Shown piece by piece: positions 1-42,098 of a DNA stretch of 42,098 nucleotides. The notes under the pieces are model-generated. The model ran no database searches, had not been told where the DNA came from, and saw only the letters and a list, made by a program, of their open reading frames with translations. The stretch spans positions 1 to 42,098 of the forward strand of contig JABDLC010000080.1 of NCBI GenBank assembly GCA_013001905.1, read 5' to 3'. The translations under genes were made by a program, and so were the position numbers. The DNA comes from Gammaproteobacteria bacterium (GTDB lineage Bacteria > Pseudomonadota > Gammaproteobacteria > Steroidobacterales > GCA-2729495). How positions within the stretch are numbered: the stretch's first letter is position 1; each line of letters starts with the position of its first letter.

Positions 1-16
1 GCGTCTCGCCGGTCAG

Positions 17-1027
17 TCAGACGCTCAACCAATCCGGCAATTCGAGGCCCTTCGACGCGAGAAACTCCCGATTGAACAGCCGCTCGCGGTAGCGCAATCC
101 TGAGTCGCACAATATCGTCGTGATCACGTGACCGGGCCCGAGTTCTTTGGCGAGCCGTATGGCGCCGGCCACATTGACGCCGCTGGAGCCGCCAAGGCAC
201 AAGCCTTCGTAGCGGATCATGTCGTACACCAGTGGTACCGATTCGCTATCGGGGATCTGGTACGGGATATCGACCACCGTATCAGCGAAGTTGTCGGTGA
301 TGCGGCTGGTGCCGATCCCTTCTGAGATCGAACCGCCCTCGGCTTTGAGTTCACCGGTCGTGAAGTAGTTGAACAACGCCGAACCGGTCGGGTCGGAGAT
401 GCCGATTGTTACGTCCGCGCTGTGGGCTTTGAGCCCGCGTGAAATGCCGGCCAGCGTGCCGCCGGTGCCGACGGCGCAGATGAACGCATCAACTTCGCCG
501 TTGGTTTCATCCCAGATTTCCTGTGCGGTAGTCGCTTCGTGAAATACACGATTGGCGACGTTGTCGAACTGGTTAGCCCAGAGGGCGCTGCCCGGGTCTT
601 TCTCATTCAATTCTTCTGCAATGCGCCGTGACTGATGTACAAAATGACCGGGGTCTTTAAACGGGCAGGCCGGCACCAGGCGCACATCGGCGCCGAGCGC
701 TTTTAGCGTGTCGACTTTGTCCTGACTCTGGTTGTCCGGCATGACGATCACGGTCGGGTAGCCGAGCGAGTTGCCGACCACCGTGAGCCCGATACCCGTG
801 TTTCCGGCGGTGCCTTCGACGATAGTGCCGCCGGGGCGCAACAGGCCCTTCGCTTCCGCGTCACGCACGATACCGAGTGCAGCACGGTCTTTCACAGACC
901 CGCCCGGATTCATGAATTCCGCCTTGCCAAGTATTTCACAGCCGGTTTCGTCTGAAAGACGGTTCAGGCGTATCAGTGGTGTTTTGCCGATACGGTCGGT
1001 CAACCGCATCCCTTTTAATTCAGTCAT
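17..1027 (-). CDS. cysK: Cysteine synthase family PLP enzyme
   Basis: A PLP-dependent fold-type II enzyme of 336 residues, most like O-acetylserine sulfhydrylase, which makes cysteine from O-acetylserine and sulfide in the cytoplasm. Visible: the Schiff-base lysine K46 in NPGGSVKDRAA, the substrate loop EGTAGNTG near residue 75, and the phosphate-binding glycine loop GTGGTLAG near residue 190. The length is normal for CysK. It lies 10 bases downstream of prfA on the same strand and is probably co-transcribed; in many relatives prmC occupies this place. No strong Shine-Dalgarno is seen, so the start rests on the conserved N-terminus. Cystathionine beta-synthase-like activity cannot be excluded, so the symbol is provisional. 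Confidence 0.85.
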   Translation of the reverse strand: MTELKGMRLTDRIGKTPLIRLNRLSDETGCEILGKAEFMNPGGSVKDRAALGIVRDAEAKGLLRPGGTIVEGTAGNTGIGLTVVGNSLGYPTVIVMPDNQSQDKVDTLKALGADVRLVPACPFKDPGHFVHQSRRIAEELNEKDPGSALWANQFDNVANRVFHEATTAQEIWDETNGEVDAFICAVGTGGTLAGISRGLKAHSADVTIGISDPTGSALFNYFTTGELKAEGGSISEGIGTSRITDNFADTVVDIPYQIPDSESVPLVYDMIRYEGLCLGGSSGVNVAGAIRLAKELGPGHVITTILCDSGLRYRERLFNREFLASKGLELPDWLSV

Positions 1028-1037
1028 GTCGGATTTA

Positions 1038-2120
1038 TTAGTTTTCGATGGAGGCCAGCAGGTCGGCCTGATGTTCTGCGATTAACGGCTCGATCACCGC
1101 TTCAAGTCCGCCGGCCATGATTTCATCCAGCTTGTACAGCGTGAGATTGATACGGTGATCCGTCACGCGTCCCTGCGGGTAATTATAAGTGCGGATGCGT
1201 TCTGAGCGGTCGCCACTGCCAACGAGACTCTTGCGTGTTTCGGCCTGCTCTTTGGCCTGCGCCTGCTGTTGCTCGTCGTAGAGTCGTGCAGCCAGCAATG
1301 ACATGGCGCGGGCCCGGTTCTTATGCTGTGAGCGTTCGTCCTGGCACTCCACAACGATACCGGTAGGCAAATGCGTGAGTCGCACGGCGGAATCCGTTTT
1401 GTTGACGTGCTGTCCGCCGGCGCCGGATGCGCGGTAGGTGTCCACGCGTAAATCCGCCGGATTGATGTCGATTTCCTCAATCTCCGCCGCCTCCGGCAGG
1501 ATGGCGACAGTGCATGCAGAGGTGTGAATGCGGCCCTGTGACTCGGTTTCAGGCACTCGCTGTACCCGGTGCGCGCCGGACTCGAACTTCAGGCGCGAGT
1601 ACGCACCATTGCCGACCACGCGACTGATGATCTCTTTGAAGCCACCGTGTTCGCCATCGCGCTGGCTGAGTATTTCCAGTTGCCAGCCCTGTTGCTCAGT
1701 GAAGCGCTGATACATCCGAAACAGATCGCCGGAGAAAATCGCTGCTTCATCGCCGCCCGTGCCCGCGCGTATCTCCAGAAAAATATTGGCGTCGTCGTTG
1801 GGGTCTTTGGGAATTAAATGCTTGCGTAATTCGCTCTCGAGTTCGGCGCGTTGCTTTTGCACCGCGTCGACCTCTTCTTTACCCATCGTGCGGATTTCTT
1901 CATCGCTGTCATCCAGCATTTCTTCCGCGGCCGCGAGGTCTTCGCCTGACTGCTCGTATTTGGCGAACAACACGGCCACGGGTTCCAGACGCGCGTATTC
2001 CTGCGACAGATTACGAAATTTATTCTGGTCGCCGATGATGTCGGGATCTGACAGCAAGCCGGCGAGTTCTTCGTGCCGACCCACCAACTGCTGCAGATTA
2101 TTAAGGAGTGACTCTTTCAT
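1038..2120 (-). CDS. prfA: Peptide chain release factor 1
   Basis: A class I release factor of 360 residues that recognises UAA and UAG stop codons and triggers peptide release on the ribosome. The GGQ motif sits in [16 protein letters not shown] in domain 3. The stop-codon recognition tripeptide is PET within [15 protein letters not shown]. coli has PAT, and the PxT pattern typical of RF1 rather than RF2 is kept. Length matches the family. It is transcribed away from the TPR lipoprotein gene, and the cysteine synthase gene follows. hemA, which normally precedes prfA in gammaproteobacteria, is not here. Confidence 0.97.
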
Positions 2121-2177
2121 GCGGCGGACGATATTAGCAGCTTGTTGCGGTTATGATGACTTATGACTTACGGATTC

Positions 2178-3818
2178 ATGCGTGCCATCGCCTTGCTGGC
2201 TGTGGCCTCGCTGACAGCGTGTGTGGGCCCCGGCGGAATTGGACGCGATGGCCCGAGCCCGATTGAAGAGCAGTTGCTGGCTGAAATCGCGCTTGAGCGC
2301 GGCGACTACCGGACCGCGGTCAACAAATACCTGTACGTTGCGCGCAGTTCCCGGGACGTTGACTACGCCCGCCGCGCAACCGCGCTGGCATGGGATTACG
2401 GGTTCGACGCGCACGCGCTGAGTGCCGTCGAGCGCTGGTTGGAACTGGATCCCGAAGACGTGGCGGCGCACGGCTACCGGGTGCGGCTGGCGACCCGGTT
2501 CGGGCGCACTGATGATGCGCTGGAAAGCCTTAATATGTATCTCGGTGACCCGGCGATGCGCCGCGATGCCGACTATGTGCTGCTCGCGACCGACTTGCTG
2601 ACCGCGCCGCGTCAGGCCGCGGAATTATTCACACGGCTGGAGGCAGATTTTCCGGAGTCTGCCGGTATCCAGCGCTCGCTTGCCGAGCTTACCGCGCAAA
2701 CCGGCGACGTCGCAGCTGCGATTGGTTACGCGCGCAAGACTATTGCCTTGCGTCCGGACTGGAATTCCACGCGAGCCTGGTTTGCTCGCTTGTTGTTGTT
2801 AAATGACGAACGTTCCAGTGCCTACGAACAAATGGCATTCGCGCTGGAACGCGAACCGGGTGTCGAATACGAGCTGGAATTCGTGAGACTGCTGGTCGCG
2901 GCGGAGGAATTTGAGAGCGCCGCCGAACGACTACAGCGTGTCGCCGAACGCTACCCCGACGAGCCGGCAGTGACGCTCGTGGGTGCGGCGTTGCTGACCG
3001 AAGCGGGCCGCCGAGATGAAGCCACTGCGCTCTATGGAGCGATGCGCCGGGCAGGCAACTGTCGCAGCGAGTGCTACTGGAATCTGGGTGCGCTTGCGTA
3101 CGATCGTGGCGATTACGCTGAGGCAATCGAGTTGTTTCGTAATGTCGGCCCGGGGGCCCGGCTGGAATCTGCGGTCATCGCCGAAAGTCAGACCCGCTTC
3201 GCGATGGGTGAGACGGATGCTGCGATCGCTGTGCTTGAGACTTTTGCGACTGATTATCCCAAACGACGCTTTGCGGTCACTGAAACGAAAGCCTCGTTGC
3301 AGAGCGTCGCCGGCCGGCATGATGAAGCCGTCGAAACCAGCATGCTGGCGCTGGAATACCAGCCCTGGAATGAATCGGTCTGGCTCGCCCACGGCGCCAT
3401 CCTCGAGCAGGCCGGTCGCATGGACAGCGCGCTGGAAGCGTTCCGCCGAGCCTGGGAAATTGCGCCGCAACGGTCTACAACGCAAAACGCTTACGGCTAT
3501 ACGCTGGCGCTGACAACAACTCGTTATGCGGAGGCCGAGGCGCTGATAGCGGCCGCGCTGGAGCAGGACCCGCAGAACCCGGCGATCATGGACAGCATGG
3601 GCTGGGTACTGTTCAGGCAGGGGCGCCTGGCGCAGGCGCGAGTCTGGCTGGAGCAGGCTTGGCAGCTCATGGCTGACCCGGAAATTGCGGCGCATTTAGT
3701 CGAATTGCTGTGGTCTGTCGACGAGCCGGAGGCAGCCACGGCGCTGCTTGACGAGGCCGCGGCACTGTTCCCCGACAGTCCCGCTTTGCAGGACGTGCGC
3801 GAGCGGGTGACACGCTAA
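2178..3818 (+). CDS. TPR-repeat lipoprotein, cell envelope
   Basis: A tetratricopeptide-repeat protein of about 546 residues carrying a lipoprotein signal: MRAIALLAVASLTAC ends in a good lipobox (LTAC), so it is probably anchored in the outer membrane facing the periplasm. Helix pairs with TPR-like spacing (for example ALEYQPWNESVWLAHGAI) run through most of the chain. I chose the start at 2178 rather than the in-frame ATG at 2163 because it places the signal peptide at the N-terminus, and a possible -10 box (TATGAT, 2152-2157) would put the transcript start near 2164. Its stop overlaps the lolB start by one base, so the two are coupled. A TPR gene next to lolB is also what I recall from Pseudomonas. 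Its partner is unknown; a role in lipoprotein or envelope assembly is inference. Confidence 0.85.
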   Translation: MRAIALLAVASLTACVGPGGIGRDGPSPIEEQLLAEIALERGDYRTAVNKYLYVARSSRDVDYARRATALAWDYGFDAHALSAVERWLELDPEDVAAHGYRVRLATRFGRTDDALESLNMYLGDPAMRRDADYVLLATDLLTAPRQAAELFTRLEADFPESAGIQRSLAELTAQTGDVAAAIGYARKTIALRPDWNSTRAWFARLLLLNDERSSAYEQMAFALEREPGVEYELEFVRLLVAAEEFESAAERLQRVAERYPDEPAVTLVGAALLTEAGRRDEATALYGAMRRAGNCRSECYWNLGALAYDRGDYAEAIELFRNVGPGARLESAVIAESQTRFAMGETDAAIAVLETFATDYPKRRFAVTETKASLQSVAGRHDEAVETSMLALEYQPWNESVWLAHGAILEQAGRMDSALEAFRRAWEIAPQRSTTQNAYGYTLALTTTRYAEAEALIAAALEQDPQNPAIMDSMGWVLFRQGRLAQARVWLEQAWQLMADPEIAAHLVELLWSVDEPEAATALLDEAAALFPDSPALQDVRERVTR

Positions 3819-4432
3819 TGCGACTGCGCACGCTGCGGCCGCTGTTGCCGGCAATGCTCATACTGAGCGGTTGTACTTCGCTGCAGACTGCAACGACGCC
3901 GGCGACCGACTGGGACGCGCGTCGCGCGAGCCTGCTACAGCAGCCGAACTGGTCGCTGACCGGGCGCGTCGCGATCCGCACCGTCGACGGGGAGGGCGGT
4001 CAGGCGCGTCTCAGCTGGACGCAGTCGGGCGAGGCCACGCAACTACAACTGGCGGGGCCTTTCGGCGCAGGTCGCGTGGATCTGTCGGTCACGCCGGTAG
4101 CGGTAACTCTGCAGACGGGGGATGGGCAGGCGGTCCGTTACGCGGGCCCTGAAGCCGCCGAGCAATTCATGGATGAACAGCTGGGCTGGTCGTTTCCGGT
4201 GCGCAGTGCGCGCTACTGGATGCTGGGTTTGCTCGATCCCGCTGCGCCCGGCGAGCGTTTGTTTGATGACGCAGGCGGACTGACGGCACTGCGACAGCAT
4301 GGCTGGGACATATCGCTGAACCGCTACGCAACGGTTGATAGCCTGCTGCTGCCGACCCGTCTGACGCTGGAAAATCCGCAATTGCGGCTCAAGACGGCGA
4401 TTAGCAACTGGGCCATTGCGGAGCTCAATTGA
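3818..4432 (+). CDS. lolB: Outer-membrane lipoprotein LolB
   Basis: LolB, 204 residues, receives lipoproteins from the carrier LolA and inserts them into the outer membrane. A signal peptide ending in lipobox LSGC (cysteine 19) is followed by W-SLTGRVAIRT and the beta-rich LolB domain. Length matches the family. The start codon overlaps the stop of the TPR gene (TAATG). In most gammaproteobacteria ispE follows lolB directly; here only 86 bases separate lolB from tRNA-Gln and ispE is absent. Confidence 0.9.
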   Translation: MRLRTLRPLLPAMLILSGCTSLQTATTPATDWDARRASLLQQPNWSLTGRVAIRTVDGEGGQARLSWTQSGEATQLQLAGPFGAGRVDLSVTPVAVTLQTGDGQAVRYAGPEAAEQFMDEQLGWSFPVRSARYWMLGLLDPAAPGERLFDDAGGLTALRQHGWDISLNRYATVDSLLLPTRLTLENPQLRLKTAISNWAIAELN

Positions 4433-4517
4433 CAGTGCTGCGCGGCCTGCGCACAATAGCCGCGCCTGATCGGGGGGTCGGCGATCCGCTGTTTTGCGTA
4501 TCCGGATTCGGCATTAC

Positions 4518-4592
4518 TGGGGCGTAGCCAAGCGGTAAGGCATCGGGTTTTGATCCCGTGTATCGCAGGTTCGAATCCTGCCGCCCCAGCCA
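4518..4592 (+). tRNA. tRNA-Gln (anticodon UUG)
   Basis: A complete cloverleaf of 75 bases with encoded CCA. The acceptor arm TGGGGCG pairs exactly with CGCCCCA at 4582-4588, the discriminator is G, and the T-loop is TTCGAAT. The anticodon loop TTTTGAT gives UUG. The outermost pair of the anticodon stem (27-43) is a T-T mismatch, but the other four pairs are intact, so I keep it as functional. tRNA-Gln upstream of prs matches the Pseudomonas arrangement. Confidence 0.96.
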
Positions 4593-4671
4593 ATTTTTTG
4601 CTGTTTCAGATCGCCGATCGCACACAAACCGGGCCTATAGCCAACAACGCAGTCACTGAAAGCGAGTTTTC

Positions 4672-5643
4672 GTGAATAACCAGACGCAGGACGCTCTCGC
4701 CAATATTTCCCTACTGACGGGCAACGCCAATCCCGAACTGAGCCGGCGCATCGCCTTCGCGCTCAATCTGCCGCTGGGCAAAGCGCAGGTGGGGCGCTTC
4801 AGCGACGGTGAGATCAATGTCGAAATACTCGAGAACATTCGCGGTCGCGAAGTGTTTATCGTGCAGTCGACCTGTCCGCCCGTGAATGACAACCTGATGG
4901 AAATGCTGATCATGGCGGACGCCTGCCGGCGTGCTTCAGCCAACAGCATCACCGCCGTGATTCCCTACTTCGGGTATGCACGTCAGGATCGCCGCCCGCG
5001 CGCGGCGCGCGTGCCGATTACCGCGCAACTGGTAGCGAGCATGATCGGCGCGGCGGGCATCAATCGCGTGCTGACGATTGATTTGCATGCCGATCAGATT
5101 CAGGGCTTTTTCCCGGTGCCGGTCGACAACGTTTACGCGTCACCTGTCTTACTCGGTGATGCCTGGAAGCAGGACCGTGCCGACATGGTGGTCGTGTCTC
5201 CGGATATCGGGGGTGTGGTGCGTGCCCGGGCGCTCGCCAAGCGCCTCGACGATGCCGAGCTGGCCATCATCGACAAACGCCGGCCGCGGGCCAACGAGAG
5301 CCAGATCATGAACATCATCGGTGATGTAACCGGCAAGAACTGCGTGATGATTGACGACATGGTCGACACGGCCGGCACGCTTTGCAAAGCAGCAGATTTT
5401 GTTAAAAGCAAAGGGGCCAAGAGCGTGCGGGCATACATTACCCACCCGGTGCTGTCCGGCCCCGCCATCGAGCGCATCAATGAGTCTCATCTTGATGAAA
5501 TGGTTGTGACCGACACGATCCCGTTGAGTGCGGAGGGCGCGGCCAGCCCCAAGATCCGCCAGCTGGGCGTTGCCGAGCTGCTGGCTGAAACGATGCGCCG
5601 CATTGCGCTGAACGAGTCCGTCAGCTCCCTTTATCTCGACTAG
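4672..5643 (+). CDS. prs: Ribose-phosphate pyrophosphokinase
   Basis: PRPP synthetase, 323 residues, converts ribose 5-phosphate and ATP to PRPP for nucleotide, histidine, tryptophan and NAD synthesis. The ATP-binding segment [10 protein letters not shown], the catalytic-region motif [11 protein letters not shown] and the PRPP loop [12 protein letters not shown] are all present. Translation starts at a GTG; the aligned N-terminus ([18 protein letters not shown]) supports it although the ribosome binding site is weak (AAGCGAG). It follows tRNA-Gln and precedes rplY, the normal neighbourhood. Confidence 0.97.
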
Positions 5644-5662
5644 TTTTCTGCGGGCGGTTTTC

Positions 5663-5671
5663 TGCTATGAT
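5663..5671 (+). promoter_or_regulatory. Extended -10 promoter for rplY
   Basis: TGC-TATGAT forms an extended -10 element 20 bases after the prs stop, immediately followed by a GC-only stretch (CGCGCGCCCC). The -35 is weak (TTTTCT, 5644-5649). GC-rich discriminators are typical of stringently controlled promoters of translation genes, so ppGpp/DksA control is a reasonable inference. The leader to rplY would be about 80 bases. Confidence 0.5.
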
Positions 5672-5760
5672 CGCGCGCCCCTGCCGCATCCCGGCCGGGG
5701 TCAGAGCTGTCGGGCGGTCGAAGCCCGGAGCGCTGATTCAATACACTCTGGAGAGTAACC

Positions 5761-6447
5761 ATGGTTCAAGCATTTAATCTGGTTGCGGAATACCGGGAAG
5801 ACACAGGGAAAGGTTCGAGCCGCCGCCTGCGTCACGCTGGTAAAGTCCCCGCAATCATCTATGGCGCCGGCCGCGAGCCGCGCGCACTGACCTTTGACCA
5901 CAATGACCTGCTGCGGGCTGCTGAAAACGAAGCCTTCATGTCCAGCGTTCTGACGGTCAAGGTCGGCCCCAACGAACGCAGCACCATTATTAAAGATATT
6001 CAGGTACATCCGGCAAAGCGCCAGATCCTGCATATCGATTTGCAGCGCATCGTTGACGATGAAGAAATTCGTATGGAAGTGCCACTGCACTACATTAACG
6101 AAGAAGGCGCGCCGGGCGTCAAAGCCGGCGGCAGCATCTCGAAGATCTTTGTCGAGGTCGAAGTCGAGTGTCTGCCCAAATACCTGCCGGAGTACCTTGA
6201 AGTTGATGTCGGTGCCATGGAGCTCGACGACATGTTGCATTTGTCGGACATCAAAACACCGGAAGGCGTCACGCTTACAGCGCTGGCGCAGGAGCCGCCT
6301 GCTGATGAGACGATCTGCTCATTGCATGTCATGCGTGTTGCCGAAGAGCCGGAAGAAACCGACGAGGCCGAAGAGGATGCAGCGGACGACGCAGCAGCCG
6401 ACGAAGCGAAAGACGAGAGCGGCGAAGAGGGTGGTTCAGAAGACTAA
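5761..6447 (+). CDS. rplY: 50S ribosomal protein L25, long (CTC/TL5) form
   Basis: A 5S rRNA-binding ribosomal protein of 228 residues. The N-terminal L25 domain (about 1-95) contains REDTGKGSSRRLRHAGKVPAIIYG; the C-terminal TL5 beta domain (about 100-185) follows. The E. coli protein has only the first domain, while the long form is common in other bacteria. The last 35 residues are almost all Asp, Glu and Ala, an acidic tail probably disordered. The Shine-Dalgarno GGAGAG lies 6 bases before ATG. A strong terminator follows at 6473. Confidence 0.96.
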   Translation: MVQAFNLVAEYREDTGKGSSRRLRHAGKVPAIIYGAGREPRALTFDHNDLLRAAENEAFMSSVLTVKVGPNERSTIIKDIQVHPAKRQILHIDLQRIVDDEEIRMEVPLHYINEEGAPGVKAGGSISKIFVEVEVECLPKYLPEYLEVDVGAMELDDMLHLSDIKTPEGVTLTALAQEPPADETICSLHVMRVAEEPEETDEAEEDAADDAAADEAKDESGEEGGSED

Positions 6448-6472
6448 CCCTCCGCGTAATACGCTCACTAAG

Positions 6473-6500
6473 AAGCCCCGCATTGCGGGGCTTTTTTTTG
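6473..6500 (+). terminator. Rho-independent terminator after rplY
   Basis: A nine-pair perfect stem (AAGCCCCGC / GCGGGGCTT) with a three-base ATT loop is followed by a run of T, 26 bases after the rplY stop codon. It should separate prs-rplY transcription from pth. Confidence 0.93.
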
Positions 6501-6518
6501 CGCCAGACTGACGGCTAT

Positions 6519-6636
6519 CGGGTAGGGCTGTCACTGGCCGTTCGCCTGCGCCGTCCATGGCTTCGGCTCACTTCAGACTCCGGCGGCTCCGCATCCTGCT
6601 CCGCTCGCCTGCGTAGACCCGTGACAGCCCCACCCG
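6519..6636. repeat. Long inverted repeat between rplY and pth
   Basis: Arms of 16 bases, CGGGTAGGGCTGTCAC at 6519-6534 and GTGACAGCCCCACCCG at 6621-6636, are complementary at 15 of 16 positions and enclose 86 bases of GC-rich sequence. It lies between the rplY terminator and the pth promoter and contains no convincing gene. The layout resembles a small non-coding mobile element (MITE-like) or a paired REP element. No target-site duplication is obvious. It is the only content of this 190-base gap. Confidence 0.6.
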
Positions 6637-6671
6637 ACACCCGCCAAACCGGGCAAAAAAAATGACGCGAG

Positions 6672-6680
6672 TGCTACTAT
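6672..6680 (+). promoter_or_regulatory. Extended -10 promoter for pth
   Basis: TGC-TACTAT is an extended -10 element ending 10 bases before the pth ATG. No good -35 is seen. Initiation six to eight bases downstream would leave only a few bases of leader, and no Shine-Dalgarno is visible, so pth mRNA may be nearly leaderless. Confidence 0.5.
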
Positions 6681-6690
6681 TCGCCGCGCT

Positions 6691-7260
6691 ATGAATCTCT
6701 CCGTCATCGTCGGGCTCGGTAATCCGGGCGACAAATACACCGCCACCCGTCACAACGTGGGTGTGTGGCTGCTGGAACGTGTGGCCAGCGCCAACGGCGG
6801 CACCCTGAAGGCGGAAAAGAAAGCCATGGGTGACGTGGCCCAGGTCGTGATTGCCCACACCAATCTGCGCCTGCATCGCCCGTCCACCTACATGAATGAA
6901 AGCGGGCAGGCCGTACGTCGCATGCTGGATTTCTACAAGCTTGAGCCTGAGCAGATGCTGGTGCTGCACGATGAACTGGACATTCCGCCGGGTGCTGTGC
7001 GTCTGAAGTCAGGCGGCGGGCACGGCGGTCACAACGGTCTGCGCGATATCGTCAAGCACTGTGGCCGCGACTTCATGCGGCTGCGCATCGGTATCGGTCA
7101 CCCGGGTGAAAAGTCACAGGTCAGCGGCTTCGTGCTGAAGCCGCCGCCGAAGAGTGAAAAACAGCTGATTGACCATGCGCTGCCCGATGCGGAACGCGCG
7201 ATCGAGGTGCTTGCCAGAGACGGCCCCGAGAAGGCGATGCTTTACTTACACAGCCGCTGA
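6691..7260 (+). CDS. pth: Peptidyl-tRNA hydrolase
   Basis: Pth, 189 residues, recycles tRNA from peptidyl-tRNAs that drop off the ribosome. The N-terminal signature GLGNPGDKYTATRHNVG carries the conserved Asn11 and catalytic His21; YMNESGQAV, HDELDIPPG and GGGHGGHNGLRDI follow, supplying the Asn, Asp and Asn of the active site. Length is typical. It follows rplY and leads towards ychF, as in Pseudomonas. The two genes between pth and ychF (7282-9006), on the opposite strand, interrupt what is usually a direct pth-ychF pair. Confidence 0.97.
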   Translation: MNLSVIVGLGNPGDKYTATRHNVGVWLLERVASANGGTLKAEKKAMGDVAQVVIAHTNLRLHRPSTYMNESGQAVRRMLDFYKLEPEQMLVLHDELDIPPGAVRLKSGGGHGGHNGLRDIVKHCGRDFMRLRIGIGHPGEKSQVSGFVLKPPPKSEKQLIDHALPDAERAIEVLARDGPEKAMLYLHSR

Positions 7261-7281
7261 GTTTAGCCGGGCGAACGAACT

Positions 7282-7890
7282 TTAAATAGGCGTCGGTGCA
7301 GCCGCACCCGGTGCGTAATGCGGGAACATGGCAAACAACTCCGCAACGGCGGCGCGCACGCTGGCGTTCACGTCTGCCAGTACAGTGTCATCGATCCGGT
7401 TGACCGAGATGCCTTCCCAAACCACGTTTTTTGATCGCGCATCGATCAGGATCAGGTGCAGCGAACCCTCGGTGTACTGGCTTACGCGGTCATAACTGCG
7501 ACTGCCGTAAATGCCGTAATAGGGGCTTCTGCCCCAGCCGTAGCCACCGCTAATGCCGACCGACGGACTGTTGCGGACTTTCTCTTTCGAAGCCTGACGA
7601 AAATTGAAGATCAAATCCGGGTTCTCGGTGTCTTCGACATAGCCGCGCGCGGCCATGCGACTGCGGGTTTCGCTGATCAGGTACTGGCTGAGTAGCGAAC
7701 GGACCTCTGCCTTGTCATCGGTTTCCAGTGATTCCGCAAATGCGTAGGTACTGTAACGGTCAAATTCCGCCAGCGGGCTCTCATTGCTGAAATGTTTCGG
7801 ATACGTGGCGCACGCGCTGAGGATCAGCGCGATGCTCGAAATCAGCGTAGCGACAAATACAGGCTTACGGTTTGAAAGTTTGGTGCGCAT
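7282..7890 (-). CDS. DUF4136-type lipoprotein
   Basis: A lipoprotein of 202 residues: MRTKLSNRKPVF starts a signal peptide ending in lipobox LSAC. The mature part (YSTYAFAES..., a Gly/Tyr-rich segment, then GSLHLILIDARSKNVVWEG) fits the DUF4136 family of envelope lipoproteins of unknown function. The start at 7890 is preferred over the ATG two codons earlier because AAGGAG (7897-7902) abuts the upstream ATG but sits six bases from this one. It converges on pth with a 21-base gap. Confidence 0.8.
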   Translation of the reverse strand: MRTKLSNRKPVFVATLISSIALILSACATYPKHFSNESPLAEFDRYSTYAFAESLETDDKAEVRSLLSQYLISETRSRMAARGYVEDTENPDLIFNFRQASKEKVRNSPSVGISGGYGWGRSPYYGIYGSRSYDRVSQYTEGSLHLILIDARSKNVVWEGISVNRIDDTVLADVNASVRAAVAELFAMFPHYAPGAAAPTPI

Positions 7891-7986
7891 AGTCATCTCC
7901 TTGGCAGTAACTAAGACCGCCGCGACCCGCAGGGGTTCCGTGGCCCGGACACCCGTGGCGAGCCCGGATTTTACACCAGCCTTACA

Positions 7987-9006
7987 CTACACCAGCGTTT
8001 TACGTGCCAGTTCAGCACCGGCCCCCAGCGCCTGCACCTTGGCCAGCGCAATCTCATAGGAGATCGGCGTCATGCCGCAATTGGTGCAGGGCAGAATGCG
8101 CTCCGCGTCGACATACTTCATCGCCTCTTTGATCGTAGCGGCCACTTCTTCCGGTGTCTCAACGTGGTCTGCCGTCACCGCAACGGAGCCCACCATGATC
8201 TGCTTGTCGCTCAGGTGACGCATGACTGACAGCGGCACATGCGAACTCGCGCACTCGAGTGATACCTGGTCAATTGCACTTTTGTTCAGTGCGGGGAAAA
8301 TTTCGTCGTACTGGCGCCATTCGTCGCCGAGCGTTTCTTTCCAGCGGATATTTTCCTCAATGCCGTAGCCGTAACAGATGTGTACAGCCTTGGTGCACTG
8401 CAATCCTTCGACGGCGCGATTCAGCGTATCAATTCCCCATTCGTTTACATCCTTCATGAACACGTTGAATGCCGGTTCGTCGAACTGCACCACGTCGGCG
8501 CCCGCTGCTTCGAGCTCTTTGGCTTCGGTGTTGAGAATTTCTGCAAACGCCATCGCCATCTCCGGGCGGCTGCCGTAGTGAGCATCGGCGATTGTGTCGC
8601 AAATGGTCATCGGGCCGGGCAGGGTGATTTTCAGCGGCTTGTCCGTCAGGGAGCGGGTGTATTTGAAGTCTTCGACAAACACAGACGCGGGACGCCGCAG
8701 TGCTTCTGTGACGGTGGGGACTTCGAGGTCATAGCGATTGTCGCGTATGCCCATGACCGTTTTCTTGTCCTGATCGATACCCTCGATGCCCTCCAGAAAA
8801 CTGTGCACAAAATGGCGCCGGTACACCTCACCGTCGGTGAGCACCGCGATACCCGCCTGTTCCTGATGTTCGATCCATTCGCGACAGGCGCGTCGCTGGC
8901 CTTCTTTCAGCTCTTCACCTTCGAGCTTCCAGCCGCCTTTGAGTTTTTCCGGCTCAGCAAGCCAGTCGGGACGCGGCAGGCTGCCGGCTATCGTGCTTTC
9001 GAACAT
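7987..9006 (-). CDS. MetE C-terminal-like methyltransferase
   Basis: A protein of 339 residues matching the catalytic (C-terminal) half of cobalamin-independent methionine synthase, a zinc enzyme that moves methyl groups to thiols. Likely zinc ligands are seen in [16 protein letters not shown] and LPCTNCGM, and the active-site Asp in VVQFDEPAF. It lacks the N-terminal half of E. coli MetE, so it belongs with stand-alone archaeal-type or core MetE proteins whose methyl donor may not be methyltetrahydrofolate. The start at 9006 has GGAG seven bases upstream and begins at the conserved [15 protein letters not shown]; a start ten codons earlier is less likely. It is divergent from ychF. Confidence 0.85.
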
Positions 9007-9063
9007 GAGAGAACTCCGCTGTGCGCTACCGCGCATGATTTGTGGTCAGGGCTGGGATGCTAA

Positions 9064-9077
9064 GCCCACCGGTGGGC
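9064..9077. promoter_or_regulatory. 14-base perfect palindrome, possible operator
   Basis: GCCCACCGGTGGGC reads the same on both strands and lies between the MetE-like gene (starting at 9006, leftward) and ychF (rightward). It is about 58 bases upstream of the MetE-like start and about 26 bases before the probable ychF -35. Either a dimeric regulator site or a small hairpin would explain it. I do not recognise the regulator. Confidence 0.35.
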
Positions 9078-9102
9078 CGCTGAGAGAATTCCTCCCGGAG
9101 AT

Positions 9103-9131
9103 TTCGCACGGTGGACGGCATCGGCTACTAT
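9103..9131 (+). promoter_or_regulatory. Promoter of ychF
   Basis: TTCGCA (9103-9108, four of six matches to the consensus -35) and TACTAT (9126-9131, -10) are spaced by 17 bases. A GC-only discriminator GCGCCCCC follows after TT, again the stringent-promoter look seen at rplY. Confidence 0.5.
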
Positions 9132-9172
9132 TGCGCCCCCTGTCACCCCAGCCGAGCTTCGGACCTCACTTC

Positions 9173-10264
9173 ATGGCCATACAATGCGGAATCGTCGGGC
9201 TGCCCAATGTCGGCAAGTCCACCCTGTTTAACGCGCTGACCGCAGCCGGCATCGCTGCCGAGAACTACCCGTTCTGCACGATTGATCCCAACGTCGGTGT
9301 GGTGACCGTGCCTGATGCGCGTCTGGCTGAGTTGGCCCGCATCGTCAGCCCGGAAAAAGTATTGCCGGCCACGGTCGAGTTCGTCGACATTGCCGGGCTG
9401 GTGGAAGGGGCATCCAAAGGCGAGGGCCTGGGCAACAAGTTTCTTGGCAATATTCGCGAGACGCACGCGATTGCGCACGTGGTGCGCTGTTTCGAAAACG
9501 ATGACATCACCCATGTCTCCACCGGCATCGACCCGCTGCGCGATATTGAGGTGATCAACACGGAATTGATGCTGGCGGATCTCGAGTCTGCGAGCAAAGC
9601 ACTCGACCGGGCCGGCAAGAATGCGAAAACCGGCGACAAAAAACTGGTCGCGTATCGTGATTTGCTGCAGCGGGTTGTCGATCATCTGGATAGCGGCCAG
9701 CCGGTGCGGACATTGGCTGCCACAGACGAGGAATTTGCGGAGCTGTCCGAACTGCACTTTCTGACCGTCAAGCCGGTGATGTACATCGCCAATGTCGATG
9801 AAGACGGTGTCGGCGGCAATGCATATGTCGACAAAGTGAGCGAGCACGCGCAGGCTGAAGGTGCCGGTGTGGTCGTGGTCTGTGCCGCTATTGAATCAGA
9901 AATCGCCGAGCTCGACGGCGACGACAAACAGGCTTTTCTTGACGATCTCGGTCTCGAGGAGCCGGGGCTGGATCGGGTTATACGCGCGGGCTACGAGCTG
10001 CTCGGGCTGGAGACTTACTTCACTGCAGGCCCCAAGGAGGTCCGTGCCTGGACCATACGCAGGGGGTACACTGCTCCTCAGGCGGCCGGCGTCATCCATA
10101 CCGATTTTGAGAAAGGCTTTATCCGCGCGGAAGTGACCGGCTACGATGACTTCATAGGCTGCAACGGTGAGCAGGGCGCTAAAGAGGCGGGCAAGCTGCG
10201 TCTTGAGGGCAAGGACTACGTGGTGCAGGAAGGTGACGTGATGCATTTCAGGTTTAATGTCTAA
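9173..10264 (+). CDS. ychF: Ribosome-binding ATPase YchF (Obg family)
   Basis: YchF/OLA1, 363 residues, the exact length of the E. coli protein. It is an Obg-family P-loop protein that prefers ATP and binds ribosomes, linked to stress responses. The P-loop GLPNVGKS starts at residue 8, the G3 region is [20 protein letters not shown], and the C-terminal TGS domain contains [18 protein letters not shown]. The open frame extends upstream to 8939, but [16 protein letters not shown] is the conserved N-terminus, so the start is 9173. An MscS-type gene follows after five bases. Confidence 0.96.
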
Positions 10265-10269
10265 ATTCA

Positions 10270-11337
10270 ATGTCTGATCTGCTCGAAAAATTATCGACCT
10301 TCGGTATGTCGATCGGCGTAGTCGCGCTGCTCGGCGTCCTCGTTTTTATAGTGCAGCGGCATCTGCTAAGCGCCTACGCCGACAATCCTTCCAAACAGCA
10401 TTACCGGCAGCTCATCACGATTGGTATCTGTATTCTGGCGTTAATCATCGCCGTATTGCTCATGCCTGTTGGCGACGAAATGCGCGGTCAGCTGCTGGGT
10501 TTTCTGGGCATCCTGCTCAGTGCGACCCTTGCGCTGTCGAGTACCACCATCGTCGGCAATGCGATGGCGGGCTTGATGGTGCGCTTTCTGGGTAGTTTCG
10601 ATATCGGTGACCACATACGTGTGGGCGAGTACTACGGTCGGATCTCCAGCATGGATTTGCTCCATGTCGAGATTCAGACCGAAGACCGCGACCTCACCAC
10701 GCTGCCTAATTTGTTTATGGTGGCGAATCCCGTCACCGTACTGCGTAATTCGGGCACATTGCTGCACGTCGAAGTGTCGCTGGGTTACGACGTGCCGCGA
10801 CAGCAGGTAGAGGCGGCACTTATCGATGCGGCCGAACGTACCGAACTAGAAACCCCGTTTGTGCAGATTTTGAGCCTGGGTGATTTCTCCGTGGTGTACC
10901 GCGTGTCCGGGTTGCTGTCAGACATTAGCAAGCTCATCTCTACACGCCGGCGACTGCGAGCAGATACGCTGGATGCGCTGCATGATGCCGGCATTGAGAT
11001 CGTGTCTCCCAACTACATATTCACCCGTCAGTTGCAGGACGATGTGCAGATACGCCCGGATGCGGCGCATGGGCCGCGGGCGACTAATGACCACCCCGCT
11101 CCTGACGATGTTGTGTTCGATAAGGCAACGATGGCTGAAGAAGTCGCCGACATGAAAGCGGCCTATACCGAGCAAAGTCAGAGATTGCTGGAGATCGAGC
11201 AGGAGCTGAAGAGCGCCGGACCCGGTGAGGAGCGTCGCCCTCTCAATCTGGAAAAGAAAAAGCTGGAGGCCGCCATGGCCCGTGCCGCTAAACGGATCGA
11301 GGGCGCCGAGGCACAGCTTGTGGAGGAAAAGAAGTAG
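10270..11337 (+). CDS. MscS-family mechanosensitive channel
   Basis: An inner-membrane protein of 355 residues. Three hydrophobic segments (about 12-30, 47-65 and 75-105) lead into a Gly/Ala-rich pore helix and the MscS beta domain GNAMAGLMVRFLGSFDIGDHIRVG. The last 65 residues are charged and helical (EEVADMKAAYTEQSQRLLEIEQ), a probable coiled coil that E. coli MscS lacks. The role would be release of solutes on hypo-osmotic shock or, in this subgroup, another gated function. It follows ychF by five bases, so it is probably co-transcribed. Confidence 0.88.
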   Translation: MSDLLEKLSTFGMSIGVVALLGVLVFIVQRHLLSAYADNPSKQHYRQLITIGICILALIIAVLLMPVGDEMRGQLLGFLGILLSATLALSSTTIVGNAMAGLMVRFLGSFDIGDHIRVGEYYGRISSMDLLHVEIQTEDRDLTTLPNLFMVANPVTVLRNSGTLLHVEVSLGYDVPRQQVEAALIDAAERTELETPFVQILSLGDFSVVYRVSGLLSDISKLISTRRRLRADTLDALHDAGIEIVSPNYIFTRQLQDDVQIRPDAAHGPRATNDHPAPDDVVFDKATMAEEVADMKAAYTEQSQRLLEIEQELKSAGPGEERRPLNLEKKKLEAAMARAAKRIEGAEAQLVEEKK

Positions 11338-11407
11338 TCAGCATTGACATGCGCTGCCGGGGGTCCGAAAATTCGCGCCCTTTAGCGCAATCCACACACT
11401 TTAACGT

Positions 11408-11484
11408 GGTGATGTAGCTCAGCTGGTTAGAGCACGGCACTCATAATGCCGGGGTCGGTGGTTCAAGTCCACCCATCACCACCA
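11408..11484 (+). tRNA. tRNA-Met (CAU), elongator type
   Basis: A 77-base tRNA with encoded CCA. GGTGATG pairs with CATCACC (11474-11480), discriminator A. The anticodon loop CTCATAA gives CAU. The D-arm and the sequence around the anticodon (CTCATAATG...GGGGTC) resemble elongator tRNA-Met rather than initiator tRNA. A tRNA-Ile2 whose CAU is modified by TilS is possible but less like this sequence. Confidence 0.93.
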
Positions 11485-11549
11485 TTCCTCTTTTTGCGCT
11501 AATCTTCCTGCAGTAAAAAAAGCAATATCATTGCAGCGGGGAGAGCGTC

Positions 11550-12485
11550 ATGAGCGAAATCGATTCACCAGAACTGAACCGTCGTGATCTGATGACACGA
11601 CTGGCGGGCATCATGCTGTTGACCGGTGCGTCGACAGGCAGTGAGAAAGTAGCGGCCGGCGGGCACACGATGCCGGAGTTTATCGGTTATCCGCCGAGTG
11701 ACCCGGGGCTGTTCGCCGAGATTGATGCCGTGCTAAAGCGCACTGAGGAAATCTGGTTGTCGCAGGAATGGTGGCGGTTGCCGGTAGAAATCTGGGACCG
11801 TGAAGACCCGACCCCGATCTACGTGGCGGAAGAGTTGTACAACGTCATGGTGGGGTGGGACACGCTCGACCGTTATATCTTTCCGCCGAGCAAGGGTCTC
11901 GATGCGTTTCGCTGGGGCTACTCCAATTTGTTTGTGAAATATCTCGCGCCGGGTGTCGCGCTCGCGCTGTACGACCACTGGTTTGAAATCAAGATCCGTG
12001 CGCCCGGGCCGATTGGCAAGCCACGGCACGGCTTTGATCGAGTGCTGTCGATCTACAACAAGCGCGACGACGGCTGGCGCCAGTCACTGTATGCGCAGTG
12101 CCCGCTCGGCCCGGATACCTATGCACGACGTATGGCGGAAAAACTGGTTGGCGACGACTGGGACGAGTTCTATGAAGAGGTTAAGAAGAAAGACATTCAG
12201 GACCCGCGTCTGAAACGCCCGATTGAGCCGAGGCAGCAACAAGCGGCCCCGCGGCCTGCGCCGCAACAGTCGGCGCCGCAGTCAGCGCCACAGTCGGCAC
12301 AACCCGCCGCGCGCCCGGTACCGCAGGCGGCAGACCCGCGCAAACCTATGCCGAGTAATTCCCCGCCGCCCAAAGTGCCGCCCAGTGCACCCGAAACTAC
12401 GCCGTTACCCACCAGTGTGCTGGAGGAGGCCGCCGAAGAGGTGCCGCGTCAACTGCGGGGTGTGCCGGGTCGCCCGCCGCAATAG
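11550..12485 (+). CDS. Tat-signal protein with Pro/Ala/Gln-rich tail
   Basis: A protein of 311 residues that I do not recognise firmly. The N-terminus NRRDLMTRLAGIMLLTGAS looks like a twin-arginine export signal, so it is probably periplasmic. Residues about 75-215 (EELYNVMVGWDTLDRYIFPP ... HGFDRVLSIYNKRDDGWRQS) could be an NTF2/SnoaL-like cone fold, often used for small-ligand binding. The last 100 residues are a low-complexity Pro/Ala/Gln region with repeated APQSAPQSA units, probably disordered. A ribosome binding site GGGGAGAG precedes the ATG. It lies between tRNA-Met and the riboswitch-controlled FAD gene; a functional link is not shown. Confidence 0.75.
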   Translation: MSEIDSPELNRRDLMTRLAGIMLLTGASTGSEKVAAGGHTMPEFIGYPPSDPGLFAEIDAVLKRTEEIWLSQEWWRLPVEIWDREDPTPIYVAEELYNVMVGWDTLDRYIFPPSKGLDAFRWGYSNLFVKYLAPGVALALYDHWFEIKIRAPGPIGKPRHGFDRVLSIYNKRDDGWRQSLYAQCPLGPDTYARRMAEKLVGDDWDEFYEEVKKKDIQDPRLKRPIEPRQQQAAPRPAPQQSAPQSAPQSAQPAARPVPQAADPRKPMPSNSPPPKVPPSAPETTPLPTSVLEEAAEEVPRQLRGVPGRPPQ

Positions 12486-12523
12486 TAGTAATGTCGGGCA
12501 GTTACAACGGGCCCGCCTAATTA

Positions 12524-12537
12524 CTGTTAAATAACAG
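12524..12537. promoter_or_regulatory. Short inverted repeat upstream of the riboswitch
   Basis: CTGTTA-AA-TAACAG forms a perfect six-base inverted repeat about 55 bases before the riboswitch aptamer. It could be an operator near the riboswitch promoter. No good -35/-10 pair is seen nearby. Confidence 0.3.
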
Positions 12538-12591
12538 GAGCTTACATAACTCCGGAATTTGCCTTTCGCTCGCGTCTGGGTGATATTTGCA

Positions 12592-12691
12592 GCTTCTGAA
12601 AACGGTAAACCCGGTGAAAGCCGGGGACACAAAGCCACCGGTCTACGGACGATTCGAGAAGAACGTCTACGACGGCGGGGTTGCCAGGAGC
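12592..12691 (+). ncRNA. Cyclic di-GMP-I (GEMM-I) riboswitch
   Basis: The sequence carries the conserved core of the GEMM-I aptamer in order: GGTAAACC (12604-12611), a hairpin CCCGGT-GAAA-GCCGGG with the diagnostic GAAA tetraloop (12610-12625), GGACACAAAGCC (12625-12636; Vibrio Vc2 has GGACGCAAAGCC), a second arm whose tip pairs GACG (12648-12651) with CGTC (12664-12667), and GCGGGGTTGCC (12675-12685; Vc2 GCGGGGUUACC). P1 can form from 12592-12598 and 12685-12691 (GCTTCTG with CAGGAGC, one G-T wobble). The 3' strand of P1 contains the ribosome binding site AGGAG (12686-12690), six bases before the ATG at 12697. Ligand binding, which stabilises P1 in this family, should hide the site, so an OFF switch for translation is predicted. 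Confidence 0.88.
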
Positions 12692-12696
12692 GGCGC

Positions 12697-13959
12697 ATGA
12701 GTAATGCAGTAACAAACGATCTCTATTCCGATGTCGTGGGAGCAACGCGCTCCCGAAAACCTAAACACACTGCCAATCAGATCGTCACGGTTACGCCGAA
12801 GTCGGCCGACGAAATCGCGGCTGTACTGATTGATCCCGAGCGTTATCCGACGCCGGTGCGGCCCCGCGGGTCGGGCAGCTCGACCACCCGGGCAACGCGC
12901 ATGGTGACCGGCACCGTCATCGACATGACAGGCCTTACCCATGTGCTCGGGCGCACTGCAGATACCATTACCGTGCAGGCCGGGATCACGATCCGCGACC
13001 TGCTCGATTATCTGGAGGAAGACGGCTACGAGCTGAGCTGTCGCAGTAGCAATAACGACCGGACGGTCGGGGGCGCTGCCAGCAGCCCGACCTTCAGCAA
13101 TGCCCTGGAAGGCGATGTCGGAAATTTCGCAGCGGGCGTGGTCAGCCTCACCCTCATTAATGCGCTAGGCCGCAAGGTCGACGTCAATAGCCGGATGGCT
13201 GAGTTGCTCAGTTTGTCGCGCAACAGCTACGGGCTGCTCGGCGTGATCTACTCCGTCACGTTGCGAATACGACCTATCGTGTGTTGCGTCACCCGGCACA
13301 GCAGAACCGAATTCGATGAGTTTGCACGACTAGTGCCGGCGCTGACGACCAACGATGCAGGCCTGCACGCCACCTGCAACCCGTTCAAAGACAGGGTCGA
13401 TATTGAGCAGCGCTGTCCGGCTGATCAGACGTCGCGTTTTCGAATGCTGCCGGCGAAGCTGCTCGATTGGTCGCCGAGTGTGGTCGTGCCTCTCGTGATG
13501 GAGCAGACCGGCAAGTTCCGCAAACTGCTGACCGAGGGCACGGAAACCAATTGCTGCTGGTTTTTCCCGGCCCACACATTCGCGAATGCCATCCTCACCT
13601 ACCAGAAGTTTTGCCTCAAACATCATCGCGAGACGCGTTACCGCTGTGATCTGGCGGCGGAAGTCTGGCGGGTGGCGCAGGATGACAGTAGTCTGCTGTC
13701 GCCGAGTTTCGACGGACCGGCCTTTGCGCTGAATATCCGCTCGACCCGGCGCGAGGGCTGGGACGACTTTCTGCTGGGCTTTGCCGAGTTTGCCGCGCAC
13801 TTTCGCGGGCTGCCCGTGTTTAATCAGACGCCGTCGTTTCGTCCCACCTATGCGAGGCGGATTTACGGCGAGCGACTGCACCGCTTTCGCGCGATGCGGC
13901 AGCGGCTGGACCCCGAAGATCGCTTGTTAAATCAATATTTTGCGGAGCATCTGGGGTGA
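12697..13959 (+). CDS. VAO-family FAD-linked oxidoreductase under c-di-GMP riboswitch
   Basis: A soluble protein of 420 residues with a PCMH-type FAD-binding domain in its first half: VTPKSADEIAAVL, the pyrophosphate loop PRGSGSSTTR (about 56-65), ADTITVQAGITIRDLLDYLE and TVGGAASSPTFSNAL. The position that carries the covalent FAD histidine in sugar-lactone oxidases of this fold is serine here, so FAD is probably non-covalent. The open frame continues upstream to 12559, but that part is the riboswitch; AGGAG six bases before 12697 and the domain boundary fix the start. The substrate is unknown. Control by c-di-GMP suggests a role tied to sessile or motile lifestyle, perhaps modification of an envelope or polysaccharide precursor; this is inference. 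A HIG1-like gene follows 69 bases downstream. Confidence 0.85.
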   Translation: MSNAVTNDLYSDVVGATRSRKPKHTANQIVTVTPKSADEIAAVLIDPERYPTPVRPRGSGSSTTRATRMVTGTVIDMTGLTHVLGRTADTITVQAGITIRDLLDYLEEDGYELSCRSSNNDRTVGGAASSPTFSNALEGDVGNFAAGVVSLTLINALGRKVDVNSRMAELLSLSRNSYGLLGVIYSVTLRIRPIVCCVTRHSRTEFDEFARLVPALTTNDAGLHATCNPFKDRVDIEQRCPADQTSRFRMLPAKLLDWSPSVVVPLVMEQTGKFRKLLTEGTETNCCWFFPAHTFANAILTYQKFCLKHHRETRYRCDLAAEVWRVAQDDSSLLSPSFDGPAFALNIRSTRREGWDDFLLGFAEFAAHFRGLPVFNQTPSFRPTYARRIYGERLHRFRAMRQRLDPEDRLLNQYFAEHLG

Positions 13960-14028
13960 CGCGTTTGACGCCGTAGCAAGGCCGGTGGTTATACTGAACC
14001 CGTACTCAGGTGTACGTGGAGGAAGCAG

Positions 14029-14217
14029 ATGGATCCGTTAGCGATTGTTATCACTCTTGCACTGGCTGCCACGAGCATTGCGTTACTGCTCGGTCTCATG
14101 TCCATGGGCAGTCCGTCCACCAACCGGGTTGCGAGCACCCCGCTGATGTGGGCGCGCGTCGGGTTTCAGGGTTTTACGTTGGTGTTACTGATCGTCGCCT
14201 TTCTGCTGCAAAACTAG
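14029..14217 (+). CDS. HIG1-like twin-transmembrane small protein
   Basis: A 62-residue membrane protein with two helices (about 4-24 and 42-60). The sequence between and into the second helix, STPLMWARVGFQGFTLVLLIVAFLL, fits the HIG1/twin-transmembrane family (Leu-Met-x-x-Arg-Val-x-x-Gln pattern), whose members associate with respiratory complexes such as cytochrome oxidase. The ribosome binding site GGAGG lies 8 bases before the ATG. It could share a transcript with the riboswitch-controlled FAD gene, since no terminator is evident in the 69-base gap. Confidence 0.8.
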   Translation: MDPLAIVITLALAATSIALLLGLMSMGSPSTNRVASTPLMWARVGFQGFTLVLLIVAFLLQN

Positions 14218-14227
14218 GCGGCCTGAC

Positions 14228-15853
14228 TCAGCGGCGGTGACGCTGCAAAATCGCGTCGCCCCATTTTTCGTCGATCTGTGCAAACAGCTCGGGCGCGTGC
14301 TGCTCGAGCAGAGCGCGACTGTATTCCGGGTAATTCTCCGGGCCGCCTTCTTCCGGCCACTGACGGGTGGCATCGATCACGATCTTGCTGGTGCGTTCCC
14401 GCTCGGGAGCGCTGGGCTCGAGCGGCATGCCCGGTAATTCCTCAAACACATAGCTGGCCGGGTGAGCCTGCCAGCGCGTTGCGAATGCCATAAACCGGTC
14501 GCTGTTTTTCCAGAGGTCGACATCGGCATCGACCATGATGACGATTTTAAAAACGGGAATAAGCTGCGCCAGTCGCTTACCGATCTCCAGCGCTTCGCCG
14601 GGCTTCTGTTTGTTGACACTTATATAAGTGACGCTGTCGAGGTAACGATAGTCCGTGACACTCGGCATGAAGCGCTTGAGGCCGGCGACTGTCAAAGCCG
14701 CGCCCGGCGCTTCAATCAACGGCCGGCTGACGCCGGTGAAATCATTCGTTATCCACGGGTCGCGGCGGTGTGTGATGCGCTCGACGGTCATGGTGAACGC
14801 GTTCTGGTAGGGTGCGCCGATGTAGCCGGAGCCCTCGCCGTACGGGCCGTTCGGCTCGAAGCCTTCCAGACTCACGGTGCCCTCAATGACCATCTCAGTA
14901 GCTGCCGGCACCAGAAAGTCATTGGTGTCGCAGCGCACGACTTTTACGGCGCGTCCCCGAAGGCCGCCAGCGTAAGCGAGTTCATCGACCGGCGCCTTGC
15001 CGATGCGGTTCGGTATACGCGCGCCGCTGACCAGCCAGACCATCGGTTCCTGACCCACGATCAGGGTCACCGGTGCGGTCTTCTCGCCACGCTCTCGGGC
15101 AGCCATAAATTGTGTGTATCCCGTTTGCCCTTCGCCTGAGCCGACGGCGATGTGTCGCGGTCCTTTCAGTTCGCAGCGATAGGTGCCGATATTTAATCCG
15201 GTTTCCGGATCAGAAGTGAACACGGTGGTGGTGTTGATGAAGCGGCCGCTGTCACCCGGGTTGTTGCGAAAAAACGGAAACGCTGTGACGTCGATGTCAT
15301 CCCCGTTAAGTACCACCTCTTTGCAGGCTGCATCGTCACGCGGCACTTCGGTCGCCGGAATCTGCGGGTAGTCACCGTTGTTGGCGTCGAGCATGGCATC
15401 CAGGTGACGGCGGGCGCGGTGCCAGGTCGCGGTGTCATCGAAGGGCACCGGATCCAGACCGAACAGCAGCGTTTCTGCCTCGACATGCCGCAATTGATTG
15501 GCGACGACCGGGCCTTTGATCCAGCGCCCGTTAATTTTGACCTCATCAAACATCACGATGGGTGCGCGATAGATGCCGAAGTGATCGACCAGCCGGTACA
15601 TGATGGCCGTGCCTTCGTAGCGATCCTGATCGACGCGGTCGAAACGCATCACGTTGCCGCGGGCTGCCATCGCCGTGACGTAGTCACGCAGGCTGTCGAA
15701 CGGCGCCTGGGGTGCCGCTGACGGTTTTGTTGCCATGCCTGTTGCGGCTGTCGGCGCGGTTGACAACAAACCCGCACCGCCCGCCGCTGCCAGCACCTGC
15801 CGCCGGTTCAGGCCCGGCCCGTCGTCGCCGGGTTTATCGTTCCTCGTGCCCAT
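14228..15853 (-). CDS. UbiD-family decarboxylase with Tat signal
   Basis: A protein of 541 residues in the UbiD family of prenylated-FMN (de)carboxylases, which act on aromatic or unsaturated acids. The prFMN-binding segment LNIGTYRCEL retains the conserved arginine, and the C-terminal half carries EMVIEGTVSLEG and NGPYGEGSGY. Two oddities: the N-terminus PGLNRRQVLAAAGGAGLLST is a credible twin-arginine signal, although UbiD enzymes normally work in the cytoplasm; and the usual EGP[FY]G[ED] motif begins with Asn (N335) instead of the Glu of the E-R-E catalytic triad. The final acid of that motif is present. It is divergent from the TonB-dependent receptor and convergent with the HIG1-like gene. 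Substrate unknown. Confidence 0.88.
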   Translation of the reverse strand: MGTRNDKPGDDGPGLNRRQVLAAAGGAGLLSTAPTAATGMATKPSAAPQAPFDSLRDYVTAMAARGNVMRFDRVDQDRYEGTAIMYRLVDHFGIYRAPIVMFDEVKINGRWIKGPVVANQLRHVEAETLLFGLDPVPFDDTATWHRARRHLDAMLDANNGDYPQIPATEVPRDDAACKEVVLNGDDIDVTAFPFFRNNPGDSGRFINTTTVFTSDPETGLNIGTYRCELKGPRHIAVGSGEGQTGYTQFMAARERGEKTAPVTLIVGQEPMVWLVSGARIPNRIGKAPVDELAYAGGLRGRAVKVVRCDTNDFLVPAATEMVIEGTVSLEGFEPNGPYGEGSGYIGAPYQNAFTMTVERITHRRDPWITNDFTGVSRPLIEAPGAALTVAGLKRFMPSVTDYRYLDSVTYISVNKQKPGEALEIGKRLAQLIPVFKIVIMVDADVDLWKNSDRFMAFATRWQAHPASYVFEELPGMPLEPSAPERERTSKIVIDATRQWPEEGGPENYPEYSRALLEQHAPELFAQIDEKWGDAILQRHRR

Positions 15854-15863
15854 GCTCTGAAGA

Positions 15864-15897
15864 GTACACTATGACTGGCCTGCCGACTGATGTGTAC
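15864..15897. promoter_or_regulatory. Inverted repeat in the ubiD / TonB receptor divergent region
   Basis: GTACAC (15864-15869) and GTGTAC (15892-15897) are perfect inverted half-sites 22 bases apart in the 118-base region between the divergent UbiD and TonB-dependent receptor genes. It could be a shared operator. The half-sites are short and this may be chance. Confidence 0.25.
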
Positions 15898-15971
15898 CCG
15901 CACATATGGTGGTAAGCTGCTCGCGACCCTTTTTCAAGAACTTAAAACTCGACTGTAGGGGGAGAGGTTTA

Positions 15972-18269
15972 ATGCGTTCTCTAATACTGGCTGTTACCGC
16001 AGCCGCTTACGTGGTGTTCCCGCTTGTGGGCGCCGCTCAGATGACGGATTCTTCTGGCCGTCAGCTCGACGAAATTTTCGTCGTCGCACAGAAGAAAGGC
16101 CGTGCTGAAAATCTGCAGGACGTACCCGCAGCGATCACAGCCTATAACTCCGAGCAGTTGGACGGGATTGTTTTTCAAAAGCTGGATGACCTGAGCTACT
16201 CGATTCCGGGTGTACAGCTTGAACAGGTCGGTACTTTCCCCGGCGTGCAAAACTTTTCCATTCGCGGGCAGGGCATTAACAGTTCAATCCCGTCGGTCGA
16301 CCCGACAGTGGGCGTGTTTGTCGATGGCATTTATCAGGCCACAACCTACGGCACCGTGCTCGACACCTGGGACCTCGAGTCCGTTGAGGTGTTGCGTGGT
16401 CCGCAGGGCCTGTTGTTCGGTCGTAACGTGACGGGCGGTGCAGTTACCGTGCGCACAGCGCGACCTGATGTCGATGGCGAAGCCGCGTTCAAGGCCAAAT
16501 TGCTGGCAACGGATGAAGACCGTTACAGCGCCGGTTTAGCGTTCGAAGCGCCGTTCCAGCCGGGTGTTGCCGCGGGCAAGATCATGCTCTATTACGACAA
16601 CGATGACGGTTACTACGAGAACAATAACGCGACCAGCGCGATCTTCCCGACGCCGCCGTTTATCAGCTTCGACCCGGCGACCGGTTCATCACCGCGCAAT
16701 GGCGGCAAGCTGGAAACGAAGATCATTCGCCCGACACTGGTATTAACACCGAGCGATACCGTCGAGATGACCTTCATCGCCGAACACGGTGAACTTGAAG
16801 GCGACGGTGCACAGTGGACCGTGGTGGACGGCAATCTGCCATCGGCAGCGCTTGGCGGACTGCCGGCGATTGTCGGTGTCCGTGACGGCGGTCAGTCAGA
16901 ATTCACGACCAACTCGAATGACTATGGCTTTGCTGAAGTCGACTGGGACAGCCTGACCTTCGAGCTGAATATTGATTTTGCGGGCGGTACGCTCACGAAC
17001 ATCTTCGGCTGGAAAGACGTTGAGCAGGCGTCGGCAACGGACGTGGACGGTACTTACCTGCCGGCATTTGTTGCTGTGGGTGAGACCTCGCAGGATCAGT
17101 GGAGCAATGAGCTGCGCTGGGCCAGCACCATTGGCGACAACTGGGACACAACGATAGGTATTTACTACCTGCAAACCGACCAGACCTATCGCGAGACACG
17201 TTACATTCAGATTAATCCTCTGGATCTGTCGCCCCTGCCGGGCCCGTCGGCCATCACGCTGGCGCTTGGCGGTGACATGGACACCGACACCTGGGGCATT
17301 TTCTGGAACAACGAATTTGCCGTTACCGAAGACTTGTCTCTGTTGGCGGGCATCCGTTACTCCGATGAGGAAAAAGACGCCGATATTATTTCGGGCCCGT
17401 TCGGGGCGCCTCCGGGCGGTGGCTTCGGCCCCTGTCAGGACATCGTCAACTTCATGTGTCAGGCGGATGATCTCAACGGCGACTACGACAACGTGACACC
17501 GAAGCTGGGCTTCCGCTATCAGTGGCGGGAGAACGCACAGGTCTACGGTCACTGGACCAAGGGCTTCCGTGCCGGTGGCTTTAACTTCCGTAATGCGCGG
17601 CCGGATGTGATTCCTGCCGGTCCGACTAAGGAAGAAGAGCAGGACAGCATAGAGTTCGGTATCAAGTCGCAGATCTTTGATGACCTGATGCGCTTCAACG
17701 TGGCGTACTTCCGCAATGAAATCGACGACATCCAGCGTGAGCTGAATCTTGGTGATACGCAGGTCGTGGTGCTGCAAGGCACGATTAACGCAGGCGACGC
17801 AAAGATCAAAGGTGTCGAGGTGGAATTCGACGCACTGCCAACCGATGCACTGCGGGTCTACGGTTCACTCAGCTATCTGGATGGCGAGTACACCAGCAAG
17901 AACCCCGCGTTTGCGAGCTTCCTCGGTAACGAGCTGCCGCGCCTGGCGCCCTGGCAGTTCAGCCTTGGCAGTTCGTACGACTTTGATCTCAGCGGCAACG
18001 GCATTATCCGCGTGCAGGCTGACTACGGTTATCGTCAGGAGAACTTCTACGACGATGCCAACACGCAGGAATTTGATGCACAGCATCGCCTGGGTGCGAG
18101 CATCAACTGGTACTCACCCGAGGATCACTGGACAGTATCGCTGTTCGGCAAAAACCTTCGGGATGAAGCCAACTACGGCAACCTGACATCGATCGCCGGC
18201 CTCTTCACCGCCGGCCCGATGCAGAAGGGTCGCGAGTATGGCCTGCAGGTGCAGTACCGCAGCGACTAG
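15972..18269 (+). CDS. TonB-dependent outer-membrane receptor
   Basis: A TonB-dependent receptor of 765 residues that imports a ligand across the outer membrane using energy from TonB-ExbBD. A signal peptide (MRSLILAVTAAAYVVFPLVGAAQ) is followed by a TonB-box-like DEIFVVAQKK and the plug domain (ENLQDVPAAITAYNSEQL ... VEVLRGPQGLLFGRNVTGG). The rest is a beta-barrel ending in ...GREYGLQVQYRSD with the usual aromatic-rich C-terminal strand. The pattern resembles receptors expanded in sphingomonads and steroid or aromatic degraders. GGGGAGAGG just before the ATG at 15972 sets the start; the open frame runs to 15906 without a signal there. The adjacent UbiD and Rieske genes suggest an aromatic or polycyclic ligand, by inference only. 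Confidence 0.93.
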   Translation: MRSLILAVTAAAYVVFPLVGAAQMTDSSGRQLDEIFVVAQKKGRAENLQDVPAAITAYNSEQLDGIVFQKLDDLSYSIPGVQLEQVGTFPGVQNFSIRGQGINSSIPSVDPTVGVFVDGIYQATTYGTVLDTWDLESVEVLRGPQGLLFGRNVTGGAVTVRTARPDVDGEAAFKAKLLATDEDRYSAGLAFEAPFQPGVAAGKIMLYYDNDDGYYENNNATSAIFPTPPFISFDPATGSSPRNGGKLETKIIRPTLVLTPSDTVEMTFIAEHGELEGDGAQWTVVDGNLPSAALGGLPAIVGVRDGGQSEFTTNSNDYGFAEVDWDSLTFELNIDFAGGTLTNIFGWKDVEQASATDVDGTYLPAFVAVGETSQDQWSNELRWASTIGDNWDTTIGIYYLQTDQTYRETRYIQINPLDLSPLPGPSAITLALGGDMDTDTWGIFWNNEFAVTEDLSLLAGIRYSDEEKDADIISGPFGAPPGGGFGPCQDIVNFMCQADDLNGDYDNVTPKLGFRYQWRENAQVYGHWTKGFRAGGFNFRNARPDVIPAGPTKEEEQDSIEFGIKSQIFDDLMRFNVAYFRNEIDDIQRELNLGDTQVVVLQGTINAGDAKIKGVEVEFDALPTDALRVYGSLSYLDGEYTSKNPAFASFLGNELPRLAPWQFSLGSSYDFDLSGNGIIRVQADYGYRQENFYDDANTQEFDAQHRLGASINWYSPEDHWTVSLFGKNLRDEANYGNLTSIAGLFTAGPMQKGREYGLQVQYRSD

Positions 18270-18300
18270 GAGTCGCAACCAGGCGCCGCTGCCACAAAAC

Positions 18301-18342
18301 AAAAAGCCCCGCTGGTCGCAGCAGACCAGCAGGGCTTTTTTT
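18301..18342. terminator. Bidirectional terminator between TonB receptor and Rieske gene
   Basis: A long stem, AAAAAGCCC-C-GCTGGTC paired with GACCAGC-A-GGGCTTTTT around a six-base loop GCAGCA, has one C-A mismatch. It has A and T runs on the two sides and sits between two converging genes, so it can stop transcription in both directions. Confidence 0.92.
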
Positions 18343-18372
18343 ATACCTGAATAAAAGTTTTTGTGGCGGGGC

Positions 18373-19512
18373 CTAACCGACGCCTTTCAGTTTGGGCTTC
18401 GCTTTCTCAAACTCCATCAGCGGTACCGCATCGAGCACCCAGTTCTTCTCGGTGCGGCGGGCCGGGCAGGGGATCGCAAACGCGACATCGCCGCGCTTGT
18501 CCTGCAGTTCTTTCCAGTCTATGCGCCAGCCGCGCTCGTCCCAGTTCTGCAGGAAATCGCGGAAGCGGAAAACCGGTTTGTCCGCAGGTGTCAGAACTTC
18601 CTTAGCCGTGGACTTGGGAGTGCGCACCGGGTCGAGCCCTTCGATCACGTCGATGTCCTCGTGCGCGATCCGCATGTTCACGTCGATGAGCGGCTGATCT
18701 TTATCCGGCTCCATCATCCAGTTGCGCATGTTCACAAAAAAGATGCGGGTGCGGCTGTCAGACACCGGTGCTTCAAAAAAGTACTGGGCGAAACCGCGTG
18801 TCTCGCTGAAGTTAATCCGGGTGATGAGTGTATTCGGACCATGATGTGACGAGCCGGCGATGGTTTTGCCTTCGCTGGCGCCTATTGCACGAGTCTCTTC
18901 AGAGGCGCTACCGCTGGCCTGATACATAAAGCCGCAGCCCCACTCCGATTCGTCCTTTACGTCAATCGGAATATTGCGAATATTCTCCAGAATTGAAGGC
19001 GCGCCCTGCAGGGGGTGAACAAATTCGTTGTGCGCCGCGTCCATGCCGTTCTCGATGGAGCGCTGGTAGTAGGCATTGACCTCAAACACCACAACGTCGT
19101 TGGCGCGCCAGCCTTCTTTGCCGAACACGTCAATGTCGTACAAGGGCGGGCGTTCTTCCTCAGGCAAATCGCCGAGAAACGCGAACACAATCCCGTAGCG
19201 CTCCTCGGTCGGGTACGCGTCGACTTTGGCGCGGGCCGGCGGCTTCTGATCAAGTGGGTTGGTCGGCAGGTACTTGCACTTGCCATCCCCGCCAAATTCC
19301 CAGCCGTGATAGTTGCAGGCGACATGGTCACCGTTAATCTTGCCGCGCGACAGCGACCCGCCGCGGTGCACGCAGGTGTTGCTAAGCACCTGTGGGTTGC
19401 CTTCTGTGTCACGGAATGCGACGAACTTCAGGCTCATGATCTCGACTTCCAACGGCTTTTCGTTGGAGACTTCTTCGCTCAGTGCGATCGGGTACCAGAA
19501 ATTAATGTACAT
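18373..19512 (-). CDS. Rieske non-heme iron oxygenase, alpha subunit
   Basis: An aromatic-ring-hydroxylating-type oxygenase of 379 residues. The Rieske [2Fe-2S] ligands are C47, H49, C66 and H69 (CVHRGGSL...CNYHGW). The mononuclear iron site is D158-x2-H161-x4-H166 (NGMDAAHNEFVHP), with the bridging aspartate intact. The short architecture resembles monooxygenase or demethylase types (vanillate demethylase, steroid ketohydroxylase) rather than ring dioxygenases with a beta subunit. No ferredoxin or reductase gene is adjacent, so electrons must come from elsewhere. It lies 92 bases downstream of the PHP gene on the same strand. Confidence 0.9.
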   Translation of the reverse strand: MYINFWYPIALSEEVSNEKPLEVEIMSLKFVAFRDTEGNPQVLSNTCVHRGGSLSRGKINGDHVACNYHGWEFGGDGKCKYLPTNPLDQKPPARAKVDAYPTEERYGIVFAFLGDLPEEERPPLYDIDVFGKEGWRANDVVVFEVNAYYQRSIENGMDAAHNEFVHPLQGAPSILENIRNIPIDVKDESEWGCGFMYQASGSASEETRAIGASEGKTIAGSSHHGPNTLITRINFSETRGFAQYFFEAPVSDSRTRIFFVNMRNWMMEPDKDQPLIDVNMRIAHEDIDVIEGLDPVRTPKSTAKEVLTPADKPVFRFRDFLQNWDERGWRIDWKELQDKRGDVAFAIPCPARRTEKNWVLDAVPLMEFEKAKPKLKGVG

Positions 19513-19604
19513 GGTCTCTTCCTGTCAGGCAGGGGACGGTCAGACCAGCTGCCCCTCCCCATTATATTCGCTCTAAATACGCTATCTGGATTCGCCGCAA
19601 ACGG

Positions 19605-20426
19605 CTACCAGTGCTCCCACACAGGCCGACTGTCGGACGGCAGCGGGGGCACTTTACCCAGCTGCGCCCAAGCCTGGCCGGGCTTATGGAAATCCGAGCC
19701 CGTTGAGGCCAGCAGGCCGTGTCTGTTGGCCAAGCGTGCCAGCTTGTCGGTGAGGGGTATATGCTGGAAACCCGAAATAACCTCGATGGCATCCCCGGAT
19801 GCTTCCACAAAGGCCCTGCACAGCTCTTCAAGCCTGAGGTTGGTGAGCTTGTACTTCGCCGGATGCGCCAGCACAGCTGCGCCGCCTGCCGCATGAATCC
19901 ACTCAACCACGGTTGCCATGTCCGGCCAGCCCTCGCGGACATCCCCTCGGGTGCCGCGACCCAGATGTTTTTTGAATGCAGTCCGTTCATCTTTAATCTG
20001 GCCGCTCCTTACCAGATAACGGGCGAAGTGCGGGCGGCACACGACTTCGCGACCGGCCTCCTGTTGCGCGCCGCTGAGCACATTGGTGAAGCCCGATTTT
20101 TCAAGTCGGCTCGCGATGGTGTCGGCGCGCTTGAGGCGAGTGTGATGTTGCCTGGCGATACCGGAACGCAGCGCCGGATTGTCCGGATCAATATTCAGGC
20201 CCACTATGTGCACCCCGCAATTGCGCCAGGTGGCTGAAAGCTCGATGCCCGGAATCAGTGTCAGGCCATCCGGCAGTGCCGCGGCGCCCTCATCAAGGCC
20301 GGCGACAGTATCGTGATCGGTGAGCGCAATAACCGACACGCCGGCTGCATGAGCATCGTGCACGAGCTGTGTCGGGCTCAGTGCGCCGTCAGATTCAGTG
20401 CTGTGGGTATGTAAATCAATCTGCAT
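19605..20426 (-). CDS. rnm: PHP-domain phosphatase, RNase AM-like
   Basis: A PHP-family metal-dependent phosphoesterase of 273 residues, like E. coli YciV/TrpH (RNase AM), which trims 5' ends of RNA including rRNA precursors and hydrolyses 3',5'-nucleoside bisphosphates. Metal ligands are visible in DLHTHSTESDG, ALTDHDT, PGIELSA, VVCRPHFARYLV, VLAHPAKY and TGSDFHKPG. It is divergent from the LplT-like transporter with a 60-base gap. The symbol is by family resemblance. Confidence 0.85.
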   Translation of the reverse strand: MQIDLHTHSTESDGALSPTQLVHDAHAAGVSVIALTDHDTVAGLDEGAAALPDGLTLIPGIELSATWRNCGVHIVGLNIDPDNPALRSGIARQHHTRLKRADTIASRLEKSGFTNVLSGAQQEAGREVVCRPHFARYLVRSGQIKDERTAFKKHLGRGTRGDVREGWPDMATVVEWIHAAGGAAVLAHPAKYKLTNLRLEELCRAFVEASGDAIEVISGFQHIPLTDKLARLANRHGLLASTGSDFHKPGQAWAQLGKVPPLPSDSRPVWEHW

Positions 20427-20486
20427 GATCTGCTAAGCATATACCGGTTGTAGAATGACGGTTACACGATTGGCGAGGATGACGCA

Positions 20487-21815
20487 TTGCGCAGCCAGTT
20501 CGCGCTGCTTACGCAGCGCCGGTTCGGCCCATATTTTCTGACGCAGTTTCTCGGCGCATTCAATGACAACGTGTTTAAAAACGCGTTGCTGCTCCTGCTT
20601 GCATACCATGCGGCCGAGCAGTTTAGTCTGCCCAGCGATGTTTTAATTAACCTGAGTGCCGGCTTGTTTGTCTTGCCGTTTTTTCTGTTCTCAGCGATCT
20701 CCGGGCAGCTGGCCGACAAGTACCCGAAAGCGCGCCTCGTTCGCTACGTTAAGCAGCTGGAAATCGTCATCATGCTGGCCGCTGCTGTTGCGTTGCTGGT
20801 CGACGCGATCGTCGTGCTGATCGCGCTGCTGTTTTTGATGGGTGTGCAGTCGAGTTTGTTCGGGCCGGTAAAGTATGGCGTCTTGCCGCAACTGGTCGAC
20901 ACTGATGAGCTGGTCGGCGCCAACGGGCTGGTTGAGACCGGCACCTTCCTTGCGATTCTGCTGGGCACCGCATGCGGTGGTTTGCTGATTGCGGTTGATG
21001 AGATCGGTCGGGCCCTGGTCGCTGCCGCTGTCGTTTCCATCGCGGTCGCCGGCTATCTGAGTGCACGGGCGATGCCGGCGGTCGCGGCGCTGGCGCCGGA
21101 CATGCGCATTAACTGGAACCTGTTCACCGCGACGCGCAATACAATCGCCTATGCGCGGCAATCACGACTGATATTCACCGCGGTCTGCGGTATCTCCTGG
21201 TTCTGGTTTACAGGCTCCGTGTATCTCGCGCAGTTGCCGAATTTTACGCTCGGTTATTTGCACGGTGACGAGACCGTCGTGACGCTGCTGCTCGCGCTGT
21301 TTTCGATCGGCGTTGGGTGCGGATCGCTGTTGTGTGAGCAGCTCACCCGGCACCGGGTTGACGTTGGCATCGTCCCTCTGGGTGCGCTGGGTCTGGCGAT
21401 TTTTGGCTTTGATCTTGCCCTGACGGCCCCGGCGACCGCTGTCGTGCTGCCGGGCACGGAGTTGCTGGGCGCCGGCGCGTGGCTTAGCCAGTTACAGGCC
21501 TGGCGCACCGTGGCTGACGTACTGTTGCTGGGTGCCAGCGGCGGTATCTTTATTGTGCCGCTGTATGCCGTATTACAGCAGCGGAGCGCGCCCGATCACC
21601 GCGCCCGGGTTATCGCGGCCAACAACATCTTTAACGCGCTGCTGATGGTGCTCGCTGCCATAATCGCAATTGCCGTGCTCGGCCAGGGTTTCAGTATCGG
21701 TTGGTTGTTTGGTCTGGTCGCCGTCATGACGCTGGCCTTACTGACCGTGCTGCTCGCTGTCGAACCGGAGTACCTGCAAAGTCTGCTGCGTTTGGCATCG
21801 CGGCACACGCAATAG
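20487..21815 (+). CDS. MFS transporter, LplT-like lysophospholipid flippase
   Basis: A 12-helix major facilitator protein of 442 residues. The opening FGPYFLTQFLGAFNDNVFKNALLLLL and the motif SSLFGPVKYGVLPQLV are characteristic of LplT and of the transporter part of the LplT-Aas fusions, which move lysophospholipids across the inner membrane for reacylation. The start is TTG at 20487 with GAGGA about eight bases upstream. No Aas acyltransferase is adjacent, so the substrate is provisional. Confidence 0.85.
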   Translation: MRSQFALLTQRRFGPYFLTQFLGAFNDNVFKNALLLLLAYHAAEQFSLPSDVLINLSAGLFVLPFFLFSAISGQLADKYPKARLVRYVKQLEIVIMLAAAVALLVDAIVVLIALLFLMGVQSSLFGPVKYGVLPQLVDTDELVGANGLVETGTFLAILLGTACGGLLIAVDEIGRALVAAAVVSIAVAGYLSARAMPAVAALAPDMRINWNLFTATRNTIAYARQSRLIFTAVCGISWFWFTGSVYLAQLPNFTLGYLHGDETVVTLLLALFSIGVGCGSLLCEQLTRHRVDVGIVPLGALGLAIFGFDLALTAPATAVVLPGTELLGAGAWLSQLQAWRTVADVLLLGASGGIFIVPLYAVLQQRSAPDHRARVIAANNIFNALLMVLAAIIAIAVLGQGFSIGWLFGLVAVMTLALLTVLLAVEPEYLQSLLRLASRHTQ

Positions 21816-21826
21816 ACCAATGGCAA

Positions 21827-22507
21827 TCATGAGTCTTTGCTGCCGGTAATCACAAACGACTTGCCCGCTGTATTCGGATCCCCCAGGCATTGCAGTGCGA
21901 ATTCGGCGACGTCCGAACGATTGACGGCCCAGACGAGTTTGCGGTCCGGCATAGCGCCCTCCCACGTGCAATAGGAAGACGGACCACTACCGTTCGTCAA
22001 CCGGCTCGGACGCACATGCGTCACATCCAGTCCGCTGTTATTCAGTAACTGTTCCTGCTGGTTTTTATCGGCAATGGTGTGTTTCAGCGTTGTGCGTTGT
22101 ATAAGCCGCGCCAAAAAATTTCCCTGCTGCCAGCTCTCGCCGACACCGAGTGATGAGATATTGATCGCCCGGCGCACCTGATGCCGGTGCATCGCTGCCA
22201 AAATCAGTTCTGTGACCCCTGTCAATTCATTGAGTCCGGCTTTGGACTGGTAGATGCCGAGCGACAGAATGATTGCCTCCGGTCGGGTCGCAAATGCGCG
22301 TTCGACATCGTCCTCGTTACCGGCGTCACCCTGCACAAGATTAACTTTCGCGAGAGTATCGCCCAGTTTGTGGCGGGCCTTCTCCGGTGTGCGGCAGAAT
22401 GCGCTGACGGCATAGCCACGATTGACCGCATCCTGCACCAGCGCAACACCGGTGCCGCCTGTCGCGCCAAAAATCAGCACAGGGATGTCGGCACAGTCAG
22501 TGGGCAT
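21827..22507 (-). CDS. NAD(P)-binding Rossmann protein, atypical SDR
   Basis: A 226-residue NmrA/atypical short-chain dehydrogenase-like protein. The dinucleotide-binding loop is FGATGGTG near residue 13, followed by CRTPEK (often NADPH-selective) and INISSLGVG. The classical YxxxK is not evident, so it may be a redox sensor or a flavin reductase-like enzyme rather than a classical dehydrogenase. It converges on the LplT-like gene with an 11-base gap and is divergent from the TetR gene, a frequent regulator-target layout. Confidence 0.82.
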   Translation of the reverse strand: MPTDCADIPVLIFGATGGTGVALVQDAVNRGYAVSAFCRTPEKARHKLGDTLAKVNLVQGDAGNEDDVERAFATRPEAIILSLGIYQSKAGLNELTGVTELILAAMHRHQVRRAINISSLGVGESWQQGNFLARLIQRTTLKHTIADKNQQEQLLNNSGLDVTHVRPSRLTNGSGPSSYCTWEGAMPDRKLVWAVNRSDVAEFALQCLGDPNTAGKSFVITGSKDS

Positions 22508-22570
22508 GATGGCAACCGGGCAAATCGTGTCTCTGCGCAGGGATGCATCATTCTAGACAGGTTGGAGCGC

Positions 22571-22594
22571 GCCTGTCACCATTGAGTGACAGGC
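22571..22594. repeat. Perfect 9-base inverted repeat, TetR operator or REP
   Basis: GCCTGTCAC and GTGACAGGC flank six bases (CATTGA). A second inverted repeat (CACCGC 22594-22599, GCGGTG 22609-22614) follows at once. The pair lies between the divergent NAD(P)-binding gene and the TetR gene, where an operator is expected. The core GTGACAGGCACC also resembles REP-type palindromes common in proteobacterial genomes, so both readings are open. Confidence 0.55.
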
Positions 22595-22680
22595 ACCGCT
22601 ATGAAAGGGCGGTGTGCAGGTTGAGAAATGGATTGCTTTACAATCCGCCCCTGTCCGCCATTTCGGTGAAGGAAACCACG

Positions 22681-23343
22681 GTGAGTGAAGAGTACAAGCG
22701 CGGCGTAGTCGAACCCTTGCGAAAGCCACGCGAGAAACGCGACCGGCAAACGACCGAGGAAAACATCGTCCGGGCGTTCGAAGCAGTGATGCTGCGCGAG
22801 GGCGTCGAAGGGTTGGGTGTGAATGCGGTCGCGCAGGAAGCGGGTGTCAACAAAGTCTTGATCTACCGCTATTTCGGTGGCCTTCCGGGATTGGCCCGTC
22901 ACTGGGTTTCAAACAGCACTTTCTGGCCGACGGCGCTGGAACTGATCGGTAATGATGAAGTCGCTTTTGCCAGGCTGCCGGTCCGGCAGCGCATACGTAC
23001 GGTGCTGGTTAACTATATTGATGCGATCCGGGCTCGCCCTCAGACCGTCGAAATGCTGGCTGCAGAACTGATGTCGCCGAGCGAGATCACCCGCGCGTTC
23101 GCCGATGCGCTGGTGCGGCCCGGGCAAAGCGTTGCCGACTTTATCCGGCTTGAGGATGCGGAGACTGATCTGACGGAACAGGTCTGGAATCTGATCTATA
23201 TCGTTAATGGTCTGGCGTCGTATCTGGCGATCCGCGAGCGCAATAACCCCACGTATCTGGGTATGGATCTCAACGATGATGATTCCTGGGACTACTTGCG
23301 CAATACTGTCGGTGAAATCGCTGATCGGTATCTTGCTGAGTAA
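22681..23343 (+). CDS. TetR-family transcriptional regulator
   Basis: A 220-residue regulator. The N-terminal helix-turn-helix is clear: ENIVRAFEAVMLREGVEGLG, then VNAVAQEAGVNKVLIYRYFGG (about residues 28-72). The remainder is the ligand-binding domain, which does not identify a ligand. The start is GTG at 22681 with AAGGA seven bases upstream; the frame continues to 22543 but through the palindromic intergenic region. A ParA-like gene follows 60 bases downstream on the same strand. Confidence 0.88.
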   Translation: MSEEYKRGVVEPLRKPREKRDRQTTEENIVRAFEAVMLREGVEGLGVNAVAQEAGVNKVLIYRYFGGLPGLARHWVSNSTFWPTALELIGNDEVAFARLPVRQRIRTVLVNYIDAIRARPQTVEMLAAELMSPSEITRAFADALVRPGQSVADFIRLEDAETDLTEQVWNLIYIVNGLASYLAIRERNNPTYLGMDLNDDDSWDYLRNTVGEIADRYLAE

Positions 23344-23403
23344 GCCGACGATGGTCGTGCAGCACGCTGCTCATGCGATCTGATCACAGGAGATGTGTAG
23401 CGA

Positions 23404-24186
23404 ATGCGACTGAGCGTTCCCGGCCATAAGGATTTGCGCAAGATCGTATTGCTCAACCCGAAAGGAGGTTGCGGCAAGTCGACGCTTGCAACCAATCTGG
23501 CCGGGTACCTTGCCAAGCAGGGCAACTCGGTCGCCATCATGGACTTCGACCCGCAGGGTTCATCCATGCGCTGGCTCAAAGTGCGCCCCGGCAACTCTGC
23601 GCCGATCCACGGCATTTCCGCCTTCGACCTGCGCAGCAGTGCAACGCGTAGCTGGCAGTTGCGGGTACCGAAATCCGTTCGTTACCTGATTGTCGATTCC
23701 CCGGCTTCCGTCCCGCCGGAAAGTCTTGCAGAGTTGACGTCCGGCGCGCACGCGATACTGATTCCCGTGCTGCCGTCCGATATCGACGTGCACGCTGCAT
23801 CGCTGTTGATGAAAGATCTGTTGCTGATTGCAAAAGTCAGCCGGCGCATGGGTCGGATTGGCGTCATTGCAAATCGTGTGCGGGAAAACACCGTGGCGTA
23901 TCGCAAGTTAATGCGATTTCTGCACAGTCTTTCGATTTCGGTCGTCGGTGTGCTCAAAGACAGTCAGAATTACGTGCACTCGGCCGAGCGAGGGTTGTCG
24001 ATTCATGAAATGCCGACCAGCCGGATGCGCGCAGATGCTGAACGCTGGGAGCCAATCATCAAGTGGCTTGAAGAAAAGCTTGAAACGCCGCTGACCCCGC
24101 GCGACTTTAACCGCAAGGAGGCCAGCGGCGAGGTGCGACCGCTGCCGGGCGACGGCTACCAGGCCAGAACGCGGCCGTCCTCGTAA
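23404..24186 (+). CDS. Orphan ParA/MinD-family ATPase
   Basis: A 260-residue P-loop ATPase with the deviant Walker A motif LNPKGGCGKST (residues 17-27), Walker A' region DFDPQGSS and a Walker B-like YLIVDSPAS. Such proteins position plasmids, chromosomes, chemoreceptors or other cell cargo by dimerising on DNA or membrane. No ParB partner or parS-like site is nearby, so it is an orphan type. AGGAG lies 11 bases before the ATG. Its 3' end overlaps the converging SDR gene by 31 bases. Confidence 0.88.
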   Translation: MRLSVPGHKDLRKIVLLNPKGGCGKSTLATNLAGYLAKQGNSVAIMDFDPQGSSMRWLKVRPGNSAPIHGISAFDLRSSATRSWQLRVPKSVRYLIVDSPASVPPESLAELTSGAHAILIPVLPSDIDVHAASLLMKDLLLIAKVSRRMGRIGVIANRVRENTVAYRKLMRFLHSLSISVVGVLKDSQNYVHSAERGLSIHEMPTSRMRADAERWEPIIKWLEEKLETPLTPRDFNRKEASGEVRPLPGDGYQARTRPSS

Positions 24187-25007
24187 TCCAGAAACTGACC
24201 GTTATTTTCCATGGTCAGTCCTTCCATGACCGCAATCATTTTCGCAACCGACTCGTCGGTCTCTATGGCGCCGGGCATCTTCATGCCGGGTGTGGTGTTG
24301 ACCTGACCCGGTGACAGCATGGTGACCACGACCCCATTGCGTTTGGTCTCAAGCGATAGTGTGTACATGAACATGTTTAGCCCGGCTTTGCTCGCGCGAT
24401 AGCTGTACATCATCGGCATCTTCGGGCTTAGTTCGAATGATCCGGCCTTGCTGCTGATAATGACGATCTTTTTCTGCGCGGATGCTTCAACATTGCTCAT
24501 AAAAGCTTCGCTCAACTTCAGCGGCGCAATGGCATTCACCTCGTAGCTGCGTCGGGCCATGTCCCAGTCGACCCCGTCGACGCGCTTAAACGCTGAGTTG
24601 TACCGGGGCACGATGCCGGCGTTGCTCAACAGAATATCGATTGGTGTGTCCGCGTACTTTGCAGCGAGCGCATCGATGCGTTCGAAATCGGTGACATCAA
24701 GTTGCTCGACCACGATGCGTGGGTTTGCCGCAGCCAGAGCCTGCAGTTCCTCGGCGGAGCCCGGCTTGCGGGCGGTGGCGATTATGTTCCAGCCGCGCTC
24801 AGCAAACTGTTCGACGAACTCGAGTCCGATGCCGCGGTTGGACCCGGTAATCAGCACCGTGGGCTGCTCGGCGCTGAGTGCAGACGGGTCGCCGATGGTG
24901 ACGTACGTTGCCGCAGGGGCGGCCTGCGAATCGCTAGCGGCGCTTGCGGCGCAGCCGCTGATAAAGGCGGTCAACGCCAGTGCAAAACAGGTCAGAACAA
25001 AGCGCAT
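24156..25007 (-). CDS. Short-chain dehydrogenase with a lipoprotein signal
   Basis: An SDR of 283 residues preceded by a lipoprotein signal: MRFVLTCFALALTAFISGC with cysteine 19 in an ISGC lipobox. The SDR parts look intact: cofactor loop TGSNRGIGL, NAG, catalytic Ser in IISSKAG and YRASK (YxxxK). SDRs use cytoplasmic NAD(P)H, so a membrane-anchored, presumably periplasmic copy is odd. GGAG seven bases upstream supports the start at 25007; the frame also continues to 25040, which would bury the signal. It overlaps the end of the ParA gene tail to tail. Confidence 0.82.
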   Translation of the reverse strand: MRFVLTCFALALTAFISGCAASAASDSQAAPAATYVTIGDPSALSAEQPTVLITGSNRGIGLEFVEQFAERGWNIIATARKPGSAEELQALAAANPRIVVEQLDVTDFERIDALAAKYADTPIDILLSNAGIVPRYNSAFKRVDGVDWDMARRSYEVNAIAPLKLSEAFMSNVEASAQKKIVIISSKAGSFELSPKMPMMYSYRASKAGLNMFMYTLSLETKRNGVVVTMLSPGQVNTTPGMKMPGAIETDESVAKMIAVMEGLTMENNGQFLDYEDGRVLAW

Positions 25008-25115
25008 GAGTAAACTCCGGTCGGGTAGTCGATGCTGCAAGTGGAGCAGACTGTAAACCCGCGCGGCGTTAGCAGCAACGTATCCGGTTGATACTGGTTG
25101 TGCTGCAGGCTGCGG

Positions 25116-25886
25116 CTATTGTATCCAGCGTATTTCGACAGCGGTGTCGGGTCCGACCACAGTGTTCCGCAGACCGTCCGGCATTTTGGCGGCCTCGGCA
25201 GTGACCGGGATACGCCCGCCCATTAATTCGGCTTTGGTTTGCGGATAGCGCGGGGTTTTGTCCGGTTCCGCGTAACCGGCGGGAAACACCGGCAGCATGT
25301 CCGGCGGACCATACTTGTCACTGGCGCCGAGCGTGTGCAGCATTTCATGCGCAACAACGAAGTTGTTGGTTTTACGCTGTGCATCATTGGCGAAGGCATT
25401 GACGATGCCGACCCGGCCTTTCTGCAACCCCACCGAATGTTCAAGCACCACTTTTTCTTCAGGGTCGAAGTAAACCAGAAACAGCGTGACGTCCGGTGTG
25501 GGCCTGTCGAGATGGCTCGTGACCTTGTGAGTCCACCAGCGCATTTCGAGACTCCACAATCCGATACGCAGGAAGTTTGCACCGAAAGGGGGTTCAGGCG
25601 GTGTCGTGTTCAGAGTCGGCCCGAGATTCATGCGCACGGGTCGGTCCACCGTAATTCCGTAACGCGCCGCTTCCCGTTCCATGAAGCGTTCAACGCCCTT
25701 AAAGTCAACCGCCGTCAGGCTGTCGATGTAGTTGGCGGTGGATTTCAGGCCGTCGCCATTGATCGGGTGCAGGTCGATCCAGAGTGTTTCTTTCCAGTCC
25801 GTGGCGTTTTGCGCAGACAAATAGCTGCTTAACCCGACCACGAACAGGAGCATTAACAAGGAGAATTTGCGCAAAAATTCCAGCAT
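25116..25886 (-). CDS. Probable metzincin-type zinc peptidase, exported or membrane-anchored
   Basis: A protein of 256 residues that I do not recognise as a named family. A hydrophobic segment (residues 8-24, LLMLLFVVGLSSYLSAQ) works as signal or anchor. Residues 180-190 are HEMLHTLGASD, which fits the metzincin zinc-binding pattern HExxHxxGxxH/D, with E181 as catalytic base. A metzincin Met-turn is not certain; a methionine occurs in AELMGG about 35 residues later. It is divergent from the MFS gene at 26005. Peptidase activity is inferred from the motif only. Confidence 0.7.
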   Translation of the reverse strand: MLEFLRKFSLLMLLFVVGLSSYLSAQNATDWKETLWIDLHPINGDGLKSTANYIDSLTAVDFKGVERFMEREAARYGITVDRPVRMNLGPTLNTTPPEPPFGANFLRIGLWSLEMRWWTHKVTSHLDRPTPDVTLFLVYFDPEEKVVLEHSVGLQKGRVGIVNAFANDAQRKTNNFVVAHEMLHTLGASDKYGPPDMLPVFPAGYAEPDKTPRYPQTKAELMGGRIPVTAEAAKMPDGLRNTVVGPDTAVEIRWIQ

Positions 25887-26004
25887 CCGGACTACGATAC
25901 GCAGTCGAACGACAGGAAAACGTGATGCAGGTATCAGCGTGCTAGACTAGCCGCGCCGTGCAGAAGGGCCGCAAACGCCCGCCAATCAAGCCTGAGGGGG
26001 ACTC

Positions 26005-27147
26005 ATGGACAGAAACGCACCGCTCGCCATTGTTACCGCTGTGGTCGTAAGCGTCGTGGGGGTTTTCGGCCTCATGACGCAGCCGATGGTCGTCGGCGTG
26101 TATGCCGACATGCTGGGTTTCGAATATCAGCAGGGCGGCAATGTGATCATCGCGGAAATTGCCGGCGGTGCGCTCGCATCGATACTGGCCATGTTCTGGA
26201 TCAATCGCGTCAACTGGCGCGTGGCGGTTTTCTTCGCGCTCGTGTGTGTAGCGGCCGGCAATGTGCTGGCGACGCTGCAAACTGACGCGCAGATTGTCAC
26301 GGCGATTCGTTTCGCGGTGGGCTTTCTCGGACAGGGCACCGCGTTTGCGATCGGTATTTCGATGATCGGTAACACCAGCGATCCGGATCGCAATTTCGGT
26401 TTCGTCATCGCGGCGCAGGTCGGTTTCGGTGTGCTCGCGATGGCGACGCTGCGGCCACTGGTCGACAGTTTCGGTTCCATCGGTGGAATGTATTTGCCGC
26501 TGGCAGGGGTGGCGGTCATTGGGCTGGCTTTTGTCCGCTATGTCCCGTCGGGGCCCGCGCAGAAGGATCATCAGCTGGCCGAGGGTGACGGCTCTCTGGC
26601 GCTGCCGGTTGCAGGTCTTGTGGCGATGCTGATCTGGTGTTGCGGGCTTGGCGCCATCTGGACCTTCGTTGAGCGTATCGCGGTAGCTGGCGGGCTTGAG
26701 TCTGCCCAGGCGCTGGGTTCGCTGGCGATCAGTTCGGCGGTCGCGATTGTGGGCGCGCTGCTTGCCGCCACGCTCGCAGCCAAAGGCGTCGGCCGGTTCT
26801 TACCGGTTACCATCGCGCTGCTCGCGCAGATTGCCGTTGCCTGGTTTATTCAGGGGGAGATCACCTTCTGGGAGCTCGTCATCAAGGCATCCATTTTTCA
26901 GGTTTTCTGGAACCTGACCGGGCCCTTTCTCATGGGCGCCATTGCAGCGTCCGACACGCGCGGCAAGGTCGCGGTGTTAATTCCCGCCGCACAGACCAGC
27001 GGGTTCTTTGTAGGCCCCGCCATCGCTGCCGGGTTTATGGATAGCGCCGGATTGTCGGCCGCCAACCTGACAGCCATCGTCTGTTGTGCGATTGCGCTGG
27101 CGATTTTTATTCCACTTGCAGCGAAGCTGAAAGCCGCAAATATTTGA
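26005..27147 (+). CDS. MFS transporter
   Basis: A membrane protein of 380 residues with roughly 11-12 hydrophobic helices spread evenly, the pattern of a major facilitator carrier. The N-terminus MDRNAPLAIVTAVVVSVVGVFGLMTQPMVVG has no signal peptide. GAGGGGG lies 7 bases before the ATG. The substrate cannot be read from the sequence. It converges on apbE with a 13-base gap. Confidence 0.8.
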   Translation: MDRNAPLAIVTAVVVSVVGVFGLMTQPMVVGVYADMLGFEYQQGGNVIIAEIAGGALASILAMFWINRVNWRVAVFFALVCVAAGNVLATLQTDAQIVTAIRFAVGFLGQGTAFAIGISMIGNTSDPDRNFGFVIAAQVGFGVLAMATLRPLVDSFGSIGGMYLPLAGVAVIGLAFVRYVPSGPAQKDHQLAEGDGSLALPVAGLVAMLIWCCGLGAIWTFVERIAVAGGLESAQALGSLAISSAVAIVGALLAATLAAKGVGRFLPVTIALLAQIAVAWFIQGEITFWELVIKASIFQVFWNLTGPFLMGAIAASDTRGKVAVLIPAAQTSGFFVGPAIAAGFMDSAGLSAANLTAIVCCAIALAIFIPLAAKLKAANI

Positions 27148-27160
27148 CGGGTGTCGTTGT

Positions 27161-28213
27161 TCAGTCAGGCTCGTAGCTGACCAGATAATCGGCGAACTTC
27201 GTGCTTTGCCGAACGCGCAATCCGGTGGCCGTGCGCTCGGTCAACAGTGCGGCCAGACCTTCGCGTTCAGCAAGCTCCATTCCCGCATCCGGCCCGAGCA
27301 CCATGAGTGCCGTGGCAAGCGCATCTGCCTGCGCGGCGGCCGGCGCAATCACCGAGACTGCCGCCAGCCCGTTGCTCACCGGTGTTGCTGTTACCGGATT
27401 GATGGTGTGGCTGATCCGCGTGTCGTTCATAACGTAGTAATTGCGGTAGTCGCCGGAGCTCGCGACCGCCTGATCACGCGGCTCGATCACGTAATCGATC
27501 AGGGGGTAATCCGCATTGGGCGGCTCGATGCCGATGCGCCAGCGCTGGCCGTCCGGACGGTTGCCGGCCACACGCACCTCGCCACCGATTTCAACGAGAT
27601 AGTTGCGTATGCCTTCCTGTTCCAACAAATAGGCGAGCTGATCCACCGCATAGCCCTTCGCGATGGCGGAGAGATCAATGCGCAGCTTGGGGTCGTCTTT
27701 TCGCAATCCCGGCGGACTCATGCGGACGTGGAGCTTGCGGTAGTCCGTCGTGCGTCGCGCAGCTTCGACGGCCGCGTCGGTGGGTGCGGACACCGGCGCT
27801 GCCGTCACATTCGCGTCGGGGCCGAAGCCCCATTCATCGACCGCAGGCGCTACCGTGATGTCGAACGCGCCGTCGCTCAGCTGACTGATTTGTGCAGACA
27901 GCTCGGCGACCGATGCCAGTTCCGCCGATACCGCAAACCACTCAACACCGCTATGGCGATTGAATGCGCTGACTTCTGACTCCGGCTCATAGTGCGAAAA
28001 AATCCGCGTAAGCTCATCGAGGCGCTGACTGATCAGCGCGTTCAGGGTTGCCGCGCAATCGGGCAAATCGCAGCCGGCGGCGCGCACGACCCAGCCGGTG
28101 CCCATCGTGCGGCCACTGATCTTCGTGTCGGCCGTACTTGGCTGGCATCCGCTGACGATACTTGCCACGATGCCCGCAGATAGCAGTGCCGTCAGTAATT
28201 CAGGGAGTCTCAT
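27161..28213 (-). CDS. apbE: FAD:protein FMN transferase (ApbE lipoprotein)
   Basis: A 350-residue ApbE-type enzyme that attaches FMN covalently to Ser/Thr of partner flavoproteins in the periplasm. The start at 28213 opens a signal peptide ending in lipobox VSGC. Conserved parts: GRTMGTGWVV, LDELTRIFSHYEPESEVSAFN, DLSAIAKGYAVDQL, YLVEIGGEVRVAG and SHTINPVTATPVSNGLAAVSVIAP. The frame extends upstream to 28435, but that stretch lies inside the divergent LLM gene. No RnfG, NqrC or other known ApbE substrate is in the window. Confidence 0.93.
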   Translation of the reverse strand: MRLPELLTALLSAGIVASIVSGCQPSTADTKISGRTMGTGWVVRAAGCDLPDCAATLNALISQRLDELTRIFSHYEPESEVSAFNRHSGVEWFAVSAELASVAELSAQISQLSDGAFDITVAPAVDEWGFGPDANVTAAPVSAPTDAAVEAARRTTDYRKLHVRMSPPGLRKDDPKLRIDLSAIAKGYAVDQLAYLLEQEGIRNYLVEIGGEVRVAGNRPDGQRWRIGIEPPNADYPLIDYVIEPRDQAVASSGDYRNYYVMNDTRISHTINPVTATPVSNGLAAVSVIAPAAAQADALATALMVLGPDAGMELAEREGLAALLTERTATGLRVRQSTKFADYLVSYEPD

Positions 28214-28262
28214 GGCAGCAATATATCGCGAATCCTCAACCAAGCCTGTGCAGCGCTGATCC

Positions 28263-29273
28263 GTGCGGGTACAGATATTTCTGGAAGCCGGGATACCGCC
28301 GGCACGGGTTGCAGAGCTCGGCGCGTTGGCTGAGCAGGCGGGGATACAAACGCTGTGGGCGTCGAGTTTTCCGGGTAAGCGTGAGCCGCTGCTGTGCTTG
28401 TCCGCACTGGCGGCGAACCGGCCCGCGATCCGCATCGGAGCGGTGCCGCTCAGCCCCTATGAAACCCATCCGCTGAAAATGGCCGAGGGTCTGTTGACGC
28501 TCAACGAAATGTCAGGCGGGCGAATGGCGGCCACCATCGGCGGTATGGGGCATTCGGTGATGCGCGTCACGGGCCTGACCCCGGACCGGCGTGTTTCTGC
28601 GGTGCGTGACTGCGTACAGATCATTCGCGCGGCGGCCTCCGGCGACATGCAGGATTACCACGGCAAGGTCTATACGCTGCAGAACTATCAGGCGGACTGG
28701 CTGACGGCGCCGCCGCCGTTGTTGTACGTCGGGGCCAACGGGCCGCAGATGCTGCGCATGGCGGGCAATGTGGCCGACGGTGTCATGCTCAGTGATGTGC
28801 CGCTTGAGCTAATGGGCGAAGTGCACGGCCACATGCGTCGCGGGCGCGACGACGGCGAGCTGCACGGCAAACCCCTGCGGGTCGCAAACTTCTTCGCCTG
28901 GCATATCAAAGAAGACAAGGCGGCGGCAGTCGCGGAAGCGCGCATGGAAATGATCTGGCGCGGATTATTGCAGCCCTGGCACACCATTCCGTTTCTCGGT
29001 GAGGACGACGCGGCCTTTATCGACAGCAAGCGGGATGCATTTCTGCAGGCGTTTCTGCAACGTACCCCCGACATCGACGATGTCCCGGAGCATCTGATTG
29101 AGAAGCTGGTCGACCACCTGACATTCACCGGCGGGCCCGACGATATTGATGCGGTCGCCGAGAAGCTGAATGAGTTTGCCGGCGCCGGGCTTGATGAAGT
29201 GACGCTGAAAATTCACGGCGATGCAGAAGAAGCCATTCGTTTAATCGGCGAACGGCTTATCCCGGCGCTTTAA
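28263..29273 (+). CDS. LLM-class (luciferase-like) flavin oxidoreductase
   Basis: A 336-residue TIM-barrel protein of the bacterial luciferase / F420-dependent reductase superfamily. MAEGLLTLNEMSGGRMAATIGGMG is the typical mid-barrel signature, and PPLLYVGANGPQMLRMAG is the flavin or F420 phosphate-binding region. The cofactor (FMN or F420) and substrate are not determined. Translation starts at GTG 28263, 49 bases from the divergent apbE start. An SDR gene follows 46 bases downstream and may be in the same pathway. Confidence 0.88.
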   Translation: MRVQIFLEAGIPPARVAELGALAEQAGIQTLWASSFPGKREPLLCLSALAANRPAIRIGAVPLSPYETHPLKMAEGLLTLNEMSGGRMAATIGGMGHSVMRVTGLTPDRRVSAVRDCVQIIRAAASGDMQDYHGKVYTLQNYQADWLTAPPPLLYVGANGPQMLRMAGNVADGVMLSDVPLELMGEVHGHMRRGRDDGELHGKPLRVANFFAWHIKEDKAAAVAEARMEMIWRGLLQPWHTIPFLGEDDAAFIDSKRDAFLQAFLQRTPDIDDVPEHLIEKLVDHLTFTGGPDDIDAVAEKLNEFAGAGLDEVTLKIHGDAEEAIRLIGERLIPAL

Positions 29274-29276
29274 GGC

Positions 29277-29282
29277 TAGAAT
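29277..29282 (+). promoter_or_regulatory. Possible -10 box before the SDR gene
   Basis: TAGAAT lies 37 bases upstream of the SDR ATG, just after the LLM stop codon. No clear -35 was found, so this is a weak call. Confidence 0.25.
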
Positions 29283-29319
29283 AAGTAATCGCAATGGTGG
29301 CAGGACAACGGGACTATTC

Positions 29320-30117
29320 ATGAACGTAGTCATTACAGGCAGCACCAAAGGTATAGGGCTCGGCATGGCGCGCGAGTTTCTGGAACGCGGGCACAACGTG
29401 ATGATCTCAAGCCGCACCCCGCAGGCCGTCGATAACGTAGTGGCAGAGTTTCGTGAAGCCTATCCGGAACGCAACGTGGCGGGCCGGGTGTGCGATGTCG
29501 GTGATTACGGTCAGGTGCAGAATCTGTGGGACCGTGCCTTCGAAATACTGGGTTCCGTGGATATCTGGGTCAACAACGCCGGCGTCGAGACCGGCGCGGA
29601 TCTGTTTTATAAGCAGGATCGAAAAACCATCGAGGCGACGATCAATACCAACATGACTGGTCTGATGTACTGCAATCAGATTGCGATCAATGGCATGTAC
29701 AAGCAGGGTGGCGGAAAGATTTTCAACATGGAGGGCTTCGGCAGCAACGGCATGGTGCGGCCGCGCGTCTCTGTGTATGGCACGACCAAATGCGGTGTGC
29801 GTTACTTCACCAAAGCGGTGGCGGCGGAGCTGGAAGGATCGCCCGTGAAAGTCTGCTACCTCAGTCCGGGCATTGTGATTACCGACCTGCTGGTGCCGCC
29901 TCCGGACGAGCGTGGTGAGGGGTGGGAGCAGTCAAAGAAAATTCTCAATCTGCTGGCCGACACCGTTGAGACGGTCACGCCGTTTCTGGTCGAGGGCATG
30001 CTGGCGGTGAAAGAGGGCGGTGAAGCTGTGCGCTGGCTGACGCCCGGAAAAATAATTAAGCGCAAGCTACAGTCGTATGTGCGCAAGCGCGATGTGTTTA
30101 CACCGCTCGGTTACTGA
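29320..30117 (+). CDS. Short-chain dehydrogenase/reductase
   Basis: A classical cytoplasmic SDR of 265 residues. TGSTKGIGLGMA binds the dinucleotide, NNAGVETGADL is the NAG motif, and YGTTK supplies YxxxK. The catalytic serine position falls near NMEGFGSNG, with some doubt about the exact residue. Sequence features such as KIFNMEGFGSNG recall the chlorophyll b reductase/NYC1-like SDR branch also found in bacteria, whose bacterial substrates are unknown. It ends seven bases before the converging gtrA-like gene. Confidence 0.87.
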   Translation: MNVVITGSTKGIGLGMAREFLERGHNVMISSRTPQAVDNVVAEFREAYPERNVAGRVCDVGDYGQVQNLWDRAFEILGSVDIWVNNAGVETGADLFYKQDRKTIEATINTNMTGLMYCNQIAINGMYKQGGGKIFNMEGFGSNGMVRPRVSVYGTTKCGVRYFTKAVAAELEGSPVKVCYLSPGIVITDLLVPPPDERGEGWEQSKKILNLLADTVETVTPFLVEGMLAVKEGGEAVRWLTPGKIIKRKLQSYVRKRDVFTPLGY

Positions 30118-30124
30118 CTGGCTT

Positions 30125-30577
30125 CTAGTCTGACTCTGTCGGGTCGCCGGTAAAGACGAAGAAGCGCATTCCGATGTAGTTAAAGATCAGGCCTGATGCG
30201 CAACCGGCCGCCAGCGCAACGAGCGGCTGCGCCGCCATGAATTCGCTGAGCGCAATGCACAGCGAGTACACCCCGAGGTTGACGGCCATGCTGATGAACT
30301 GCAGGAACAGGTAGCGGCTGTATTCGCGCCGTTTACTCGACAGCTTGCCATCGCTGAACACGTATTCGCGGTTAAGCAGCCAGGTTGTCGTCAGCGCCGT
30401 GGCGAAAGAGATGCCGCGTGCCGAGTAGTTACCCCAGCCGAAGCCGTAGACGAGCAGCGCCAGCACCGCAGCATCCACCACGAGCCCGATCGTGCCGACC
30501 ACGAGGAAGCCGGGCAGACGATCGGGCATCGCATTCAGCAGGGTCCTGAACATGGGCGGTTGGGCACTCAGCAGCAT
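30125..30577 (-). CDS. GtrA-family membrane protein (flippase)
   Basis: A 150-residue protein with four hydrophobic helices in the GtrA family: FLVVGTIGLVVDAAVLALL, NREYVFSDG and FNYIGMRFFVF are the usual landmarks. GtrA proteins are thought to flip polyprenyl-phosphate-linked sugars to the periplasm. A GT2 enzyme (32644-33597) and a large membrane protein (from 30715) nearby complete a GtrA/GtrB/GtrC-like set. It is divergent from the large membrane protein gene with an intergenic gap of about 137 bases. Confidence 0.9.
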   Translation of the reverse strand: MLLSAQPPMFRTLLNAMPDRLPGFLVVGTIGLVVDAAVLALLVYGFGWGNYSARGISFATALTTTWLLNREYVFSDGKLSSKRREYSRYLFLQFISMAVNLGVYSLCIALSEFMAAQPLVALAAGCASGLIFNYIGMRFFVFTGDPTESD

Positions 30578-30714
30578 TCAATGGGCCAGATTCTACGGTT
30601 TATGCGGTCTGCGGGCATCCCGAGGTGTGACGCAGGTTGTAGGTGAAGTGACATAAATAAGGCACACTTTCTGCTACTTGGGCTGGTGTATTGCCTGCGG
30701 GAGACTGGTACCTC

Positions 30715-32610
30715 TTGAAAAAGCGCATTAATCGTTACACTGCGGACACGTCGACGTTCCTGCCGAACAGCGTGTTTCTGGCAGTTCTGGCGTGCGTCGG
30801 CTGGTGGCTTTACAAAGCCGGCGAGACGCCGCTGGTCACTTTTTTGCCCTTCTCGGACTACTGGCAATACGTCGCCGCTGTGCGCGAGCTCATTGCCAAC
30901 TTCACGGCGCCCGGCAATCCGGTCATTGCGTCGGATGATGTCAGCGTTGCCTACAATCCCTACCTTGCGGTTCTGGCTTTAATCGCCAAGGCCTTCGGTC
31001 TGGACGCCATGCAGGCGATGGCGGTCGGCGCCGCACTCAACCTGTTGCTGATTGCCGCCGGCGTGCGGTTGTTTATGCAGGCCTATTTCCGCCATGCGTG
31101 GGCACCGGCCCTCGGGCTCATTGTTGTGTTTTTCGGCTGGGGGATCGGCTGGAACCAGCACAACGTTTACCAGTTGGGCAGCTTTCTGCACACCGCATCG
31201 TATCCGTCTGCGTTTGTGTTCGGCGTGAGCCTGATCGCCTTCCGGCTGACGGTGCAGATGCTTAGCAACGATTCCCTGACAACGCTATGGGCGGCGCTGC
31301 TCGCGGTGGCTGCCGCAGTGATGTTCCTTTGCGATCCGCCAACCAGCACGTTCGGGATCGTCGGATGTCTGTTGCTGATACTGACAGAGCCAACCGGGGA
31401 CCGGCTGAACCGCCTGTTTGCTGCGGCGATGTTGCTGGCCGGTCTCGGTGTTGCCGAGGTGTGGCCTTATTTTTCGCCCTGGTCGGCAGCGCTCGGTCTA
31501 TACCCGGGCAGCTCCGGCTTCGTGCTCGCGGAGTGGCTGATGCCGGCGCAGCGTCTGATGTCGGGCGTCTGGAATACCGCGTTGTACAGCCCGTCACTGG
31601 TAGCGGCGACACTGGGTATTGCTCTGGTCGGCGTGCCGATTGTGATTCTGTTAGGCGCGCAGCGCCGGCAGCGCTTCATCGTCATAGGCGCGGTTTTGAT
31701 GCTGCTGCCTTATGTGCTGAATCTGTTATTTCCGATTCCGCAGGCAGAACGGTTCATTGTGTTTGTCGCGTTTTATTTGCAGCTCGCGATGGTCTGGGGC
31801 TGGCTGCGTATGATTGACGCGTGGAATGAAATACCGCGGTCTACGATGGCAGCGCCCGCATTGCTCGCCAGTGTCGTTGCCGGCGCCGGTATGGTTACGA
31901 TGAACGTGTGGATGGCAGAGCTCGAGTTCGCGGGCAAGCGGATTACGCCGCGGCCGCTGGGCGTTGCGGATGTGCGCACGCTTCCCGATGGTCTCAGCGT
32001 TGACCAGTTGTACGATGAATTGTTTGCTGACGTGCCGGAGGACGCGGTCGTGCTCAGTTCCGCAGACGACGGGCATGCGCTGGCGGCGCTTAGCCACAAA
32101 GGTGTGTCCGCCCGGTTCGTTGATCCGACCGTCGCCGACTGGCGTGACCGCTATCTCGATACGCACGCATTTTTCTTCATGCCCGTTTCCGAACTGCAGC
32201 GCGTGGCGGTCGTACAGAAATACGACGCCAGTCATGTGCTGCTGAATACAGCGATTCCGAGTGTTGCCAATTTCGCCGCGCCCTGGGCGGCAAACTACGG
32301 GCAGCTGGTAGCCAGTCGCGGCGACTACCGTGTCTATGCGCTGTCGCCGGCACTTCATGATGTCGTGCTGCCCGAGCCGGAGCCTGAAGTTGTGGCAAGT
32401 GAGAAAGACGAGCCGAGCCCGGCTGCCGAACCGGTTCCCGCGCCGGTTCAGGCCCGCGCCCAACGGCCGTCACGCGCGGCGACAGATATTGATTCCGGTA
32501 ACGCTGTTGCCGAGGAAGAAACTGCAGCGGAGGAGGCGGAACAGCCGGCACGCAGTTTCGGCGCACCGATTAGTGCACCTGTGCTCGATCCGCGCCGCCA
32601 CGGCGGCTAA
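30715..32610 (+). CDS. Large polytopic membrane protein, GT-C-like glycosyltransferase candidate
   Basis: A protein of about 631 residues. After a short N-terminus it has some ten hydrophobic helices up to about residue 405, then a soluble domain (LPDGLSVDQLYDELFADVPEDAVVL and onward) and a tail of Pro, Glu and Ala that is probably disordered. Many helices followed by a periplasmic domain is the layout of GT-C enzymes that use lipid-linked sugars. I saw no decisive catalytic motif, although acidic residues in the first loop (FSDYWQY) would fit. The start is uncertain: TTG at 30715 has GGAG 11 bases upstream; an in-frame TTG at 30691 has none. GtrA and GT2 genes flank it. Confidence 0.68.
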   Translation: MKKRINRYTADTSTFLPNSVFLAVLACVGWWLYKAGETPLVTFLPFSDYWQYVAAVRELIANFTAPGNPVIASDDVSVAYNPYLAVLALIAKAFGLDAMQAMAVGAALNLLLIAAGVRLFMQAYFRHAWAPALGLIVVFFGWGIGWNQHNVYQLGSFLHTASYPSAFVFGVSLIAFRLTVQMLSNDSLTTLWAALLAVAAAVMFLCDPPTSTFGIVGCLLLILTEPTGDRLNRLFAAAMLLAGLGVAEVWPYFSPWSAALGLYPGSSGFVLAEWLMPAQRLMSGVWNTALYSPSLVAATLGIALVGVPIVILLGAQRRQRFIVIGAVLMLLPYVLNLLFPIPQAERFIVFVAFYLQLAMVWGWLRMIDAWNEIPRSTMAAPALLASVVAGAGMVTMNVWMAELEFAGKRITPRPLGVADVRTLPDGLSVDQLYDELFADVPEDAVVLSSADDGHALAALSHKGVSARFVDPTVADWRDRYLDTHAFFFMPVSELQRVAVVQKYDASHVLLNTAIPSVANFAAPWAANYGQLVASRGDYRVYALSPALHDVVLPEPEPEVVASEKDEPSPAAEPVPAPVQARAQRPSRAATDIDSGNAVAEEETAAEEAEQPARSFGAPISAPVLDPRRHGG

Positions 32611-32643
32611 CAGCGCCACGCCAAGAGTTCGCTTCCGCAGTGG

Positions 32644-33597
32644 TCAGCTATGCCGCGGGCTGATGCTCAGGTAGTGCATGCGCTTCAATTCCTGCCGGCC
32701 TCGGGTCACGGTGTCGAGTATCAATCCGCAGGCGAGAAACAGAAATGCCAGCAGCATCATGCCGGTCACCAACACCGCGGTGGGCATGCGCGGCACCAGG
32801 CCGATTTCGAGGTATGTCAGGACCAGCGGAATCGACAGAACAATCGCAGACACGGCGAACAGACCGAACAACGCCAGAAAAAACTGCAGCGGGCGCTCTT
32901 CCTTAATCAGCATCGCAATCGTTTTGAGAATTCGAAAGCCATCGGAGAAGGTGCTGAGTTTACTTTCTGAGCCTTCCGGCCGCGCGCCGTAACGGGTGTC
33001 CATTTCGGCGACCGGCATGCGCAATTCCAGCGCGTGCACTGTCAGTTCAGTTTCGATTTCGAAGCCACTGGACAGACTGGGAAACGATTTAACGTAGCGG
33101 CGCGAAAACACCTTGAGCCCTGACAGCATATCGTCAAAGCGCTTGCCGAATATCATCGCTACCAGCGACGTCAACAGCGTGTTGCCGAACTGATGTCCGG
33201 GTCTGTACGCCTCCGTTTCCTCATGAATGCGCCGGCCATTGACGAGATCGAGTGAATCATCCAGTAGCTTGCGGATCATTGCCGGTGCCGACTGCGCATC
33301 GTATGTATTATCCCCGTCGGTCATCACGAACACATCCGCATCGATGTCGGCAAACATACGACGAACGACATTGCCTTTGCCCTGTAGCGGTTCATTGCGC
33401 ACGACCGCGCCGGCATCCCGGGCGACTTCAGCAGTCCGGTCGCTGGAATTGTTGTCGTAGACGTAAATCGTCGCTGCAGGCAGTGCCGCTTTGAAGTCGC
33501 GCACGACATCACCTATGGCCGCTTCTTCGTTGTAGCAGGGGACAAGGACGGCAATCTCAAGATCGGCGGGCAGGGCGAAGCTGTTCATGATGGACAC
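32644..33597 (-). CDS. GT2 glycosyltransferase, GtrB/DPM1-like
   Basis: A 317-residue family 2 glycosyltransferase that probably loads a sugar onto undecaprenyl phosphate. The GT-A domain shows VLVPCYNEEAAIGDVV, DNNSSDRTAEVA, the metal-binding MTDGDNTYD and MLSGLKVFSRRYVKSFP. Two C-terminal helices (about 232-258 and 270-295) anchor it in the inner membrane, as in GtrB and bacterial dolichol-phosphate mannose synthases. It starts eight bases after the bioA stop, so it is probably transcribed with the biotin operon. An alternative start is three codons downstream. Confidence 0.9.
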   Translation of the reverse strand: MSIMNSFALPADLEIAVLVPCYNEEAAIGDVVRDFKAALPAATIYVYDNNSSDRTAEVARDAGAVVRNEPLQGKGNVVRRMFADIDADVFVMTDGDNTYDAQSAPAMIRKLLDDSLDLVNGRRIHEETEAYRPGHQFGNTLLTSLVAMIFGKRFDDMLSGLKVFSRRYVKSFPSLSSGFEIETELTVHALELRMPVAEMDTRYGARPEGSESKLSTFSDGFRILKTIAMLIKEERPLQFFLALFGLFAVSAIVLSIPLVLTYLEIGLVPRMPTAVLVTGMMLLAFLFLACGLILDTVTRGRQELKRMHYLSISPRHS

Positions 33598-33605
33598 GAT
33601 ATTTA

Positions 33606-34865
33606 TTAGTCGAGTGCAAGTCTAATCGACCGCGTCAACGCGTGCAGATCATCCGGCGGAATTATGTAGGGTGGCATCAGATAGATAAGCTTGCCGAACG
33701 GCCGGATCCATACGCCGGCGCCCACAAAGGCCTCTTGAACAGCGGCGACATCCGGCGCCTCGTGCGTCTCAACGACGCCAATAGCGCCGAGCACCCGCAC
33801 ATCCGCGACGGCTTTGTGCTCGCGGTATGGCTCGAGTTCATTCACCAGTTGCTGCTCAATCGCCGTCACGCGCTGGTGCCAGCCCTGTGTCAGCAACAAA
33901 TCGATGCTTGCGTTAGCCACTGCGCAGGCCAGCGGGTTTGCCATAAAGGTGGGGCCATGCATCAGCACGCCGTCATTAGCCGAAATCCCGTCACGCACCT
34001 TTTTGTTGGTAAGCGTGGCCGCGAGACTCATATAACCGCCCGTCAGCGCTTTACCGACGCACATGATGTCGGGTGCAGTGCCCGCGTGTTCGCTGGCGAA
34101 CAGCTTACCGGTGCGGCCGAAGCCGGTGGCGATCTCATCGCAGATGAGCAGCACATCATGTTCGTGACATAGCTGCGCCGCCTGCCGCAAATAATCGGCT
34201 GAGTAGAACCACATGCCGCCGGCGCCCTGCACTATGGGCTCCAGTATCAGCGCCGCAATTTGGTCGCTCTGCTGTTCGAGTATCTCCCGCAGCTCCGCAA
34301 TATCATCAGCGTTGCAGGGGTCGCCGAAACGACTCTCAGGGCGGGGGGCGAACAATTGTTCCTGCAGCACACCCCTGAACAGTGTATGCATACCGTTGAC
34401 CGGGTCACACACTGACATCGCACCGAACGTGTCACCGTGATAACCGCCGCGAATGGTCAGCATGCGGCGCTTCTCCGGTCGCCCGAGGTTGTGCCAGTAC
34501 TGCACCGCCATCTTCAGCGCCACTTCGACGCTCACCGAGCCGGAGTCGCTGAAGAAAACGTAGTCGAGTCCGGGTGGTGTTATGGCGGTCAGCTGCTGTG
34601 CCAGCGCGGTGGCCGGCGCATGATTAAGGCCGCCGAACATGACATGCGCCATGCGCTCCAGCTGTCCTGCCGCGGCTGCATTGAGCTGCGGGTGATTGTA
34701 GCCATGGATCGCACACCACCATGACGACATCCCGTCGATCAGTTCCCGGTCATCTTTCAGACGCAGGCGCACGCCATCGGCTGACGTTACCGTGTAAGTC
34801 GGCAACGGCTCGGTCATCGAAGTGTACGGGTGCCAGATATGCTCGCGATCGAATTCGTTCGTCAC
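33606..34865 (-). CDS. bioA: Adenosylmethionine-8-amino-7-oxononanoate aminotransferase
   Basis: BioA, 419 residues, transfers an amino group from SAM to KAPA to give DAPA in biotin synthesis; PLP-dependent fold type I. The N-terminal [12 protein letters not shown] is the BioA hallmark; [24 protein letters not shown] and the PLP lysine in [15 protein letters not shown] are intact. The start overlaps the bioD stop by four bases, showing coupled translation. Confidence 0.95.
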
Positions 34866-35548
34866 AACGACTGTACCAACGGGCCGACGGACAAATGAGG
34901 CGCTGCGAACACCGGGGCGGGGTTGTCCAGCGCGGGGACTGTGCCCAACAGCGGCGCTTTGATACGCGCTTCGAGCGCGGCCACATTCGCGTCGGCGACG
35001 GCCATATCGGCATCAATATGATTGGCTACCCAGCCCGCCAGTTTGAGCCCGGCGGCAGCAACGGCGGCGACCGTCAGCAGTGAATGGTTGATGCAGCCGA
35101 GGCGCATCCCGACGACCAAGATGACCGGTGCGCCGATTCCGGTGGCGATATCGGCCATGCTCTCGTGATCATTCAGCGGCACCTGCCAGCCGCCTGCACC
35201 CTCAATGATGCAGAACTCAGCCCGTCGAACCTGTTCACGGCAATGGTCGGCCAGCGGCCGCGCCGCAAGCGTGACCGTTTCGCGCTCAGCAGCAATGTGC
35301 GGCGCCATCGGTTCACGCAATGCCACGGGATTGACGTCCGTGTAGCTGACGTCAATCGACGAATGCTGCATCAGTTCCCAGGCGTCTTCATTTACTAATT
35401 GTTCATCGCGCAGATAGCATCCGGCGGCAACGGGCTTCAGGCCGAGCGTCGACAGCCCTTCATCGTGAGCGAGCTTCAGCAGCGCGTTGGCGATCAGCGT
35501 TTTGCCGACGCCGGTGTCAGTACCTGTTACGAAATAGCTGTGCTTCAT
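34862..35548 (-). CDS. bioD: Dethiobiotin synthetase
   Basis: BioD, 228 residues, closes the ureido ring of DAPA using CO2 and ATP. The P-loop is GTDTGVGKT (residues 8-16), followed by [10 protein letters not shown] and [10 protein letters not shown]. Four-base overlaps at both ends with bioF and bioA make one translational unit bioF-bioD-bioA. Confidence 0.95.
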
Positions 35549-36729
35549 GCGGACGCCCGGTTTCCATCGCTGGTCACAACCTGACCCAGGGCATCCAGCA
35601 GCGTATCGACATCATCATCGGTATGCGCTGCGGTCAGCGTGATGCGCAATCGCGATGTGCCCGCCGGAACAGTCGGCGGTCGGATCGCCGTAATCAGCAG
35701 GCCACGATCTTCCAGCGCGGCGCTGGCCGCCAACGCGCTCTGCTCATCACCCAGCAACACCGGCTGTATCGGTGTGTGCGAGTCAGCTAAATCGATACCC
35801 AGTTGCGATGCGCCGGCACGAAACCGCGCAATGAGCGACTGCAAACGATCACGGCGCCAGTGTTCGTTTTGCGCCAGCTCCAGACTCGTCAGTGTTGCCG
35901 CAGCAATCGCTGTCGGTATAGCGGTGCTGTAGATGTACGTGCGCGCATGTTGGATTAATGTTTCGATCAGCTCTTCGCTGCCGGCAACAAAGCCGCCCTG
36001 CGTGCCGAATGCTTTGCCCAGCGTGCCGATCAATACGGGTACGTCGGCAGTGGTGAACTCGGGCGCACTGGCGAGCCCGCGTCCGTCAGGCCCGCTCACA
36101 CCCAGGCTGTGCGCTTCGTCGAGCATCAGCCAGGCATCGTGTCGTTGCGTGACCGCAGAGGTCGCGGCGACGTCACAGACGGTGCCGTCCATACTGAATG
36201 TGCCGTCACTGACCACCAGTTTGCGACCGTTGCCGGCAGCGCTCAGGCAGGACTCGAGATCTCCGACGTCACGATGCCGGTAGCGTTTAAAGCGGGCGCC
36301 GCTGAGCAATCCGCCGTCGAGCAGCGAGGCGTGGTTAAGTTTGTCCTGCAAGACGAAGTCGCCGCGACCGGTCAGCGCGTTAATCGTGCCGACGTTGGCG
36401 GCATAGCCACTGGAGAACAGGAGTGCTTTCGGACGCCCGGTGAATTCCGCCAGCGCTTCTTCAAGTTGCTGGTGAATACGCGTGTGTCCGCACACCAGAT
36501 GCGAGGCACCCGCACCCGCACCCCAGTCGCGGGCGGCAGCGGCGAGCGCCGCGCCGACCCGTTCGTCACCGGCGAGGCCCAGGTAATCATTGCTGCAGAA
36601 ATTCAGCAGCGGTCGTCCGTCAACGATGATTTCGCGACCCATAGCGGACTCAACAGTGCGCCGCCGCCGATACAAACCGTCAGCGTCCCGTTGCCGCAAT
36701 TGCGCGGATATATCACTAAAGCTGTTCAC
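35545..36729 (-). CDS. bioF: 8-amino-7-oxononanoate synthase
   Basis: BioF, 394 residues, condenses pimeloyl-ACP or pimeloyl-CoA with alanine to KAPA; PLP-dependent alpha-oxoamine synthase. Seen: NFCSNDYLGLA, FSSGYAANVGTINAL, DEAHSLGVSGPDGRG and the PLP lysine in GTLGKAFGTQGGF. The first codon is GTG; the N-terminus QLRQRDADGLYRRRRTVES aligns with other BioF proteins. First gene of the operon; bioB, bioC and bioH are not in the window. A -10 box ends 11 bases upstream, so the mRNA may be almost leaderless. Confidence 0.95.
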   Translation of the reverse strand: MNSFSDISAQLRQRDADGLYRRRRTVESAMGREIIVDGRPLLNFCSNDYLGLAGDERVGAALAAAARDWGAGAGASHLVCGHTRIHQQLEEALAEFTGRPKALLFSSGYAANVGTINALTGRGDFVLQDKLNHASLLDGGLLSGARFKRYRHRDVGDLESCLSAAGNGRKLVVSDGTFSMDGTVCDVAATSAVTQRHDAWLMLDEAHSLGVSGPDGRGLASAPEFTTADVPVLIGTLGKAFGTQGGFVAGSEELIETLIQHARTYIYSTAIPTAIAAATLTSLELAQNEHWRRDRLQSLIARFRAGASQLGIDLADSHTPIQPVLLGDEQSALAASAALEDRGLLITAIRPPTVPAGTSRLRITLTAAHTDDDVDTLLDALGQVVTSDGNRASA

Positions 36730-36739
36730 AAGGGCGCAA

Positions 36740-36745
36740 ATTATA
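36740..36745 (-). promoter_or_regulatory. Consensus -10 box for the bio operon
   Basis: TATAAT on the minus strand, a perfect -10 hexamer, lies 10 bases upstream of the bioF GTG. No -35 near TTGACA was found at 15-18 bases spacing, and no BirA-type operator (TTGTAAACC with its inverted copy) is visible between bioF and 36873. Confidence 0.5.
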
Positions 36746-36872
36746 AGTCATTGGCGGCAGGTGACTGCTGCTCTGTCCGATAAACGGTCAGAAAGTGCGT
36801 GCATTCGTCCGTCAATTCCCTTGCCGGGGCCGGTAACGCAAAATAGCTCTCCGCGAAAACACAGGGGGCAAC

Positions 36873-37946
36873 ATGTCTGAGAACAACCGTACCGTGCCGC
36901 TGTATACGGCAGGCGCCATGCAGATGTCCTGCCAGGCCGTCAACGGCTGCAAGACCAAAGAAGAAGCGATTGAGGTACGGAAGCAGACGCTGGCGAAGAT
37001 TCGCAGCTACGTATCCGTCAACAAGATGTTCGTGCAGTTTTACAACGGCAGCAATGTCGGCGTGATGGTCTTGCCCGAGTACATCCTCAGCGGGTTCCTG
37101 CTGGGTGAGTCGCATGAGGAATGGCACCACAAGGCTTGTATTGAATATGACGGTTTCGAATACGAGGAGCTCGGCAAGATCGCACAGGACAACGATCTGT
37201 ATCTCGCCGGTAATGTATACGAGATTGACCCGAATTTTCCGGAACTTTATTTTCAGACCTGCTTCATCATCGCGCCGAACGGCAACGTGGAGTTGCGCTA
37301 CCGACGCCTGACATCATCGTTCGAGATGACGCCGCATGACGTGCTCGATAAGTATCTTGACGTGTACGGTGTCGAGGGGCTGTTTCCTGTCCTCGATACG
37401 CCTTACGGGCGGCTCGGTTGTATCGCGTCCGAAGAAATCATGTGGCCCGAACTGGTGCGTGCGATGTGCCTGCGTGGCACGGAAGTGTTGTTGCAGCCGA
37501 CGAGTGAGCCGGGCAGTGACAAAGACACCGACAGGCAAATCGCCCGCCGCGCCAGAGCCATTGAGAATCACATCTATATCGTTGCGGCCAATACGGCGAC
37601 AATCGACGGTATTCCTATCCCTGCGTACACATGCAGTGGTCAGTCCTGCGTGATGGACTACAAGGGCGACATCATGGCTGAAGCGGCGATGGGCGGCGAA
37701 AGCATGTTTGCGCACGCAATTATCGATATCGACTTTTTGCGTGCGCGGCGGCGTCAGGGCGGGATGTTCAATCACTTCTCCCGTCAGCTGACCGATGTCT
37801 ACGCGATGATGTATGCGCAAAATCCGATTCGCACCGGCAATACATTGTTGAAAGACGGGGAGATTCAGCCCCATCCTGACAAAGACTGGTTCCGCGCCCG
37901 GCAGAACGATTTGCTTGAGCGGCTGACGAAAAACGGGGTCATCTGA
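36873..37946 (+). CDS. Nitrilase-superfamily protein lacking catalytic Lys and Cys
   Basis: A 357-residue carbon-nitrogen hydrolase fold. The catalytic Glu is present (E69 in VLPEYILSG), but the lysine position reads Arg (R145 in LRYRRL, usually YRK) and the cysteine nucleophile position reads Ser (S186 in LGCIASEEIMWPEL, where active enzymes have C-[YW]-[DE]). The genomic codons are CGC or CGA for Arg and TCC for Ser, so these are not translation errors. It may be a non-hydrolytic or altered family member. AGGGGG precedes the ATG. The molybdopterin oxidoreductase gene follows 91 bases downstream on the same strand, so a joint function is possible but unproven. Confidence 0.85.
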   Translation: MSENNRTVPLYTAGAMQMSCQAVNGCKTKEEAIEVRKQTLAKIRSYVSVNKMFVQFYNGSNVGVMVLPEYILSGFLLGESHEEWHHKACIEYDGFEYEELGKIAQDNDLYLAGNVYEIDPNFPELYFQTCFIIAPNGNVELRYRRLTSSFEMTPHDVLDKYLDVYGVEGLFPVLDTPYGRLGCIASEEIMWPELVRAMCLRGTEVLLQPTSEPGSDKDTDRQIARRARAIENHIYIVAANTATIDGIPIPAYTCSGQSCVMDYKGDIMAEAAMGGESMFAHAIIDIDFLRARRRQGGMFNHFSRQLTDVYAMMYAQNPIRTGNTLLKDGEIQPHPDKDWFRARQNDLLERLTKNGVI

Positions 37947-38037
37947 GCCGCGGAAAACCCGCAAAAACAGGTAGACTAGAGAAAAATCGCGGCTTGGCAG
38001 ACGACGCCGCAATAATCTCAGCAAGGAGCCCGCACGC

Positions 38038-40785
38038 ATGACTCTGACCACGACTCGGCGCAACTTTCTTGGCGGAAGTAGCGGTCTGGCCCTGTCTCTC
38101 AAGTTTGGCGCCGTCGGCGCGGCGGGCCACGAGAATGTCTACCGGCGCTGGGAAGACATCATGCGCAACAAGTGGACCTGGGATCGGGTCGTGCGCGGTA
38201 GTCGCGGTCTGAACTGCACAGGTCACTGCGCCTTCAACATCTTCGTCAAGAACGGCATCGTCTGGCGTGAAGAACAGCAGGGCGAATACGGCCATCAGGG
38301 TGACGACACGCCGGATTTCGGGCCGCGCGGCTGCCAGAAAGGGCTGCGTCAGCACAAATATATGTATGGCAAGCAGCGTGTGCTGTACCCGATGCGTCGC
38401 ATTGGTGAGCGCGGCGAAGGCAAGTGGGAGCGGATCAGCTGGGATGATGCGCTGACGCAGGTTGCCGACAAATTCATTGATATCGCGGTGGAAGACGGCC
38501 CAGAGTCGATCACCTATGCCATGGGTACCGCGATGATCCTGAAACGAGCCGGGTTTGCCGGTCTGTTTCGCTTTTCCAATATTCTGGGCAACGTGATTCC
38601 GGAGACGTTTGCCGGTGTCGGCGATCTGCCGGTCGGCGCCAACATGACGCTGGGCTTTCCGTTGCCGGGCGACAGCATGCCTGCGGTCTTCAAATCAAAG
38701 ACCTGCCTGATCTGGGCCTGCAACCCCGCGGCTACGCGTATTCCCGACGCGCACTTTTTCTGGGAAGCGCGCTACAACGGTACCGAGGTTATTTGTATCT
38801 CGCCGGAGTTCAGCCCGACAGCCGTGCGCTCGTCGAAATGGGTGAATCCCAAACCCGGCAGCGACGCGGCGCTGGCGCTCGGCATGGTGCACGTGATGAT
38901 TCGCGACAATCTCATCGACTGGGATTACGTGAAAGAACAAACCGACATGCCTTTCCTCGTGCGTGCGAGCGATCAGAAGTTTTTGCGTGAGTCTGATTTT
39001 GTCGAAGGCGGTCGCGACGACGGATTCTATTTTTGGGACGAGGCCTCGGGTCAGCCGCAGGCGGCACCCGGAACCGGTTTTTCGAACCCCTTTGCGCCGC
39101 CGGATCCGAATAAGAAGCCTGAATCATTGGTTCTCGGTGACTTGCAGCCGGCCGTCGAAGGTTCGTGGACAGTAGAGACTGCGGACGGGCCGACTGAAGT
39201 CACTACTGTATTTGAGTTTCTGAAAACGGAAATGAAGAACTACACGCCCGAGCAGGTGCAAACCATCACGGGTGTCGCACCGGGCGTGATCGAACACGTG
39301 GCTACCGCATTCGCCACCAACGGGCCGGGCATGATCTTTGCCGGCTATCGCGCCAACAAATGGCTGCACGGCGATCTCGTGCTGCGTTCCTGGCTGTTGA
39401 TGTGTGCACTGACGGGTAACACCGGCCGTGAGGGCGGGGGTATGCAGACCACCCAGTTGCCGCGTGCCGAGGGTATTTTCGGCTACGTCTTTGCGGGCCT
39501 CGGGCCGCGGCTGCGGATCGCCGCCATTTCGGTCTGGGATTATGCGAACAGTGATGGTCGTGCGAATAACGAGCGGGTCTACGGTAAAGAGTTCGCCGAC
39601 CATATTGATAAGCACTATCAGGAAGCCAAACAGAAACGCTGGTTGCCGGATTATGCGGCGAAGCCATGGCGCATGGCGCTCATGGCCGGTCACAACCCGG
39701 CGAACTGGCGTGCGACGGGCGAGGCCTGGCGTGAATCGGCGTTATCGCAGGTTGAGCTCATGGTGGCGATGACGCCGGACATGAGTGCCACCGCGTTGTC
39801 CAGCGACATTGTGCTGCCGGTCGCGCATCACTATGAAGTGCAGGACATGACGATGGAAGGCCGCACACCCTACCTGCAGGTTATCGACGAAGCCGTGCCA
39901 CCGCTCGGCGAATCATTGCCGGACTGGAAAGTGCAGCGTGCGCTGATCAAGAAAATTTCCGAGCGTGCCAAAGCGCGGGGAATTACGACGATCAAAGACA
40001 ACATGTTCGGGCAGCCGATTGAGCGTGACTATGCGAACGCCTATGAAGCGTTTACGTTGAACGGCCAGATCAGCGAACCGACGGATCTCGTCGAGTTTAT
40101 GATTAGCAATCAGCCCGGCTTGCCTAACGTGACCTGGGAAGAGTTGAGCAAGAAGGGTTTTGTCAGGGTCGACGATTCCAAAGATGTGCAGTTCGGCAAA
40201 AACTCAGCGTTTAATTATGAGACGCTGGAAAGCACGCGCGAAAAGCATCCCTGGAAGACGCTGACGGGTCGCCAGCAGTTCTACATCGATCAGGAGACCT
40301 TCCTGGCCGAGGGTGAAGCACTGCCGGTGCACAAAGAGCCGCTTACTAACAAGGGCTTCGACCTGCGCCTCACGATGGGTCATGCCCGCCATGGTATTCA
40401 TAGCTGGGCGCGTGACGATTCACTGCTCGTCAGCCTGCAGCGCGGCGAGCCTGACGTCTATGTGAACCCCGACGATGCGCAGGCACGCGGTGTTGCCGAC
40501 GGCGATCTGATCCGCGTGCATAATGATTTCGGTGATTTTGTGGCGATGGCGCATGTCAGCTCCGGTATGCAGCCCAGCCAGATGTTCATGTATCACGGCT
40601 GGGATCCGACGATGTTCCGTAACCGTCGTAATTTCAGTTCAGTGATCTCCACCGGCGGCCTGATCAAACCGGTGCAAATGGTGGGCGATTACGGCCATTT
40701 GCGCTATCAGACGCCTGATTTCGTGCCCAACCAGACTTATCACGACTGTACGGTAGAATTTGAAAAGTTCACCGGCGACGCATAA
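38038..40785 (+). CDS. Molybdopterin oxidoreductase alpha subunit, type II DMSO reductase family, Tat-exported
   Basis: A 915-residue molybdenum enzyme with a Tat signal (TTRRNFLGGSSG, residues 5-16), so it acts in the periplasm. The Fe-S (FS0) region has C60-x3-C64-x34-C99 with the exact spacing of NarG, but the first ligand, His in NarG, aligns with R56. The likely molybdenum ligand is D196 in GVGDLPVG, as in the Asp-type type II family (NarG, EbdA, DdhA, SerA, ClrA, steroid C25 dehydrogenase). Soluble periplasmic members hydroxylate hydrocarbon or sterol C-H bonds, or oxidise sulfides or oxyanions; the substrate here is not decided by sequence. AAGGAG precedes the ATG; the Fe-S subunit follows after 20 bases. 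Confidence 0.9.
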   Translation: MTLTTTRRNFLGGSSGLALSLKFGAVGAAGHENVYRRWEDIMRNKWTWDRVVRGSRGLNCTGHCAFNIFVKNGIVWREEQQGEYGHQGDDTPDFGPRGCQKGLRQHKYMYGKQRVLYPMRRIGERGEGKWERISWDDALTQVADKFIDIAVEDGPESITYAMGTAMILKRAGFAGLFRFSNILGNVIPETFAGVGDLPVGANMTLGFPLPGDSMPAVFKSKTCLIWACNPAATRIPDAHFFWEARYNGTEVICISPEFSPTAVRSSKWVNPKPGSDAALALGMVHVMIRDNLIDWDYVKEQTDMPFLVRASDQKFLRESDFVEGGRDDGFYFWDEASGQPQAAPGTGFSNPFAPPDPNKKPESLVLGDLQPAVEGSWTVETADGPTEVTTVFEFLKTEMKNYTPEQVQTITGVAPGVIEHVATAFATNGPGMIFAGYRANKWLHGDLVLRSWLLMCALTGNTGREGGGMQTTQLPRAEGIFGYVFAGLGPRLRIAAISVWDYANSDGRANNERVYGKEFADHIDKHYQEAKQKRWLPDYAAKPWRMALMAGHNPANWRATGEAWRESALSQVELMVAMTPDMSATALSSDIVLPVAHHYEVQDMTMEGRTPYLQVIDEAVPPLGESLPDWKVQRALIKKISERAKARGITTIKDNMFGQPIERDYANAYEAFTLNGQISEPTDLVEFMISNQPGLPNVTWEELSKKGFVRVDDSKDVQFGKNSAFNYETLESTREKHPWKTLTGRQQFYIDQETFLAEGEALPVHKEPLTNKGFDLRLTMGHARHGIHSWARDDSLLVSLQRGEPDVYVNPDDAQARGVADGDLIRVHNDFGDFVAMAHVSSGMQPSQMFMYHGWDPTMFRNRRNFSSVISTGGLIKPVQMVGDYGHLRYQTPDFVPNQTYHDCTVEFEKFTGDA

Positions 40786-40805
40786 CACAACCAACGAGAC
40801 GCACT

Positions 40806-41807
40806 ATGCCTGCTCATCAAGTATCAATGGTCATTGACCTCAACAAGTGCATCGGCTGCCAGGCTTGCACCGCGGCGTGTAAATCGCTGTGGACAGACGA
40901 GCCCGGTCAGGAGCATATGTTGTGGAATAACGTGGAAACCAAGCCGGGCCCGGGTTATCCCCGCTACTGGGAAGAAGGCGGCGGCGGTTGGACCGAAGAC
41001 GGCACGGCTCTGAAGCCCGGCAAGTTGGCAGAGAAGGAGGATTTCGGTGAAGAAATCCCGCTGAACTTTGAAGAGGTCTACTTCAAGGGTGAGGAGCAGA
41101 TCCTCAAGCAGCAAAAACCGATGGGCAAAGGCGCCAACTGGGACGAAGATACCTCCAGCGGCGAGTACCCCAATAACTACCACTTTTATTTGCCGCGCCT
41201 GTGTAATCACTGTACTAAACCGGCCTGTCTTGAGGCCTGCCCGGTTCGCGCCATCTACAAGCGTGAAGAAGACGGCATCGTGCTCGTCGATCAGGACAAA
41301 TGTCAGGGTTTCCGCGAGTGCAACAAAGCCTGCCCCTACGACAAGGTGTACTTCAACTACACGCAGGGCAAAAGCCAGAAGTGCATTTTCTGTTTCCCGC
41401 GCATGGAGGAAGGTGTGGCACCGGCATGTGCGCGACAGTGCCCGGGGCGCTTGCGCTTCGTGGGTATGCTTGACGACGAAAATGGCCCGATCGACAAGCT
41501 TGTGAACCAGTGGAAGGTGGCGTTGCCGCTGCACCCTGAGTACGGCACCGAGCCGAATGTCTTTTATGTGCCGCCGATGCTGCCGCCCAAATTTGACGAA
41601 GATGGCAACTTCGCCGACGAGTCTGACCCGCGCGTACCAATGGAATATCTGCGCTCATTGTTCGGCCCTGAAGTTGATCAGGCGTTGATCACCATGCACG
41701 AGGAGATGGAGCGCAAGCAGCAGGGTAAGGAGTCCGAGCTCATGGATCTGCTGATCGCGCACGAGTGGAAGTCACTCTTTAATATTCCTGATGTAAAGAT
41801 CGCGTAA
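40806..41807 (+). CDS. Four-cluster Fe-S beta subunit (NarH/EbdB/DdhB-like)
   Basis: A 333-residue electron-transfer subunit carried out through the Tat pathway by its alpha partner; it has no signal of its own. Ferredoxin-type cysteine groups are C15-x2-C18-x2-C21-x3-C25, LCNHCTKPACLEACP, CQGFRECNKACPY and CIFCFPRMEEG...CARQCPG. In CQGFREC the second Cys is replaced by Phe, the position that is Trp in NarH, which marks a [3Fe-4S] cluster. So three [4Fe-4S] and one [3Fe-4S] are expected, passing electrons to a heme or cytochrome subunit. It is co-transcribed with the alpha subunit and 13 bases before the next lipoprotein gene. Confidence 0.94.
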   Translation: MPAHQVSMVIDLNKCIGCQACTAACKSLWTDEPGQEHMLWNNVETKPGPGYPRYWEEGGGGWTEDGTALKPGKLAEKEDFGEEIPLNFEEVYFKGEEQILKQQKPMGKGANWDEDTSSGEYPNNYHFYLPRLCNHCTKPACLEACPVRAIYKREEDGIVLVDQDKCQGFRECNKACPYDKVYFNYTQGKSQKCIFCFPRMEEGVAPACARQCPGRLRFVGMLDDENGPIDKLVNQWKVALPLHPEYGTEPNVFYVPPMLPPKFDEDGNFADESDPRVPMEYLRSLFGPEVDQALITMHEEMERKQQGKESELMDLLIAHEWKSLFNIPDVKIA

Positions 41808-41820
41808 TCCGGAAATCAAT

Positions 41821-42098
41821 ATGAAGTCTATGCAGAACGTCATCATTCTGGTCGCGGCTTTATTGCTGGCGGCTTGTGGGCAGCCTGAAAGCGGGCAATC
41901 CGGTCAGGCCGACACAGCCGAGACCGGCACGGGTCTCGACATGAGTCTCGGCGCCAACAAGGTGACGGCGGATGACTACCGTCACGAACCGGTGCCGGTC
42001 GCTGAAAAATCAGTCACGTCCGTCGATGCAAGCGGCAACATTGCACCCTTTGGCATGGCCAGTCGTGCGCCGCGGGAAATTGCACCGGTGCAGGTGGC
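41821..42098 (+). CDS. Lipoprotein, partial (third gene of the molybdoenzyme operon)
   Basis: An open frame that starts 13 bases after the Fe-S subunit and continues past the window end, giving 92 complete codons. The signal MKSMQNVIILVAALLLAAC ends in a good lipobox (LAAC). The visible mature part is rich in Gly, Gln, Ser and Thr, then reads DDYRHEPVPVAEKSV and NIAPFGMASRAPREIAP. No heme motif is seen before the cut. In related operons the third or fourth gene encodes a heme b gamma subunit or a dedicated chaperone; a lipid-anchored gamma or cytochrome subunit is possible, but only the full gene would tell. Confidence 0.75.
   Translation, partial: MKSMQNVIILVAALLLAACGQPESGQSGQADTAETGTGLDMSLGANKVTADDYRHEPVPVAEKSVTSVDASGNIAPFGMASRAPREIAPVQV

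Follow-up and report, generated by a model that had tools for sequence, protein, structure and literature searches.

Nitrilases are defined by a Glu-Lys-Cys catalytic triad. In a characterised, active relative of the protein described here, the Glu acts as proton acceptor and the Lys as proton donor, and the oxyanion hole is formed by the Lys together with the backbone NH that follows the Cys (PMC4812014). The same triad is found in aliphatic amidase (2uxy, 2plq) and the formamidase AmiF (2dyu, 5g3o), and in the N-carbamoylputrescine amidohydrolase MtCPA (5h8i-5h8l), where it consists of Glu48, Lys121 and Cys158. A Ser at the nucleophile position is known in MtCPA from the laboratory mutant C158S (PMC4812014), in which the Lys is intact.

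Here we analyse a gammaproteobacterial gene that carries Glu, Arg and Ser (E-R-S) at these three positions, so that the Ser is natural and fixed and an Arg replaces the Lys. It lies at 36873-37946 on the + strand of a 42,098-nucleotide stretch of DNA, which we refer to as the window. We found no report of an E-R-S subfamily in the open-access literature on nitrilase pseudoenzymes, on natural Cys-to-Ser members or on molybdenum gene clusters that include a CN hydrolase.

An intact nitrilase-fold gene with altered catalytic positions

The open reading frame starts with an ATG preceded by a Shine-Dalgarno-like AGGGGG and runs through 357 codons (357 amino acids) with zero internal stops. Its product matches the Pfam family CN_hydrolase (PF00795; 4.7e-26, 92.1 bits against a curated cut-off of 23.2), and among the curated NCBIfam hydrolases compared (AguB, formamidase, deaminated glutathione amidase and aliphatic amidase) the best score was 58.6 bits, where the cut-off is 410. 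A signal peptide is not evident. The protein is probably cytoplasmic, and by descent and fold it belongs to the CN_hydrolase family. Compared with its nearest orthologue, the window gene has a dN of 0.053 and a dS of about 2 (NG86); this dS is saturated, and therefore only dN is safe.

An AlphaFold2 model built with 25 aligned homologues reached a pLDDT of 90.1 and a pTM of 0.91, and its best solved match was the aliphatic amidase 2uxy, with Z 31.8 and an rmsd of 3.0 over 290 aligned residues. Against active amidases, formamidase and carbamoylputrescine amidohydrolase the Z scores were 28-32: aliphatic amidase and AmiF share the fold over about 290 residues with Z 30-32, and MtCPA shares it with Z of about 30. 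The model and these matches place the protein in the alpha-beta-beta-alpha fold of nitrilases. Aliphatic amidase and AmiF are also similar in length, including a C-terminal extension, and have a Glu at the equivalent place, but they are only about 15-19% identical to the E-R-S protein and carry Glu-Lys-Cys rather than Glu-Arg-Ser. The original prediction, made from this DNA alone, had held that the gene is not decayed and that the fold is intact. The open frame, low dN and high-confidence model rule out a decayed gene.

We assigned the catalytic positions by alignment with solved nitrilases (Nit2, NitFhit, Nit3 and formamidase) and by hhalign of the subfamily profile against E-K-C paralogues, including one from the genome to which the window belongs. 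E69 (codon 37077-37079, + strand) aligns with the Glu of the E-K-C paralogues, R145 (37305-37307, +) occupies the place of the catalytic Lys, and S186 (37428-37430, +), within the motif A-S-E-E-[IV], occupies that of the nucleophilic Cys. The phmmer and hhalign alignments agree on R145 and S186, bearing out the proposal that E69 is the only triad residue kept. For the second Glu of the catalytic tetrad, no conserved Glu and no clear equivalent is seen at the expected place; an invariant D156 stands at R145+11. In the modelled secondary structure, E69 follows strand 62-66, R145 follows strand 139-144 and S186 opens the helix after strand 179-183, so that S186 is predicted to sit at a strand-helix junction, as a nucleophile elbow requires. 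The Glu of the triad is thus present, and the Lys and Cys are not; with two of the three features of the catalytic superfamily missing, neither nitrilase nor amidase is an appropriate annotation for the gene.

The E-R-S trio is invariant in a distinct subfamily

Homologues were collected from 60 relatives, from 296 genomes of the window's order, 398 of its phylum and 369 of its class, from 299 genomes of a further order within that phylum and from plasmid records. The E-R-S trio was invariant in all 149 distinct close homologues (95/95 in a first set and 54/54 in a second, whose loci lie nearly all outside the window's order). The first set held 114 distinct proteins: 95 E-R-S, eight E-R-C and one more in which a codon could not be read, together with a small number that were E-K-C or degenerate. 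One label in this set, E-T-C, probably reflects a slip of the alignment, since a Lys stands beside it. The second set added, besides its 54 E-R-S proteins, two with Gln-Lys-Gly. Holders of E-R-S belong chiefly to the window's gammaproteobacterial order and to another order of the same phylum, and one is actinobacterial (Nonomuraea gerenzanensis). Among the sequences sampled, the trio is thus fixed across two phyla, the second represented by a single actinobacterium. Profile scores separate the group, since every protein above 380 bits is E-R-S, E-R-C proteins reach at most 343 bits and Cys-bearing proteins score lower. One E-R-S homologue (L252, G980:C3:155984-157015) has an in-frame TAG inside the match, which may mark a late pseudogene or an error.

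Over most of the E-R-S protein, identity falls to about 40%. Among the 147 full-length members, 29 of the 357 columns are invariant, and these include E69, R144, R145, A185, S186, E187, E188 and E212. Given 36 invariant columns among 93 sequences, three columns chosen beforehand would coincide with invariant ones by chance with a p of about 0.001. The S186 codon is TCN in 93 of the 95 sequences checked and AGC in the other two; TCC, TCT and AGC lie one base from a Cys codon, and no reversion was seen among these sequences. The alignments contain no invariant Cys or Lys column, and the most occupied Cys column is filled in 71 of 95 proteins.

In both trees a single change to Ser suffices. The E-R-C proteins (L071-L075, L140, L141 and L152) form a separate group (support 94 in the first tree and 99/95 in the second) that is sister to E-R-S, with the E-K-C paralogues and other E-K proteins outside. 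This sister group, likewise uncharacterised and 34% identical in the profile alignment, already has Arg in place of Lys but keeps the nucleophilic Cys, in the motif PCGEIMYPE. The topology fits a change of Lys to Arg first and of Cys to Ser afterwards; we infer this order rather than read it directly from the trees, because the outgroup's position has weak support (70 in the first tree, 94/59 in the second).

The original prediction had raised the question of whether Ser and Arg are conserved as a subfamily, and had named two findings that would speak against it, namely close homologues with a normal triad and another Cys and Lys in the active site. Ser and Arg proved to be conserved throughout, every close relative being E-R-S, and the search for an alternative Cys and Lys found none conserved. 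At the level of sequence, invariance and single origin demonstrate selection on the trio, and they support the prediction's joint claim of either a pseudoenzyme under selection or an enzyme of different chemistry. E-R-S proteins are a genuine, uncharacterised branch of the nitrilase family.

Nitrilase-fold proteins without the nucleophilic Cys also occur nearby in the family. Three of the six CN_hydrolase proteins of the window's genome lack it; besides the E-R-S protein, those encoded at L081:3355-4413 (contig C141) and L082:8469-9608 (C135) have a Gly or no clear residue there. The first belongs to a cluster (L081:1870-14691) that contains UbiD, two nitrilase-fold genes, isochorismatase-like, PuuE-like and amidohydrolase genes, a luciferase-like monooxygenase gene and a second class II molybdenum alpha gene, and that looks like a catabolic island for a nitrogen-containing compound. 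The Gln-Lys-Gly proteins are encoded on Novosphingobium plasmids (L218:8632-9837 and L219:8629-9846), where their genes adjoin luciferase-like monooxygenase genes and lie near genes for molybdopterin-binding oxidoreductases.

One E-R-S subclade is linked to a molybdenum enzyme

The molybdenum genes said to lie directly downstream were found on the same strand: an alpha subunit of the class II DMSO reductase family (38038-40785, +), with a twin-arginine (RR) Tat-like N terminus and perchlorate reductase alpha as its closest solved relative, and an iron-sulfur beta subunit (40806-41807, +) that scores over the TIGR03478 cut-off. No terminator-like site was found on the + strand between the genes. 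In the window's family, 38 genomes carry the E-R-S subclade and 39 an orthologous alpha gene, and the two stand side by side in 36; in all 36 testable genomes the E-R-S gene is directly upstream of alpha on the same strand. In the remaining four, the assembly breaks off at the gene or splits the pair between contigs, so that these apparent exceptions to the pairing are explained by contig ends. In one genome (G001; L046, L225) the nitrilase-fold gene still precedes alpha though beta does not follow it; a beta gene is found elsewhere, behind a TIGR03482-like chaperone gene and a MoeA-like gene.

The neighbouring alpha subunit is itself unusual. It aligns over its full length with PcrA (E 1.7e-162 to perchlorate reductase, 4ydd), but differs from class II members such as 4ydd and ethylbenzene dehydrogenase (2ivf) in scoring below the TIGR03479 cut-off and in having Arg at the His ligand of the iron-sulfur cluster FS0, a residue said to be conserved throughout subfamily II (PMC8840923). 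The motif reads RGLNCTGHC, against HLVNCTGAC in PcrA. Of the 30 orthologues compared, 29 have Arg and one has His at this position, and the second alpha paralogue keeps His. The class II arrangement of FS0, with three Cys and one His as ligands, is therefore absent from the neighbouring alpha.

The E-R-S proteins linked to molybdenum genes (family f1) form one group in the tree with support 100. In both homologue sets, E-R-S proteins of other clades had no molybdenum gene of this class nearby. Because the linkage is confined to one subclade, a molybdenum-tied role is ruled out for E-R-S proteins as a whole and cannot be their general function. The recurring neighbours in the window's order are FAD oxidases (18/57) and zinc-type oxidoreductases (12/57). 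Within 5 kb of the second-set genes we found a PuuE-allantoinase-like gene in at least 30 of 54 loci, an FAD oxidase in at least 17 and an isochorismatase-like hydrolase in at least 14, counts that are lower bounds because many loci have short flanks. The PuuE-allantoinase-like and isochorismatase-like neighbours in other clades constitute a predicted setting of amide or ureide breakdown.

A working pocket or a non-catalytic one

We lean towards an active pocket that has been kept and remodelled, given the invariance of E69, R144, R145, S186, E187, E188 and E212. The best explanation, to which we assign a probability of about 0.47, is an uncharacterised branch of the nitrilase family with a working E-R-S pocket and putative serine chemistry. 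Arg could keep the oxyanion role of the Lys but hardly its role as proton donor, and we therefore propose that Glu69 would take the proton of Ser186, which would attack the carbonyl of an amide, ureide or ester, and that Arg145, replacing the Lys, and residue 187, through its backbone NH, would hold the oxyanion. The outcome would be a serine acyl-enzyme or a variant of this scheme in which no covalent bond forms. More tentatively, this serine-nucleophile branch may have arisen through the extant E-R-C intermediate, with one subclade recruited to the FS0-altered molybdenum enzyme; in the window's lineage, we hypothesise, the protein probably handles a substrate or product of that enzyme.

Several points count against this reading. 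Arg is a poor proton donor, the second conserved Glu of active nitrilases lacks a clear equivalent here, and the engineered change of Cys to Ser in the Medicago enzyme prevented formation of the covalent adduct (PMC4812014). The chief rival is a pseudoenzyme that has kept its pocket for binding a ligand, as a sensor or regulator, or its fold as a scaffold, with the molybdenum enzyme as its partner in the window's lineage; we regard it as a serious contender, on balance doubtful. In its favour, neither the nucleophile nor the proton donor is retained, the pairing with the molybdenum alpha gene is strict, and related paralogues show other losses of the nucleophile (E-K-G in the window's genome and Q-K-G in Novosphingobium); this part of the family thus seems to lose catalysis repeatedly. 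A scaffold, however, would not be expected to hold E69, R145, S186, E187, E188 and E212 invariant across differing neighbours and two phyla. A non-catalytic pocket that binds a ligand would show such invariance too. Taken with the neighbours in other clades, the invariant pocket favours a working one, its catalysis putative.

It is improbable that the protein is a dedicated maturation factor for the Tat-exported alpha subunit. In favour of such a chaperone, no signal peptide is evident in the protein, and in all testable genomes its gene immediately precedes that of an alpha bearing a Tat-like signal; the pairing persists in G001, where beta does not come after alpha, and no TIGR03482 match lies beside alpha in the ten genomes searched. 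However, most E-R-S proteins, those of other clades, are unlinked to a molybdenum enzyme of this class and a TIGR03482-like chaperone is encoded elsewhere in the same genomes, which makes this role less likely, and the fold is unlike that of TorD/NarJ. The alignments refute two last readings, namely a normal amidase with a different Cys and Lys at work, and a lone mutant or an error of sequencing. The protein does contain several Cys residues, but the lack of any invariant Cys or Lys column rules out the former, and the shared trio in 149 of 149 homologues rules out the latter.

Implications

Automatic annotation of E-R-S genes as carbon-nitrogen hydrolases is unsafe. A large, selected Glu-Arg-Ser branch with an extant E-R-C sister group amounts to a natural experiment on the conversion of a cysteine hydrolase, in which the replacement of Cys by Ser in a nitrilase fold with coevolved surroundings becomes directly testable.
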